NCBI RefSeq assembly: GCF_009856365.1
Contig: NZ_WMEX01000007.1
Span: forward strand, 1 to 64,000
Length of the DNA stretch: 64,000 nt
Origin: Vreelandella halophila
GTDB taxonomy: Bacteria > Pseudomonadota > Gammaproteobacteria > Pseudomonadales > Oleiphilaceae
Direction of reading: 5' to 3'
Shown here in pieces: positions 1 to 64,000 of this stretch; position 1 is the stretch's first letter; each line of letters begins with the position of its first letter. The position numbers and the translations under genes were made by a program. The notes beneath the pieces were generated by a model. The model ran no database searches and had not been told where the DNA came from. It was given only the letters and a program-made list of their open reading frames with translations.

Positions 1-97
1 GGAACCACCTGATCCCATGCCGAACTCAGAAGTGAAACCGCCCAGCGCCGATGGTAGTGTGGGAGATCCCATGTGAGAGTAGGTCATCGTCAGGCTC
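1..97 (+). rRNA. rrf: 5S ribosomal RNA, 3' portion (truncated by window edge)
   Basis: The first bases match the conserved interior of bacterial 5S rRNA (CCATGCCGAACTCAGAAGTG, then CGCCGATGGTAGTGTGGGAG) and the sequence ends in the usual GTCAGGC 3' strand of helix I. The 5' end lies outside the window, so this is the last gene of a plus-strand rrn operon. The exact 3' end (about 96-98) is inferred from the partner-strand consensus. A terminator follows directly. Confidence 0.93.
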
Positions 98-105
98 CTA
101 TACCC

Positions 106-142
106 AAAGCCCCGCCGGCATCGCCGTGCGGGGCTTTTTTTT
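106..142 (+). terminator. rrn operon intrinsic terminator
   Basis: A perfect 10-bp stem (AAAGCCCCGC at 106-115 and GCGGGGCTTT at 128-137) is followed by a run of T. It lies just after the 5S gene and is a strong rho-independent terminator for the rRNA operon. Confidence 0.93.
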
Positions 143-295
143 GTGTGTGATAAAAGTCTCATTCCCCGCAATCGTTCTCTCCCTGAACGGACTCCGCTGA
201 AAAACTGCTGACTGATTCAAAGCATTGCCCGCCTGCCTGAGTATGCTGGATACAAGGAAATTCCCTCTCCCGTTTTCGGCTCAGGAGTTTGGCAA
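143..295. other. intergenic gap between rrn terminator and exported-protein cassette
   Basis: About 150 bases with no ORF that can be supported. A promoter for the downstream three-gene cassette must lie here or the cassette must be read from elsewhere, but no convincing -35/-10 pair was found. The only clear signal is an AGGAG ribosome-binding site at 283-287. Confidence 0.5.
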
Positions 296-1399
296 TTGAC
301 GGACAGAACCCTGAAAACGTCCATGAGTCTGATGATGCTCTTGCTTGCCGGTGTGCCGTCAGCCTGGGCGTCCGGCATGGAGCCCATGAGCAACCGGGAA
401 ATGGCTGACGTCCGGGGGCAGGGAGTCGGGATCGTCATGGAGGACTTTCGCTTTGCACACGGTCATGATCCGGCCAACAACCAGACATTCCGGTTGAGCG
501 GCATCACCAACCAGGCCGGAGAGGATGTCGAGGTACTGGTTGATCAGCTTTACATCGGAGGTGCTGGGAGCCAGCGGGGTGAGAGCCTGCAGACGGTCAA
601 CCTCGGGCGTCTGACCAACCCCTTCGGGATTGATCTGGTTGATGGTGATGGGATCGGCGGTGATGCAGCTGGTAAGGCGGTGTTTGAATACGCGGCTCCC
701 GAGAAGGTTGCACAGGCTGAGGGCGTCGCCTGTCTGCCAGGTGGGGCGGACACCGGCTGCGTGAGTCGTGCGCCGAATGCGGATCAGAACATCCGGGGCG
801 AACGCATGGATCTTGGTTTCGAGACAACGGTGCACTCTGGTACCGCTGTGGCGAAGTCGGTGAATATCCATGCCGAGAAGGCCGTTGTGGATGGCAGTTT
901 CATCCAGCTATGGGGGGCGACGTCTGACGATAGCCGACAGCAGCTGCGCGGTCGCATCCAGACCAACTTCTACACGCCCAGCCTGACGGTCAGTGCCTGC
1001 GAGCAGGGCGGAACCAATTGCAACACCGAGATCGCCTTCAATGATTTCATGATGGAGCTCGCCCTGGGCAACGAGCATCAGCCGCTCTTCATGGGCGTTC
1101 TGGGCGTAGGCCAGGAAGTAAAAACGGATGGTAAGACCGTTGCCGGCCCCGGTAACTTCCGTCTCGAGCTGAAAGCCATCAACAACGCCCGATCGCCGGC
1201 CCCCATCAATGACGCGGGCGACGGCTCCAGCGATGATAATGCCACCTACGATTTCTACAGCGATTATTACACCAACGATGAATACCGCAGCGACATAGAA
1301 GTCGGCAGTCTGGAGGTCGGTGGCCAGGACATGGGATCAACCAGGATGAAGGGGATGCTGTTCCAGAAACTGGATGTGACCACGAGGAGCCTGGACTGA
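296..1399 (+). CDS. exported protein with N-terminal L-x-x-V-x-G-Q motif (DUF6160/FilA-like), cassette gene 1
   Basis: 367 residues. The TTG start is chosen because AGGAG lies 8 nt upstream; an ATG at 323 would also give a signal peptide. A hydrophobic leader ends near PSAWA, and right after it comes MEPMSNREMADVRGQ, the same motif found at the mature N-terminus of the next two genes. The rest is a predicted beta-rich secreted protein with no catalytic motif I recognise. The motif resembles that of DUF6160/FilA-type surface proteins of Pseudomonas and Acinetobacter; that family name is from memory and not verified. Only 1 nt separates it from the next gene, so the three are probably one operon. 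Function unknown; a surface or periplasmic structural role is a guess. Confidence 0.8.
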   Translation: MTDRTLKTSMSLMMLLLAGVPSAWASGMEPMSNREMADVRGQGVGIVMEDFRFAHGHDPANNQTFRLSGITNQAGEDVEVLVDQLYIGGAGSQRGESLQTVNLGRLTNPFGIDLVDGDGIGGDAAGKAVFEYAAPEKVAQAEGVACLPGGADTGCVSRAPNADQNIRGERMDLGFETTVHSGTAVAKSVNIHAEKAVVDGSFIQLWGATSDDSRQQLRGRIQTNFYTPSLTVSACEQGGTNCNTEIAFNDFMMELALGNEHQPLFMGVLGVGQEVKTDGKTVAGPGNFRLELKAINNARSPAPINDAGDGSSDDNATYDFYSDYYTNDEYRSDIEVGSLEVGGQDMGSTRMKGMLFQKLDVTTRSLD

Positions 1400-1400
1400 T

Positions 1401-1970
1401 ATGGCGATTCAGGGAAATAGCATACGCAGGTTCATGGTCACAGCTGTCGTTGCCCTCGGTTGTGCTTCAAACGCTGTGGCCGAGATGGAATCGATGAGTG
1501 ACCAGGACCTCTCGGGAGTCAGTGGGCAGTATGGGGGCATGTCGCTCTCTGGCGATGTGACGTTCAATGAGTCCGGTGGTCCCCTTAAGGGGGAGGCTGT
1601 CGGGTTTGACTGCGGCGAGGGCGAGCGTTGTGGTGCCCGGATTGCCGCCCAGCTGAATCAGGGCGGTGGCTGGATTGTACTGGACGATCTGCAGGGAACC
1701 TTCGAGTTCATGGGGCTGACGCTGGCCACTCGGCTGATCAATGGGGACGATACGGGATTCGGGGGCGATGCAGGGGACTTCAACCGGGAAGTCATTGAGA
1801 TCGGCCTGCCGGAGACAGCCCGTTTTACGGATTTCAGCTACACCATGGCAACCAGTTCAACGGCCCGCCCCGGCGATAGTGATTTCCGTCAGGTTGATCG
1901 CCTGACAGTGGAAATGGGGGGCGACATGACCCTGGACGGTAATGCATTGATCTTCCCTACGGAGCCCTGA
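1401..1970 (+). CDS. small exported protein with the same L-x-x-V-x-G-Q motif, cassette gene 2
   Basis: 189 residues starting at ATG 1401, one base after the stop of the previous gene. A signal peptide of about 27 residues ends in SNAVA, followed by EMESMSDQDLSGVSGQ, clearly homologous to the mature N-termini of its two neighbours. The remainder is rich in Gly and Asp with alternating hydrophobic residues, as in beta-sheet secreted proteins; two Cys (in DCGEGERCG) could form a disulphide. No enzyme motif is visible. It is the shortest member of the tandem family and may be a minor subunit or a truncated paralogue. Confidence 0.78.
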   Translation: MAIQGNSIRRFMVTAVVALGCASNAVAEMESMSDQDLSGVSGQYGGMSLSGDVTFNESGGPLKGEAVGFDCGEGERCGARIAAQLNQGGGWIVLDDLQGTFEFMGLTLATRLINGDDTGFGGDAGDFNREVIEIGLPETARFTDFSYTMATSSTARPGDSDFRQVDRLTVEMGGDMTLDGNALIFPTEP

Positions 1971-1973
1971 GCC

Positions 1974-4190
1974 ATGAAGAAACAGGTACTCCATCGCTGG
2001 TTTTCTGCAGCAGGGATGGCGCTCTACGCGGCAACGGGCCAGGTGTGTGCCATGGAAGCCATGAACGATGCGGAACTGGCCGGTGTCCAGGGGCAGGCGG
2101 GCGTTACCGTCGAAATGGCCCACAAGGCCTCCATGGATCGTTTCAGCTATTTCACCAATGACAACGGGATACATCTGGAGGACATTCGGGTCGGGTCTGC
2201 CTCCGATCCTGAAGGTCGGGCGAGAAGGGACTATGAACTCGATCTGCTGAACGATGGCAGCCTTGAGATCGGGCTGGATATACAGGATGAGCGTGTGTCT
2301 GTGGGTGGTGTCTCGCTGGATGACAGTGGCGCCCGGAGCATGGGGGCCTTCTGGATGGATCGTGATATGGATGGCTTCTTTCGCATTACTCCTGGTGGTG
2401 CGGGTGGCTCTGCTGATGGATACACCTTCAATTTCGATTACGCGTTGAGTAATGGCCGTTTCGGCTATCGCACGAATGGTCATCAGTTGTTTCTCGATGA
2501 TGTATCCATGAATATCTCAACACCGGAAGGGGCCGGTCATACGCTTGATGTGATCGATGGAGCCATCCAGTACGTGGCGCCGACGGTTGGGGATATCACC
2601 ATAGGAGCAGTCCGTTACGCTGAACAGTCGACCAACATTCGAGGCGATCAGAGCGCGCTCGCCAGCATGGGGTCTTTTGAAGCCGATTTCGATTTTATTA
2701 CGGATTTCGAGATTCGTGGTGGTGGCGGTCGCCAGGGGGCCGAAGGGATACAGGTTAGCGCAGATACTACGCTCAATACCGCAAGCTTTCTTTACAGCAC
2801 CAACGGTTATGGGCTGCTTTATCAGGGAATATCCGGGGCCTCCAGTGTCCAGGACCTTCGTATCGAAGTAGGGGAGGATTTCACGGAGGAGGGCCGTCAG
2901 GGACTGGCCTTTACCCTGAACGGGGCCAGCTCCAGGGCGGAAGGCAATCTCAGCATTGATGACATCCGGCTGGGTGTTGATGCCGGAACCCGGGATGGCG
3001 GACGCAGCGTCGGTTCCGTGAACTTCAGCTGGCTTTACGAGAACCAGACCATCAATGGGGCAACTTTCGCTAATCAGGTCTACCTGATGGCCGGAGGTCA
3101 CCCGGATGCGGGCGACGAAGGGATGCGCTTCGCCTCTGAATGGAGCCTTGCGGATGCGGGGCTGACCTGGACGACCAACGGCAATTCTGTGCTTTTTGAC
3201 GGGATACAGTCCTGGGGGCGCGGTGATGTGACTGTCAACGTCACGGGCAATGAGGCACTGGGGGGCACGCAGTTCTACAAAGGGCTTCGGGTTGGTTTTG
3301 ATGGCATTTCCGGCGGCTACCGCATGGATGGGATTCGTGTCGGCTCCGAGGGCTCGGCAGAGGGAGCCGAGGTTCAGGCGGGAGCTGAGCTTCTGAGTGC
3401 CCTCGGGGTTTTCCGTTCCTTTGAATTCGGCAATATGGACGGGCAGTACACGCTGACTCCGGGCGGTCCGAATGGCGACGGGATCACCATCAACTCGGAC
3501 CTCTATATCGAGGATGGCCGTATCGGGTCCCTGACCGAGGCGTCTGGCCAGGGCGTCTGGGCGGACGACCTGTCTTACGAGGGGCACATCCGGGATATGA
3601 CGCTGGAAGTCGTTCAGAATGGTCTTCGTGTCGTGCAGGGAGAGGCATGGAGCACCATGGATGTGGGCAATCTGCGGGTAGGCGGCGCGGAAGATGGCGC
3701 CAGTTTCGGCCGCATCGTCTGGCAGCGCTACGGTCAGGACAGTGAGATGGTGATTACGGGGCCGGAAGGGCAGGAAGGGCTCAAACTGGCCCTTACGAGC
3801 ATCTTCAGTGAGGCGGTGGGCGATAAGCGTAACCGCTTCCTGTGGGAGACTGGCCGGACCACGGATGCGGAGGGCAACCCCCAGAATGGAACCGGGATGC
3901 AGTTGGTGCTCGACAACATACACACGTCCGATGGACTGGGTGCCGGCAACAATGATTTCGGGGTCCAGACGGAGTTGACGGTCGACGTCCGTGAAGCGGA
4001 TTCCGCTGATGGACTGCAACCAAGCTTCCATGTGAATACCCACACACGGTTCAGGGAGCTCAATGTCGGCCGTGTCAATCTTGTCCACAATGATGGCAGC
4101 GGCAACAGTTCCACGGCGACGGCGCTGCAGGGCGTCAGCATCCAGAACATGGATATGGAATCGAACCTGAACGCCACACCCATTCCCTGA
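1974..4190 (+). CDS. large exported repeat protein with L-x-x-V-x-G-Q motif, cassette gene 3
   Basis: 738 residues. Signal peptide 1-26 (ends QVCA), then MEAMNDAELAGVQGQAG. The mature protein contains about five imperfect repeats of 106-125 residues. Each opens with a Y/W-x-TN-G/D ... L-x-D/G-I/V box (residues 59, 165, 274, 399, and a degenerate one near 519) and carries a Gly-rich box (TPGG-like, near 139, 247, 371, 494, 593) later in the unit. Such repeats suggest an elongated beta-rich surface or periplasmic protein. It follows gene 2 by 3 nt. No adhesin, enzyme or transport domain was recognised. Antisense reading frames across it are codon-bias shadows. Confidence 0.8.
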   Translation: MKKQVLHRWFSAAGMALYAATGQVCAMEAMNDAELAGVQGQAGVTVEMAHKASMDRFSYFTNDNGIHLEDIRVGSASDPEGRARRDYELDLLNDGSLEIGLDIQDERVSVGGVSLDDSGARSMGAFWMDRDMDGFFRITPGGAGGSADGYTFNFDYALSNGRFGYRTNGHQLFLDDVSMNISTPEGAGHTLDVIDGAIQYVAPTVGDITIGAVRYAEQSTNIRGDQSALASMGSFEADFDFITDFEIRGGGGRQGAEGIQVSADTTLNTASFLYSTNGYGLLYQGISGASSVQDLRIEVGEDFTEEGRQGLAFTLNGASSRAEGNLSIDDIRLGVDAGTRDGGRSVGSVNFSWLYENQTINGATFANQVYLMAGGHPDAGDEGMRFASEWSLADAGLTWTTNGNSVLFDGIQSWGRGDVTVNVTGNEALGGTQFYKGLRVGFDGISGGYRMDGIRVGSEGSAEGAEVQAGAELLSALGVFRSFEFGNMDGQYTLTPGGPNGDGITINSDLYIEDGRIGSLTEASGQGVWADDLSYEGHIRDMTLEVVQNGLRVVQGEAWSTMDVGNLRVGGAEDGASFGRIVWQRYGQDSEMVITGPEGQEGLKLALTSIFSEAVGDKRNRFLWETGRTTDAEGNPQNGTGMQLVLDNIHTSDGLGAGNNDFGVQTELTVDVREADSADGLQPSFHVNTHTRFRELNVGRVNLVHNDGSGNSSTATALQGVSIQNMDMESNLNATPIP

Positions 4191-4247
4191 GGTGTTCCTT
4201 TCCCCTGCTGTGTTGGTTACCTTAGCCGGATCAGGCAAGGAGACCAC

Positions 4248-5222
4248 ATGCATCCCTATCCTCTGATCCACCTGCTGGCCGATGGCCAGCTCCATTCCGG
4301 TACTGAACTTGCGGGGCGGCTGGGTGTGAGCCGGACCGCTGTCTGGAAACAGCTGCGCGGGCTTGAGGAAATCGGTCTGGACGTTGAGTCCGTCCGCGGC
4401 AAGGGCTATCGGCTGGCTGAACCGCTGGATCTGCTGTCCCGGGAGTCGATCGAGCCGGCTCTGGCGGGTCTGAAGCCTCAGCCCGAACTGGCGCTGGAGC
4501 CAGTCGTTGAATCAACGAACACCCTCCTCATGGGTCATTCCGGTTATTCAGGGGTTCCCCGCGTGTGTCTCGCCGAGCAGCAGTTAAAGGGGCGCGGTCG
4601 CCGGGGGCGGGGGTGGGTCAGTCCCTTCGCCCGCAACCTCTATCTCAGCGTCGGTGTGGAAACCGATGCCGGGCCCGCAGCGGTCCAGGGCGTAACGCTA
4701 AGGGCGGGCCTCGGGGCGGTCCGGGCCCTGGCGGGGCTTGGTATAGAGGGACTGGGGATCAAGTGGCCCAATGATCTTTGGCTCAATGGCCGCAAGGTGG
4801 CGGGCATTCTGACGGAGCTTCAGGGATCGGCCCAGGATGAACTCAGACTCGTGATCGGGCTGGGCCTGAATGTCTATATGACGGAATCGGAAACCGCGAT
4901 TGACCAGCCCTGGACATCCCTGGCCAAAGAGGGGCAGGTGCCAGAGGGGGGGCGCAACCGTTTGGCTGTTGCATTGATTGAGGGAATCCTGGCCTCGGTG
5001 GTCGATCTCGGGTTCGGGCCGGATCCGGCCGTTCCCGCGGAGTGGGCACACTATGATGTGTTACGGGGCCGGCAGGTGGCCGTCAGGGGCAGGGATTGTC
5101 GAGGCATCGGTGATGGCATTGATGCGTCCGGGCAACTTCGGCTGCGGACGGCGGATGGCGAAGTGATACTCCTGAATGCCGGAGAGGTGAGTCTGGAGGT
5201 CCCGATTGATTCTGCAGGTTGA
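4248..5222 (+). CDS. birA: bifunctional biotin--[acetyl-CoA-carboxylase] ligase / biotin operon repressor
   Basis: 324 residues, ATG start with AAGGAG 5 nt upstream. An N-terminal winged HTH (about residues 8-55, with GVSRTAVWKQLRGLEE) precedes the catalytic domain, with the biotinyl-AMP loop GRGRRGRGW (115-123) and the KWPNDLWLNGRKVAG block (172-186) whose second Lys is the conserved catalytic lysine. The C-terminal SH3-like domain ends near 320. It activates biotin with ATP, transfers it to the carboxyl carrier protein of acetyl-CoA carboxylase, and as a holo-repressor can bind bio operators. Its end overlaps the coaX start, a common gammaproteobacterial pairing. Confidence 0.96.
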   Translation: MHPYPLIHLLADGQLHSGTELAGRLGVSRTAVWKQLRGLEEIGLDVESVRGKGYRLAEPLDLLSRESIEPALAGLKPQPELALEPVVESTNTLLMGHSGYSGVPRVCLAEQQLKGRGRRGRGWVSPFARNLYLSVGVETDAGPAAVQGVTLRAGLGAVRALAGLGIEGLGIKWPNDLWLNGRKVAGILTELQGSAQDELRLVIGLGLNVYMTESETAIDQPWTSLAKEGQVPEGGRNRLAVALIEGILASVVDLGFGPDPAVPAEWAHYDVLRGRQVAVRGRDCRGIGDGIDASGQLRLRTADGEVILLNAGEVSLEVPIDSAG

Positions 5223-5940
5223 TGCGGGGAATTCCCGGGTCCACTGGCGCTGTCTTGATATGGACCGCTTGGTCATCGCCCGGGGTGATCAGCCATGGGA
5301 GACGATCGGATCCGACGGCATTGCGGGCGTGGACTCTGACAGGCTGGCGTGGCTGGAGTTTGCCTCGGTTGCCGGCGACCGGGCCAATCAACTGAAAGCC
5401 AACCTGGTTTCCGGCAACCACGTGCGGGTTATGGAGTTTGCGGCTTCCCGCCGTCAGTGTGGTGTGGTCAATGCGTATAATGATCCCGCCCAGATGGGGG
5501 TTGATCGATGGCTGGCGATGCTTGGGGCGTACAGTACCTGGGAGGGCCCGATTACGGTTCTTGATGCCGGAACGGCGATCACCGTTGACCATGTGGACGC
5601 TTCGGGTAATCATCAGGGTGGCTATATCCTTCCAGGTGGGGCTCTCATGGCGCAGTCGCTTGGCGCGGGAACCTCGGGGGTGCGCCCGGAAGCGGTTGCC
5701 GGTGCCGACACTGCGCCCGGCATAACAACATCCGAGTGTGTTCATCACGGCATAGCCTGGCTCATGCAGGCCCTGGTGGCCCGAAGCGCTGATTACTGGC
5801 AGGGTCGTGGCACCATGATCGTGACCGGTGGGGATGCTGCGGCTGCAGCGTCGGGTTTGCCGCCGGAGCAGGTTGTAGAGCCGGACCTGGTGTTCCTGGG
5901 CATGGATGCGGTCATGGCTGAAGCCAGGGGCAGTCGCTGA
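5206..5940 (+). CDS. coaX: type III pantothenate kinase
   Basis: 244 residues. It phosphorylates pantothenate, the first step of coenzyme A synthesis. ASKHA-fold signatures are clear: phosphate-1 motif DAGNS at residues 6-10, the PAQMGVDRWLAMLGA block, and VLDAGTAITVDHVD with the second conserved Asp. The start is TTG at 5206, supported by GGAGG just upstream, and it overlaps the end of birA by 17 nt, implying translational coupling. Type III kinases are insensitive to CoA feedback and use K+ or NH4+; that is family knowledge. Confidence 0.95.
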   Translation: MILQVDAGNSRVHWRCLDMDRLVIARGDQPWETIGSDGIAGVDSDRLAWLEFASVAGDRANQLKANLVSGNHVRVMEFAASRRQCGVVNAYNDPAQMGVDRWLAMLGAYSTWEGPITVLDAGTAITVDHVDASGNHQGGYILPGGALMAQSLGAGTSGVRPEAVAGADTAPGITTSECVHHGIAWLMQALVARSADYWQGRGTMIVTGGDAAAAASGLPPEQVVEPDLVFLGMDAVMAEARGSR

Positions 5941-5956
5941 AACACGGGAGTCTGGT

Positions 5957-6130
5957 GTGCGGATTCTTTTCGGGGTACTCGTTATCGCCAATCTGGCCGT
6001 CTTTCTGCTGGCCGCACGCCTGCCAGCACCGGAGTCGGGTAATGTGCCCAAGGCCAATATACCAAGGGTGGAACCGATCCGGACCATTGAAGCAAAAGAG
6101 GGTGTTGCAAAGCCGCCGCAAAATCCTTAG
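5957..6130 (+). pseudogene. short membrane-anchor ORF, probable remnant of the coaX-linked SPOR-domain gene
   Basis: A GTG start with CGGGAG upstream gives 57 residues: one N-terminal transmembrane helix (about VRILFGVLVIANLAVFLLA) and a short polar tail. In related genomes coaX is followed by a longer protein with the same kind of N-terminus and a C-terminal peptidoglycan-binding SPOR domain. Here the SPOR part is absent; the stop falls inside the -10 element of the tRNA-tuf promoter. It may be a truncated relic or a genuine small membrane protein; sequence alone cannot decide. Confidence 0.55.
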
Positions 6131-6133
6131 GAT
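6105..6133 (+). promoter_or_regulatory. sigma-70 promoter candidate for tRNA(Thr-Tyr-Gly-Thr)-tuf unit
   Basis: TTGCAA at 6105-6110, a 17-nt spacer, and TAGGAT at 6128-6133, about 28 nt before the first tRNA. The bases after the -10 box are C/G-rich (CTGCCCTCGC), as in stringently controlled stable-RNA promoters. The promoter overlaps the 3' end of the small upstream ORF. Confidence 0.65.
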
Positions 6134-6160
6134 ACTGCCCTCGCTGATTGGCGATACACA

Positions 6161-6236
<76 letters not shown>

Positions 6237-6283
6237 GATCAGCACCGTTTTTAAGCAGAAGGCCTGCGGGTCGGCTGCGAGAC

Positions 6284-6367
6284 GGAGGGGTTCCCGAGTG
6301 GTCAAAGGGATCAGACTGTAAATCTGACGCGAGAGCTTCGCAGGTTCGAATCCTGCCCCCTCCACCA
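6284..6367 (+). tRNA. tRNA-Tyr (anticodon GTA)
   Basis: An 84-nt class II tRNA with long variable arm. Acceptor GGAGGGG pairs with CCCCTCC, anticodon loop CTGTAAA gives GTA, T-arm GGTTCGAATCC, encoded ACCA end. Second member of the cotranscribed tRNA cluster. Confidence 0.97.
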
Positions 6368-6373
6368 TATTTT

Positions 6374-6448
<75 letters not shown>

Positions 6449-6459
6449 GGTTGTCGAGG

Positions 6460-6534
6460 GCTCATGTAGCTCAGTGGTAGAGCACACCCTTGGTAAGGGT
6501 GAGGTCGGCGGTTCAAGTCCGCCCATGAGCTCCA
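6460..6534 (+). tRNA. tRNA-Thr (anticodon GGT)
   Basis: 75 nt. Acceptor GCTCATG pairs with CATGAGC, anticodon stem CACCC/GGGTG encloses TTGGTAA with GGT, T-loop TTCAAGT, encoded CCA end. It lies 64 nt before tuf copy 1. Confidence 0.97.
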
Positions 6535-6598
6535 GTTCTAAGGCTGAAGGCTGGCTGTAACATAACGAAGAAAGGCAACGGCGCGGGAGATAGGTCAA

Positions 6599-7792
<1,194 letters not shown>

Positions 7793-7808
7793 TACAAAGT
7801 TTCGGTGC

Positions 7809-7884
<76 letters not shown>

Positions 7885-7914
7885 TTTATTTCGGCACCCA
7901 CAAAGTTGAACCCT

Positions 7915-8283
7915 ATGGAATCCAGTTCCAGAGAGGCGACGACCCGCTTTGACACCGCAAAGTGGGTCGTCGTTGTTGCTTTGGTGGCGGCAGGTGTAGC
8001 CGGCAACCATTACTACGGGGGCGAGTCGCTTCTTTACCGTACACTGGCGCTGGTGGCGCTGGCGCTTGTTGCCGGCGCTGTTGCGCTGCAGACGGGAAAG
8101 GGGCGTCAGCTGGCCCGGGTTATGAGAGAGGCCAAGGTCGAGATCCGCAAGGTGGTCTGGCCGACCCGTCAGGAGCTCCTTCAGACAACGGCCATTGTAC
8201 TTGGCTTTGTGCTGCTGGTGGCATTGATCCTGTGGGGGATGGATTCTCTGGTGGCGTGGATTGTCTCAAGTTTGATCGGTTAA
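7915..8283 (+). CDS. secE: preprotein translocase subunit SecE
   Basis: 122 residues from ATG 7915. It is the small essential subunit that clamps SecY in the inner membrane. Three hydrophobic helices are visible (about 17-33, 41-60, 93-112), the long gammaproteobacterial form. The conserved amphipathic stretch before the last helix ([12 protein letters not shown]) is the SecE signature. The start is taken at this ATG because in-frame codons upstream run into tRNA-Trp. nusG follows 13 nt later, as in most bacteria. Confidence 0.96.
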
Positions 8284-8296
8284 CAGAGAGCGGCAC

Positions 8297-8830
8297 ATGG
8301 CGAAACGCTGGTACGTGATTCACGCCTATTCCGGCTTCGAAAAGCATGTCATGCGGTCCCTCAGGGAACGGGTGCAGCTCAACAACATGGACGATCTTTT
8401 CGGTGAGATTCTCGTGCCCACCGAAGAGGTCGTTGAAATGCGTGAAGGCAAGAAACGCAAGAGCGAGCGCAAGTTCTATCCGGGGTACGTGCTGGTCCAG
8501 ATGGAGATGACCGACGAGACCTGGCACCTGGTCAAGAGTACTCCCAGGGTTATGGGTTTCATTGGCGGCACACCGGATAAGCCGGCACCGATCAGCGAGA
8601 AGGAGGCAGACGCCATTCTTCAGCGTGTCGAAACCGGCGCCGAGCAGCCCAAGCCCAAGACCCTGTTTGAGCCGGGCGAGATTGTCCGTGTCATCGAGGG
8701 TCCGTTTGCGGACTTTAATGGCGTGGTTGAGGAAGTCGACTACGACAAGAGCCGTGTCAAAGTAGCGGTTCTGATTTTCGGCCGGTCCACGCCGGTCGAA
8801 CTGGAATTTGGCCAGGTCGAGAAAGACTGA
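8297..8830 (+). CDS. nusG: transcription termination/antitermination protein NusG
   Basis: 177 residues. It binds the RNA polymerase clamp helices, suppresses pausing, and links polymerase to Rho or to the ribosome through S10. The N-terminal NGN domain begins [13 protein letters not shown]; the C-terminal KOW domain contains [19 protein letters not shown]. The length is close to E. coli NusG (181). It is followed by a hairpin-containing gap before the L11 operon. Confidence 0.97.
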
Positions 8831-8843
8831 AGGCCATCTGGAG

Positions 8844-8879
8844 AAGGGCACGTGGGCCTGTCAGGTGCCACGTGCCTTT
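8844..8879 (+). terminator. hairpin between nusG and rplK (attenuator or L11-operon leader element)
   Basis: AAGGGCACGTGG at 8844-8855 can pair with CCACGTGCCTTT at 8868-8879, a stem of 8 Watson-Crick pairs extended by near-matches, followed by CTGTCTC rather than a clean T-run. It could be a weak terminator after nusG or part of the rplK-rplA leader, where L1 autoregulates in E. coli. Confidence 0.5.
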
Positions 8880-8929
8880 CTGTCTCAACGGGGAGCCAGT
8901 AAGGCGTTTGAACCCATCAGGAGGTTATC

Positions 8930-9361
8930 GTGGCTAAGAAAATCGAAGCTTATATCAAGCTGCAGGTCGCCGCGGGCAAGGCCAATCCGAGTCCCCCCGT
9001 GGGTCCGGCTCTGGGTCAGCACGGCCTGAACATCATGGAGTTCTGCAAGGCATTCAACGCCGAAACGCAGGACATGGAGCCCGGACTGCCGACACCGGTA
9101 GTCATCACGGTCTACAGTGACCGCAGCTTCACCTTTGTCACCAAGACGCCGCCGGCGCCGGTGCTGCTCAAGAAGGCAGCAGGCATCTCTACCGGCTCGG
9201 GCAAGCCCAACACCGACAAGGTGGGCAAGGTGACCCGGGAACAGCTGGAAGAGATCGTGAAAGCCAAAGAGCCTGATCTGACGGCCGCTGATATGGACGC
9301 TGCAGTGCGTACCATTGCAGGCACGGCACGCAGTATGGGCCTGAATGTGGAGGGGCTCTGA
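8930..9361 (+). CDS. rplK: 50S ribosomal protein L11
   Basis: 143 residues, GTG start preceded by AGGAGG 5 nt upstream. L11 forms the GTPase-associated centre with 23S rRNA and L10, and is needed for RelA activation. The N-terminal [29 protein letters not shown] is the hallmark proline-rich region (thiostrepton-binding site); the C-terminal RNA-binding domain follows. rplA begins 1 nt after its stop. Confidence 0.98.
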
Positions 9362-9362
9362 G

Positions 9363-10061
9363 ATGGCAAAACTGAGCAAGCGCCAGAAGCTGATCCGCGA
9401 CAAGGTTGATCGTACCCGCGCCTACAGCGTGGATGAGGCGGTCGATATCCTGAAGGACCTTGATCAGTATACGAATTTCCAGGAATCCGTGGATCTGGCT
9501 GTGAATCTGGGCGTTGATGCCCGGAAATCCGACCAGGTGGTGCGTGGTTCCACTGTTCTCCCCAATGGCACGGGCAAGAGCGTGCGGATTGCCGTTTTCG
9601 CCCAGGGCGATAACGCGGACAAGGCGACTGAAGCCGGTGCCGATGTGGTCGGCATGGATGATCTGGCGGAACAGATCAAGGGCGGCGACCTGAACTTTGA
9701 CGTGGTCATCGCCACGCCGGACGCCATGCGCGTTGTCGGTCAGCTGGGTCAGATCCTGGGTCCGCGCGGTCTGATGCCGAACCCCAAGGTCGGCACGGTG
9801 ACCGCCGACGTGGAGACCGCTGTTGGCAACGCCAAGGCCGGTCAGGTCCGGTTCCGGACCGACAAGAAGGGTATTGTGCACTGCGGCGTTGGCAACGTCG
9901 GCTTCGATGCGCAGGCGATCCGCGAAAACGTGGAAGCGCTGCTGGGCGATCTGAAGAAGCTCAAGCCCTCCACGGCCAAGGGTATCTATCTCAAGAAGGT
10001 GACGCTGTCCTCCACTATGGGGCCAGGGCTTACCATTGATCAGTCAACACTGTCCATCTGA
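9363..10061 (+). CDS. rplA: 50S ribosomal protein L1
   Basis: 232 residues from ATG 9363, which follows the rplK stop by one base; upstream in-frame codons would overlap rplK and do not look like L1. L1 forms the mobile stalk at the E site and in E. coli represses translation of its own operon. The family signature near [14 protein letters not shown] is intact. A hairpin and the L10 leader follow. Confidence 0.98.
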
Positions 10062-10293
10062 CAGGTTGCAGAATACCGGGCACCGTAAGCGGTGCCCGCA
10101 GCAAGCTTTGTAGTCTGGGCGTGAGCCGGGCTGTCAAAGACCGCAGGTCCCCGAAGCCATCCGGTACAGGGGTTAAAGCAATGCCTGCGCAGACGGTGTA
10201 AGACGTTCTCTCCGAACAAAGACACCGTAAGGGCGCCCTCAGGGGCGTGAGTTGATCGCCGGTTCTGCCGGCACAACCTGAGGAGTAAAACCA
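10062..10293 (+). promoter_or_regulatory. rplJL leader (L10-type autoregulatory mRNA leader)
   Basis: 232 nt without a gene between rplA and rplJ. It starts with a perfect 8-bp hairpin (CGGGCACC at 10077-10084 with GGTGCCCG at 10091-10098) and contains further complementary stretches up to a GAGGAG ribosome-binding site. Its length and position match the L10(L12)4-binding leader that represses rplJL translation in gammaproteobacteria. The fold was not computed. Confidence 0.7.
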
Positions 10294-10824
10294 GTGGCAA
10301 TCCAACTCGAAGGCAAAAAGGCGATTGTCGCCGAAGTCAACGAGGCTGCCAGTGGTGCTTTGTCTGTTGTCCTTGCGGACTACCGGGGTGTGGACTCCGG
10401 CGATATGACCGCATTGCGCGCCAAGGCCCGTGAACAGAACGTTTACCTGCGGGTGGTTCGTAACACACTCGCCAAGCGTGCTGTCCAGGGAACCGACTTT
10501 GAGTGCGTGAGCGAGGTCCTCGCCGGCCCGACCCTGTTTGCATTTTCCATGGAGGATCCGGGTGCGGCTGCGCGCCTGCTCAAGGATTTTTCCAAGGAAA
10601 ACGACAACTTTGAAATCAAGGCACTGGCCGTAGGTGGCGAGCTGCTGGGTGGCGAGCAGATTGATCGTCTGGCCAAGCTTCCGACGCGTGACGAAGCGCT
10701 GTCGCAGCTGGCGGGCACAATCCAGGCTCCGATCACCAAGCTGGCACGGACCTTCAACGAGGTTCCGTCCAAGGTTACCCGCGCGGTAGCTGCAGTTCGT
10801 GACCAGAAGAAAGAAGCAGCCTGA
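10294..10824 (+). CDS. rplJ: 50S ribosomal protein L10
   Basis: 176 residues, GTG start with GAGGAG upstream. L10 anchors L7/L12 dimers on the stalk base. The N-terminal domain holds the rRNA/L11-contacting part ([23 protein letters not shown]) and the C-terminal helix (near [21 protein letters not shown]) binds L7/L12. Slightly longer than E. coli L10 (165). Followed 36 nt later by rplL. Confidence 0.97.
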
Positions 10825-10860
10825 TTGGTTTTTTATCATTTTTGAATCTGGAGAATAGTC

Positions 10861-11244
10861 ATGGCTCTGTCTAAAGACGATATCCTTAATGCAATCGCTG
10901 AAATGAGCGTCATGGAAGTAGTTGAGCTCGTGGAAGCGATGGAAGAGAAATTCGGCGTTTCCGCTCAGGCTGCTGTTGCAGCAGCTCCGGCTGCGGCTGG
11001 TGGTGGTGACGAAGGCGGTGCTGCGGAAGAGCAGACCGAATTCGACATCGTCCTGACGTCTGGCGGTGAGAAGAAGGTCAACGTGATCAAGGTTGTTCGC
11101 GAACTGACAGGTCTCGGCCTGAAAGAAGCGAAAGCTCTGGTTGACGGCGCACCGGGCAACGTCAAGGAAGGCGCCAGCAAGGAAGAGGCGGACGACGCCA
11201 AGGCGAAGCTTGAGGAAGCAGGCGCCACTGTTGAGCTCAAATAA
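10861..11244 (+). CDS. rplL: 50S ribosomal protein L7/L12
   Basis: 127 residues. N-terminal dimerisation domain, an Ala/Gly-rich hinge ([15 protein letters not shown]), and the C-terminal factor-binding domain with [20 protein letters not shown] and the closing VELK. It recruits EF-G, EF-Tu and IF2 to the ribosome and is present in several copies. Strong GAGAATAGTC spacer before the ATG. The downstream gap carries hairpins before rpoB. Confidence 0.98.
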
Positions 11245-11326
11245 CGGCTTCCATAGCCGTCCAGAGCGCTGAACCGCGAATTGGCTGGTGGCGTATGCCG
11301 CCGGCCTTTTCGCGTTATATGCAGGT

Positions 11327-11349
11327 CACCCGGATCCAGGATCCGGGTG
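11327..11349 (+). promoter_or_regulatory. rplL-rpoB intercistronic hairpin (possible attenuator / RNase III site)
   Basis: CACCCGGATC at 11327-11336 and GATCCGGGTG at 11340-11349 form a perfect 10-bp stem with a 3-nt loop. A second small dyad (CCCGGG...CCCGGG) follows at once. There is no T-run, so a simple terminator is unlikely. In E. coli this same gap holds the attenuator and RNase III site that set the rplL:rpoB ratio. Confidence 0.6.
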
Positions 11350-11433
11350 CCCGGGCCCGACCCGGGACCCATCCCGGCTGACTGTTCGCAGGCCGGGTAC
11401 ACCAGTTATTGAGTCCGAAGCTGGGGAATGCAG

Positions 11434-14400
11434 ATGACTTACTCCTACACCGAGAAAAAGCGAATCCGCAAAGAGTTTGGCAAGTTGCCGTCCGTCATGG
11501 ATGTTCCGTTTCTGCTTGCAACGCAGATCGACTCCTACCGGGACTTTCTGCAACTTGAATCCGACGCGGATAATCGCAAGAACACGGGCTTGCATGCCGC
11601 GTTTCAGTCCGTTTTCCCGATTACCAGCTACTCGGGGAATGCAGCACTGGAGTATGTCAGCTATCGGCTCGGCGAGCCGGCATTTGACGTCAAGGAATGT
11701 CAGCTTCGGGGGGTGACCTACGCGGCACCGCTTCGCGTGAAAGTGCGCCTGGTCATCTATGACAAGGAATCGTCCAACAAGGCCGTGAAGGACATCAAGG
11801 AACAGGAAGTCTACATGGGCGAAATGCCCCTGATGACTGAAAACGGCACCTTCGTGGTCAACGGCACTGAGCGGGTGATTGTCTCCCAGCTTCATCGTTC
11901 GCCCGGTGTGTTCTTTGATCACGACAAGGGCAAGACCCACTCCTCCGGCAAGCTTCTCTATTCCGCCCGGGTGATTCCCTATCGTGGTTCCTGGCTGGAT
12001 TTCGAGTTTGATCCCAGGGATTCCGTGTTCGTGCGCATCGACCGCCGGCGTAAGCTTCCGGCCACCATTCTGCTGCGCGCGCTGGGATATACTTCCGAGC
12101 AGATTCTGGAGCTGTTCTTCGACAACAGCCGCTTCACGCTCGGCAAGGAATCCTGCCGGCTTGAGCTCGTGCCCAGCCGGCTGCGTGGTGACATCGCCAC
12201 GTTCGACATCATGGACCAGGAAGGCGGCGTCATTGTTGAGAGTGGCCGCCGGATTACCGCGCGCCACATCCGCCAGCTGGAGAAGGCGGGGGTTACCGAG
12301 CTTGAGGTTCCGCGTTCCTATCTCCACGGTCGTGTGGTTGCAAGGGACATGGTGGATGAGAGCACCGGTGAGGTGATTGTTGAGTGCAACACCGAACTCA
12401 CCGAGGACCACCTGGAAAAGCTTGAGGAAGCGGGCATCCAGACAGTCGACACCATCTACACCAACGACCTCGACTGCGGACCGTTCATTTCCGATACGCT
12501 GCGGATTGACCCCTCGCGCAACCAGCTGGAAGCGCTGGTCGAGATCTATCGGATGATGCGTCCGGGTGAGCCGCCGACGAAGGAATCCGCTGAGACGCTG
12601 TTCAACAACCTGTTCTTCTCTGAAGAGCGCTATGATCTCTCTGCCGTTGGCCGGATGAAGCTCAACCGCCGTCTTGGACGCGAGGAGCTGGAAGGCTCCG
12701 GTGTTCTGGACGAGCAGGATATTGTGGATGTGCTGCGCACGCTCGTGGACATCCGTAACGGTAAGGGTGAAACGGACGACATCGACAACCTGGGCAACCG
12801 CCGCATCCGCTGTGTCGGTGAGATGGCCGAGAACCAGTTCCGTGTTGGCCTGGTGCGGGTCGAGCGCGCGGTGCGCGAGCGCCTGAGCCTGGCCGAAAGC
12901 GAAGGCCTGATGCCCCAGGACCTGATCAATGCCAAGCCGGTGGGGGCGGCAATCAAGGAGTTCTTCGGCTCCAGCCAGCTGTCGCAGTTCATGGACCAGA
13001 ACAACCCGCTGTCCGAGGTGACTCACAAGCGCCGCGTTTCGGCACTTGGCCCGGGTGGTCTCACCCGTGAGCGGGCCGGCTTTGAGGTCCGGGACGTACA
13101 CCCGACCCACTATGGCCGTGTGTGCCCGATCGAGACACCGGAAGGTCCGAACATCGGTCTGATCAATTCGCTGGCCACCTATACCCAGACCAACAAGTAC
13201 GGCTTCCTGGAAAGCCCGTACCGCAAGGTTATCGACGGCCAGGTGACGGACGAGATCGTGTATCTGTCCGCGATCGAGGAGAGCAATTACATCATCGCCC
13301 AGGCCAGCGCCAAGCTGGATGACAGCGGCAAGCTCTCCGATGAGCTGGTTACGGTGCGGCATAAGAATGAATTCACCGTCATGCCGCCGGAGAAGGTCAA
13401 CTTCATGGACGTCTCTCCGCGGCAGGTGGTGTCCGTTGCCGCCGCGATGATTCCGTTCCTGGAGCATGACGACGCCAACCGCGCCCTGATGGGTTCGAAC
13501 ATGCAGCGTCAGGCGGTTCCCACCCTGCGCGCGGATAAGCCGCTTGTGGGCACCGGCATGGAACGCACCGTGGCGAAAGACTCCGGTGTCTGTGTGACGG
13601 CTGAGCGTGGTGGCGTGATCGAAAGCGTCGACGCTTCCCGTGTCGTGGTCCGTGTTCGCGACGACGAGACCAGTGCCGGTGACGCGGGCGTTGATATCTA
13701 CAACCTGGTGAAGTACACCCGTTCGAACCAGAACACCTGCAGCAACCAGCGGCCCATTGTGAACCGTGGTGATGAGGTTGAACGTGGCGATACGCTGGCC
13801 GATGGTCCGTCCGTGGATCTGGGCGAGCTGGCACTGGGCCAGAACATGCGCATCGCCTTCATGCCGTGGAACGGCTACAACTTCGAGGACTCCATCCTCA
13901 TTTCCGAGCGCGTGGCTCAGGAAGACCGCCTGACCACCATCCACATCCAGGAGCTTACCTGTGTAGCCCGCGATACCAAGCTGGGCTCCGAGGAGATCAG
14001 CGCGGATATTCCGAACGTGGGTGAGCAGGCGCTGTCCAAGCTGGACGAATCCGGCATCGTATACATCGGTGCCGAAGTGGATGCTGGCGATATCCTGGTC
14101 GGCAAGGTCACGCCCAAGGGCGAGACGCAGCTCACACCGGAGGAAAAGCTCCTGCGCGCCATCTTTGGCGAGAAGGCATCCGACGTGAAGGACACCTCGC
14201 TGCGGATGCCCACCGGCAAGCGCGGTACCGTGATTGACGTCCAGGTCTTTACCCGCGACGGTGTCGAGAAGGACCAGCGTGCTCTGTCCATCGAGCAGGA
14301 TGAGCTGAATGCCTTCCGGAAGGACCTGAAGGAAGAGTATCGCATCGTTGAGACGGCCACGTTTGAGCGTCTGACCAGTGCACTGGAGGGACAGACAGCC

Positions 14401-15507
14401 ATCACCGGCCCGGGTGTGAAGAAAGGGGACACCCTGAGCGCGGATTACCTCAGCCAGCTCAGTTCCGACGATTGGTTCAAGCTGCGCATGCAGGACGATT
14501 CCCTGAATGACCTGCTGGAACGCGCCCAGGAACAGCTTGAAGAGCGGCGCCAGGACCAGGAGCAGCGCTTTGAGGTCAAGAAGGAGAAGATCCAGCAGGG
14601 CGACGACCTGGCCCCGGGCGTACTCAAGATCGTGAAGGTCTATATGGCGGTCAAGAGTCGCATCCAGGCGGGTGACAAGATGGCCGGCCGCCACGGTAAC
14701 AAGGGTGTGATCTCCGCGATCATGCCGACTGAGGACATGCCGTTCGATGAGCAGGGCGAGCCGGTGGATGTGGTTCTGAACCCGCTGGGTGTGCCCTCCC
14801 GGATGAACGTCGGGCAGGTGCTTGAGACCCATCTGGGCGCGGCTGCGCGCGGGCTGGGTGACAAGATCAACACCATGCTCGAGCAGCAGAAGAAAGTGGG
14901 CGAGATCCGGAAGTTCCTCGACGAGGTCTATAACGGTACCGACACACCGGAAGTCAAGCTCGATGAGTTGAGTGACGACGAGATCATCACCATGGCCAAC
15001 AACCTGCGTGGTGGCGTACCAATGGGTACAGCGGTGTTTGACGGTGCCAACGAGGCCGAGATCAAGAAGATGCTTGAGCTCGCGGACATGGATACCAGCG
15101 GCCAGATCAAGCTGTTCGATGGCCGCACCGGTGACGGCTTCGACCGGCCGGTGACCGTGGGCTACATGTACATGCTCAAGCTCAACCATCTGGTTGAGGA
15201 CAAGATGCACGCCCGTGCGACCGGTTCCTACAGTCTGGTGACCCAGCAGCCGCTGGGCGGTAAGGCGCAGTTCGGTGGCCAGCGCTTCGGGGAGATGGAG
15301 GTCTGGGCCCTGGAAGCCTATGGCGCCGCCTACACCCTGCAGGAAATGCTGACCGTGAAGTCCGACGACGTGAACGGCCGCACCAAGATGTACAAGAACA
15401 TTGTCGATGGTGACCATCGTATGGAGCCGGGCATGCCCGAATCCTTCAATGTTCTGGTCAAGGAAATCCGGTCGCTCGGCCTCGATATCGATCTCGAGAC
15501 GGACTGA
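11434..15507 (+). CDS. rpoB: DNA-directed RNA polymerase subunit beta
   Basis: 1357 residues from ATG 11434 ([16 protein letters not shown]). This start is preferred to the ATG two codons upstream because GGGGA then has a proper 7-nt spacing. The rifampicin-binding cluster is at 510-536 with sensitive-type residues (Q518, D521, H531, S536, equal to E. coli 513, 516, 526, 531). The catalytic-region blocks near GRHGNKGV and the C-terminal [24 protein letters not shown] are intact. E. coli beta is 1342 residues. rpoC follows after 73 nt. Confidence 0.98.
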
Positions 15508-15580
15508 CCCGAAACCTGTTTGGCAGCGACGGCGGTGGCACAGCGCCACCGCCAGTGATTAACGCTCCGGAGCCAATATT

Positions 15581-18500
15581 ATGAAAGACCTGCTCAACCT
15601 GCTGAAGAACCAGAATCAGAAACAGGAATTTGATTCCATCCGGATTGGCCTCGCTTCTCCGGAAATGATCCGTTCCTGGTCCTTTGGGGAAGTCAAGAAA
15701 CCGGAAACGATCAACTACCGGACCTTCAAGCCGGAACGCGACGGCCTGTTCTGTGCCAAGATCTTCGGGCCGGTCAAGGACTACGAGTGCCTGTGCGGCA
15801 AGTACAAGCGCCTCAAGCATCGTGGTGTAATCTGTGAGAAGTGCGGTGTCGAGGTTGCCCTGGCAAGCGTTCGCCGTGAACGCATGGGCCATATCGAGCT
15901 GGCGAGCCCGGTGGCTCACATCTGGTTCCTGAAGTCCCTGCCGTCGCGCATTGGTCTCCTGCTGGATATGACCCTGCGCGATATTGAGCGCGTGCTGTAC
16001 TTCGAATCCTTCATCGTCATCGAGCCGGGCATGACCACCCTGGAGCGTGGCCAGTTGCTCAACGACGAGCAGTACTACGAGGCGCTCGAGGAATTCGGTG
16101 ACGAGTTCGATGCCCGCATGGGCGCGGAAGCCGTGAAGGAGTTGCTGGGCGACATCAATCTCGGTGAGGAAATCGAGAAGCTGCGCGAAGATATTCCGCA
16201 GACGGCTTCCGAGACCAAGATCAAGAAGCTCTCAAAGCGCCTGAAGCTGATGGAGGCGTTCTACTACTCCGGGAACAACCCACAGTGGATGATCATGGAA
16301 GTGCTGCCGGTGCTGCCGCCGGACCTGCGTCCGTTGGTTCCGCTGGATGGCGGCCGCTTTGCCACCTCCGACCTGAACGATCTCTATCGCCGGGTGATCA
16401 ACCGTAACAACCGCCTCAAGCGTCTGCTTGAGCTCAATGCGCCGGATATCATCGTTCGCAACGAGAAGCGGATGCTGCAGGAGTCCGTGGACGCGCTGCT
16501 GGACAACGGCCGTCGTGGCCGGGCCATTACCGGTTCCAACAAGCGCCCGCTCAAGTCCCTCGCGGACATGATCAAGGGCAAGCAGGGCCGTTTCCGCCAG
16601 AACCTGCTGGGCAAGCGTGTGGACTACTCCGGTCGTTCCGTGATCGTGGTCGGTCCGTACCTCAAGCTCCACCAGTGCGGTATCCCGAAGAAGATGGCGC
16701 TGGAGCTGTTCAAGCCGTTCATCTTCTCCAAGCTCGAGCATCGCGGCCACGCCACCACCATCAAGGCGGCCAAGAAGATGGTTGAGCGTGAGGAAGGCCT
16801 GGTCTGGGACATTCTGGAAGAGGTCATCCGGGAGCACCCAGTCCTGCTGAACCGCGCACCGACGCTTCACCGTCTGGGCATCCAGGCGTTTGAGCCGGTG
16901 CTCATCGAAGGCAAGGCCATCCAGCTTCACCCGCTGGTCTGCGCGCCCTATAACGCGGACTTTGACGGTGACCAGATGGCGGTTCACCTGCCGCTGACGC
17001 TGGAATCCCAGCTTGAGGCGCGGGCACTGATGATGTCCACCAATAACGTGCTGTCGCCGGCCAACGGCGAGCCCATCATCGTGCCTTCCCAGGACGTGGT
17101 TCTGGGCCTGTACTACATGACGCGCGAGCGTCTCCGTGCCGCGGGTGAAGGTCGCATCTTCGGTGACCTCGACGAGGTCGAGCGCGCCTTTGGCGCCGGT
17201 GAGGTGGATCTGCAGGCGAAGGTCCGCGTGCGTGTCACCGAGGTTGATCTCGATGACGAGACCGGTGAGCGTCACGTACAGACCAGCATTCAGGACACCA
17301 CTGTGGGTCGGGCGATGCTGTACAACATCACGCCGGAGGGGCTGCCGTTCAGCCTGGTCAATCAGGCCATGGCCAAGAAGCAGATCTCGAAGCTGATCAA
17401 CGCCTGTTACCGCGAAGTAGGCCTTAAGGAAACGGTGGTCTTTGCCGACCAGCTGATGTACACCGGTTTCCACTATTCCACCGTCTCCGGCTGCTCCATC
17501 GGCGTGAACGACTTTGAGGTCCCTGACGAAAAGTACACGCTGATTGAGGAAGCCGAATCCGAGGTCATGGAGATCGAGCAGCAGTTCGCTTCCGGTCTCC
17601 TGACTCAGGGCGAGAAGTACAACAAGGTGATCGACATCTGGGCCCGGGCCAACGACCAGGTCTCAAACGCCATGATGGACCGCCTGAGCAAGGAGCAGGT
17701 CATCACGCCTGAGGGCGAAGTGGCGAAGGATGAGAACGGCGAGGAGCTGACCCAGGAGTCGTTCAACTCGGTGTACATCATGGCCGACTCGGGCGCCCGT
17801 GGCTCTCCTGCGCAGATCCGGCAGCTTTCCGGTATGCGCGGTCTGATGGCCAAGCCGGATGGTTCGATCATCGAGACTCCCATCACGGCTAACTTCCGTG
17901 AGGGTCTGAACGTACTGCAGTACTTCATTTCGACCCACGGTGCACGTAAGGGTCTGGCGGATACGGCCCTGAAAACAGCCAACTCCGGTTACCTGACGCG
18001 CCGTCTGGTGGATGTCTCCCAGGATCTGGTCGTGACCGAGGAAGATTGCGATACGGATGACGGCATCCTGATGACGCCGCTGGTTGAAGGCGGTGACGTG
18101 GTCGTACCGCTGGGCGACCGGGTCCTTGGTCGTGTGACCGCGAAGGACGTATTCACCCCGGGTGATAAGAAGAACCCGGTGGTCGAGGCCGGTACCCTGC
18201 TGGACGAGAAGCTGGTTGACAAGGTTGAGCGTGCTGGCGTGGACGAGGTATGGGTCCGCTCGGCGATCACCTGTCACACGCGTTATGGCATCTGCTCGAA
18301 GTGCTACGGTCGCGATCTGGCGCGCGGGCATCAGGTCAACGTGGGCGAAGCCGTTGGCGTCATGGGCGCGCAGTCGATCGGCGAGCCGGGTACCCAGCTG
18401 ACGATGCGTACCTTCCATATCGGTGGTGCGGCAAGTCGGGCTTCCGCTACGGACAACATTCAGGTCAAGCACGGTGGCAAGGTCCGTCTGCACAACCTGA

Positions 18501-19792
18501 AGTCCATCGAGAAGAGTGATGGCACCCAGGTGGTGGTTACCCGTTCCTCCGCTCTGGCGATTGCGGACGAACACGGGCGTGAACGTGAGTGGTACAAGCT
18601 GCCCTATGGCGCCGTCCTTGAGGTGAGCGAAGGGGCAGAGGTGGAAGCCGGTACAGTGGCGGCGAAGTGGGATCCCCACACGCACCCCGTTATCGCCGAA
18701 GCAGAGGGCAAGGTGCGCCTGCTCAACATTGAAGAAAACATCACGGTCCGCACCCAGACTGATGAGCTCACCGGGCTGTCGACGATCGAGGTGATGGATC
18801 CCAACGATCGGCCGGCCTCCGGTAAGGATCTGCGGCCGGCTGTTGAAGTGGTAGACGGCAACGGTGAGCCGGTCACCCTGGCGGGTGGTTCGCCGGCGCA
18901 TTATTCGCTGCCGGCCAACGCGCTGGTAACGCTGCGCGAAGGCGATACCATGGAAATGGGCGACGTCATTGCCCGGATTCCGCAGGAAACCACCGGCACA
19001 CGCGACATCACCGGTGGTCTGCCGCGGGTCGCGGACCTGTTCGAAGCGCGCAAACCCAAGGATCCGGCTATTTTGGCCGAGGTCAGCGGTGTTGTTTCCT
19101 TCGGCAAGGAAACCAAGGGCAAGAAGCGCCTGGTCATCACACCGAAGGACGGCGACCCCTACGAAACGCTGATTCCGAAGTGGCGTCAGCTGAACGTCTT
19201 TGAGGGTGAAACCGTGGAGCAGGGCGAGGTCATCTCCGATGGTCCGTCCAACCCGCACGACATCCTGCGGCTGCTGGGGATCACCGAGCTGGCGAAGTAC
19301 ATCACCAACGAGATCCAGGATGTGTACCGTCTGCAGGGCGTGGGCCTGAACGACAAGCACATCGAGGTGATCTGCCGGCAGATGCTGCGCAAGGTTGAGA
19401 TCCAGGATTCCGGTGACACCCGTTTCATCGCCGGTGACCAGGTTGAGTACACCCATGTGATGGAAGAGAACGAGCGGATGGAAGCCGAAGGCAAGATCCC
19501 GGCGAAGTTCCAGCGTGAACTGCTGGGCATCACCAAGGCTTCGCTGGCAACCGACTCCTTCATTTCCGCGGCGTCCTTCCAGGAGACGACGCGGGTACTG
19601 ACCGAAGGTGCGGTTACCGGCAAGCGCGACTACCTGCGCGGTCTCAAGGAGAACGTTGTGGTCGGTCGCCTGATCCCGGCGGGTACCGGTCTGGCGTACC
19701 ACGAGGAGCGCCGCCGTCGCCGCGAGGAGGCAGAGCAGCAGGTCAGCGCCGACGATGTTGTCGAGGCACTGAGTGCAGAGCTCAATAAGTAA
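15581..19792 (+). CDS. rpoC: DNA-directed RNA polymerase subunit beta'
   Basis: 1403 residues. The N-terminal zinc ribbon has Cys 70, 72, 85 and 88, exactly the E. coli positions. The catalytic NADFDGDQ loop places the Mg2+-binding Asp at 460, 462 and 464, again the E. coli numbering. The second zinc site lies in [13 protein letters not shown], followed by the trigger-loop/bridge-helix region ([19 protein letters not shown]). The C-terminus is rich in Glu/Arg. Last gene of the beta operon before the str promoter. Confidence 0.98.
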
Positions 19793-19801
19793 CCAGTTAT
19801 C

Positions 19802-19830
19802 TTGACTGGAAGAGGGCTCGCACTTAAACT
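19802..19830 (+). promoter_or_regulatory. sigma-70 promoter candidate for the str operon
   Basis: TTGACT at 19802-19807, a 17-nt spacer and TAAACT at 19825-19830, in the rpoC-rpsL gap 63 nt before the rpsL start. It is overlapped by a dyad (GAGGGC with GCCCTC) that could also act in the RNA read through from rpoC. Confidence 0.65.
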
Positions 19831-19892
19831 TGCGGCCCTCGCTGAACCGCCCAGACAGGGCGAAAACCGTCTGAAAACCGGAGTTAGTCTAG

Positions 19893-20267
19893 ATGGCAAC
19901 CATTAACCAGTTGGTTCGAAAGCCGCGTAAGCGCCGGGCTGCGAAAACCGACGTACCGGCGCTGCAGGCCTGCCCGCAGCGTCGTGGCGTTTGTACCCGT
20001 GTCTACACCACGACCCCGAAGAAGCCGAACTCGGCCCTTCGTAAGGTCTGTCGTGTGCGGCTGACGAACGGCTACGAGGTGGCATCCTACATCGGCGGTG
20101 AAGGCCACAACCTGCAGGAGCACAGTGTGGTCCTGATTCGTGGTGGCCGGGTCAAGGACCTGCCGGGTGTGCGCTATCACACCGTGCGAGGCACGCTTGA
20201 CACCCAGGGTGTACAGGATCGTCGCCAGGGCCGTTCCAAGTACGGTACCAAGCGTCCGAAGTCCTGA
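19893..20267 (+). CDS. rpsL: 30S ribosomal protein S12
   Basis: 124 residues. S12 sits at the decoding centre and controls accuracy. The [10 protein letters not shown] loop has Lys43 and GRVKDLPG has Lys88, the streptomycin-sensitive state; Asp89, the usual methylthiolation site, is present. First gene of the str operon, with a GGAG ribosome-binding site and its own promoter candidate. Confidence 0.98.
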
Positions 20268-20434
20268 TCGGGATTTCGGTTTCAACAACAGTGATTCAGC
20301 AGGCTTTCTTTTATCGCCGGCAGTCGGTCGCTACGGATCGTCGGTGCCGATAAGAGTAAGGCCGGGTGGCGTCAGTGGGCGCATCATTCCGGAGCAACCT
20401 GAAGACCTGACAACTTTTACCTGAGGGCTTATCG
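20268..20434 (+). other. rpsL-rpsG intercistronic region
   Basis: 167 nt without an ORF that can be supported. In E. coli the shorter gap at this place is the S7 target that couples S12 and S7 translation. Here it ends in a GAGGG ribosome-binding site for rpsG. I see no promoter or terminator; a structured S7-binding RNA is possible but was not folded. Confidence 0.45.
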
Positions 20435-20905
20435 ATGCCAAGAAGACGCATTGCAACGAAGCGGGAGATCATCCCGGATCCGAAGTTCAACAGTGAACGA
20501 CTGGCCAAGTTCATCAACCATGTGATGGAACATGGCAAGAAAGCGGTCGCCGAGCGTATTGTGTACGGCGCGCTGGACATTGTTGCGGAAAAGACCAACC
20601 AGGAGCCGCTCGAAGTTTTCGAGACCGCCCTGGAGAATATCCAGCCCATGGTCGAGGTGAAATCCCGCCGTGTTGGTGGTGCGACCTACCAGGTTCCGGT
20701 TGAGGTAAGGCCGTCACGCCAGGTGGCGCTGGCCATGCGCTGGCTGGTGGATTTCTCCCGGAAGCGGGGCGAAAAGTCCATGGTTCAGCGCCTCGCGGGC
20801 GAAATCCTTGATGCGGCCGGCAGCAAGGGTGCGGCGGTCAAGAAACGGGAAGACGTGCACCGTATGGCCGAGGCCAACAAAGCCTTCTCCCATTACCGCT
20901 TCTAA
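20435..20905 (+). CDS. rpsG: 30S ribosomal protein S7
   Basis: 156 residues, beginning [19 protein letters not shown]7 nucleates assembly of the 30S head and contacts E-site tRNA; it also represses the str operon in E. coli. The conserved [20 protein letters not shown] block is intact and the length is standard for short-form S7. Confidence 0.98.
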
Positions 20906-20923
20906 TCGACCGAGGTATCTGAC

Positions 20924-23029
20924 GTGGCACGTAAAACACCGATCAAAAGTTACCGCAATATCGGCATCTGCGCCCACGTGGACGCCGGTAAGACAACCGC
21001 AACCGAGCGGATCCTGTATTACACCGGTCGCAGCCACAAGATGGGTGAGACGCACGACGGTGCATCCACAACCGACTGGATGTCCCAGGAGCAGGAACGC
21101 GGGATTACCATTACCTCTGCGGCCGTAACCGCCTTCTGGCGTGGTATGGACCAGCAGTATAATGAGCACCGGATCAACATCATCGATACCCCCGGGCACG
21201 TTGATTTCACCATCGAGGTGGAGCGTTCCCTTCGGGTGCTCGACGGTGCTGTGGTGGTCTTCTGTGGCACCTCCGGCGTCGAGCCCCAGTCCGAGACGGT
21301 CTGGCGCCAGGCGGATAAGTATCACGTCCCGCGGCTGGTCTTCGTCAACAAGATGGACCGTGCCGGTGCGAACTTCTCCCGCGTCGTGGATCAGATCCGC
21401 GAGCGGCTGGGTTCCAGTACAGTACCGATTCAGCTGCCGATCGGCGCCGAGGACAACTTCCAGGGCGTGATCGACCTCATGCGGATGAAGGCGATCTACT
21501 GGAATGAAGCCGACCAGGGGATGACCTACGAACAGACCGAGATCCCGGACGAGCTCAAGGAAGAAGCAGAGGCCGCGCGTGAGGCCATGGTTGAGGCGGC
21601 TGCCGAGGCCAATGAAGAGCTCATGGAGACCTATCTCGAGAAGGGTGAGCTCAGCGATGACGAGATCAAGAAGGGTCTGCGTACGCGCTGTCTCGAGAAT
21701 GACATCGTGCTTGCGACGTGCGGTTCGGCATTTAAGAACAAGGGCATACAGGCGCTGCTCGACAACGTTCTGGAATTCCTGCCGGCACCGGATGAGGTCA
21801 GGGCGATTACAGGCGTGGTCGATGACGACGGCACAGAGGAAACGCGTTCGGCCGACGACGATGCGCCGTTTGCGGCACTGGCGTTCAAGATCGCGACCGA
21901 CCCGTTCATGGGCACGCTGACGTTCTTCCGTGTCTACTCCGGCAAGCTGGAAACCGGCACTGCCATCTACAACGCCAGCAAGCAGAAGAAAGAGCGTGTG
22001 GGCCGGATGGTCCAGATGCACGCCAATGACCGCGAAGAGATCAAGGAAGTGTTCTCCGGTGATATTGCGGCTGCCATTGGCCTCAAGAACATCACCACTG
22101 GTGACACGCTGTGCGATGAGAAGCACAAGATCGAACTTGAGCGCATGGAGTTCCCGGAGCCGGTTATCTCGGTTGCGGTTGAGCCCAAGTCCAAGGCTGA
22201 ACAGGAGAAGATGGGGACGGCTCTGGGCAAGCTGGCTCAGGAGGATCCGTCTTTCCGCGTCTATACCGACGAGGAGTCCGGTCAGACCATCATCTCCGGC
22301 ATGGGCGAGCTCCATCTCGACGTAATCGTCGACCGCCTCAAGCGCGAGTTCAAGGTCGAGGCGAACATCGGTAAGCCGCAGGTGGCCTACCGTGAGTGCA
22401 TCCGTAAGCCGGTCGAGGTCGAAGGCAAGTTCGTCCGCCAGTCCGGTGGTCGCGGTCAGTATGGCCACGTCTGGATCAAGCTGGAGCCGCTGCCTCTGGA
22501 TGACGAGGATTCCCCCACGTTCCTGTTTGAGAACAAGATCGTTGGTGGTGTGGTTCCCAAGGAATACGTTCCCGCCGTGCAGCAGGGTATCGAGCAGCAG
22601 ATGCAGACCGGTGTTCTCGCCGGCTATCCCATCCTCGGTGTCAAGGCGACCCTGTTTGATGGCTCGTATCACGATGTGGACTCCAACGAGATGGCGTTCA
22701 AGGTCGCCGGTTCCATGGCGATGAAGCAGGGTGCACTGGATGCATCGCCCGCGCTGCTTGAGCCCATCATGAAAGTTGAGGTTGTGACGCCCGAGGAGTT
22801 CATGGGGGACGTTGTAGGCGACCTGAACCGTCGCCGTGGTCTGGTCCAGGGCATGGAGGATACTCCGGCAGGCAAGGTGATCCGCGCCGAGGTACCGCTT
22901 TCCGAGATGTTCGGCTATGCGACGGACCTGCGTTCCGCGACCCAGGGGCGCGCCTCTTACGTGATGGAGTTCCACAATTACGGGGAAGCGCCGACCAGCA
23001 TCGCGCAAGAGATCATGAACAAGAACTGA
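20924..23029 (+). CDS. fusA: elongation factor G
   Basis: 701 residues, GTG start. It is the GTPase that drives translocation and, with RRF, ribosome recycling. G1 AHVDAGKTT is near residue 17, then DTPGH and NKMD; domains II-V follow, ending EIMNKN. It is the main str-operon fusA, close to the E. coli length (704). tuf copy 2 follows after 33 nt. Confidence 0.98.
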
Positions 23030-23062
23030 TTGAAACGACAGAACAGAGCGAAGAGGTGAATC

Positions 23063-24256
<1,194 letters not shown>

Positions 24257-24273
24257 TCGGTACCGCGCCCTGG

Positions 24274-24306
24274 AAAAAGGGGTTGCCGTCGCGCAGCCCC
24301 TTTTTT
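24274..24306 (+). terminator. intrinsic terminator after tuf copy 2
   Basis: AAAAAGGGGTTGC and GCAGCCCCTTTTTT (24274-24286 and 24293-24306) form a GC-rich stem ending in a T-run. It separates the str operon from the S10 promoter just downstream and may work in both directions. Confidence 0.88.
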
Positions 24307-24354
24307 GGTTTCAGGGTCCATCCCTGTAACGGATTCTCTGAAGCAGTCCGTAGG

Positions 24355-24383
24355 TTGACGCCGTCGCGCATGCGCCCTATAAT
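24355..24383 (+). promoter_or_regulatory. S10 operon promoter, near-consensus sigma-70
   Basis: TTGACG at 24355-24360, exactly 17 nt, then a perfect TATAAT at 24378-24383. A start site near 24390 would give a leader of only about 55 nt before rpsJ, much shorter than the 170-nt L4-responsive S10 leader of E. coli. Confidence 0.9.
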
Positions 24384-24445
24384 GCGCATCCTTTTTACGG
24401 GTCGGCTTATACGAGCTGCCAACAACGATTGGAGTTTGGTGCAAC

Positions 24446-24757
24446 ATGCAGAGCCAAAAAATCAGAATCCGGTTGAAGGCGTTTGATTACCGCCTGATCG
24501 ATCAGTCCACCCAGGAAATTGTCGATACGGCAAAGCGGACTGGTGCTCAGGTTCGGGGTCCTATTCCTCTGCCGACCCGGAAAGAGAAGTACACCATCCT
24601 GATCTCGCCGCACGTCAATAAGGACGCGCGTGATCAGTATGAGATCCGGACGCACAAGCGCCTTCTGGATATCGTTGAGCCTACCGAAAAGACAGTCGAT
24701 GCTCTGATGAAGCTCGATCTCGCCGCCGGAGTGGATGTGCAGATCAGCCTGGGTTAA
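24446..24757 (+). CDS. rpsJ: 30S ribosomal protein S10
   Basis: 103 residues starting [15 protein letters not shown]10 is a 30S head protein and, as NusE, a partner of NusB and NusG in antitermination. Length equals the E. coli protein. First gene of the S10 operon under a strong promoter. Confidence 0.98.
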
Positions 24758-24835
24758 CCCTTTAGTTAACCCCTCAGAGTGTAACTGTCTTTCAGGCCAT
24801 AGAGGGTTGAAGCCCCGTACACTAAGAGGTGAACA

Positions 24836-25477
24836 ATGGCGATTGGTGTTGTCGGCCGCAAGGCCGGTATGACTCGTATTTTTACCGACGAGGGTAACTC
24901 CATCCCCGTCACGGTGATTCAGGTTGATGCCAACCGAATTACCGAAATCAAGACGCCCGAGCGGGACGGCTACCGCGCGGTTCAGGTAACGACCGGTACG
25001 CGCCGTGCGAACCGGATTACCAAGCCGGAAGCGGGCCATTTCGCAAAGAATGGCGTCGAAGCAGGGCGCAGTCTCTGGGAGTTCCGGCTGGAAGACCAGT
25101 CAGAGGACGGAGAGCTGCAGCCCGGTTCCGAGCTTGACGTTTCCCAGTTTGAGAATGGTCAGTCGATTGATGTGACCGGCCAGTCCAAGGGCAAGGGCTT
25201 CTCTGGTACCGTCAAGCGCTGGAACTTCTCCACCCAGGACAAGACCCACGGTAACTCTCTCGCGCACCGCGCACCTGGCTCTATTGGTCAGTGCCAGTCT
25301 CCGGGCCGTGTATTCAAGGGCAAGAAGATGTCCGGTCAAATGGGTAATGCGCGCGTGACCAGTCAGAACATCGAGATCGTGCGTGTTGATGCCGAGCGGA
25401 ATCTGCTGCTGGTTAAAGGGCCCGTCCCTGGCGCCAATGGCGGGGACCTGATCATCAAGCCCGCAGTGAAAGCCTAA
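24836..25477 (+). CDS. rplC: 50S ribosomal protein L3
   Basis: 213 residues. One of the earliest 50S assembly proteins, reaching the peptidyl-transferase centre. Signature near [20 protein letters not shown] is intact; the Gln in the GQ(C)QS loop region is the usual methylation target of PrmB-type enzymes. AAGAGGTG upstream of ATG. Confidence 0.97.
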
Positions 25478-25488
25478 GGGGTGGCGTG

Positions 25489-26097
25489 ATGGAATTGACA
25501 GTGACAGGAAGCGGTAACGGTGTTCAGGTATCGGATGCCGCTTTTGGTAAAGAATTCAACGAATCGCTGGTGCACCAGGTCGTAACCGCCTACCTGGCGG
25601 CCGGCCGTCAGGGCAGCGTCAAGCAGAAGACGCGTTCTGAGGTCAGCGGCGGCGGTAAAAAGCCCTGGCGACAGAAGGGCACTGGCCGTGCCCGTGCCGG
25701 TACCATTCGCAGCCCAATCTGGCGCGGTGGCGGCACAACTTTCGCGGCGCGCCCGCGCGACTATTCGCAGAAGGTGAATCGGAAGATGTATCGTGGCGCG
25801 CTGCGCTCGATTCTCTCCGAGCTTGTGCGCCAGGAGCGTCTCGTGGTTGTGGACTCCATTACCCCTGATCAGCCGCGTACCAAGGTGTTCAACGCCAAGC
25901 TCCAGGAGTTGGGTGTTCAGCAGGACGCGTTGATTGTTTCTGACTCCGTTGAGCGGAATCTCGAGTTGGCATCGCGCAATATCCCGAACGTGGCGGTTTC
26001 CGATGTCCGGGGCGTGGATCCGGTGAGTCTCGTAGCGCACAACCACGTCGTGGTTACAGTGGATGCGCTCAAGAAGTTTGAGGAGATGCTGGGATGA
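25489..26097 (+). CDS. rplD: 50S ribosomal protein L4
   Basis: 202 residues from ATG 25489; a GTG one codon earlier is possible but sits too close to AAGGGGTG. L4 lines the exit tunnel and in E. coli autoregulates this operon. The tunnel loop ([19 protein letters not shown]) is conserved. Its stop overlaps the rplW start (ATGA). Confidence 0.97.
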
Positions 26098-26387
26098 ATC
26101 AGGAGCGAATTTACAAGGTTCTGCTCGGCCCGCTGGTCTCTGAGAAGGCGACCATGGTTGGTGATCAGGGCCAGGTCGTGTTCAAGGTGGCTCCTGATGC
26201 GACCAAGCCTGAGATCCGCAAGGCGGTGGAGCAGCTGTTCAATGTGGACGTAACCAAAGTCCAGGTGAGCAACCGCAAGGGTAAGAACAAGCGCACAATC
26301 CATGGCATGGGTAAGCGTGACGATCTTCGGAAGGCGTATGTGCGCCTGGCTGATGGTCAGGATATTGACTTCATGGACGTGGAATAG
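26094..26387 (+). CDS. rplW: 50S ribosomal protein L23
   Basis: 97 residues. L23 sits at the tunnel exit and docks trigger factor and SRP. Begins [19 protein letters not shown]; the basic loop [18 protein letters not shown] is typical. Start overlaps rplD by 4 nt, so it is translationally coupled. Confidence 0.97.
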
Positions 26388-26404
26388 GTTGAGGGGTTAC
26401 AGAC

Positions 26405-27235
26405 ATGTCGATTGAGAAAACCAAACCGACGTCACCCGGTCGTCGCCACCTCATCAAGGTCCGTAATCCTGACCTTCACGGGGGTGCACCCTACGCGCCA
26501 CTGGTGACCAAGCTCAGCAAGACGGGTGGCCGGAACAACAATGGCCGGATCACGTCCCGTCATATCGGTGGTGGCCACAAGCGCCATTACCGCCATATTG
26601 ATTTCAAGCGCAACAAGGATGGTATTCCCGGCCAGGTAGAGCGTCTGGAGTACGATCCGAACCGTTCCGCCCATATTGCGCTGGTCAAGTACCAGGATGG
26701 GGAGCGTCGTTACATTATCGCGCCCAAGGGGCTCAAGCAGGGCGACAAGGTTCAGTCAGGGATCGATGCACCGATCCGGGCCGGCAGTACCCTGCCCCTG
26801 CGTAACATCCCTCTGGGTTCGGTGATCCATTGCATTGAGCTCAAACCCGGAAAGGGTGCCCAGATCGCGCGAAGCGCCGGTTCGTCGGTCCAGCTGGTCG
26901 CGCGTGAAGGCAACTACGCAACCATTCGGCTGCGTTCGGGTGAGATGCGCAAGGTGCCGGCTGATTGCCGTGCGACGCTGGGGGAGGTTTCCAACAGCGA
27001 GCACAGTCTCAAACAGTCCGGCAAAGCGGGTGCAACACGTTGGCGTGGCAAGCGGCCAACAGTACGCGGTGTTGCTATGAACCCAATTGACCATCCGCAT
27101 GGCGGTGGTGAAGGGCGTACCTCTGGCGGGCGTCACCCGGTTACACCCTGGGGGATTCCGACCAAAGGACATAAGACTCGTAAGAACAAGCGTACTGACA
27201 AGATGATCGTACGTCGTCGTTCGGCCAAGAAATAA
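26405..27235 (+). CDS. rplB: 50S ribosomal protein L2
   Basis: 276 residues. Highly conserved 50S protein near the peptidyl-transferase centre. The C-terminal [17 protein letters not shown] block with the essential His is present, as is the basic N-terminal [17 protein letters not shown] region. Length matches the family (about 274). Confidence 0.98.
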
Positions 27236-27253
27236 CGTTTAGGGGAAGAAGCT

Positions 27254-27532
27254 GTGCCACGTTCTCTGAAGAAAGGTCCTTTTATAGACCTGCATCTGCT
27301 GAAGAAGGTTGAGGCAGCTCTGGAAAACAACAGCCGTAAGCCGATCAAAACCTGGTCGCGCCGCTCCACGGTGTTTCCGGAGATGGTAGGGCTGACCATT
27401 GCAGTGCATAACGGCCGGCAGCATGTGCCGGTCATGATCACTGAGGAAATGGTTGGTCATAAACTTGGCGAGTTTGCCGCGACACGCACGTTCCGCGGGC
27501 ATGCTGCCGACAAGAAAGCGAAGAAACGCTGA
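27254..27532 (+). CDS. rpsS: 30S ribosomal protein S19
   Basis: 92 residues, GTG start after AGGGGAAGAA. S19 binds the 30S head with S13. [20 protein letters not shown] and the C-terminal [12 protein letters not shown] are diagnostic. Confidence 0.98.
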
Positions 27533-27550
27533 TTCTGAGGGGATTAAACG

Positions 27551-27883
27551 ATGGAAGTAGCGGCTAAAACGAAAGGCGCTCGACTCTCGGCTCAGAAGGC
27601 TCGCCTTGTCGCAGACATGGTTCGTGGGAAGAGTGTCGAGGAAGCGCTGAATACACTGGCGTTCACACCGAAGAAAGCGGCCGGGATCATTCGCAAGACC
27701 CTCGAGTCTGCGATTGCCAACGCCGAGCATAACGAAGGCCTGGACGTGGATGAGTTGCGGCTTGCAACCATCTGTGTGGACGAGGGGCCGACGCTGAAGC
27801 GGATCCAGGCACGGGCCAAAGGCCGTGCAGACCGGATCCTGAAGCGCACGTGCCACATCACCGTCAAGGTTTCGGACGAGTAG
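27551..27883 (+). CDS. rplV: 50S ribosomal protein L22
   Basis: 110 residues, same as E. coli. Its beta-hairpin lines the exit tunnel near the macrolide site. The C-terminal [19 protein letters not shown] is characteristic. Confidence 0.98.
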
Positions 27884-27893
27884 GAGATACCCG

Positions 27894-28580
27894 ATGGGTC
27901 ATAAAGTACATCCAACCGGTATCAGGCTTGGCGTTGTCAAAGAGCACAACTCGGTCTGGTATGCGGAGAAAGGGGCTTACGCCCAGAACCTGTTGAAGGA
28001 TATCGAGGTCCGCGAATTTCTCAATCGCCGGCTCGAGAAGGCCTCGGTCAGCCGGATTCTGATTGAGCGTCCCGCGCAGAACGCTCGGATTACGATCCAT
28101 ACCGCCCGTCCGGGGATTGTGATCGGCAAGAAGGGTGAGGACGTGGATAAGCTCCGAAAGGAGCTGACCGACATGATGGGCGTGCCCGTGCACGTCAACA
28201 TTGAGGAAATCCGCAAGCCTGATCTCGACGCCAAGCTGGCTGCCCAGAGCGTGGCGAACCAGCTGGAGCGCCGCGTGATGTTCCGGCGCGCCCTCAAGCG
28301 GGCCGTACAGAATGCTATGCGCCAGGGCGCCAAAGGAATCCGGATCCAGGCGAGTGGCCGCCTCGGCGGTGCCGAGATTGCACGTACCGAGTGGTACCGG
28401 GAAGGTCGCGTACCGCTGCACACGCTGCGTGCGGACATCGACTACGCGCATTACGAGGCCCACACCACCTACGGGATCATCGGCGTGAAAGTCTGGATCT
28501 TCAAGGGTGAAATCCTGGGCGGTCTTGAGCAGGTACGGGCTGAAAAAGAAGCCGCTGCTCAGAAGAAAGCTCAGAAGTAA
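27894..28580 (+). CDS. rpsC: 30S ribosomal protein S3
   Basis: 228 residues. S3 forms part of the mRNA entry helicase with S4 and S5. [14 protein letters not shown] opens the protein, a KH domain carries [15 protein letters not shown], and the C-terminal domain has [21 protein letters not shown] in conserved form (key residues only: [10 protein letters not shown]). Confidence 0.98.
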
Positions 28581-28592
28581 GGGGGTCTCCAA

Positions 28593-29006
28593 ATGCTGCA
28601 ACCGAAACGAACCAAGTTCCGCAAGGTACAGAAAGGCCGCAATCGCGGCATGGCCCATACAGGCAACAAGGTCAGCTTTGGTGAGTACGGTCTCAAGGCG
28701 ACCGGTCGTGGGCGTGTCACCGCACGCCAGATCGAGGCGGCCCGTCGGACCATGACCCGCCGGATCAAGCGTGGCGGCAAAATCTGGATCCGTGTGTTCC
28801 CGGACAAGCCGATTACCGAGAAGCCCCTTGAGGTCCGCATGGGCAAGGGCAAGGGCGCCGTCGAGTACTGGGTTGCTGAAATCCAGCCCGGGAAGATGCT
28901 GTATGAGATGGAAGGGGTGGCAGAAGACGTGGCGCGTGACGCATTCAATCTGGCCGCGGCCAAACTGCCGGTACCGACCACCTTTGTGAACAGGACGGTA
29001 ATGTGA
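28593..29006 (+). CDS. rplP: 50S ribosomal protein L16
   Basis: 137 residues. L16 organises the A-site region of the 50[20 protein letters not shown] and [13 protein letters not shown] are family marks. Its TGA overlaps the next ATG (TGATG), coupling translation to rpmC. Confidence 0.98.
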
Positions 29007-29197
29007 TGAAAGCAACAGAATTGCGTGACAAATCGGCAGAGGAACTGAACCAGGAGCTGATGCGGCTGTTCAAGGAACAGTTCAATCTCCGGATGCGCAA
29101 AGCGACAGGTCAGCTGAATCAGTCCCACTTGCTGCGTCAGACCAGGCGCGATATTGCGCGTGTTAAAACCGTTATGACTGAGAAAGCAGGTGACTGA
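29006..29197 (+). CDS. rpmC: 50S ribosomal protein L29
   Basis: 63 residues from ATG 29006, which shares a base with the rplP stop and gives the same start as E. coli L29 (MKA-ELR-KS). Two-helix protein at the tunnel exit. [20 protein letters not shown] is characteristic. Confidence 0.97.
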
Positions 29198-29198
29198 T

Positions 29199-29465
29199 AT
29201 GGCTAATGCAAGTGAAAACGCCAGGACGCTCAACGGCCGCGTGGTCAGCGACAAGATGCAGAAGACGATCGTCGTTATGGTTGAGCGCCGGGAAAAGCAT
29301 CCGCTCTACGGCAAGTACGTGAAGCGCTCGACGCGTATCAAGGCTCACGACGAAGACAACCAGTGCAGTGTCGGTGATTTTGTAACCATCGCCGAAAGCC
29401 GTCCGCTAGCGCGGAACAAGGCTTGGACACTGGTGAACGTGGTTGAGCACGCGTCGAAGGTGTAA
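29199..29465 (+). CDS. rpsQ: 30S ribosomal protein S17
   Basis: 88 residues from ATG 29199, two bases past the rpmC stop; a GTG three codons upstream (giving MTDM) is an alternative that resembles the E. coli N-terminus. Primary rRNA binder with OB fold; [20 protein letters not shown] and [11 protein letters not shown] are diagnostic. Last gene of the S10 operon. Confidence 0.96.
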
Positions 29466-29523
29466 GGCGCCAGGACACTGGTTCTTGTCGTAAAGACGAA
29501 GTGGTTTCTAGTGGAGACTAACC

Positions 29524-29892
29524 ATGATTCAGACGCAAACCGTACTTGACGTAGCCGATAACAGCGGCGCCCGTCAGGTCATGTGTATCAAGGTCCTGGG
29601 TGGCTCGCACCGGCGCTATGCAAGGGTCGGGGATATCATCAAGGTATCCGTCAAGGAGGCGATCCCCAGGGGCCGTGTCAAGAAGGGTCAGGTGCTCAAG
29701 GCAGTTGTGGTCCGGACCAAGAGTGGTATCCGGCGCCAGGACGGGTCCCTGATCCGGTTCGACGGCAATGCGGCGGTCCTGCTTAACCCGCAGGAAGCGC
29801 CGGTAGGCACCCGAATTTTTGGCCCGGTGACTCGCGAACTTCGGAATGAGAAATTCATGAAGATCATTTCGCTGGCACCCGAGGTTTTGTAG
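29524..29892 (+). CDS. rplN: 50S ribosomal protein L14
   Basis: 122 residues. Forms intersubunit bridges and binds Rsf[21 protein letters not shown] is diagnostic. It opens the spc operon after a 58-nt gap in which no convincing promoter was found, so transcription may run on from the S10 operon. Confidence 0.98.
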
Positions 29893-29908
29893 GAACAAGA
29901 GGCCGGTT

Positions 29909-30232
29909 ATGAACAAGATCAAGCGAGATGACGAAGTGGTGGTCACCACGGGGAAAGACCGTAACAAGCGTGGCAAGGTGCTGCGGATTGTTGATGGTGG
30001 TGAACGGGTCGTTGTGTCCGGGATCAATATGGTCAAGAAGCACACGCGCCCGAATCCCATGGCGGGAACCCAGGGCGGCATCATCGAAAAGGAAGCTCCG
30101 ATTCATATTTCGAACGTGGCCATCTATAACCCGCAGCAGGCCAAGGCTGATCGTGTCGGGTTTCAGGTGAAGGAAGACGGCACCAAGGTGCGCATCTTCC
30201 GGTCCACGCAAGAAGTGATCGATAACCAGTAA
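29909..30232 (+). CDS. rplX: 50S ribosomal protein L24
   Basis: 107 residues. Assembly initiator with a KOW motif ([18 protein letters not shown]). C-terminal [15 protein letters not shown] is typical. Length is near E. coli (104). Confidence 0.97.
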
Positions 30233-30247
30233 GCGGCGGTGGTTACG

Positions 30248-30787
30248 ATGTCCAACATGAGAGACGTGTACAAAGAACAGGTGATCCCGGCGCTGAACGA
30301 GCAGTTCGGGTATGCGAACCCGATGCAGGTGCCGCGGATTGAAAAGATCACCCTGAATATGGGCGTTGGCGAGGCTGTAGGCGACAAGAAGCAGCTCGAT
30401 AACGCTGTCGCTGACCTGCAGATGCTGTCGGGTCAGAAGCCGGTGATCACCAAGGCGCGGAAGTCCGTTGCAGGCTTCAAGATCCGGGAAGGCTTCCCGA
30501 TCGGCTGTAAGGTGACCCTGCGTGGTGAGCGGATGTGGGATTTCTTTGATCGCCTGGTGCAGATCGCGATTCCGCGGATCCGTGATTTCCGTGGCCTGAG
30601 TCCCAAGTCCTTCGACGGGCGCGGCAATTACAGCATGGGCGTGCGGGAACAGATCATTTTCCCGGAAATTGAGTACGACAAGGTCGACAAGGTCCGTGGC
30701 CTCGATATCACCATCAGCACGTCCGCTGAGAGTGATGAGGAAGGGCGTGCTCTGCTTTCGGCATTCAATTTTCCGTTCAAACAGTAA
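30248..30787 (+). CDS. rplE: 50S ribosomal protein L5
   Basis: 179 residues from ATG 30248; a GTG three codons upstream lies inside the likely Shine-Dalgarno GGTGG. Length then equals E. coli L5. Binds 5S rRNA with L18. The [11 protein letters not shown] and [20 protein letters not shown] blocks are intact. In E. coli the S8 translational operator is at this start. Confidence 0.97.
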
Positions 30788-30796
30788 GGATCGGAC

Positions 30797-31102
30797 ATGG
30801 CCAAAATCGGCATGAAAGAGCGCGAACGCAACAGGGAACGCCTGGTCGCCAAATACGGCGAAAAGCGTGAGCGCCTTAAAAAAATGAGTAAGGATCCGAA
30901 TCTGAGCGACGAAGAACGCTGGGAAGCGCAGATGCAGCTGCAGAAGCTGCCGCGTAACTCCAGCCCGGTGCGTCTTCGCAATCGTTGCCAGGTAACCGGG
31001 CGCCCGCATGGTGTCCTCAGGAAATTCCAGCTTTCGCGCATCAAGCTGCGTGAAACCGGAATGCGCGGAGAGGTTCCGGGGCTGCGCAAGGCCAGCTGGT
31101 AA
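30797..31102 (+). CDS. rpsN: 30S ribosomal protein S14 (zinc-independent type)
   Basis: 101 residues, the long form. There is only one Cys in the usual zinc-knuckle region ([12 protein letters not shown]), so it is the C-minus type that does not need zinc. [20 protein letters not shown] opens the protein. Confidence 0.97.
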
Positions 31103-31166
31103 CCCGCGCGTTGGTAAGCAACAGCATTGTTGCTGCACAACTGAAACGATCAGGAGTCTCATACGA

Positions 31167-31559
31167 ATGAGCATGCAAGATCCGTTGGCGGACATGTTCA
31201 CGCGCATCCGTAACGGCCAGATGGCCGAGAAGGTGAGTGTGGAAATGCCGTCCTCCAAGATGAAACAGTCCGTTGCCACGGTCCTGCGGGACGAAGGCTT
31301 CATCGAGGACTTCAGCGTTGAGGGCGATAAGAAGCCCCGGCTGACCATCAATCTGCGTTATTTCGAAGGCAAGCCCGTCATTGAGAGCATCCAGCGGGCG
31401 AGTCGCCCTGGTCTGCGCCAGTATCGCGGCAACAGCGAACTGCCGCGCGTGGCCAATGGTCTGGGCGTCGCCATCGTCTCCACGTCGAAGGGCGTGATGA
31501 CAGACAGCGCCGCCCGCAAGGCCGGCATTGGTGGCGAAATTATCTGCACCGTATTCTAG
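31167..31559 (+). CDS. rpsH: 30S ribosomal protein S8
   Basis: 130 residues from ATG 31167 with CAGGAG 10 nt upstream; it begins [18 protein letters not shown], matching E. coli. Longer in-frame readings overlap rpsN and are not S8-like. S8 is the spc-operon autorepressor in E. coli. The C-terminal [20 protein letters not shown] is conserved. Confidence 0.98.
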
Positions 31560-31567
31560 GAGGAGTC

Positions 31568-32101
31568 ATGTCCAGGGTTGCGAGTAATCCTGTCGTGCTG
31601 CCATCCGGTGTCGAGGTGAATTTCAACGGTCAGGACGTTGAAGTGAAGGGTGCCAAGGGTACGCTTCAGCACAGCATTCACCCGAGTGTCGAAGTGACGC
31701 AGGACGACGATAAGCTGCGGTTCGCGCCGCGTAACAATGCGAAGAAAAGCCGTGCACTGGCCGGTACCACCCGGGCACTCCTGAACAACATGGTTGTTGG
31801 TGTGACCAATGGCTTCGAGCGCAAGCTCGAAATCAATGGTGTCGGTTACCGGGCCCAGGCCCAGGGTGACAGCGTGAATCTTACGCTTGGCTTCAGCCAT
31901 CCGGTGGAATACAAGTTGCCGGAAGGCGTTACCGCTGAGTCCCCCAAGCCGACCGAACTGGTGCTCAAGGGCATCGATAAGCAGCGTGTCGGCCAGGCTG
32001 CAGCAGACATCAGGGCTTTCCGTCCGCCTGAGCCTTATAAGGGCAAGGGTGTCCGCTATGCGGATGAAACGGTAAGGCGTAAAGAGGCCAAGAAGAAATA
32101 G
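31568..32101 (+). CDS. rplF: 50S ribosomal protein L6
   Basis: 177 residues, as in E. coli. Two related domains near the sarcin-ricin loop; [19 protein letters not shown] and the C-terminal [14 protein letters not shown] are diagnostic. AGGAGG ribosome-binding site. Confidence 0.98.
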
Positions 32102-32110
32102 GGCAAACAG

Positions 32111-32461
32111 ATGAGCGCGAAGAAAGAATCCAGATTGCGTCGCGCACGTAAAGTGCGCATCAAGATCCGGGAACGTGGCTCCAACCGCCTCTGCGTCCAC
32201 CGTACACCGCGTCATATGTATGCTCAGGTGACTACGGCGGATGGCAGCCAGGTGCTGGCGGCCGCCTCCACACTGGACAAGGAGTTGCGCCAGGGTGCAA
32301 CCGGAAACGTGGACGCCGCACGCCAGGTTGGCGAGCTGATCGCGGAACGGGCGAAAAACGCGGGTATCGAAACGGTTGCATTCGACCGGTCCGGTTATCG
32401 CTACCACGGTCGCGTCAAAGCGCTTGCCGATGCGGCGCGTGAAGCCGGCCTGCAATTCTAA
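32111..32461 (+). CDS. rplR: 50S ribosomal protein L18
   Basis: 116 residues. 5S rRNA-binding protein; [15 protein letters not shown] and the C-terminal [25 protein letters not shown] are characteristic. Confidence 0.98.
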
Positions 32462-32473
32462 GAGGTGGAGAAG

Positions 32474-32974
32474 ATGAGCGTGAATGAGCAGAACCAGCCC
32501 GAGCTTCAGGAGAAGCTGGTGCAGGTCAATCGGGTGGCCAAAGTGGTCAAGGGTGGCCGCCTTTTCGGTTTCACCGCCCTGACGGTTGTGGGTGATGGCA
32601 ATGGCCGGGTCGGTTACGGCCGCGGCAAGGCACGTGAGGTGCCGGTAGCGATCCAGAAGGCGATGGACTCCGCGCGTAAGAATATGGTGTCCGTGCCGTT
32701 GGATGGCGCTACGTTGCAGTACCCGGTCAAGGCTAACCATGGCGCCTCCAGGGTGTTCATGCAGCCGGCTTCCGAGGGTACCGGCATTATCGCCGGTGGC
32801 GCGATGCGTGCCGTTCTGGAAGTTGCCGGTGTACACAACGTATTGGCCAAGTGCTATGGCTCCACCAACCCGATCAACGTGGTACGGGCTACCGTTGAAG
32901 GCCTGAAAGCCATGCGGTCGCCGGAAGAAGTGGCGGCTAAGCGTGGTAAAACCGTGGAAGAGATCCTGGATTGA
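32474..32974 (+). CDS. rpsE: 30S ribosomal protein S5
   Basis: 166 residues from ATG 32474; the upstream GTG lies in the AAGAGGTGGAG ribosome-binding site. S5 contributes to mRNA entry and accuracy. [19 protein letters not shown] and [19 protein letters not shown] are conserved. Confidence 0.97.
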
Positions 32975-32978
32975 CGTT

Positions 32979-33164
32979 ATGGCTAACAAAACGATCAAGG
33001 TCACACTGACCCGCAGCCCCATCGGCGCACAGAAGAACCATAAACTCTGTGTCCGTGGACTGGGACTGCGCCGTCTCCACCATTCGGTGGAACTCGAGGA
33101 CACGCCCGCGGTCCGCGGGATGATCAACCGTGTCAATTACATGGTTCGGGTAGAGGAACAGTAA
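32979..33164 (+). CDS. rpmD: 50S ribosomal protein L30
   Basis: 61 residues from ATG 32979, four bases past rps[20 protein letters not shown] and the closing [12 protein letters not shown] are the L30 pattern; E. coli L30 is 59 residues. rplO begins 1 nt after its stop. Confidence 0.97.
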
Positions 33165-33165
33165 G

Positions 33166-33600
33166 ATGCAACTGAACGAACTCCGCCCAGGTGACGGCTC
33201 CAAGGCCGAGCGCAAGCGTGTTGGTCGTGGCATCGGCAGTGGCCTGGGTAAAACCGGCGGCCGTGGTCACAATGGCCAGAAATCCCGTTCCGGCGGCAGT
33301 ATCGCGCCCGGCTTCGAGGGTGGTCAGCAACCGATGCGTGGGCGCCTGCCCAAGTTCGGTTTCACCTCCCGTCAGCAGCGTTGGGAGACGGAAATCCGTC
33401 TTCACGAGCTGGCCAAAGTCGAGGGTGACACGGCTGATCTGGACGCTCTGAAGAAAGCGGATCTGATCCGTCATGACGTTCGCGAAGCAAAGGTGATCGC
33501 CTCCGGTGAGATCTCCCGTGCGGTGACCGTCAAGGGCCTGCGGGTAACCAAAGGCGCCCGTGAAGCGATTACTGCCGCTGGCGGGAAAGTCGAAGACTGA
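33166..33600 (+). CDS. rplO: 50S ribosomal protein L15
   Basis: 144 residues, same as E. coli. Basic Gly-rich N-terminus ([20 protein letters not shown]) reaches into the 50S core; the C-terminal globular part ends GGKVED. Precedes secY. Confidence 0.98.
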
Positions 33601-33612
33601 GTCGAGGGCTAA

Positions 33613-34941
33613 ATGGCTAAACAGGGACCGGCATCCGCTAAGGGACAGGGCCTCTCGGAGCTCTACTCGAGGCTCAAGTTCGTTGTGATCGCGATCCTGG
33701 TTTATCGGATCGGCGCGCACATCCCGGTCCCGGGCATTAACCCGGATCGGCTGGCGGCAATGTTTGAACAGCAGCAGGGTACCATCCTGGGCATGTTCAA
33801 CATGTTCTCAGGGGGTGCCCTTGAGCGTATGAGTATCCTGGCGCTGGGCATCATGCCCTACATCTCCGCCGCGATCATCATGCAGCTCATGACGGCGGTC
33901 AGTCCGCAGCTGGAGCAGCTCAAGAAAGAAGGCGAATCCGGTCGCAAGAAGATCAGCCAGTACACGCGGTACGGTACCGTTGGCCTGGCGTTCGTGCAGG
34001 GGCTGGGGATTTCCGTGGGGCTTGCGTCCCAGGGGGTGACGTTCTCCAGCGGCCTCGACTTCTATTTCATCGCGGTCGTGTCCTTTGTATGTGGTGCCGT
34101 TTTCCTGATGTGGCTTGGTGAGCAGATCACTGAGCGTGGCATCGGAAACGGCATCTCGCTGCTGATCTTCGCCGGTATCGTCGCCGGTCTCCCGGGCGCC
34201 ATCGGTCAGACGCTCGAACAGGCCCGCAGTGGTGAGATGAGTCTGCTGCTGGTCTTCGGTGTCGGTGCCATGGCTATTGCCGTGGTTGGGTTCATCGTGT
34301 TCATGGAGCGCGGTCAGCGCCGGATCACGGTGAATTATGCCAAGCGCCAGCAGGGACGCCGTGTCTACGCCCAGCAGCAGAGTCATCTGCCGCTGAAGGT
34401 GAACATGGCCGGTGTTATTCCGGCGATCTTCGCGTCGTCGATCCTGCTGTTCCCGGCATCACTGGGACAGTGGTTTGGCCAGTCCGAAGGCATGGAGTGG
34501 CTGGGGGATCTGTCCCAGATCCTGGGGCCTAACCAGCCTCTGTACATCCTGCTGTTTGCGGCTGCAGTGATCTTCTTCTGCTTCTTCTATACAGCACTGA
34601 TGTATAACCCGCGGGAGGTCGCGGACAACCTCAAGAAGTCCGGCGCCTTCATCCCCGGGATCCGGCCCGGTGAGCAGACCGCGAAGTACATTGACGGGGT
34701 GCTCACACGTCTGACGATCTTCGGGGCGCTGTACATTGCAGCAGTGTCGATCATGCCCCAGTTCCTGACGGTATTCGGCAATGTGCCGTTCTATCTCGGG
34801 GGTACGTCACTGCTGATCGTCGTAGTGGTGGTGATGGATTTCATGTCACAGGTTCAGGCACATCTGATGTCGCACCAATACGAATCGGTGATGAAGAAGT
34901 CCAACCTCAAGAATCACGGACGCAGCGGCATGTTCCGCTGA
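33613..34941 (+). CDS. secY: preprotein translocase subunit SecY
   Basis: 442 residues with ten predicted transmembrane helices: the protein-conducting channel of the Sec translocon, working with SecE (7915-8283), SecG and SecA. Typical blocks are [12 protein letters not shown], the plug region near [26 protein letters not shown]-like [12 protein letters not shown], and the cytoplasmic [22 protein letters not shown] loop. E. coli SecY is 443 residues. Confidence 0.98.
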
Positions 34942-34957
34942 TCAACGGGAGACTGAA

Positions 34958-35071
34958 ATGAAAGTACGTGCATCGGTGAAGAAAATCTGCCGAAACTGCA
35001 AAATCATTCGTCGCAATGGCTCGATCCGGGTCATCTGCACCGAGCCCCGTCACAAGCAACGCCAGGGGTGA
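34958..35071 (+). CDS. rpmJ: 50S ribosomal protein L36 (zinc-binding type)
   Basis: 37 residues: begins [19 protein letters not shown] and ends RHKQRQG. Cys11, Cys14, Cys27 and His32 form the zinc site of C-plus L36. ATG at 34958, 16 nt after secY. The short-form L36 closing the spc operon. Confidence 0.97.
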
Positions 35072-35092
35072 GGCAGCATCAGGGGGCGGTTG

Positions 35093-35121
35093 TTGATATC
35101 TGCCGATTCAGGCGCTATCAT
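35093..35121 (+). promoter_or_regulatory. sigma-70 promoter candidate for the alpha operon
   Basis: TTGATA at 35093-35098, a 17-nt spacer and TATCAT at 35116-35121 in the rpmJ-rpsM gap. Downstream, CCGCA (35123-35127) is complementary to TGCGG (35165-35169), which overlaps the rpsM ribosome-binding site, so the leader may fold to hide it. Confidence 0.65.
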
Positions 35122-35179
35122 TCCGCACCTTTTGTGACGGTAACGTAAACAGCAAAGCTTTGAATGCGGAGTGAAGTGA

Positions 35180-35536
35180 ATGGCACGTATAGCCGGTGTC
35201 AACATACCCGAGAATAAACATGCCGCGGTTTCGTTGACCTATATCTTCGGGATCGGCCATACCACGGCAGGTCAGCTTTGCGACGCGACGGGCATCCCCC
35301 GGAACACGAAGGTTGGCGAGCTTTCCGATGAGCAGGTGGACAACCTGCGCACGGAAGTCGGCAAGCTTTCGGTTGAGGGTGACCTGCGTCGTGAGGTTCA
35401 GATGAACATCAAGCGGTTGCGGGACCTGGGCTGCTATCGCGGCCTTCGGCATCGCCATGGTCTGCCGGTTCGTGGTCAACGGACCAAGACCAATGCGCGG
35501 ACCCGCAAGGGCCCCCGTAAACCGATTCGTAAATAA
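35180..35536 (+). CDS. rpsM: 30S ribosomal protein S13
   Basis: 118 residues. Head protein bridging to the 50[21 protein letters not shown] and the C-terminal [19 protein letters not shown] are diagnostic. First gene of the alpha operon; in E. coli its leader is the S4 target. Confidence 0.98.
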
Positions 35537-35549
35537 CAGGTAGGTAAAA

Positions 35550-35939
35550 ATGGCAAAGCCAGGTACACGTACCCGTAAAAAGGTGAAAAAGTCAGTTGTT
35601 GACGGCGTGGCCCATATCCACGCCTCGTTCAACAACACCATCGTGACCCTGTCCGATCGCCAGGGCAACGTCCTTTCCTGGGCGACTGCTGGCGGTTCCG
35701 GATTCCGCGGTTCACGAAAGAGTACACCTTTTGCTGCGCAGGTAGCAGCTGAAAGGGCCGGTAACGCGGCCGCTGAATACGGTCTTAAAAACCTGGACGT
35801 AATGGTCAAGGGTCCCGGACCCGGCCGGGAATCCGCGGTTCGCGCTCTCAATGCGGTAGGTTTCAAGATCACCAACATCGAGGACGCGACACCCATCCCG
35901 CACAATGGCTGTCGTCCGCCGAAAAAGCGCCGCGTGTAA
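35550..35939 (+). CDS. rpsK: 30S ribosomal protein S11
   Basis: 129 residues, same as E. coli. Platform protein near the E-site m[22 protein letters not shown] and the C-terminal [16 protein letters not shown] are diagnostic. Confidence 0.98.
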
Positions 35940-35957
35940 TCAAGGAGACAGCGATTT

Positions 35958-36578
35958 ATGGCACGTTACATTGGTCCGAAATGTAAACTGTCTCGCCGCG
36001 AGGGGACAGATCTATTCCTGAAGAGCGGGGTCCGGGCGCTCGAAAGCAAGTGCAACGTCGATCAGGCGCCGGGTCAGCATGGCGCACGGCGTACCCGGGT
36101 GTCCGAATACGGAACCCAGCTTCGGGAAAAGCAGAAAGTACGCCGTATGTACGGTGTGCTGGAGAAACAGTTCCGGAACTACTATCAGGAAGCAGCTCGC
36201 CGCAAGGGTTCAACCGGCGAGAACCTGCTTCAGCTGCTGGAGTGCCGGCTCGACAACGTGGTCTACCGCATGGGTTTTGGCGCCACACGCGCTGAAGCAC
36301 GGCAGCTGGTTTCCCACAAGGCGCTGCAGGTCAATGGCCGCACCGTCAATGTGGCCTCCTACCAGGTGCAGCCCGGTGATGAGGTCCGCGTACGGGAGAA
36401 GGCTCAGAACCAGCTCCGTATCCGCAATGCGCTGGAGCTGGCGAACAGTCGTGCGGCCATCGAGTGGGTCGACGTCGACGCCAACAAGCTCGTCGGAACC
36501 TTCCGGTCCCGTCCGGAGCGCAGCGATATCTCTGCGGACATCAACGAGAGCTTGATCGTCGAGCTTTACTCCAAGTAA
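35958..36578 (+). CDS. rpsD: 30S ribosomal protein S4
   Basis: 206 residues, same as E. coli. Primary 16S binder and, in E. coli, translational repressor of the alpha operon. [20 protein letters not shown] start, an S4 domain around residues 94-155 ([20 protein letters not shown]), C-terminus [11 protein letters not shown]. Confidence 0.98.
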
Positions 36579-36602
36579 CGCACAGCGAAATAGGGGCGTC
36601 CA

Positions 36603-37604
36603 ATGCAGCGTTCAGCTACCGAATTTCTGACTCCTCGCAGCATTAATGTGGAGGAGCAGACCCAAACCCACGCCCGCGTGGTTCTGGAGCCTCTTGAGCG
36701 GGGCTTTGGCCACACGCTGGGTAATGCTCTGCGGCGGATCCTGCTGTCTTCCATGCCCGGAAGCGCAGTAACGGAAGCGCAGATCGATGGAGTGCTGCAC
36801 GAGTACAGCGCCATTGAAGGGGTTCAGGAGGATGTCATTGAGATCCTGCTGAATCTCAAGGCGCTGGCCGTTAAGCTCAATGGTCGCGAGCAGGCCGAAC
36901 TCTCTCTTTCCAAGAAAGAAGAGGGGCCGGTCACCGCGGCGGATATTCAGCTTGATCATGACGTTGAGATCGTCAATCCGGATCTGGTGATCTGTCACCT
37001 GTCCAAGGGCGGTGAGCTCAACATGAAGCTGACGGTAAGCTCCGGCCGAGGGTATGAGCCCGCGGATCAGCGCGAGCAGGACGAGGAAAGTCGGGCCATT
37101 GGCCGCCTTCAGATTGACGCGACCTTCAGCCCCGTCCGCCGTGTTTCCTACATGGTTGAGAGTGCCCGTGTTGAGCAGCGGACCGACCTGGATAAGCTGA
37201 TCATCGATCTGGATACCAACGGTACCATCGATCCGGAGGAAGCGATCCGTCGGGCGGCGACCATCCTGCAGCAGCAGCTGGCAGTGTTCGTCGATCTGGA
37301 CCAAGAGAAAGAGCCGGAAGAATCGCAGGAAGAAGAAGAAGTTGATCCGATCCTGCTGCGCCCGGTTGATGATCTTGAGCTGACCGTGCGCTCGGCCAAC
37401 TGCCTGAAGGCGGAGAACATCTACTACATTGGCGATCTGATCCAGCGCACAGAAGTCGAACTGCTGAAGACGCCCAATCTCGGCAAGAAATCACTGACCG
37501 AGATCAAGGATGTGCTGGCCTCCCGTGGCCTGTCGCTGGGTATGCGGCTTGAGAACTGGCCGCCGGCGAGTCTGCGCGGTGATGACCGGGTCCTTGGTGG
37601 CTGA
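36603..37604 (+). CDS. rpoA: DNA-directed RNA polymerase subunit alpha
   Basis: 333 residues. The N-terminal domain (to about 235) dimerises and assembles polymerase ([20 protein letters not shown]). An acidic linker ([10 protein letters not shown]) leads to the C-terminal domain that binds UP elements and activators ([21 protein letters not shown] then [16 protein letters not shown]). The linker is a little more acidic than in E. coli. Confidence 0.98.
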
Positions 37605-37642
37605 TCGCTGAATCGCTGATTTTGATTTAAGGAATTAGAGCA

Positions 37643-38047
37643 ATGCGTCATCGTAAGAGTGGTCGTAAATTAAACCGCAACAGTTCGCACCGGAAGGCCA
37701 TGTACCGCAACATGACTGCCTCTCTGGTGGAGCATGAGCTGATCAAGACGACCCTGCCCAAGGCGAAGGAACTTCGCCGTGTGGCGGAGCCGCTGATCAC
37801 ACTCGCCAAGGAGGACTCGGTGGCGAACCGTCGTCAGGCATTCGCGCGGCTGCGCAATGACCAGGCGGTGACCAAGCTGTTTGAAGAGCTCGGTCCGCGG
37901 TTCGAGAGTCGTCCCGGTGGTTATCTGCGGATTCTCAAGTGCGGTCTGCGGGCTGGCGACAACGCGCCCATGGCCTATGTTGAGGTCATCGGTCGTCCGG
38001 TTGTTGAATACGTGGAAGACGATGAGGATGATGACGACGAGGACTGA
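37643..38047 (+). CDS. rplQ: 50S ribosomal protein L17
   Basis: 134 residues. [20 protein letters not shown] is diagnostic; L17 lies at the tunnel exit. The core ends near VEVIGRP and is followed by an unusually acidic tail ([11 protein letters not shown]), absent from the E. coli protein. Acidic tails of this sort occur in halotolerant bacteria. Last gene of the alpha operon. Confidence 0.98.
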
Positions 38048-38092
38048 GAGTCTCGTGTCTCCGCCTGAAGTGCTCAGGCGAAGCCTCAGAAG

Positions 38093-38120
38093 AAGCCGGA
38101 CCCTGTGTCCGGCTTTTTTT
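38093..38120 (+). terminator. intrinsic terminator after rplQ, shared with uvrA
   Basis: AAGCCGGAC (38093-38101) pairs with GTCCGGCTT (38107-38115), followed by T's. It ends the S10-spc-alpha block. On the minus strand the same hairpin lies just after the uvrA stop with a T-rich tail, so it may serve both convergent units. Confidence 0.9.
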
Positions 38121-38128
38121 ATGCGCAG

Positions 38129-40966
38129 TTACTGGCTGCAGGCCTCGGGAAGATAATTGACCAGGTACTGGCCCGTGTGGGAGTCGCGCTCCCTGGCGAC
38201 CGTTTCAGGGGTGCCTGCCGCTACCAGGCGTCCGCCGCCGTCCCCTCCCTCCGGTCCAAGGTCGACCAGCCAGTCCGCGGTCTTGATGACATCCAGGTTA
38301 TGTTCGATCACCACTACGGTGTTGCCGTGGTCCCTGAGGGTGTGCAGCACGTCGAGTAGCTGCTGGATATCGTGGAAGTGCAGGCCGGTTGTGGGTTCGT
38401 CGAGGATGTACAGTGTGTTGCCCGTGTCCCGCTTGGACAGTTCCCGTGCCAGCTTGACCCGTTGTGCCTCGCCCCCTGACAGGGTTACGGCGTTCTGGCC
38501 GAGCTTCACGTAGGACAGGCCCACCTCCATCAGTGTCTGCAGGCGCCGGGCGAGGAAGGGAACGGAGTCGAAGAACTCGCGCGCTTCCTCGATGGTCATG
38601 GAGAGCACCTCATGGATGGTCTTTCCCTTGTAGGTGATTTCCAGGGTCTCCCGGTTGTAGCGCTGGCCCTGGCAGACATCACAGGGCACGTAGATGTCGG
38701 GCAGGAAGTGCATCTCGACCTTGATTTCGCCGTCACCCTGGCACGCCTCGCAGCGCCCACCCTTCACGTTGAAGCTGAATCGGCCCGGTTTGTAGCCGCG
38801 CGAGCGGGCCTCCTGGGTTCCCGCAAACAGCTCGCGGATAGGCGTGAACAGTCCGGTATAGGTGGCCGGGTTGGACCGTGGCGTGCGCCCGATGGGGCTC
38901 TGGTCAATGTCGATGACACGATCCAGGCTTTCCAGCCCTTCAATGCGTTCGTGGGGCTCCGGTGTGAGTGTTGTAGCATTGTTGAGTTGCCGTGCAGCGG
39001 CCGGATAGAGCGTGCTGTTGATCAGCGTGGATTTGCCGGAACCTGATACGCCAGTGACGCAGGTCATCAGCCCCACGGGGATGCGTACCTCGTCGCCCTG
39101 GAGGTTGTGGCCGGTAGCGCCCGTTACGGTGATCCAGTGTTCGCCGGGTGCGGTCCGCTGCGGGGGAATGGCGATCCGGCGCTGGCCAGTGAGGTACTGG
39201 CCCGTGATGGACTCCGGTTCGGCCGCGATGGCGTCGGCAGTGCCCTCGGCCATGATCCGGCCGCCATGGATGCCGGCACCAGGGCCGATGTCCACAATGT
39301 GGTCGGCGGCGCGGATGGCGTCCTCGTCGTGCTCCACCACGATCACGGTGTTGCCCATGTCCCGCAGGCGCTTGAGGGTGCCCAGTAGCCGGTCGTTGTC
39401 GCGCTGGTGAAGCCCGATCGAGGGCTCGTCCAGAATGTACATCACCCCCACGAGTCCGGCCCCGATCTGGCTGGCGAGCCGGATCCGCTGTGCCTCCCCT
39501 CCGGAGAGGGTATCGGCGCTGCGTTCAAGTGTGAGGTAGCCCAGGCCCACGTTGACCAGGAATTCAAGGCGTTTGCGGATCTCGTTGAGAATGGTCTCGG
39601 CGATCTGGCCACGCCAGCCCGGAAGGGTGATGGATTGGGCGTTGTCCAGTGCATGGGCAATGGACAGGCGCGCCATTGCCGGAAGCGTCCAGTCGCCAAT
39701 GAACACATTGCGGGCCACCTCATTCAGGCGCGAGCCGCGGCAGTCCGGGCAGGGGCGCGAACTCAGGGAACGGGAAAGCTCGTCGCGTACCGTCTGGGAA
39801 TCCGTTTCCCGGTAACGCCGTTCCAGGTTGGGAATCACCCCCTCGAAGGGATGCTCTCGGTCCACCGCCTGACCGCGGGAGTTCACATACCGAAAGGTGA
39901 TCGCTTTATCTCCGGTGCCGCGCAGGACGGTGTGCTGGAACCACTCCGGCAGCTCCTGCCAGGGCGTGTCGAGGTCGCAGCCGTAATGGGAGGCGACGCT
40001 TTCGAGCATCTGGAAGTAGTAGACCGAGCGCCGGTCCCAGCCCCGTATCGCACCTTCGGCCAGAGTGAGTTCGGGGTTGCGGATCAGTCGTTGGGGGTCG
40101 AAAAACTGGTCAACCCCCAGCCCGTCACAGGTGGGGCAGGCGCCCGCCGGGTTGTTGAATGAGAACGTCCGCGGCTCGGGCGCGCTGATGGAGTAGCCGC
40201 ACTGGGGGCAGGCATGGCGGGCCGAGAAAACCAGCTCCTCCGCGCCGTCTTCATCCATGGAGGCCACCCGGGCGGTTTCATCCGCCAGCGCCAGTGCGGT
40301 CTCGAAGGATTCGGCCAGACGCTGCTGCAGTCCGTCCCGGATCCGGAAGCGGTCCACAACCACCTCAATGCTGTGTTTGCGCTTGGCGTCCAGTGAGGGG
40401 AGGTCATCGATGTCGTACACCGTCCCGTCAATACGCAGCCGTATGAACCCCTGGCTGCGCATCTCATCCAGCACCTGCTGGTGCTCGCCCCGGCGCTCGC
40501 GGATCAGCGGCGCCAGAATCATCATGCGGCTGCCCTCGGGCAGAGCCAGCACCTGGTCCACCATCTGGCTCACCGTCTGGGCAGCCAGTGGTTCATCGTG
40601 CAGCGGGCAGTGCGGTTCGCCGGCGCGCGCGAACAGCAGGCGCAGGTAGTCGTGGATCTCGGTGATGGTGCCAACCGTGGAGCGCGGGTTGTGCGAGGTG
40701 GACTTCTGTTCGATGGAAATGGCCGGCGACAGCCCCTCAATATGATCCACATCCGGCTTTTCCATCATGGAAAGGAACTGGCGGGCGTAGGTCGAGAGGG
40801 ATTCCACGTAGCGCCGCTGCCCCTCCGCGTAAAGAGTATCGAAGGCCAGTGATGATTTGCCGGAGCCGGAGAGCCCCGTGATCACCACGAGCTGATCCCT
40901 GGGAATATCCAGATCCACCGATGCCAGATTGTGGGTGCGCGCACCCCGGATACGGATGTGTTTCAT
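38129..40966 (-). CDS. uvrA: excinuclease ABC subunit A
   Basis: 945 residues from ATG at 40966 ([14 protein letters not shown]), with GGAG 5 nt upstream; longer readings lack homology to UvrA. It is the damage-recognition ATPase of nucleotide excision repair. Two ABC cassettes are seen, each with Walker A (GLSGSGKSS and GVSGSGKST) and LSGGEAQR signatures. Zinc modules include CPQCG...CPTCDG and [11 protein letters not shown]...CDVCQG. Faces the upstream ribosomal operon and is divergent from the transporter gene. Confidence 0.97.
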
Positions 40967-40994
40967 GTTGCTCCAGTTGCCGGGCAAAACGACC

Positions 40995-41023
40995 ATTATA
41001 GGGCTTAGCGCCACCCCGCCATA
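40995..41023 (-). promoter_or_regulatory. uvrA promoter candidate
   Basis: On the minus strand a perfect TATAAT (40995-41000) lies about 29 nt before the uvrA start. The -35 position (41018-41023, TATGGC) after a 17-nt spacer is weak. No LexA box of the CTGT-N8-ACAG type is seen, although uvrA is SOS-controlled in E. coli. Confidence 0.5.
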
Positions 41024-41098
41024 GATGGATTGATCTGGATCCATGAGTGAACCGCCGGCGCTGTGCTAAGATGGCGCCGCTTTTCCGGAGGATCCTTG

Positions 41099-42460
41099 AT
41101 GAACGCCACTGAAAAACGCGCCATAGCGGCTCTGGCAACGGTCTACGGCTCCCGCATGCTGGGTCTGTTCATGATCCTGCCGGTGTTTGTGCTGTTGGGG
41201 CGGGATCTTCAGGGGGCAAGCCCGGCGCTTCTGGGTGTGGCACTGGGCGCCTACGGTCTGTCCCAGGCGCTGCTGCAGATCCCCTTTGGCATTCTTTCAG
41301 ATCGTTTTGGGCGCAAGCCGCTGATCCAGATAGGGCTTGTGCTGTTTGCCGCCGGCAGTCTGCTGGCGGGGTGGTCGGATTCCATCCAGGGGGTCATTGC
41401 CGGGCGCATTCTGCAGGGCTCAGGCGCTATCGCCAGTGTGCTCATGGCGCTGGCCAGTGACCTTACCCGCGAGGAAAACCGCACCAAAGGTATGGCCACC
41501 ATCGGACTGTCCATTGGTATGGCCTTTGCTTTGTCGCTGGTGCTGGGGCCCATGGTGGGGGATGCCTATGGGCTCACGGGGATTTTCCTGCTGACGGCCG
41601 TGCTCGCGGGCATCGGCATGGTGCTGGTCGCAACCATCGTGCCCACGCCTGAGACGCGCACCCATCAGCCGGATGCGCTGCCGGCCCGGGACCAGCTCCG
41701 CCAGGTGCTGACATCGGGTCGGCTGTTGCGCCTGGATGGCGGTATCTTCGTCCTGCACCTGACGCTGACCGCCCTGTTCCTGATTGTGCCGCTGACGCTG
41801 GAGGAGCTGGGGCTGGGCACCAACCAGCACTGGTGGGTCTATCTTTCGGTGATGGGAACGGGCTTTGTGGCAATGCTGCCGCTGCTGATCATTGGCGAGA
41901 AGAAGCGCCGTCTCAAGCAGGTGATGACCGTGGCGGTGGCGCTGCTCGGGGTGGCCGTGGCGCTGATGGGCATCGGCTGGGAGCGGATCGCCGGATTCTG
42001 GGGGGTGCTGTTCATCTTTTTCACCGGCTTCAATCTGCTGGAGGCACTGCTGCCCTCGCTGATCAGCAAGGAGGCGCCAGCGGCCGGCAAGGGCTCGGCC
42101 ATGGGCGTCTATTCCACCAGCCAGTTCATGGGGTCTTTTGTGGGCGGTGCGCTCGGGGGCTGGCTCTCTGGTTTCGCCGGTGCCAGCGGTGTTATTGTTC
42201 TCGTTCTGCTGGCCATCGCGGTCTGGCTCGGCCTGGTTGTCACCATGGCGCCGCCACGCTACGCCACCAGTCTGGCGTTGCAGCTCACCGATGAGCACAC
42301 CCAGGATCCGCGCACCATGCGCGAGGCGTTTCTGGCCATTCCGGGGGTGGATGATGCCGTGGTGCTTGCCGGCAGCGGTGAGGCCTGGCTCAAGGTGGAT
42401 CGCCAGCAGTTCAGCGAAGAATCCCTGTGGCGTCTTCCCTTTGTGGCGCGGCAGGTCTGA
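41099..42460 (+). CDS. MFS transporter, YajR-like, with C-terminal YAM-type domain
   Basis: 453 residues from ATG 41099 (GGAGGA upstream). Twelve predicted membrane helices; motif A GILSDRFGRKP lies between helices 2 and 3. After the last helix there is a soluble C-terminal ferredoxin-like segment (about 395-453, from TMREAFLAIPGVDDAVV) resembling the YAM domain of E. coli YajR, which also has 454 residues. Substrate unknown; a drug/proton antiporter role is inferred from the family. The uvrA-MFS-ssb order is conserved in Pseudomonas. Confidence 0.88.
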   Translation: MNATEKRAIAALATVYGSRMLGLFMILPVFVLLGRDLQGASPALLGVALGAYGLSQALLQIPFGILSDRFGRKPLIQIGLVLFAAGSLLAGWSDSIQGVIAGRILQGSGAIASVLMALASDLTREENRTKGMATIGLSIGMAFALSLVLGPMVGDAYGLTGIFLLTAVLAGIGMVLVATIVPTPETRTHQPDALPARDQLRQVLTSGRLLRLDGGIFVLHLTLTALFLIVPLTLEELGLGTNQHWWVYLSVMGTGFVAMLPLLIIGEKKRRLKQVMTVAVALLGVAVALMGIGWERIAGFWGVLFIFFTGFNLLEALLPSLISKEAPAAGKGSAMGVYSTSQFMGSFVGGALGGWLSGFAGASGVIVLVLLAIAVWLGLVVTMAPPRYATSLALQLTDEHTQDPRTMREAFLAIPGVDDAVVLAGSGEAWLKVDRQQFSEESLWRLPFVARQV

Positions 42461-42530
42461 GTAAGGAAGCCACGGGACGGTTTCCGTCAACGCATAACAG
42501 CGAATAAAGAGAAAGGAACAGGAGCAGAGC

Positions 42531-43034
42531 ATGGCGAGAGGCGTAAACAAGGTCATCCTGATCGGCAACCTGGGCGCGGATCCCGAGACCCGGTATACCG
42601 CCAATGGCAACCCGGTCACCAATCTCAGGCTGGCAACGGACGAGAGCTACAAGGACCGCAACACCGGCCAGATGGTGCCGCGCACGGAATGGCACCGCAT
42701 CGTCATGTTCGGCAAGATCGCGGAAGTGGCCGGCCAGTACCTGCGCAAGGGGTCCAAGGTCTACATTGAGGGCCGCCTGCAGACCAACAAGTGGCAGGAC
42801 CAGAGCGGTCAGGACCGTTACACCACCGAGATCATCGTCGACATCAACGGCCAGATGCAGATGCTCGACAGCCGTGGTGGTGACAGTGCCGGCACCGGAG
42901 GCGGCGCGCCGGGTGCCGCACAGGGTGGTGCGCCCCAGGGAGGCGGTGGCTACGCGCCCCAGGGTGGTGACCAGAATCAGGGGACCGGCATGCCGGATCC
43001 CGTTGACGACTTTGATGACGACATTCCCTTCTAG
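42531..43034 (+). CDS. ssb: single-stranded DNA-binding protein
   Basis: 167 residues. N-terminal OB fold ([37 protein letters not shown]), a Gly/Gln-rich flexible linker from about 115, and the acidic C-terminal tip DDFDDDIPF that recruits repair and replication partners. Tetrameric coating of single-stranded DNA is family knowledge. Close after the transporter with a GGAG site. Confidence 0.98.
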
Positions 43035-43088
43035 CAGACTTCTGCCAGCAAGTCCCAGTGCTGTGTTAAAAGACGTGGATAACCATCT

Positions 43089-43107
43089 GAACAGCGTGAA
43101 TCTGTTC
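43089..43107. promoter_or_regulatory. perfect dyad GAACAG-N7-CTGTTC before the msh locus, with nearby -10-like TATACT
   Basis: A perfect 6+6 inverted repeat centred at 43098, 11 nt before a -10-like TATACT (43119-43124), in the 120-nt ssb-mshI gap. No good -35 is seen at 16-18 nt, which would fit an activator-dependent promoter or an operator covering the -35 region. The binding protein is not known. Confidence 0.45.
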
Positions 43108-43154
43108 GGATCCTGAACTATACTCGCGACACGTATTGGCACTCCCATTGTTCC

Positions 43155-44102
43155 GTGAGAGTGCCCTTCGGAATTTCACGAGCAGCGCAGACGGTCAACT
43201 TGCTGGCACTCCGATCCCTCCGACATCCGTTCGCGAAACGTCACTCTTCACTCCGCGTGGGGCTGGAGTTGACCGATGATGCGCTCCATTGGGCCTGCAT
43301 GCAGGCGGACGGTTCGCTCCAGAGCGGCTCCGCAGGCGCTGGGCAGACACTGGAATCCCTGGTGAATGAACAGGGGGTGGGTGGTGCCCGGGCGCGGGTG
43401 GTTCTGGGGCCGGATCAGTATCAGATCTTTCAGGCAGAGCGCCCCAACGTCGAGCCTGGCGAGCTGGCGAACGCCGTTCGCTGGAAGCTCGGGGATCTGC
43501 TCGATTATCCCGCCAGTGAAGCCGTTATTGATACCTTTCCGTTTCCCGAGGACGCCTCACGGGACCGTGGGGCATTGATTAACGCCGTCTGTGCCCACCA
43601 GGACCGGATACGCTCTATCGTGGAGCGTATCCATGAAGCGGGGCTTGAGCTTGAATGCATTGATATCGCCGAGCTCGCGCTGCGTAACCTTCTGGCCCGT
43701 GCCGATCCAGAGGGGCGTGGCGCGGCCCTGGTGCATCTGGGACGGCAGAGTGGTCACGTGATCTTTTGCCGGGGTGAGGTGCTCTACATGGCGCGGCGCC
43801 TGGATGTCTCCCAGGCCCAGCTACGGGACGCCACCACCCAGGAGCAGACGGTCCAGGACCTGGCGCTGGAGATCCAGCGGTCGCTGGATTATTACGAAAG
43901 TCAGCTGCGACAGATTCCCCCCTCCCGTGTCCAGCTGGCAGGCCACCCGGAAGCGCTGCCGCTTGCCGGGATGCTCAATTCCGAGGTGACCGCTGAAGTG
44001 GTGGATCTGGATTGGAGTGCCATGCTCTCAGGCGTGACGCCCGCACCCGGAACCGGGCTTGCTGTTGCCACGCTGCTGGCGGATGACGAGGGAGCGAGAT
44101 GA
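43155..44102 (+). CDS. mshI: MSHA biogenesis protein MshI, PilM-like part
   Basis: 315 residues from GTG 43155; the true start is uncertain and could lie up to about 30 codons downstream, since the PilM-like fold begins around SLRVGLELTDDALHWA. It is an actin-like ATPase-fold protein of the cytoplasmic face of the type IVa pilus machine. In Vibrio a single larger MshI covers both this and the membrane part encoded by the next gene; here they are separate. The stop overlaps the next start (ATGA). Confidence 0.85.
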   Translation: MRVPFGISRAAQTVNLLALRSLRHPFAKRHSSLRVGLELTDDALHWACMQADGSLQSGSAGAGQTLESLVNEQGVGGARARVVLGPDQYQIFQAERPNVEPGELANAVRWKLGDLLDYPASEAVIDTFPFPEDASRDRGALINAVCAHQDRIRSIVERIHEAGLELECIDIAELALRNLLARADPEGRGAALVHLGRQSGHVIFCRGEVLYMARRLDVSQAQLRDATTQEQTVQDLALEIQRSLDYYESQLRQIPPSRVQLAGHPEALPLAGMLNSEVTAEVVDLDWSAMLSGVTPAPGTGLAVATLLADDEGAR

Positions 44103-44710
44103 AGCAGTCCGTCAACCTGTACACAGAGGGCTTTCAGCCCTCAAGGGAGTGGCTGACCCTGGGCCGGATGCTCAGCCTGGTTGCGGTTGTGCTGCTGGTG
44201 GTTGCCGGCATCGGGGGCGCTCTCCGGTATCAGTTGGCCGGTGCTGAAGCCCGGCTGGCGGAGATTGAAGCCCGGGAAGCCGAAAAGCAGCAGTCGGTGG
44301 AGACGCTCCAGGAACAGGTGGCCGACCGAAAGAAGGATCCGGCCCTGGAAGAGCAGGTCACACGACTGGAGCAGCGGGTCCGTGATCGCCGCCGCCTGGT
44401 TGAGCGTGCGGATTCGGTGGCAAAGGCGAGTAGCGAGGGCTTCACACCCTATCTGGAAGGGCTGGCACGCCAGACACTCGATGGGCTCTGGCTCACACGG
44501 ATCCGGGTGGATCTGATGCGTGATCGTCTGGGGCTGTCAGGTCGTACCACCGATGGTCAGAACGTGCCTGAATATCTGCAGCGATTGCAGAAAGAATCCG
44601 TGTTCGAAGGGCGTCGCTTTGCCCGCTTTGGCATTGACCGCCCGGAGGACGGTGGGCCGCTGAGCTTTGATGTGGCTTCAACCCGCGAATCAGCGGAGGA
44701 AGACGAATGA
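44099..44710 (+). CDS. PilN-like MSHA inner-membrane assembly protein (second half of MshI)
   Basis: 203 residues: short cytoplasmic N-terminus (VNLYTEGFQPSREWL resembles the PilN motif that docks into PilM), one transmembrane helix at about 22-42, then a periplasmic coiled coil (about 43-105) and a small alpha/beta domain. It overlaps both neighbours by 4 nt. Expected to form the alignment subcomplex with the PilO-like and PilP-like proteins that follow. Confidence 0.85.
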   Translation: MKQSVNLYTEGFQPSREWLTLGRMLSLVAVVLLVVAGIGGALRYQLAGAEARLAEIEAREAEKQQSVETLQEQVADRKKDPALEEQVTRLEQRVRDRRRLVERADSVAKASSEGFTPYLEGLARQTLDGLWLTRIRVDLMRDRLGLSGRTTDGQNVPEYLQRLQKESVFEGRRFARFGIDRPEDGGPLSFDVASTRESAEEDE

Positions 44711-45384
44711 AGGACCGTCTCCAGCAGCGCTGGCAGACGCTCGCGGCTGCCTTCCTGGCGCGGGCGCGCCGTGAACGTGTGCTGATGCTGGTGGCTGCGG
44801 CGGCGCTGGTGGCTCTGGGAGCCTGGCAGTTGCTGGTGACACCGGCTCTGGAGGCCCGGAGCCAGGTGGCGGAGCGCATTGCCAGTGCGCAGGAGTCGCT
44901 GGAAGGGCTTGCCGCGCAGGAGGAAACGCTTCTGCGCAAGCTGGAAAAGGATCCCAACGAACCGCTGCGTGAACGTATCAGCCAGCTCCAGAGGCGCCTT
45001 GACCGTTACGATCAGCAGCTCGAGGAGCTGACGACCGGCCTGATCAGCCCGTCGGAGATGGTGGCGCTGTTACGCCGTATGCTGGCCCGGCATGAGGGGG
45101 TGGCCCTGGAGAGTGTCTCCCACAGGGCCCCTCAGCCGGTTGCGGTGGAAGGCCAGGATGACAGTGCGAACAGTGAAAAGGAGGCCAGCCTCTATGCCCA
45201 CCCGGTGGAAGTCACCGTCAGCGGTGGTTTCCATGATGTGCTGGCGTATCTGCGGGATCTTGAAGGCCTGGATGAGCGTCTGGGGTGGCGGTCACTGGAT
45301 TATCAGACACAGGACTGGCCGGGAGCGCGGGTCCGGATCCGGTTGCACACACTGAGCCTGCACAGGGAGTGGTTGGGTGTCTGA
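44707..45384 (+). CDS. mshJ: MSHA biogenesis protein MshJ (PilO-like)
   Basis: 225 residues. Transmembrane helix at about 26-45, a periplasmic coiled coil (about 50-110) and a ferredoxin-like domain near the C-terminus, the layout of PilO/GspM. It partners the PilN-like protein in the periplasmic alignment complex. Overlaps the previous gene by 4 nt and mshK by 8 nt. Confidence 0.88.
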   Translation: MKDRLQQRWQTLAAAFLARARRERVLMLVAAAALVALGAWQLLVTPALEARSQVAERIASAQESLEGLAAQEETLLRKLEKDPNEPLRERISQLQRRLDRYDQQLEELTTGLISPSEMVALLRRMLARHEGVALESVSHRAPQPVAVEGQDDSANSEKEASLYAHPVEVTVSGGFHDVLAYLRDLEGLDERLGWRSLDYQTQDWPGARVRIRLHTLSLHREWLGV

Positions 45385-45715
45385 ACGGCTTGTGAGTGGC
45401 ATCATTGCTGGCCTTCTGATTCTGGTACCGCTGACCTGCGGGGCCAGCAGCGGGGCGTCACTGCCGGACCCAACGCGGCCGTCCTCGGTATCGACACAGG
45501 AAAGCAGCGTCTCGCCGGCACGCCGCTTCCAGCTGGACTCAATCCTGGTGGGGGATCAGCGCCGGCGGGCGGTCATCAACGGGATCAGCCTTGCTAAGGG
45601 CGGTCAGCTTGGGGATGCCACCCTTGTCCGAATCGGTATGGATCGTGTGCTGATTGAAATTGGCGGACAGCAGTACACTCTTGAACTCGACAGCGCGCCG
45701 TCAGTCCGGCGCTAG
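45377..45715 (+). CDS. mshK: MSHA biogenesis protein MshK (PilP/GspC-like)
   Basis: 112 residues, GTG start. A signal or anchor helix (about 7-24), a short linker opening with DPTRPSSV, then a small beta domain (FQLDSILVGDQRRRAVING ... TLELD) of the HR type seen in PilP and GspC, which contacts the secretin N-domains. It lies just before the secretin gene, as expected. Confidence 0.85.
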   Translation: MSERLVSGIIAGLLILVPLTCGASSGASLPDPTRPSSVSTQESSVSPARRFQLDSILVGDQRRRAVINGISLAKGGQLGDATLVRIGMDRVLIEIGGQQYTLELDSAPSVRR

Positions 45716-45731
45716 CAGCAGGTTAACCGTT

Positions 45732-47417
45732 ATGCGAGAGCGTTCCGTCCCATTTCTGATTCCAGCTGTGCTCAGCCTGTTTTTGGCCGGCTGTGCCGGG
45801 AATCCGCTGATGCAGACCCAGCAGGCAAGTTCTACGGAAACCACGGAGCGGATCGAAAAAGAACTGGAAAAGGCTGGAGCCAGCAGCGGTGATACGGATG
45901 CCGCCCCGGCGCCTGATGAGGTGACGGGCGCCCTGATGCCGGACTTCTCCGGAGCGGGCGGTGCCACTTCCGGCGGGACGGAGCGCTTCAACGTCAATGC
46001 TCAGGGCCTGCCGGCACCCACCTTTTTCCGGAGCCTGGTCGACGGTACGCCTTACAACGTGGTGGTGGATCCAGCTGTGGAGGGCTCCATCACTCTGGAT
46101 CTCACCCAGGTGACCCTCGAAGAGGTCATGGATGTGGTCTCGGATCTCTATGGTTATGAGATTGCCCTTGAGGGCCGTATCTACCGCATCCGCCAGGCAG
46201 GTCTCAGGACCCGTATATTCCAGGTGGACTACCTGGACATCCAGCGCAGCGGCAATTCCGAAACCCAGGTGCGGTCGGGGCAGGTGACCGATACGGGCAA
46301 TGGGGATTCCGGCTCGAACAACGGTGACAGTGGCTCCGGCAATGGCACCGTGGTCGGTACCCGTATCACTACGACCTCCGAGTCGCGCTTCTGGGCGGAT
46401 CTCAACGAATCCCTGAACCTGATGGTCGGGTCCGATAGTGGCCAGCGTGTCATCACCAATCCTGGATCGGGGGTGGTTGTGGTCCATGCCCGGCAGGATG
46501 AGCTGAAGGTGGTTGAGGATTATCTTCGCCGGATGCAGCTGATCTCCAAGCGCCAGGTGATCCTGGAGGCCCGAATCCTTGAGGTGGCTCTCAACGAGAG
46601 CTACCAGCAGGGCATCAACTGGAATGCTGTGGACCAGATGGGCAGCGGCAACAGTCTTCAGGGAAGCCTCAGCAGCATTGCTACCAACACCCAGGGGGGA
46701 GGAGCGTTTTCCGCCGCTCTTGAGGTGAACAGTTTCAACAGCCTGATTCAGCTTCTGGGCAGTCAGGGCAATGTGCAGGTGCTGTCCAGTCCGAGGATCT
46801 CGACCGTCAATAATGAGAAGGCCGTCATTAAGGTGGGCAGTGACGAGTTCTTCGTGACCGATCTTGATTTTGATGACGATACCACCGCCGGTGGCACAGG
46901 GACCTCCAGGTCGACCTCTGTGGATCTGACGCCATTCTTTTCGGGGATTTCTCTGGACGTCACCCCGCAGATCAGTGATGACAACGTCGTCACTCTGCAT
47001 GTTCATCCCTCTGTGAGCGAGGTGGAAGACCAGGAAAAGCTCATCACCATCGGTGACGAGGACGTGACTCTGCCTCTGGCGCTGAGCACGGTGCGCGAGA
47101 CAGACAGCGTGGTACGAGCACGAAGCGGCCAGATCGTGGTGATCGGCGGGCTGATTCAGGATCGGACCGAGGAGACAACCTCAGCGGTGCCCTTCTTCAG
47201 TGATATCCCGGTCATTGGTGAACTGTTCAAGCAGCGCAGCTATGAGTCCCGGAAAAGCGAACTGGTGATTCTGCTCAAGCCCATGATCGCCAATGTGGCC
47301 CGGTACGGACAGGACGTGGAGGACAGCCGCGAGCGCATCCGGGATCTGCGCCGGATCATGGAATCCACAGAATCCCCGAAGCCAGAACCGGCGGCGGGCG
47401 CGACACAAGAGAGGTAG
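45732..47417 (+). CDS. mshL: MSHA secretin MshL (outer-membrane lipoprotein)
   Basis: 561 residues from ATG 45732. A lipobox LAGC places the lipidated Cys at 21. Then come secretin N-domains (TPYNVVVDPAVEGSITLDLTQ in the first), a Gly/Asn/Ser-rich loop (about residues 190-215), the N1-like domain (VVVHARQDELKVVEDYLRRM) and the C-terminal secretin domain with VLSSPRISTVNNEKAVIKVG and the VIGGLI block. It forms the pore for the pilus. The start lies 16 nt after mshK. Confidence 0.93.
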   Translation: MRERSVPFLIPAVLSLFLAGCAGNPLMQTQQASSTETTERIEKELEKAGASSGDTDAAPAPDEVTGALMPDFSGAGGATSGGTERFNVNAQGLPAPTFFRSLVDGTPYNVVVDPAVEGSITLDLTQVTLEEVMDVVSDLYGYEIALEGRIYRIRQAGLRTRIFQVDYLDIQRSGNSETQVRSGQVTDTGNGDSGSNNGDSGSGNGTVVGTRITTTSESRFWADLNESLNLMVGSDSGQRVITNPGSGVVVVHARQDELKVVEDYLRRMQLISKRQVILEARILEVALNESYQQGINWNAVDQMGSGNSLQGSLSSIATNTQGGGAFSAALEVNSFNSLIQLLGSQGNVQVLSSPRISTVNNEKAVIKVGSDEFFVTDLDFDDDTTAGGTGTSRSTSVDLTPFFSGISLDVTPQISDDNVVTLHVHPSVSEVEDQEKLITIGDEDVTLPLALSTVRETDSVVRARSGQIVVIGGLIQDRTEETTSAVPFFSDIPVIGELFKQRSYESRKSELVILLKPMIANVARYGQDVEDSRERIRDLRRIMESTESPKPEPAAGATQER

Positions 47418-47418
47418 C

Positions 47419-48261
47419 ATGTACGAGGCATTTTTCGGCCTTCGGGATGCCCCCTTTTCACTGACGCCCAATACGCGCTACTTCCTGCGTGCGCCCAGCC
47501 ACGGGCAGGCGCTGGAACTGCTGCTGGTGGCCCTGCGCCAGAAGGAAGGCTTCATCAAGGTCTCCGGCGAGGTGGGCACCGGCAAGACACTGCTGTGCCG
47601 GTTGTTGCTCAATGCCCTGGAAGGGAAATTCACCACCGCCTATCTCCCCAACCCCCAGCTCGGCCCTAAAGAGTTATTTGAGGCCATTGCCGACGAGCTG
47701 GGAGTGACGCTCGATGATGCCAGTAACACCCACAGGGCCCTTTCAGCACTGCAGCAATATCTGATCGATAACGCGGCGTCTGCCGGTGCGGCGGTGCTGG
47801 TGATCGATGAAGCTCAGTCCATGCCTGTGGAAACCCTGGAGGCGCTGCGCCTGCTGACCAATCTGGAAACAGAGAGCCGTAAGCTCCTGCAGGTGGTTCT
47901 GTTCGGGCAGCCTGAGCTGGATGAATTGCTTGCCCGACCGGATCTGCGCCAGCTGAGCCAGCGCATTACCTTTCAGCACCGACTGGAGACGCTGTCGCCG
48001 GAGACGGTCGCTGACTATCTGCAGCACAGGCTCGCGCGGGCTGGATGGAACGGTGGACGACTCTTCCAGCCCAGGGCGGTACGCCTGATCAGCCGTGCCT
48101 CGGGCGGAACCCCCAGGCTGATCAACATTCTCGCCCACAAGGCCCTGATTGCCGCCTATGGGCGCGGTGAGCGTGAAGTGACCAGCCGTCATGTACGCCA
48201 GGCCATCCGCGATACCGATACGGTCGTGCGCCGCCCCGGGGTTCTGGGAGGACTTCTATGA
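47419..48261 (+). CDS. mshM: MSHA biogenesis ATPase MshM (ExeA-like)
   Basis: 280 residues from ATG 47419, one base after the mshL stop. MYEAFFGLRDAPFSLTPNTRY is the ExeA/MshM signature; Walker A GEVGTGKT at 50-57, Walker B VLVIDEAQ. It is thought to help secretin or peptidoglycan insertion. It overlaps mshN by 4 nt. Confidence 0.93.
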   Translation: MYEAFFGLRDAPFSLTPNTRYFLRAPSHGQALELLLVALRQKEGFIKVSGEVGTGKTLLCRLLLNALEGKFTTAYLPNPQLGPKELFEAIADELGVTLDDASNTHRALSALQQYLIDNAASAGAAVLVIDEAQSMPVETLEALRLLTNLETESRKLLQVVLFGQPELDELLARPDLRQLSQRITFQHRLETLSPETVADYLQHRLARAGWNGGRLFQPRAVRLISRASGGTPRLINILAHKALIAAYGRGEREVTSRHVRQAIRDTDTVVRRPGVLGGLL

Positions 48262-49373
48262 GTCTGCTCAATGACGCCCTCCGGGATCTGGAAAAACGCG
48301 AGGGTGCGGACGGCAGTAACGGGGAGTCGGTTCCGGCGGGGCTGGGCGCTGCCAGCTACCGGACGCCTGCCCACTGGGGTTGGATACTGGGTGGCTCGGC
48401 ACTGCTGCTGGCGGTACTGGCTGGCGCCGGGTTCTGGTGGCTGGGCTCGGATCAGCCGCGATCTGCAGGGAAGGGGGCTGTTCCCGCCATCAACGATGAG
48501 CCGGCGCCTGTGATCCGTACCGCGACACTGCCCGCGGAGAAGGGGCGGACCGGTGAGGGTTCCGGGACTGTTGAGCGTAATACCTCCGAGCGGGCAGGAA
48601 GCACCGAGCAGGACGGTGACACCAGTGAGCCTCCTGAGACTGTCAGGAAGGTGGAGCCGACCGGCACAACAGAGCCGGAACCGACAGAACAGACAGAAGT
48701 GGCGGAACAGGAAAGTGAGCCGGAAGACCCCGTCTCCACTGATGACGTTGCGAATCAGTCGGACTCCGAGCCGGAAACAGCCACCCCCAGCGTGCGCGAA
48801 CTGACGCCCGCGGAAAAAGATCGGCGGCTCTCCCGGGAGCTGGAAGCGCTACTGGCGGATGGCCGTGTTGCGCAGGCCGGGGAACGCCTGAATCAGCGAG
48901 CCATGCTGGATTCCGATATGCCGCGCTCCCGGGCGGCGATGGCCCGGCATGCTCTGGAGCGTGGAGAGCCGGCCGCCGCGTTGCAGTGGCTGCCGGAGCA
49001 GGCCGTGGCCATGTATCCGGAGCTGCGGCTGCTCAGGGCGCGTGTGGCGCTTGAGCGCTCGGGCAGAGCCAGTGCCCTGCAGTGGCTGGAATCCGAGCCG
49101 CCGGGGCCGGGCACCATGCCGGCCTATCACACCATGATGGCGGCGCTCTATCAGCAGACCGGAGACCATCAGGCGGCCGCCGAGCAGTGGGCGGCGTTGA
49201 TTGAGACCGATGACGGCAATGCCCGCTGGTGGGCCGGCCTGGGCATTGCCATGGAAAGCCGCGGGCGGGATGAGAAGGCCAGGGCCGCCTATACCCGTGC
49301 GCTGTCACTGCCGGATCTGGCGCCACAGCTGCGCCGGTACATCGAGCAACGGCTCGCCGCGGAGCAGGGGTAG
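48258..49373 (+). CDS. mshN: MSHA biogenesis protein MshN (TPR protein)
   Basis: 371 residues. MSLLNDALRDLEKRE start is typical of MshN; one membrane helix at about 40-62; a long Pro/Glu/Thr-rich periplasmic linker (about 70-195); then a C-terminal alpha-helical TPR-like region with Ala/Arg-rich repeats. Likely scaffolds assembly with MshM. Followed 4 nt later by mshE. Confidence 0.88.
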   Translation: MSLLNDALRDLEKREGADGSNGESVPAGLGAASYRTPAHWGWILGGSALLLAVLAGAGFWWLGSDQPRSAGKGAVPAINDEPAPVIRTATLPAEKGRTGEGSGTVERNTSERAGSTEQDGDTSEPPETVRKVEPTGTTEPEPTEQTEVAEQESEPEDPVSTDDVANQSDSEPETATPSVRELTPAEKDRRLSRELEALLADGRVAQAGERLNQRAMLDSDMPRSRAAMARHALERGEPAAALQWLPEQAVAMYPELRLLRARVALERSGRASALQWLESEPPGPGTMPAYHTMMAALYQQTGDHQAAAEQWAALIETDDGNARWWAGLGIAMESRGRDEKARAAYTRALSLPDLAPQLRRYIEQRLAAEQG

Positions 49374-49377
49374 AAGT

Positions 49378-51276
49378 ATGTCGGAAACACGCCGCAAGGT
49401 CCGTATTGGCGATCTTCTCGTTGAGAACAGCGTCATCACTGATGAGCAGCTCCAGACGGCGCTGAGTGAGCAGAAGCGTACCGGCCGCAAGCTCGGCAAG
49501 ACCCTCACGGATCTGGGCTATGTGGATGAGGACCAGCTGCTGAACTTTCTCTCCCAGCAGCTCGATATCCCGTTTGTCCAGCTCCGCCATTACAACTTCG
49601 ACCATGAGCTGGTGAAGAAACTCCCGGAGGCCCAGGCCCGGCGCTTCCGCTCCATCGTGCTGGCCGAGCGCAACGGCGAGCTGCTGGTGGGCATGGCGGA
49701 CCCCATGGACATCTTCGCCTACGACGAGCTGACGCGGATCCTGGACCAGCCGGTGAAACAGGCCGTGGTGCGGGAGAGCGAACTGCTCAGCACGCTTGAC
49801 CTGGTCTATCGCCGCACGGATGAGATCGCCTCCCTGGCCGAGGAGCTGGAAGACGAGATCGGCGACGAGGCCTTTGATCTGGCGGATCTGGGCAGCGACT
49901 CGGATGTGAACGAAGCCCCGGTGGTGCGCCTGCTGCAGACCATCTTCGAGGATGCCATCCAGGCCCGCAGCTCGGACGTTCACATTGAGCCGGATGAAAC
50001 CGTGATCCGCATCCGCCAGCGCATCGACGGGGTGCTGCAGGAACAGGTCATGAAGGAAAAGCGCATCCACTCCGCGCTGGTGCTGCGCCTCAAGCTCATG
50101 GCCGGGCTCAACATCTCCGAGAAACGCATGCCCCAGGACGGGCGCTTCAACATCCGCGTGAAAGGGCGGAGCATCGACGTGCGGGTGTCCACGCTGCCGG
50201 TGCAGTACGGCGAATCCGTAGTCATGCGTCTGCTGGACCAGTCCCAGGGCATACTGGATCTGGAGAGCACCGGTATGCCGCCTGGCATCCTGCGGCGGTT
50301 CCGCCGGCTCATCCATCGGCCCCATGGCATGATGCTCGTGACCGGGCCCACCGGCTCGGGTAAGACGACCACCCTCTACGGCGCACTGACTGAGCTCAAC
50401 CAGGCCCAGGTGAAGATCATCACCGCCGAGGATCCGGTGGAATACCGGCTGCCGCGCATCACCCAGGTGCAGGTGAAGAGCCAGATCGGGCTGACCTTTG
50501 CCTCGGTACTGCGCTCGGCCCTGCGCCAGGACCCGGACATCATCCTGGTGGGGGAGATGCGCGACCAGGAAACTGTCCAGATCGGTCTGCGCGCCGCCAT
50601 GACCGGCCACATGGTGCTCTCCACCCTGCACACCAACGACGCCGTCAGCAGTGCCATGCGCCTTCTGGACATGGGCGCGGAACCCTTTCTGGTCTCCAGC
50701 TCCATTGCCGGGGTCCTGGCCCAGCGGCTGGTGCGGCGTGTGTGTGAGAACTGCCAGGTTCCCTACACCCCGACGCATCAGGAAAAGATCTGGATTGACC
50801 GGATCAGGGGGGAGCGTGGTGACCTGGCGGCGCCTGCGGAATTGGGGGAGGTGTCGGAGCCTGCCGAACCGGTGGTAACAGAAACCGTTGATGGCGGGGG
50901 AGATGATTCCCTGGAGTTGACCCTCTCCGACGAGTTGATGAAGACCGGGGAGACAGCGCCTGACCATACGGGTGGTTCTGGTAGGGATGCTGGCCAGGGC
51001 TTTGTTGTGGGCAAGGGCTGCTACCAGTGCAGCAACACAGGTTACCGGGGCCGTATCGGCGTTTACGAGCTTCTGGAATTCAATGAGGCGATGCTGGATG
51101 CGTTGCGCCGGGCGGACTATGCCGGCTTCGAGCGGGCCGCACGGGCCATGCCGGACTACGAGAGCCTGGACCACTGCGCCCTGCGATACGCCGAACAGGG
51201 GATCACCAGCCTGGATGAGGTCGCCCGGGTCTCCGCCACGCTCGGTGGTGGCACCGCGGATGAGGCGGGAGACTGA
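49378..51276 (+). CDS. mshE: MSHA pilus extension ATPase MshE with c-di-GMP-type N-domain and enlarged zinc-finger loop
   Basis: 632 residues from ATG 49378. The N-terminus carries two tandem MshEN-type motifs (RIGDLLVENSVITDEQL and KLGKTLTDLGYVDEDQL), the c-di-GMP-binding module of MshE. The ATPase has Walker A GPTGSGKTT (323-331), the Asp box in EDPVEYR, Walker B near DIILVGEMRD, and His box HMVLSTLHTND. The zinc site has C456/C459 and C548/C551; the 88 residues between the pairs are far more than the usual 30-45 and are acidic and Gly/Thr-rich. It powers pilus polymerisation. Confidence 0.95.
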   Translation: MSETRRKVRIGDLLVENSVITDEQLQTALSEQKRTGRKLGKTLTDLGYVDEDQLLNFLSQQLDIPFVQLRHYNFDHELVKKLPEAQARRFRSIVLAERNGELLVGMADPMDIFAYDELTRILDQPVKQAVVRESELLSTLDLVYRRTDEIASLAEELEDEIGDEAFDLADLGSDSDVNEAPVVRLLQTIFEDAIQARSSDVHIEPDETVIRIRQRIDGVLQEQVMKEKRIHSALVLRLKLMAGLNISEKRMPQDGRFNIRVKGRSIDVRVSTLPVQYGESVVMRLLDQSQGILDLESTGMPPGILRRFRRLIHRPHGMMLVTGPTGSGKTTTLYGALTELNQAQVKIITAEDPVEYRLPRITQVQVKSQIGLTFASVLRSALRQDPDIILVGEMRDQETVQIGLRAAMTGHMVLSTLHTNDAVSSAMRLLDMGAEPFLVSSSIAGVLAQRLVRRVCENCQVPYTPTHQEKIWIDRIRGERGDLAAPAELGEVSEPAEPVVTETVDGGGDDSLELTLSDELMKTGETAPDHTGGSGRDAGQGFVVGKGCYQCSNTGYRGRIGVYELLEFNEAMLDALRRADYAGFERAARAMPDYESLDHCALRYAEQGITSLDEVARVSATLGGGTADEAGD

Positions 51277-51278
51277 CC

Positions 51279-52502
51279 ATGCGTTTCGAGTATCGGGGCC
51301 GTAACAGCAAGGGTGCCCTGGAACAGGGGGTGCTGGAAGGGGGGTCACGGGACGCCATCGCCGCCGAGCTCCAGCGCCGGGGCATTACGCCAGTCTCCGT
51401 GGAGCCGGAGGCGGAAGCCGGCAGCAGCCTGGCTCAGCTGGGGCAGATCGAGCTGTTCCAACCGAAAGTGAAGCTGGATGACCTGATCGTGTTCTGTCGC
51501 CAGATGTACGCGCTCACCAAGGCCGGCATCCCGATCATCCGCACCATGCGCGGGCTGGCCGAGACCAGCAAGGCGCGCGCGCTGAGCCAGGCGCTGGATG
51601 ACGTGGCGGACCGGCTGGAGACCGGCACCACCATGGCCACCGCCATGCAGGCCAATGACCGTGTGTTCTCCGGACTGTTCGTGGCGATGGTGCACGTGGG
51701 GGAGAACACCGGTAACCTGGACGATGCCTTCTTCCGCCTCTCGCGCATCCTGGAGCTGGAACGTGAAACAAGGCGGCGCATCAAGCAGGCCACCCGTTAT
51801 CCGATCTTCGTGATCGTCGCGCTGACCGCGGCGATGATCATCATCAACTTCTTCGTGATCCCCCAGTTTATTTCCACCTTTGAACGCCTGGGCGCGGACC
51901 TGCCGTTCATCACCCAGGTGCTGATCATGACCTCCAACTTCATGACCACCTGGTGGCCGGCACTGCTGGGAGGTATGGTGGCCGCCTTCGTGGGGGTACG
52001 TCGCTGGATCGCCACAGAGCAGGGGCGCCTGCAGTGGGACCGTTACAAGCTGCGTATTCCCATCATCGGGCCCATTCTGGAGCAGATCGCGCTGAGCCGG
52101 TTCTCGCGTAACTTTGCCACGACCCTCGCAGCCGGTATGCCCGTGACCAGCGCGCTTTCCGTGGTAGCGGACGCCAACAGTAACGCCTGGATCGCGCATC
52201 ACCTGCATGAGATGCGAACCTCGATTGAGCGCGGTGACAGCCTGATGCGCGCCGCCCGTGAAAGCGAGCTGTTCACGCCGCTGATTCTGCAGATGATCTC
52301 GGTGGGCGAGGAAACCGGCTCCGTGGATGAGATGCTCATCAACGTGGCGGATTTCTACGACGAGGAAGTGGATTACCAGTTGAACCGGTTGTCTGAATCC
52401 ATTGAGCCCATATTGCTCGTCGGTGTGGCCATACTGGTGCTGATTCTGGCGCTGGGGGTCTTTCTGCCGGTTTGGGATCTGGGCAGTGCGGCGATCGGAT
52501 AA
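51279..52502 (+). CDS. mshG: MSHA inner-membrane platform protein MshG (GspF/PilC-like)
   Basis: 407 residues, starting 3 nt after mshE. Two copies of the GspF domain: the first around 70-195 (VFCRQMYALTKAGIPI), the second around 275-395 (FSRNFATTLAAGMPVTSAL), with membrane helices at about 172-192, 225-245 and 380-402. It transmits force from MshE to pilin. No mshF gene lies downstream; mshB follows after 17 nt. Confidence 0.94.
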   Translation: MRFEYRGRNSKGALEQGVLEGGSRDAIAAELQRRGITPVSVEPEAEAGSSLAQLGQIELFQPKVKLDDLIVFCRQMYALTKAGIPIIRTMRGLAETSKARALSQALDDVADRLETGTTMATAMQANDRVFSGLFVAMVHVGENTGNLDDAFFRLSRILELERETRRRIKQATRYPIFVIVALTAAMIIINFFVIPQFISTFERLGADLPFITQVLIMTSNFMTTWWPALLGGMVAAFVGVRRWIATEQGRLQWDRYKLRIPIIGPILEQIALSRFSRNFATTLAAGMPVTSALSVVADANSNAWIAHHLHEMRTSIERGDSLMRAARESELFTPLILQMISVGEETGSVDEMLINVADFYDEEVDYQLNRLSESIEPILLVGVAILVLILALGVFLPVWDLGSAAIG

Positions 52503-52519
52503 GCGAGAGGAGCGACAGA

Positions 52520-53038
52520 ATGAACAGCTCGCCATACAGAAACGTAACACCCCGCCAATCGGGCTTTACGCTCATCGAACTGGTGGTGGTGATTGTGATT
52601 ATTGCCATTCTGGCGGCCACCGCGCTGCCACGGTTCGCGGAGCTTTCGGAAGAAGCTCACCGGGCCAGTGTGCGGGGAACCGGAGGTGCCTACGGGGCCG
52701 CAGTGGCCCTGGTCAAGGCGCAGTGGACAGGTAATGGAGCCCCCGGATCAGTGACTGACGGGCTGGAAGGGTTTGGCGCGGATAACGTCAATACCAATGA
52801 CGAGGGCTGGCCTGTTTCTACTCAGGGGGGAACTGGCAATGACTGCGTTGATCTATGGAGGGCACTGCTGCAGTCGAATGCCCCCACGGTCGGCGCCAGT
52901 ACGGGCAACGATACCGACTATGTTGCCAGCACTCGTGACGGGAACTGCGTTTACACGTACCAGCGTGACGGCAGCGGTAATTTCATTGAATACAACCCTG
53001 AGGAGGGAGAAGTTTTCACAAGTATAGACAATCCCTGA
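52520..53038 (+). CDS. mshB: MshB-like type IV prepilin
   Basis: 172 residues from ATG 52520. A 15-residue leader ends in G, then FTLIELVVVIVIIAIL with Glu at +5, the class III cleavage site for a prepilin peptidase not encoded here. The body (LPRFAELSEEAHRASVRGTGGAYG ... VALVKAQW) and paired Cys (DDCVDLW-like NDCVDLWRALL and GNCVYTYQ) resemble Vibrio MshB better than MshA. Confidence 0.85.
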   Translation: MNSSPYRNVTPRQSGFTLIELVVVIVIIAILAATALPRFAELSEEAHRASVRGTGGAYGAAVALVKAQWTGNGAPGSVTDGLEGFGADNVNTNDEGWPVSTQGGTGNDCVDLWRALLQSNAPTVGASTGNDTDYVASTRDGNCVYTYQRDGSGNFIEYNPEEGEVFTSIDNP

Positions 53039-53085
53039 CTCGCAAAACCCGCGAAATGATCCATACTGTTAGCCAAAACATTTAA

Positions 53086-53103
53086 ATCTTGAAAGATCTT
53101 GAA
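53086..53103. repeat. tandem ATCTTGAA repeat before mshA
   Basis: ATCTTGAA occurs at 53086-53093 and again at 53096-53103, separated by AG, so the unit is 10 bp. The second copy leads into the AAGGAG ribosome-binding site of mshA. It may be chance, an expression-control element, or a site for copy-number change. Confidence 0.5.
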
Positions 53104-53115
53104 GGAGTACGTTCC

Positions 53116-53601
53116 ATGCAACGTCAGCAGCAGGGTTTCACCCTCATAGAACTGGTTATTGTGATTGTTATTCTTGGCATTCTGTCCGCATTTGCTCTGC
53201 CACGGTTTGCGGATTTGGGTGGGGATGCACGCTCGGCTTCCATCGAAGGTGCTGCGGGCTCCATAAAGTCGGCGTCCTCAATTGTGCATTCAGCGTGCTT
53301 GGCCTCTACTGACTGTGATCAAAATGCCGCCCAAGGCGCATCAAATACATCGCTTACACTCGAAGGGACTACCGTGAACCTGGCGTTCGGTTACCCGGTA
53401 TCCGACACTGATGCCGCCAACCCGGATGGGATATTGGCAGCTGCCCAGATCAATGAGGATGATTTCTCGATCAATGCTGGTGATCCCCTGACGGTTCAGG
53501 CGGATGGCGCCGCAACACCTGCCAACTGCCAGGTTCAGTACACTCAGGCATCAGGCACCGGCACATCTCCTGATATTAGTGTGGATGTCAGTGATTGCTG
53601 A
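53116..53601 (+). CDS. mshA: MshA-like major pilin
   Basis: 161 residues from ATG 53116, with AAGGAG 9 nt upstream. A 7-residue leader (MQRQQQG) precedes FTLIELVIVIVILGIL with Glu at +5. LPRFADLGGDARSASIEGAAGSIKSASSIVH is the MshA pattern. Cys pairs in SACLASTDCDQ and near the C-terminus (SDC) suggest disulphides. It has its own short intergenic region (53039-53115) and a good ribosome-binding site, fitting a major subunit; base composition is more AT-rich than in the assembly genes. Confidence 0.85.
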   Translation: MQRQQQGFTLIELVIVIVILGILSAFALPRFADLGGDARSASIEGAAGSIKSASSIVHSACLASTDCDQNAAQGASNTSLTLEGTTVNLAFGYPVSDTDAANPDGILAAAQINEDDFSINAGDPLTVQADGAATPANCQVQYTQASGTGTSPDISVDVSDC

Positions 53602-53639
53602 TGATGACAGCGGCAGTAGCCTGATCTCTGGTCGAGAAT

Positions 53640-54164
53640 ATGCGGGCGCTGGGTGATCATGAACCCCGAAAAAATCGAATTCAGTTCGGTTTCACCTTGG
53701 TTGAGCTTATAATCACTCTGATACTGATCGGGGCGATCAGCGCACTGGGAATCGCACTTCTGGCGTCGCCAAGTGCTTATTCCGCAGGCGCCGCCCGCGA
53801 TCAGTTCATTTCCTCCGCTCTTCTTGCCCAAAAACGGGCCCTAGCCAACACTGACGCCACCGTTGCCCTGACGATCACTGAATCGGCGGGGCAGTGGTGT
53901 TTTCGCGTCTCTGCCAAGGGTGACGCTGGGTGTAGCGGAAACCAGCGAGGTGCCCGGACAGCCGCCCGGGAAGGGGCGAGCCTCCAGAATAACCCGGGCA
54001 CTCTGTATTACCGGGGAATACGGCGGGTCAATGCCAGCGATGAGCCGATCTCTGCCGGCTCGAACATTGATCTGAACTTTGTCCCTTCAGGAGGTGGGGC
54101 GGGGCATCCGGCCTGTATCTCGGCATCGGGGTTCGCTTACCCGGAGCGCTGTATTGATGGCTGA
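53640..54164 (+). CDS. mshC: MshC-like minor prepilin
   Basis: 174 residues. A 17-residue leader (ending QFG) precedes FTLVELIITLILIGAIS with Glu at +5. Cys in the mature part (QWCFRVSA, DAGCSGN). Minor pilin expected in the priming complex. It overlaps mshD by 8 nt. Confidence 0.82.
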   Translation: MRALGDHEPRKNRIQFGFTLVELIITLILIGAISALGIALLASPSAYSAGAARDQFISSALLAQKRALANTDATVALTITESAGQWCFRVSAKGDAGCSGNQRGARTAAREGASLQNNPGTLYYRGIRRVNASDEPISAGSNIDLNFVPSGGGAGHPACISASGFAYPERCIDG

Positions 54165-54672
54165 CTCCTCTTCTTTTTATCCCGCCAAACCGGAGTCCGG
54201 TGTCACCCTGATCGAGCTGGTGATCACGATTGTGATCGTCGGGGTTGCCATCGCCGGTGTGATTGGTAGCTATTCACTGGTGGTGGGGCGCAGTGCGAAC
54301 ACGCTTTATCAGTCGCGGACCACTGCCGTGGGTCAGGCCTACCTGGACGAGATTCTTGCGCGGCGGTTCGGGCCGGGGGTCGGCCCGGGCGGCAGTCCTT
54401 CCGCTAGTGGCTGTAACGATACAGGTACGGGTGGCGGGAAAGAGCGTGCCGATTACAGGACGGTGAATGACTATCAGGGGCTGGAGGACTCGCCGCCGCG
54501 CCTGGTATCCGGTGGTTTTGGCGAGGCCTATGAAGGGTATCGTGTAGAAGTAAGTGTTACCTGTGCCGGGGCCGAAGTGGGTGTGGGCGATGACGCCAAG
54601 CGCATTGACGTCATGGTCTATCCAGCCCAGGGGCCGAGCATGACGTTCACAGCCTACAAGGGTAACTTCTGA
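54157..54672 (+). CDS. mshD: MshD-like minor prepilin
   Basis: 171 residues from ATG 54157, inside the end of mshC; an earlier in-frame start would give an unlikely leader of over 40 residues. The leader (MADSSSFYPAKPESG) precedes VTLIELVITIVIVGVAIAG with Glu at +5. GQAYLDEILARRF is common in GspI/PilV-type minor pilins. Its TGA overlaps the mshO ATG. Confidence 0.82.
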   Translation: MADSSSFYPAKPESGVTLIELVITIVIVGVAIAGVIGSYSLVVGRSANTLYQSRTTAVGQAYLDEILARRFGPGVGPGGSPSASGCNDTGTGGGKERADYRTVNDYQGLEDSPPRLVSGGFGEAYEGYRVEVSVTCAGAEVGVGDDAKRIDVMVYPAQGPSMTFTAYKGNF

Positions 54673-55478
54673 TGCGCCGCCAGCAGGGCTTCACGCTGAC
54701 GGAGCTGATCATGGTGATCGTGATCCTGGGCATCATCGCGGCCATCTCGGTGCGCTTCATCCAGTTCTCCACTCAGGGGGCGCTGGATACCGCCAATCGC
54801 CAGCGTCTGGCACTCGGAGCAGGGATTGCTTCCGAGCAGGTCAGCCGTGAGTTGCGCTCGGCATTGCCGGGCAGCATCCGCACCAGTGAAGGTGGGGAGT
54901 GCATCGAGTTTTTCCCGATCGTGGCGGGGTCCCGGTACGTGGATGGTGCGGACAGCTTTGAACCCAATCGGGCGCTTTCCGAGTTCCAGGCAGTACCGTT
55001 CTCGCGCTCGACGGAGCAAGCCATCCGAGTGTTCATCTATCCCTATGCCGAGGGTGATTTCCCCGATGGACTGTATGAGACGGGTGCTGAAACCCGGGCG
55101 GGGCTGGGGTCGGTCAGCGGGTCCGGGGAGGAGCGCACTGTCACGCTCAGTTCGCCCCATACGTTTCCAGAGCATTCACCACAGCGACGCGTAACGCTTA
55201 CCGGAGATCCGGTGAGTTTCTGTCGTGGCACGGGGACCAATAGTCGCTACCTTTTCCGGTATTCCGGCTATGGGCTTAACGCCAGTGGTGGCCGGCCCAG
55301 CGGAGGCGTTCGTGAGGTGGTTGCGATGCCGCTTGGCGACGGGCCACTGATTTTCAGTTTTATACCGCCGACACGTCAGCGCAACGGCGTGGTGACCTTT
55401 GAATTTACGTTGCAGTCGGCGGACTCTGAGGAGTCCCTCTCTGTGGCCCAGGAGGTACAGGTGCGCAATGTTCCCTGA
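54672..55478 (+). CDS. mshO: MshO-like minor prepilin
   Basis: 268 residues, start coupled to mshD through TGATG. Leader MRRQQG, then FTLTELIMVIVILGIIAA with Glu at +5. SVRFIQFSTQGALDTANRQRLA and the large C-terminal domain fit PilW/GspJ-like MshO. It overlaps mshP by 11 nt. Confidence 0.85.
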   Translation: MRRQQGFTLTELIMVIVILGIIAAISVRFIQFSTQGALDTANRQRLALGAGIASEQVSRELRSALPGSIRTSEGGECIEFFPIVAGSRYVDGADSFEPNRALSEFQAVPFSRSTEQAIRVFIYPYAEGDFPDGLYETGAETRAGLGSVSGSGEERTVTLSSPHTFPEHSPQRRVTLTGDPVSFCRGTGTNSRYLFRYSGYGLNASGGRPSGGVREVVAMPLGDGPLIFSFIPPTRQRNGVVTFEFTLQSADSEESLSVAQEVQVRNVP

Positions 55479-55881
55479 CTCACGTCCAATCCAGTTCCAG
55501 GGGCGCCGCTCGTCCCAGGGCGGTGCCGGGCTGGTGATGGCCATCTTCCTGATTACGGTCATGGCACTGATTGTCTCGACCATTGCGCAGCTCCAACAGA
55601 CCACCGGTGAGGCTGAGGCGCTGGACATCCAGTCCACGCGAGCCTACTACGCGGCGGAGTCCGGCGCGCAGCTGGCCATGACCCTGCAGGATGAAGGGGA
55701 AGGGTGTGGTTTCGGAACCCGTACTTTTGATGGTTTCAGCAACGGCCTCAGGGACTGTGAGGCGGACGTCAAGTGTACTGACCTCAGCACACAGGAGAAG
55801 GTCTTTCGCATTGAGAGCCATGGGCAATGCGGGAGCGGAGCGGATTTAGCCAGCCGCACAGTGGAGGTACTGGCTCGATGA
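55468..55881 (+). CDS. mshP: MSHA biogenesis protein MshP
   Basis: 137 residues from ATG 55468. It has no FTLIEL-type site; instead a hydrophobic helix (GGAGLVMAIFLITVMALIVSTI reduced here to residues about 19-42) followed by STRAYYAAESGAQLAMTL, the PilX/GspK-like pattern. Four Cys follow in the C-terminal half. Overlaps both mshO and mshQ. Confidence 0.82.
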   Translation: MFPDSRPIQFQGRRSSQGGAGLVMAIFLITVMALIVSTIAQLQQTTGEAEALDIQSTRAYYAAESGAQLAMTLQDEGEGCGFGTRTFDGFSNGLRDCEADVKCTDLSTQEKVFRIESHGQCGSGADLASRTVEVLAR

Positions 55882-58800
55882 AGCGTGTAAGTGGAAGTCT
55901 GACACTGTTTGTCATCGTTGCTTCCATTCTGGCTGTTCGCACAGGTGGTGCTGCAGAGCAGGTGCTATCGGAACCGGGAGCTGGAACCCTGGTTGTGCCT
56001 GACAATGTTTCCGAAATCACCGTTGAGCTCTGGGGTGGTGGGGGTCGTGGTGGTAGCCGTCAAAGTCCTGGAGCTGCGGGTGGCGGTGGCGGGGGTGGCT
56101 ACGTCAGCGAGACGTTCCAGGTAAATCCGGGGGAAACTTACGAGTACCAGGTTGGTTCTGGAAGTAGCAGTAGTGAATCGGGTGAAAGCTCCTTTCTGAG
56201 GGGGCCTGCGGGGGCTGTTGAAGCTTTTGGGGGCGAAAGTGTTCCGCTTGACGGCGATGAGGGGGCTGTAGGTGGTTCTGGGGTTGGCGCTGAGGTCTAT
56301 CAAGGCGGTACCGGAGGTTCAGGGGAAACAGGCGGATTTTTGGAGACGGACAGGCAAGCTGGGGGAGGTGGTGCTTCAGCTGGCCCAGCAGGGAATGGTG
56401 CTGATGGTCAAACCCCTGAAGGAGGGCAGGCGGGCCAGGACAGCGGCAGCGGTGGTAACGGTGCTGAAACAGAGTTTGGGGATTCCCGGCCAGGTAATCC
56501 CGGCGGCCTTCCGGGAGGAGGCGGCGGCGGGGCAACCACCTGTTCCAGGTTGTTCTGTCCTGCCGAAGAAGGTGGAGTTGGGGGCGACGGCCAGATATGG
56601 ATAACCACAGATGGTGATCCGCTCAAAGCTTCCGCTGACATTGCCTACTGGTTTGATGGGGACTGGGGAGGGGCGGCCTCCGTTCCGGATCAGAGCGGGA
56701 ACGGTAATACGGGCACCTCAAACGGAGCATCTTTCGTCAGCGCGGGGGAAGACGGCGCGATTCCCAATTCCCCGGGCACCTGTGGTTTTGCATCCATACC
56801 AGCCGACGGCAACATAACTACTCAATCAGACGTCGCTAATGCCAGCGACTCATTCAGCATGGGCTTCTGGGTGCGGATGGAGGAGGGGCAACAGACCAGC
56901 GACACGCCCAGTATTGTCGCAGTAGGCGATGTAACCGACTTCTATGCCGAAAGGGCTGAAGTGCTGGCGGATTTTCGCGGGGGAAGTCGGGATCTCGTCT
57001 TTGTCGTTCATACACGTCAGGGGCAGGGCCAGGGACAGGGCAGTATCCGGCAGCGCGAGTTGCGATGGACTCCGGATGCAGGCACTGAAACAGATCCCTT
57101 CTCAGGGAACTGGGTGCATGTTGCCGTAAGCCATGATCTTGAAGCCAATGAGCTGGTTATGTATGTGAATGGCAATGAAGAGGTCATCAGGGAGGATTAC
57201 GAAAGAGGACGTTCCGTTGTTGAAGCCGACTCTGCAATCCAGATTGGCGGTTTTTCCGATGGAACCGCCCCCGCGGCGTTTGATTTTGATGAGTTCCGCT
57301 ATTCCGCCAGTGCGATCAGCAGTTCGCAGGCGGTGCGTCTGGCCAATGAAAGTAGACCCTGCAACACAGGTCTGGCAGGTTTCGAGATCAATGCTTCATC
57401 CGTTGCCAGTGTGTGTGAACCATTGCCAATCCAGATCACCGCCATCAATAGCTCGGGGGCACAGGTTGCTGATTATACCGGGGCTGTCGATCTTTCAACT
57501 TCGTCAGGCAATGGCAACTGGTCGATTGCGGATGGGGAGGGCGGTCTGACTCCTTCCCCTGACAATGACAATAATGGTGCTGCACAGTACCAGTTTGTTG
57601 ATGCGGATGAAGGTCAGGTGACGCTGGCTCTGGCGAACGAGTTGGCGGACCGGCTCACCGTCAGCGTTGTTGATAGTGGGGGCCAGGTAGGCACGACCTC
57701 GGATCCTATCCAGTTCCGGGAAAACATATTCCAGATCCAGTCCTCGGATTCTCTCGGAACGGACTTTGTTGCCGGTCGCGATCATCAAGTTGAGATTGCC
57801 GCTTATGGACGTGGACAGGATCAGGAGTGTGGTCCGATTACTGCTTATGATGGTGCCGTGGCTCTGAAAGCATGGCTGGATCGTGCAGATCAGGATCCAG
57901 GCGGAGAGGCCCCCTCTCTGGATGGCAGTGGTGGCCTGCCAGACTCGGAGCCAGGATCCGGAAATGTTGATGTGGTGTTCAATGAGGGTGTTGCGGAACT
58001 GCCATGGCAGGCCACGGATGTAGCTCAGTATTCATTGAATGTCCTGGATGACAGTTCCGGTATTGTTCAGGATGAAGAAGGGAACCCCTTGCCGGTGAGC
58101 GGGCAGGGGCCGGAATGGACTGTTCGCCCATTCGCGTTTCATGTCTCCGTCCCCGACAATCCAGGCGCTTCATCCCCCACCGACGATGCATTTCAGGCTG
58201 CGGGGCGTCCGTTCGACGTCAGTGTGCGGGCGGTACAGTGGCAGGCAGCTGATGATGGCAATGATGATGGGCAGCCGGATGGTCATGAGACGCCGGATCC
58301 AACGAATCGGGCGGATCTTTCGGATAACGCGTCAACTGCTTCCTTTGGCGGCAGTAAACCCGTCGCGGAGGTGTCCTCTACCCTGGTTGCCGGACCGCCC
58401 AACCCAGCGGATCCGGGCTTGGCCGGTATGCCGGAGGTCGACGCGTTCACTGATGGGCAGGGCTCTGTTACGACCCAGTTTGATGAAGCGGGCAGTATTG
58501 CTGTGCAGGCATTACTGGATGGGGGCTATCTTGGTCGGTCGGTAATGGTTCGGGGCTGGTCGGGCTTCGTGGGTAGGTTCCACCCGGAACTGTTCGCTGT
58601 CCAGCCGTCAGACGGGGCTTTTGAGCCGACCTGCAATAACTTTGCGTACACTGGGCAGCCGCATGGCTATGATCCGGCTCAGGCACCGGAACTGACCATC
58701 ACACCGAAAGCCTATCGGGCATCAGGGACCGCGCCTCAGGTCACCAATTATCGTGAAACATGGCAGTTGCTGGAGGCCGGGGATGTCTCGCGAATCTTCC

Positions 58801-59537
58801 CTGAAGAGGATGCTGACAATGGTCTCGACGTGTCGGTTGATCAAGCGCCTGAGGGAGACCTGACCCCTCTGGAAGATGGGAATATGCTCTATCAGTTCGT
58901 CGGTGATGAATTCATCTACATCCGGACTGAGGGCACACGGATCGAGCCGTTCACGAGCAATCTCACTCTGGAGGTTGATGGTGTTGATGACGGTGATGCG
59001 CAGCTGATGGAGAGTCAGAACCCTGTCACTCTGGATCCCGCCGGTGTGGAGATCCGTTATGGCCGTATCAGTCTGGGCAGTGTTTACGGCCCGGAGAACG
59101 TGGACCTCATTATGTCGCTCAGGGCTGAGTATTGGGATGGTGAGCGCTTCAGGCTGAACACCGCTGACGAGAGTGACGTTCCTCCTGCGGAAAGCGGGGA
59201 AGGGTGTTTCCAGTACAGTCCCTGGAATGAGGAAGATGGAGGAGATATTCAGATCGCTTCGCAGGATGTGGCGGATAATGTCAGGTCAGGAGACTCTACA
59301 GCGGAGACGTACGGTCTTTCCGGTGGCCAACCCAAATCTGGTAATGAGATTCTTCTGCGCTCAGGGCGTGATCCGGTTGACCCTGATGACCGCCAGAGTG
59401 AGGTTGAGCTGCTCAATGTGCCTGACTGGCTGAAACCTTTCGACAGCGACGGCAATCTCCAGAACCCGAGCGCCACTGCCACCTTCGGCGTTTATCGGGG
59501 TCACGATCGCATCATCTACTGGCGGGAGGTCCAGTAG
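55878..59537 (+). CDS. mshQ: MSHA biogenesis protein MshQ, very large exported protein
   Basis: 1219 residues from ATG 55878, overlapping the mshP stop (ATGA). Signal peptide to about residue 26; a Gly/Ser-rich low-complexity region at about 52-240; a LamG/concanavalin-like domain at about 250-495 (opening DIAYWFDGDWGGAASVPDQS); then Ig-like and a long C-terminal MshQ-type (DUF6701) region ending RIIYWREVQ. Probably a surface or pilus-tip adhesin; this is inferred from family layout. The TAG stop lies inside the arm of a REPIN-like repeat. Confidence 0.88.
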   Translation: MKRVSGSLTLFVIVASILAVRTGGAAEQVLSEPGAGTLVVPDNVSEITVELWGGGGRGGSRQSPGAAGGGGGGGYVSETFQVNPGETYEYQVGSGSSSSESGESSFLRGPAGAVEAFGGESVPLDGDEGAVGGSGVGAEVYQGGTGGSGETGGFLETDRQAGGGGASAGPAGNGADGQTPEGGQAGQDSGSGGNGAETEFGDSRPGNPGGLPGGGGGGATTCSRLFCPAEEGGVGGDGQIWITTDGDPLKASADIAYWFDGDWGGAASVPDQSGNGNTGTSNGASFVSAGEDGAIPNSPGTCGFASIPADGNITTQSDVANASDSFSMGFWVRMEEGQQTSDTPSIVAVGDVTDFYAERAEVLADFRGGSRDLVFVVHTRQGQGQGQGSIRQRELRWTPDAGTETDPFSGNWVHVAVSHDLEANELVMYVNGNEEVIREDYERGRSVVEADSAIQIGGFSDGTAPAAFDFDEFRYSASAISSSQAVRLANESRPCNTGLAGFEINASSVASVCEPLPIQITAINSSGAQVADYTGAVDLSTSSGNGNWSIADGEGGLTPSPDNDNNGAAQYQFVDADEGQVTLALANELADRLTVSVVDSGGQVGTTSDPIQFRENIFQIQSSDSLGTDFVAGRDHQVEIAAYGRGQDQECGPITAYDGAVALKAWLDRADQDPGGEAPSLDGSGGLPDSEPGSGNVDVVFNEGVAELPWQATDVAQYSLNVLDDSSGIVQDEEGNPLPVSGQGPEWTVRPFAFHVSVPDNPGASSPTDDAFQAAGRPFDVSVRAVQWQAADDGNDDGQPDGHETPDPTNRADLSDNASTASFGGSKPVAEVSSTLVAGPPNPADPGLAGMPEVDAFTDGQGSVTTQFDEAGSIAVQALLDGGYLGRSVMVRGWSGFVGRFHPELFAVQPSDGAFEPTCNNFAYTGQPHGYDPAQAPELTITPKAYRASGTAPQVTNYRETWQLLEAGDVSRIFPEEDADNGLDVSVDQAPEGDLTPLEDGNMLYQFVGDEFIYIRTEGTRIEPFTSNLTLEVDGVDDGDAQLMESQNPVTLDPAGVEIRYGRISLGSVYGPENVDLIMSLRAEYWDGERFRLNTADESDVPPAESGEGCFQYSPWNEEDGGDIQIASQDVADNVRSGDSTAETYGLSGGQPKSGNEILLRSGRDPVDPDDRQSEVELLNVPDWLKPFDSDGNLQNPSATATFGVYRGHDRIIYWREVQ

Positions 59538-59601
59538 GATCGAGCTTGCTCGCGATTCGAAGCAGCTACGGGCCTGCAATCGCGAGCAAGCTCGCTCCTA
59601 C
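59534..59601. repeat. REPIN-like inverted pair of REP sequences
   Basis: Arms 59534-59557 and 59578-59601 are 24-bp inverted repeats with one mismatch; the inner 17 bp (CGAGCTTGCTCGCGATT) are perfect. Each arm holds its own small palindrome (GAGCttGCTC). The core GTAGGAGCGAGCTTGCTCGCG is the kind of REP common in Pseudomonas-related genomes and moved by RAYT transposases. It lies between mshQ and ntrC, which converge, so it may also act as a terminator hairpin. Confidence 0.85.
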
Positions 59602-59615
59602 AGCAGAAACGGGGA

Positions 59616-61049
59616 TCAGTCTTCCTGTGGCGCCTCTTCGGCGTGCTCATCCATACCAAGTTCCTTGATCTTGCGCGTCAGCGTATTCCGCCCCCAGCCC
59701 AGCAGGTTGGCCGCATCCCGCCGTCGGCCGCCGGTGTGTTTGAGGGCGGTTTCGATCATGACGCGTTCGAACTCCGGTAACGCGGTATCCAGGATCGGGT
59801 GTTTGCCCTGTTTCAGTGCGCGGTCGGCCCAGTCCCGGAGCTGTTCCTGCCAGCTGCCGGCAGTGCTGCCGGCTTCTTCCTGCTCCAGCAGTTCCCGTGG
59901 CAGGTCGTTCACATGGATTTCGCGGCCGGAGGCCATCACAGTCAGCCAGCGGCAGACGTTCTCCAGCTGGCGTACGTTACCGGGCCAAGGCAGGGTGCTG
60001 AGGTAGGTTTCAGTGTCCTCCTTGAGGATCTTGGGTTCCACGCTCAGTTCAAGCGCCGCCTGCTTGAGGAAGTGGCGCATCAGCAGGGGAATGTCCTCGC
60101 GGCGCTCGCTCAGTGTTGGCAGGTGAACGCGGATGACGTTGAGCCGGTGGAAAAGGTCCTCGCGGAAGCTGCCTTCGCGTACCCGTTCCTCCAGGTTCTG
60201 GTGGGTGGCGGCGATGATGCGCACGTCCGCTCGAACAGGTGTGGCGCCGCCGACGCGGTAGAATTCGCCGTCGGCCAGAACGCGGAGCAGGCGGGTCTGG
60301 GTGTCCGCCGGCATGTCACCGATCTCGTCCAGAAACAGGGTGCCACCGTTGGACTGCTCAAAGCGGCCTTGGCGGGCAGCGTTGGCGCCGGTGAAGGCGC
60401 CTTTCTCGTGGCCGAACAGCTCGGATTCGATCAGGTCCCGTGGAATGGCGGCCATATTCAGGGCCACGAAGGGGCCGCCTGAGCGCGGACTGTGGTTGTG
60501 CAGGGCGCGTGCGACCAGTTCCTTGCCTGTGCCGCTTTCCCCGTTGATCAGTACTGTGATGTTGGAGTGCGAAAGGCGCCCTATGGCCCGGAAAACTTCC
60601 TGCATGGCGGGGGCCTCACCGATGATCTCGGCATTCTCGCCGGCGTGTTCCGCCTCCCGCTCACGGGCGCTTGAGCGCTGCTCCCGGCCATGATCAATGG
60701 CGCGCTGGATGAGGGAGAGGGCCTCGTCCACGTCAAAGGGTTTGGGCAGGTATTCAAAAGCGCCGGTCTGATAGGAAGAGACCGCGCTGTCCAGATCCGA
60801 GTGGGCGGTCATGATGATGACCGGCACCATGGGGAAGCGTTCACTGATGGAGCGCAGCAGGGTGATGCCATCGATGCCGGGCATTCGGATATCGCTGATC
60901 ACAGCATCCGGCTGGTCCTGCTCAAGCCGTTCCAGTATGCCTTCGCCGCTTTCAAAGCTGACCGTTTCAAGGTCGGCGCGGCTCAGTGCGCGCTCCAGCA
61001 CCCAGCGGATGCTGCGGTCGTCGTCGATGATCCAGACAGTGGCGCTCAT
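59616..61049 (-). CDS. ntrC: nitrogen regulation response regulator NtrC
   Basis: 477 residues. Receiver domain with Asp10, Asp11 and phospho-acceptor Asp53 (ISDIRMPG). AAA+ sigma-54 activator domain with Walker A GESGTGKE, the GAFTGA loop in HEKGAFTGANAARQ, and Walker B FLDEIGD. C-terminal Fis-type HTH (GGRRRDAANLLGWGRNTLTRK). It activates sigma-54 promoters when phosphorylated under nitrogen limitation. The start overlaps the ntrB stop. Confidence 0.97.
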   Translation of the reverse strand: MSATVWIIDDDRSIRWVLERALSRADLETVSFESGEGILERLEQDQPDAVISDIRMPGIDGITLLRSISERFPMVPVIIMTAHSDLDSAVSSYQTGAFEYLPKPFDVDEALSLIQRAIDHGREQRSSAREREAEHAGENAEIIGEAPAMQEVFRAIGRLSHSNITVLINGESGTGKELVARALHNHSPRSGGPFVALNMAAIPRDLIESELFGHEKGAFTGANAARQGRFEQSNGGTLFLDEIGDMPADTQTRLLRVLADGEFYRVGGATPVRADVRIIAATHQNLEERVREGSFREDLFHRLNVIRVHLPTLSERREDIPLLMRHFLKQAALELSVEPKILKEDTETYLSTLPWPGNVRQLENVCRWLTVMASGREIHVNDLPRELLEQEEAGSTAGSWQEQLRDWADRALKQGKHPILDTALPEFERVMIETALKHTGGRRRDAANLLGWGRNTLTRKIKELGMDEHAEEAPQED

Positions 61050-62116
61050 TCGGAGGCCTCCAGGGGAAGAAAGATGATGAATCGGGTGCAGCCGGGCTGG
61101 CTCTCACATTCCACCAGGCCCTGGTGCTGCCCCACGATGCTCTGGGTAATGGCCAGCCCGAGCCCGGTGCCATCGGGGCGGCCGCTGATCATGGGGTAGA
61201 AAATGTTCGGTTGAAGCTCGCGTGGAATGCCGGGCCCGTTGTCGATGATGTCCACCCGGCAGACCAGCCGGTGGCGCATATGGCCGATGGTGAACTGGCG
61301 CAGGGCGCGGGTACGCATGGTGATCGTGGGCTCTGCATCCTCCGGCGGGTGCTTGGTAAGCACTTCCAGGGCATTGCGCGCAATGTTGAGGATGGCCTGG
61401 ATCAGCTGCTCGCGGTCGCCCATGAACTCGGGGATACTGGGATCGTAGTCCCGCACAAGGCTGACCTGGCTGCCGCCTTCGGCTTCCAGCAGGGTACGCA
61501 CATGTTCAACCACATCATGGATGTTGGTGGGGGCTGTCTCGATGGCCCGGTTCGGGCCCAGCATCCGATCCACCAGGGTGCGCAGCCGGTCCGCCTCCTC
61601 CATGATCACCCGCGTGAAGTCGCGCAGTTCCGCGTTCTCCAGCTCACGTTCCAGCAGCTGGGCCGCCCCACGGATACCGCCCAGAGGGTTCTTGATCTCG
61701 TGGGCCATGCCCCGCACCAGGGTACGCGTGGTCTCCTGCTGGGTGAGGAGTTCCTCTTCCCGCGAGATGCGCTGGAGACGGTCCCGTTGCTGGATCTCCA
61801 TCAGCAGCAGGGGGTCGTCCCCGGGGAACGGTGAGATGGAATAGTCCACGCAGATCAGCTGGCCACTGGGCAGCAGCAGTTCCGCTTCGCGCTTGGTGAA
61901 GGTATGGCCGGTGGCCGCAGTCTCGGTGAGCGTCTGCAGGGCCGCGTCCGGCTCCACGAAGATACTGGTCACCGGCAGGCCGCGGATGCGGTCGCCACTG
62001 GTCTGGAGCAGCATCTCGGCAGCTGGGTTCAGGTAGCGCGTGCGTTTGTCGTGATCGAGCACCAGAACCGCTGTCGCCAGATTGTCCAGGATGCGCTGGT
62101 GCATGGGTTCGGTCAT
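61046..62116 (-). CDS. ntrB: nitrogen regulation sensor kinase NtrB
   Basis: 356 residues from ATG at 62116 with AGGAGGGG just upstream; a longer reading is not supported. N-terminal PAS domain (about 8-110), phospho-acceptor His139 in GMAHEIKNPL (same number as E. coli), then the N box (NIARNAL), DNGPGIP and GTGLGLAITQ of the ATPase domain. It phosphorylates or dephosphorylates NtrC under PII (GlnB) control. Preceded by a sigma-54 promoter and NtrC sites. Confidence 0.96.
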   Translation of the reverse strand: MTEPMHQRILDNLATAVLVLDHDKRTRYLNPAAEMLLQTSGDRIRGLPVTSIFVEPDAALQTLTETAATGHTFTKREAELLLPSGQLICVDYSISPFPGDDPLLLMEIQQRDRLQRISREEELLTQQETTRTLVRGMAHEIKNPLGGIRGAAQLLERELENAELRDFTRVIMEEADRLRTLVDRMLGPNRAIETAPTNIHDVVEHVRTLLEAEGGSQVSLVRDYDPSIPEFMGDREQLIQAILNIARNALEVLTKHPPEDAEPTITMRTRALRQFTIGHMRHRLVCRVDIIDNGPGIPRELQPNIFYPMISGRPDGTGLGLAITQSIVGQHQGLVECESQPGCTRFIIFLPLEASE

Positions 62117-62140
62117 AGGTCCCCTCCTGGGAACAGGCTC

Positions 62141-62156
62141 TGCAAGAATCAAACCA
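62141..62156 (-). promoter_or_regulatory. sigma-54 (RpoN) promoter of ntrBC
   Basis: On the minus strand TGG-N8-TTGCA (TGGTTTGATTCTTGCA) keeps the invariant GG at -24 and GC at -12 with exact spacing. The start site would be near 62130, just ahead of the AGGAGGGG of ntrB. Confidence 0.72.
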
Positions 62157-62217
62157 GCTTCTGGGTCGGTGTAAAAGCGCTGCTGGGCCGAATCAGTGCA
62201 CGGTTGGAATCGCATTC

Positions 62218-62234
62218 TGCCCCATGCTAATGCA
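62218..62234. promoter_or_regulatory. weaker NtrC-like binding site
   Basis: TGCCCCATGCTAATGCA has 9 of 12 bases of the TGCACC-N5-GGTGCA consensus. Its centre (62226) is 30 bp, about three helical turns, from the stronger site and about 95 bp upstream of the predicted start. Confidence 0.45.
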
Positions 62235-62247
62235 GAAGGTTCTCGTG

Positions 62248-62264
62248 TGCACCAATACAGTGCA
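62248..62264. promoter_or_regulatory. NtrC-binding site
   Basis: TGCACCAATACAGTGCA has 11 of 12 bases of the NtrC consensus TGCACC-N5-GGTGCA. It is centred about 125 bp upstream of the predicted sigma-54 start, similar to the enhancer positions of E. coli glnAp2. Confidence 0.75.
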
Positions 62265-62325
62265 TTGAAGCGGTCGCAGTCTGGACGCGGGCGGTGTCGC
62301 CAGGGGGATCCCGGCGAGCGGGTCT

Positions 62326-62874
62326 TCAGTTCAGTTGCGAGGGGCGGTGCAGGGTGAATCGGGTGACATCGGAGGAGCTGATTGTCTCGCCGTTGGCGTT
62401 GACCACATGGATCACGATCTCGTGGGTACCCCGGTTCATGTTCTCCAGCGTGAAGCTGGTGCTGCGGCTCTGGCGGGTTCTCTCGCCATCCAGTTCGAGG
62501 GCAAAGCGGTGACCGGAACGCAGCGAGGGCTGGGACTGGATGCGTACCACGACCAGCCCATCGCCGCGCCAGAAAGCGCTGTCGTGTTCCGGCTGGGTGA
62601 TCTCGATGGACTCGTAGCCCTGCTTTTCGTTGTTTCCGCCGTCGCCCTCGCGTTCGCTGTTGCGGCGTTCGCGCGCTGCGCCATCGGGCAGGCTGACCTC
62701 CGGCAGGGGGTCCAGTTCCATGGCTTCGCTGTCATCGCCGGCCGGCTCGTCCGAATAGGTTACGTTGCCGTTCTCGTCCACGTGCCGGTAGATCTCACCG
62801 GCCACGGTGCTGCTGCACAAGGGCAGGAGAAAGGCCAGGACCAGCGCTGTGAGGGCAATTGTTGATCGGAACAC
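62326..62874 (-). CDS. exported DUF4124-domain protein
   Basis: 182 residues from GTG at 62874 with GGAGG upstream; the longer ATG reading lacks a ribosome-binding site and would put extra residues before the signal peptide. After the signal peptide (ends near STVAG) comes the DUF4124 core EIYRHVDENGNVTYSDEP, then a charged low-complexity linker and an Ig-like C-terminal part. The function is unknown; many Chromatiales place such a gene between glnA and ntrB. Confidence 0.85.
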   Translation of the reverse strand: MFRSTIALTALVLAFLLPLCSSTVAGEIYRHVDENGNVTYSDEPAGDDSEAMELDPLPEVSLPDGAARERRNSEREGDGGNNEKQGYESIEITQPEHDSAFWRGDGLVVVRIQSQPSLRSGHRFALELDGERTRQSRSTSFTLENMNRGTHEIVIHVVNANGETISSSDVTRFTLHRPSQLN

Positions 62875-62940
62875 GGAGCCTCCGGATTCGGGACGGACGG
62901 ATATCCTTTCCCGATTATTCAAGCACCGCGTTGCCAATGC

Positions 62941-62976
62941 AACAAAAAACCCGGCGCGGGTTGCCCCGGGCCGGGT
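62941..62976 (-). terminator. intrinsic terminator after glnA
   Basis: Read on the minus strand, AACCCGGC (62976-62969) pairs with GCCGGGTT (62954-62947), followed by TTTTTTG. It separates glnA from the DUF4124 gene, so the latter probably depends on read-through or its own promoter. Confidence 0.85.
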
Positions 62977-62999
62977 TCTGACAGGTACTGGAGCCGTGT

Positions 63000-64000
63000 T
63001 TACACGGAGTAGTACATGTCGAATTCCACCGGATGGGTGGTCATGTTGTAGCGGGTTACATCCTCACGCTTGAGGTCGATGTAGCCCTGGATCATGTCTT
63101 CGGTGAAGACGCCGCCCTGGGTCAGGAACTCGTGGTCCGCTTCGAGAGCGTCCAGCGCTTCCTGGAAGGTCTCCGACACGGTCGGGATTTCCAGTGCCTC
63201 TTCCTTGGGCAGATCGTAGAGATCCTTGTCCATGGCTTCGCCGGGGTGGATCTTGTTCTGGATGCCGTCCAGGCCCGCCATGACCAGCGCGGAGAACGCC
63301 AGGTAAGGGTTGGCGGACGGGTCCGGGAAGCGCACCTCGATCCGGCGTGCCTTGGGGTTGTTGGTGTACGGGATCCGGATGGACGCGGAGCGGTTGCGCG
63401 CGGAGTAGGCGAGCATCACCGGCGCTTCGAAGCCTGGAACCAGGCGCTTGTAGGAGTTGGTGGACGCGTTGGTGAACGCGTTGATGGCCCTGGCATGCTT
63501 GATGATGCCGCCGATGTAGTAGAGGGCATTTTCGCTCAGGCCGGCGTAGCTGTCGCCGGAGAACATGTTCTTGCCGTCCTTGCTCAGCGACATGTTGACG
63601 TGCATGCCGGAGCCGTTGTCGCCGACCACCGGCTTGGGCATGAAGGTGGCGGTCTTGCCGAAGGCATGGGCCACGTTGTGCACGCAGTACTTGAGAATCT
63701 GCACCTCGTCCGCCTTGCGGGTCAGCGTATTCGGGCCAACGCCGATCTCGCACTGACCGGCGGTGCCGACTTCGTGGTGGTGCACCTCAATCTCAAGGTT
63801 CATGGATTCCATGGCGGCACACATGGCGCCACGCAGGTCGTGCAGGGAATCCACAGGGGGTACCGGGAAGTAGCCGCCCTTCACCTTGGGCCGGTGGCCG
63901 GTGTTGTTGCGCTCGAAGTCCTCACCGGAGACCCAGGCGGCTTCCTCGGAGTGGATTTCGTACATGGCGGAGTCCATGTCCACTTTCCACTTGGCGGAAT
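63000..64000 (-). CDS. glnA: glutamine synthetase type I, C-terminal part (runs off the window)
   Basis: About 333 residues of the C-terminal two thirds; the frame stays open through 64000, so the start lies beyond the window. It makes glutamine from glutamate, ammonia and ATP. Conserved blocks: [54 protein letters not shown], and the adenylylation site Tyr in DKDLYDLP, so activity is probably set by GlnE. C-terminus DMYYSV. Transcribed toward ntrBC. Confidence 0.97.

What the first reader, a model, noticed from the sequence alone, without database searches (positions are those of the whole stretch)
296..4190. Three-gene operon of related exported proteins of unknown function between rrn and birA
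All three have a signal peptide followed at once by the same M-E-x-M-S/N-(x)3-L/M-x-x-V-x-G-Q motif and lie 1-3 nt apart, so they look like one duplicated and diverged family made together. In the related Pseudomonas layout birA follows the rrn operon directly, so this cassette appears to be an insertion at that junction. The sharing of a mature N-terminal motif suggests co-assembly or recognition by a common export or anchoring step. This is the best candidate in the window for an undescribed system.
Basis: partly seen in the sequence, partly recalled or inferred. Interest (0 to 1): 0.6.

Follow-up and report, generated by a model that had tools for sequence, protein, structure and literature searches.

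The report
Secreted proteins with shared two-step leader
Three neighbouring bacterial genes make secreted proteins that share little except a short tag just behind the normal export signal; the tag has the pattern read by bacteriocin-type proteases, and a periplasmic protease of that type occurs in almost the same genomes as such tagged proteins, which gives a clear, testable guess at a processing step that is still unclear in a related biofilm-fibre secretion system.

Summary
The three ORFs and their shared motif are real. Detectable similarity is confined to the signal peptide and the 16 residues behind it; the mature parts show none. The motif is thus a shared leader rather than proof of a duplicated family. 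It has hydrophobic residues at exactly -15, -12, -7 and -4 and Gly at -2 (GQ in the window; GA in most p1 orthologs), the pattern read by C39 'double-glycine' peptidases. p3 belongs to Pfam DUF6160; p1 and p2 fall below its cut-off. Elsewhere the host genome has a FilB-like C39 peptidase, a FilC-like (FapF-related) outer-membrane protein and a FadL-type FilD-like protein. In 244 genomes of the order, DUF6160 and FilB-like genes co-occur (both 31, one alone 3, neither 210). FapE, the suspected target of FapD, has a similar but looser leader. The cassette is not a recent insertion: p3 sits beside birA in 17 of 20 relatives examined, and a fourth leader-bearing gene is common in Marinobacter and allies. 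Best reading: Sec-exported substrates with a second, periplasmic C39 processing step. Recognition, cleavage, outer-membrane export and final role are inferred. A new variant of a known kind.

The parts
1..95 (+). 5S rRNA, 3' part (the contig begins inside it)
   Evidence: Rfam RF00001, 67.8 bits
105..143 (+). probable rrn terminator (GC-rich hairpin then T run)
296..1399 (+). p1, 367 aa exported protein, TTG start
   Evidence: ORF; orthologs beside p2, p3 and birA; DUF6160 E 0.032, below cut-off
374..421 (+). p1 pro-leader, residues -16 to -1, GMEPMSNREMADVRGQ
   Evidence: column pattern in 37 aligned p1 proteins; most orthologs end in GA
1401..1970 (+). p2, 189 aa exported protein
   Evidence: ORF; DUF6160 24.0 bits, just below cut-off 27; orthologs
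1482..1529 (+). p2 pro-leader, EMESMSDQDLSGVSGQ
   Evidence: leader table of p2 orthologs
1974..4190 (+). p3, 738 aa exported, all-beta protein with DUF6160 N-terminus
   Evidence: DUF6160 47.5 bits over cut-off 27; AlphaFold2 mean pLDDT 86
2049..2096 (+). p3 pro-leader, AMEAMNDAELAGVQGQ
   Evidence: column pattern in 36 aligned p3 proteins; first strand of the model begins at residue 43, just after GQ 40-41
4248..5222 (+). birA, flanking gene, not part of the system

Best explanation
p1, p2 and p3 are client proteins of a Fil/Fap-like export system whose machinery is encoded elsewhere in the genome. Step 1 (inferred from sequence): Sec export and signal-peptidase cleavage leave a 16-residue pro-leader at the N-terminus. 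Step 2 (pattern and co-occurrence shown; recognition and cutting inferred): a periplasmic, probably membrane-anchored C39 peptidase (FilB-like) binds this leader through hydrophobic residues at -15, -12, -7 and -4 and cuts after the Gly-Gln (or Gly-Ala) pair. Step 3 (inferred by analogy with Fap): the mature beta-rich proteins cross or join the outer membrane with the help of FilC (FapF-related) and FilD (FadL-type) and become cell-surface or matrix components. The three proteins need not be related beyond the leader. Rough odds: leader recognised by FilB 0.8; cleavage at or next to GQ 0.65; export through FilC 0.45.
For: Leader: hydrophobic at -15, -12, -7, -4 in 36/36 p3 and 37/37 p1 proteins and in at most 1 sequence at the positions between (except -8 in p3, 7/36), in alignments of orthologs picked by their mature parts (window plus 35 of 64 and 36 of 61 full-length named orthologs). 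A review gives Phe(-15), Ile(-12), Leu(-7), Ile(-4) for the C39 peptidase ComA and GG, GA or GS as end (PMC10885120, passages). Of 28 leader pieces scanned against NCBIfam, the 7 families hit besides FilA are all bacteriocin or lantibiotic families (E 0.003-0.043); 56 shuffled pieces hit two families, none of that kind. Machinery in the same genome: FilB NF050078 E 1e-79, FilC NF050079 E 1e-96, FilD NF050080 E 2e-123; FilB aligns to PCAT1 peptidase structures (E 4.9e-7); each of 25 FilB loci, 20 distinct genes, gave an ORF with the Cys motif, with the Asp motif in all 20 and the His motif in 19. FilC matches FapF structures (E 1.4e-10). DUF6160 versus FilB-like: 97 relatives both 59, DUF6160 only 4, FilB only 1, neither 33; 244 genomes of the order, overlapping sample, 31, 2, 1, 210, both in 8 families. 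In at least 18 of the 31 a DUF6160 gene lies 229-2462 bp from FilB. FapE proteins have a similar leader.
Against: No cleavage is shown. The window's P1 residue is Gln, outside the GG/GA/GS set. Related genomes share both genes by descent, so p values overstate the case. G031 (97% complete) has 6 DUF6160 hits and no FilB hit; G117 (89% complete) has FilB and no DUF6160. FilB-, FilC- and FilD-like proteins score below NCBIfam's curated cut-offs. In this genome substrates and machinery are unlinked. The FapE leaders fit less well: of 8 seen, -12, -7 and Gly -2 fit in 8, -4 in 5, -15 in 1, and in two further fap-like loci (L128, L139) no leader-bearing gene was seen. Predicted p3 and p1 are folded beta proteins, unlike unfolded Fap subunits, so passage through a FapF-like pore is uncertain. 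Pfam hits of the leader pieces include two families that are not bacteriocins.
Confidence: 0.72

Rival explanations
1. The leader is a docking tag, not a cleavage site: FilB binds it as a chaperone or gate and does not cut, as catalytically dead C39-like domains do in some type I secretion systems.
For: P1 is Gln in the window and in nearly all p0, p2 and p3 orthologs with a motif, unlike GG/GA/GS. PMC5557850 mentions C39-like domains without activity (passage).
Against: The Cys, Asp and (19 of 20) His motifs are kept in distinct FilB genes. FapD C38A abolishes FapC secretion (PMC5557850, passages). p1 orthologs mostly end in GA (47 of 60 with a motif), a standard C39 end.
Confidence: 0.17
2. 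The three proteins are a duplicated and diverged family that co-assembles; the motif is a remnant of common descent.
For: Operon layout with 1-3 nt gaps; shared signal peptide and leader; p1 and p3 are both beta-rich in AlphaFold2 (p2 not modelled).
Against: Mature-region profiles show no similarity (HHalign probability 0.2-4.1%, six pairs); whole-protein profiles of p3 and p1 align around the leader, with the short stretch after it weakly matched.
Confidence: 0.15
3. p3, or all of them, are outer-membrane beta-barrels or lipid-binding beta-sheets that act at the outer membrane with the FadL-like protein; the leader only delays folding.
For: Long strands in the p3 model; best VIA-align match apolipoprotein B (Z 11.1, rmsd 13.2, 341 aligned), then many outer-membrane barrels; FilD is FadL-type.
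Against: No Foldseek match at E <= 0.001; matches of this size may be only a common arrangement; strand alternation is weakly above shuffles (z 1.9 for p3, 0.5 for p1); the mature proteins are acidic and Gly-rich.
Confidence: 0.15

Closest known systems
DUF6160 (Pfam PF19657)
   Same: p3 is a member above cut-off; the model covers signal peptide, leader and the start of the mature part
   Different: p2 (24.0 bits) and p1 (14.9 bits) are below the 27-bit cut-off; the family has no stated function
Fil 'putative pilus system' (FilA-FilF, NCBIfam; described from Acinetobacter)
   Same: FilB-, FilC- and FilD-like genes in one run in the same genome; in G094 DUF6160/FilA-like genes lie beside a FilB-like gene and near a FilF-like gene (the two genes between them were not scanned)
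   Different: scores below NCBIfam cut-offs; the window genes lie beside rrn, unlinked from the machinery; they match FilA only in the N-terminus
Fap functional-amyloid secretion (FapA-FapF) of Pseudomonas
   Same: periplasmic C39 peptidase, FapF-type outer-membrane protein, and an exported protein (FapE) with a similar leader
   Different: the host's FilB- and FilC-like proteins are below the FapD and FapF cut-offs; p1-p3 were not matched to FapB/FapC by NCBIfam; FapE leaders end in GR, GK or GG and mostly lack the -15 hydrophobic residue
Double-glycine leaders cut by C39 peptidases of ABC transporters (ComA/ComC, LahT, PCAT1)
   Same: hydrophobic positions -15, -12, -7, -4 and Gly -2; one type of leader on many different mature parts
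   Different: here the leader follows a Sec signal peptide, the peptidase gene has no ABC part, and P1 is mostly Gln or Ala

Membership tests
DUF6160 (PF19657), p3 | score over Pfam cut-off of 27 bits | tested here: met
   47.5 bits
DUF6160 (PF19657), p1 and p2 | score over Pfam cut-off of 27 bits | tested here: not met
   p2 24.0 bits, p1 14.9 bits; filed as leader-sharing proteins, not members
FilA (NF050077) | score over NCBIfam cut-off of 220 bits | tested here: not met
   p3 19.0, p2 13.8, p1 no hit
Fil machinery (NF050078, NF050079, NF050080) | scores over NCBIfam cut-offs 475, 630, 970 | tested here: not met
   267.8, 324.3, 412.5 bits over most of each model; therefore called FilB-, FilC-, FilD-like
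Fap system | FapD and FapF scores over cut-offs 330 and 700 | tested here: not met
   121.7 and 50.8 bits for the host's C39 and FilC-like proteins
Double-glycine (C39) leader | hydrophobic residues at -15, -12, -7 and -4 | tested here: met
   36/36 p3 and 37/37 p1 proteins; in the window M, M, M or L, V
Double-glycine (C39) leader | GG, GA or GS at -2/-1 | tested here: not met
   GQ in all three window proteins; GA in 47 and GG in 1 of 60 p1 orthologs with a motif
Double-glycine (C39) leader | cleavage after the motif by a C39 peptidase | not testable with these tools
   needs N-terminal sequencing or an in vitro assay

The most novel reading that the evidence does not exclude
A general two-step export route in Pseudomonadales: a Sec signal peptide followed by a 16-residue C39-type leader marks many, otherwise unrelated, proteins (up to 20 DUF6160 hits in one genome) for a single periplasmic FilB-like peptidase and a FapF-like outer-membrane protein. 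Fap amyloid secretion, with FapE as the leader-bearing protein, would be one specialised branch. (Odds lowered from 0.50 in my draft because a recount showed that FapE leaders fit at -15 in only 1 of 8 and at -4 in 5 of 8.)
Probability: 0.45. Interest if true: 0.78.

Novelty: new variant of a known kind. Interest (0 to 1): 0.6.

Why it matters
C39 'double-glycine' peptidases are known mainly as parts of bacteriocin ABC exporters. The target of their periplasmic relatives has been unclear: a 2017 paper calls the FapD target unclear, a 2018 review undetermined, and a 2025 review says FapD is thought to process the FapE N-terminus and a part of FapF (passages). The leader gives an exact site to test in DUF6160/FilA-type proteins and in FapE, and a first functional idea for a family annotated as unknown. 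In Acinetobacter baumannii, FilF is over-expressed in pellicles and has been tried as a vaccine antigen (passages), so the system is of medical interest too.

Tried and rejected
Insertion at rrn-birA: rejected as stated (17 of 20 relatives keep p3 there). In 19 loci from other families the leader-bearing clusters showed no birA match by tblastn and a 5S match in 2. Own-genome search with p3 found itself and one weak N-terminal match (E 0.0044). PDB sequence search with p3: nothing at E <= 1. Foldseek with p1 and p3: nothing at E <= 0.001; the VIA list gives only common beta arrangements. The promoter scan found no sigma-70-like site. Strand amphipathicity was not informative.

Limits of my own steps. 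The first look at FapE filtered on the wrong strand; done again. The word-pattern leader finder requires hydrophobic -12 and -7, so its residue table is partly circular; the alignment columns are the independent test. It placed no motif in 5 of 61 p0, 6 of 66 p1, 2 of 58 p2 and 10 of 73 p3 ORFs, several of them because P1 was Thr or Glu, -11 was Ala, or the ORF was cut short; it misplaced one p1 (G033). These rows were dropped from its counts. The bit-score limit for 'FilB-like' (160 or more; next lower hits about 131) was set after seeing the gap. Nine genomes had lower C39-core hits (88-126 bits) without a FilB-like hit, and none of them has DUF6160; four of the nine have a FapE hit next to the C39 gene (G159, G202, G263, G274), the other five I did not identify, and that of G201 is a fragment in a 65% complete genome and may be a cut FilB. 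In FilB ORFs the Cys motif was also the selection rule, so only the His and Asp counts and the fact that each locus gave such an ORF are a test; five of the 25 loci repeat a gene. The host genome has a second C39-domain match that was not listed and not examined. Pfam hits of the leader pieces: besides DUF6160, three bacteriocin-type families but also Fn_bind and DUF1127; no shuffled control was run on Pfam. That the seven NCBIfam families have double-glycine leaders rests on their names and recall. Match lists were capped.
Full report
OBSERVATION. The window begins inside a 5S rRNA (1-95). Three + strand ORFs follow at 296-1399, 1401-1970 and 1974-4190, then birA at 4248. I call the proteins p1 (367 aa), p2 (189 aa) and p3 (738 aa).

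FAMILY. Against Pfam, p3 matches DUF6160 above the curated cut-off (47.5 versus 27 bits); p2 (24.0) and p1 (14.9) match the same model below it. NCBIfam gives weak N-terminal matches of p2 and p3 to FilA, 'putative pilus system protein'. DUF6160 occurs in 63 of 97 relatives, with up to 20 hits in one genome. One paper in the library names DUF6160, in a list (PMC11687729, passage).

ONLY THE LEADER IS SHARED. BLASTP between p2 and p3 is significant over signal peptide plus leader (38 aa, E 1e-5 in a database of the three proteins); the best other matches have E 0.06 or more. Whole-protein profiles of p3 and p1 align around the signal peptide and leader (E 2e-7); the mature regions of the p0, p1, p2 and p3 ortholog groups show no similarity in any of the six pairs (HHalign probability 0.2-4.1%). 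So a common tag sits on proteins that are unrelated or too diverged to tell.

WHAT THE TAG LOOKS LIKE. In alignments of 36 p3 and 37 p1 proteins (window plus 35 of 64 and 36 of 61 full-length named orthologs, picked by mature-region similarity), the residues at -15, -12, -7 and -4 are hydrophobic in every sequence; positions -16 to -1 between them are hydrophobic in at most one sequence, except -8 in p3 (7 of 36); -2 is Gly in 34 of 36 and 37 of 37. Position -17 is mostly Ala (27 of 36, 28 of 37), which fits signal-peptidase cleavage and would leave a 16-residue pro-leader (inference). A review gives Phe(-15), Ile(-12), Leu(-7), Ile(-4) as the recognition pattern of the C39 peptidase ComA, hydrophobic pockets for -4, -7 and -12 in LahT, and GG, GA or GS as the end (PMC10885120, passages). 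It also tells of one C39 enzyme that serves up to nine precursors with conserved leaders and diverse cores, which is the pattern seen here. In the 73 named loci, p1 orthologs end in GA in 47 of the 60 in which the finder placed a motif (66 p1 ORFs in all); p0, p2 and p3 end in GQ in 55 of 56 (61 ORFs), 52 of 56 (58) and 61 of 63 (73). Twenty-eight 24-residue leader pieces scanned against the 18,950 NCBIfam models hit FilA and seven other families, all bacteriocins or lantibiotics (single E-values 0.003-0.043); 56 shuffled pieces hit two families, neither of that kind. Against Pfam they hit DUF6160, three bacteriocin-type families and two others.

MACHINERY IN THE SAME GENOME. The assembly (3.34 Mb, 19 contigs) has one FilB-like hit, followed in the same direction by a FilC-like and a FilD-like gene (L063): NCBIfam FilB E 1e-79, FilC E 1e-96, FilD E 2e-123, all below the curated cut-offs; the first two also match FapD (E 2.6e-35) and FapF (E 1.1e-13). 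The FilB-like protein has a C39 domain and no ABC domain in Pfam, and its N-terminus is a hydrophobic stretch (by eye). It aligns to PCAT1 peptidase structures. Each of 25 FilB loci (20 distinct genes) gave an ORF with the Cys motif; the Asp motif was found in all 20 and the His motif in 19. The FilC-like protein matches FapF crystal structures (E 1.4e-10).

CO-OCCURRENCE. In 97 relatives: both DUF6160 and FilB-like 59, DUF6160 only 4 (G020, G026 and G062, 74-85% complete; G031, 97%), FilB only 1 (G002, 68% complete), neither 33. In 244 genomes drawn from the order, a sample that overlaps the first: both 31, DUF6160 only 2 (G062; G116 with a hit below cut-off), FilB only 1 (G117, 89% complete), neither 210; both occur in 8 families. 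Nine genomes with a lower C39-core hit and no FilB-like hit have no DUF6160; four of these have a FapE hit next to the C39 gene (G159, G202, G263, G274), so a Fap-type C39 without FilB does not go with DUF6160 in those four. In the host's family, G015 and G039 lack both FilB-like genes and DUF6160. In at least 18 of the 31 genomes with both, a DUF6160 gene lies 229-2462 bp from FilB. Shared ancestry inflates any p value, and I do not lean on one.

LINK TO FAP. In L127 a FapD-type C39 gene (E 7e-46) and a FapF-like gene (E 4e-42) lie beside an exported protein with LTDVELAAQRGG behind its signal peptide; L126 has one with LTDQELSELRGG; both N-termini match the FapE model weakly (E 0.01 and 0.007). 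FapE from three genomes of family f20 has, right after the signal peptide, L-K-D-x-E-(L/M)-A-x-L-R-G-(R/K); FapE relatives in two other families have LSDSEL(A/G)QQRGR (two copies) and VPEEQLSEIRGK. The fit is looser than in DUF6160 proteins: of these 8, positions -12 and -7 and Gly -2 fit in 8, -4 in 5 and -15 in 1. In two more fap-like loci (L128, L139) no leader-bearing gene was seen. The FapF paper states that the FapD target is unclear, that C38A abolishes FapC secretion and that no peptide of the mature FapE N-terminus was observed (PMC5557850, passages); later reviews call the substrate undetermined (PMC6173800, passages) or say that FapD is thought to process the FapE N-terminus and the periplasmic region of FapF (PMC12822426, passage). 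The leader gives that idea a precise site.

LOCUS HISTORY. Of 20 birA loci fetched (from 46 birA-positive genomes among 58), 17 have p3 next to birA and 16 have p1, p2 and p3 (the other, G002, is on a short contig); G014, G034 and G015 have birA directly after a 5S match. Among 73 named loci found by p3 similarity (Halovibrio, Halospina, 'Vreelandella utahensis' DSM 3051, Marinobacter, Oleiphilus and others), p1 is found in 72, birA in 71, p2 in 70, p0 in 62 and 5S in 50 (many contigs begin or end near the rrn). p0, about 400 aa with the same leader, precedes p1 in 7 of the 20 loci, from 5 genera; it is not there in the g4 genome and the g10 genome looked at. In the host and three congeners p0 instead follows another 5S copy near a contig end (in the host 144 bp, 99.3% identical to the window's; four of four genomes tested), so the cluster seems to have been split between two rrn operons. 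In 19 loci from other families, tblastn finds all of p0-p3 in 7 and p1-p3 in an eighth, without birA; two of the 19 have a 5S match upstream.

STRUCTURE. AlphaFold2 gives p3 a confident all-beta fold (mean pLDDT 86, five models 82-86) whose first strand begins at residue 43, just after GQ at 40-41; p1 is less certain (79, five models 57-79). Neither has a Foldseek match in the PDB at E <= 0.001.

CONCLUSION. Shown: the shared leader, its C39-type pattern, a FilB-like C39 gene in the same genome and close co-occurrence across the order, and a conserved locus. Inferred: recognition and cutting by FilB, export with FilC/FilD, surface or matrix role. Not found in print in the searches (listings, and passages of ten papers): a description of a C39-type leader behind a Sec signal in DUF6160/FilA proteins. 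The library lacks most subscription papers, so this does not prove novelty.

Noticed in passing
L066:7222-8103 (own genome, contig C14 end): The fourth gene p0 of the cluster follows a second, nearly identical 5S copy, so the cluster is split between two rrn operons in this genus.
   Followed up: partly
L126, L127, L128: FapD-type C39 loci beside proteins rich in NSDNSDNS repeats, perhaps amyloid or matrix subunits.
   Followed up: partly
L139 (G015:C10): A fap-like locus that looks decayed by eye (short FapF-like ORF; C39 hit with an internal stop), in a genome without DUF6160, FilB or the rrn-birA cassette.
   Followed up: partly
L206, L208, L213, L214: Only partial p0-p3 matches beside birA; possible decaying copies of the cassette in some Marinobacter.
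   Followed up: no
L119:1824-4631: Two extra tandem p0-like genes upstream of p0 in G023, so the number of leader-bearing genes at this locus varies.
   Followed up: no
L064:1685-4620: A DUF6160 gene follows a 644 aa exported protein with choice-of-anchor D and Ig-like domains.
   Followed up: no
L283, L292: In another family the cluster lies between a 5S match and a gene that looks like leuA (name recalled from its sequence, not tested).
   Followed up: no
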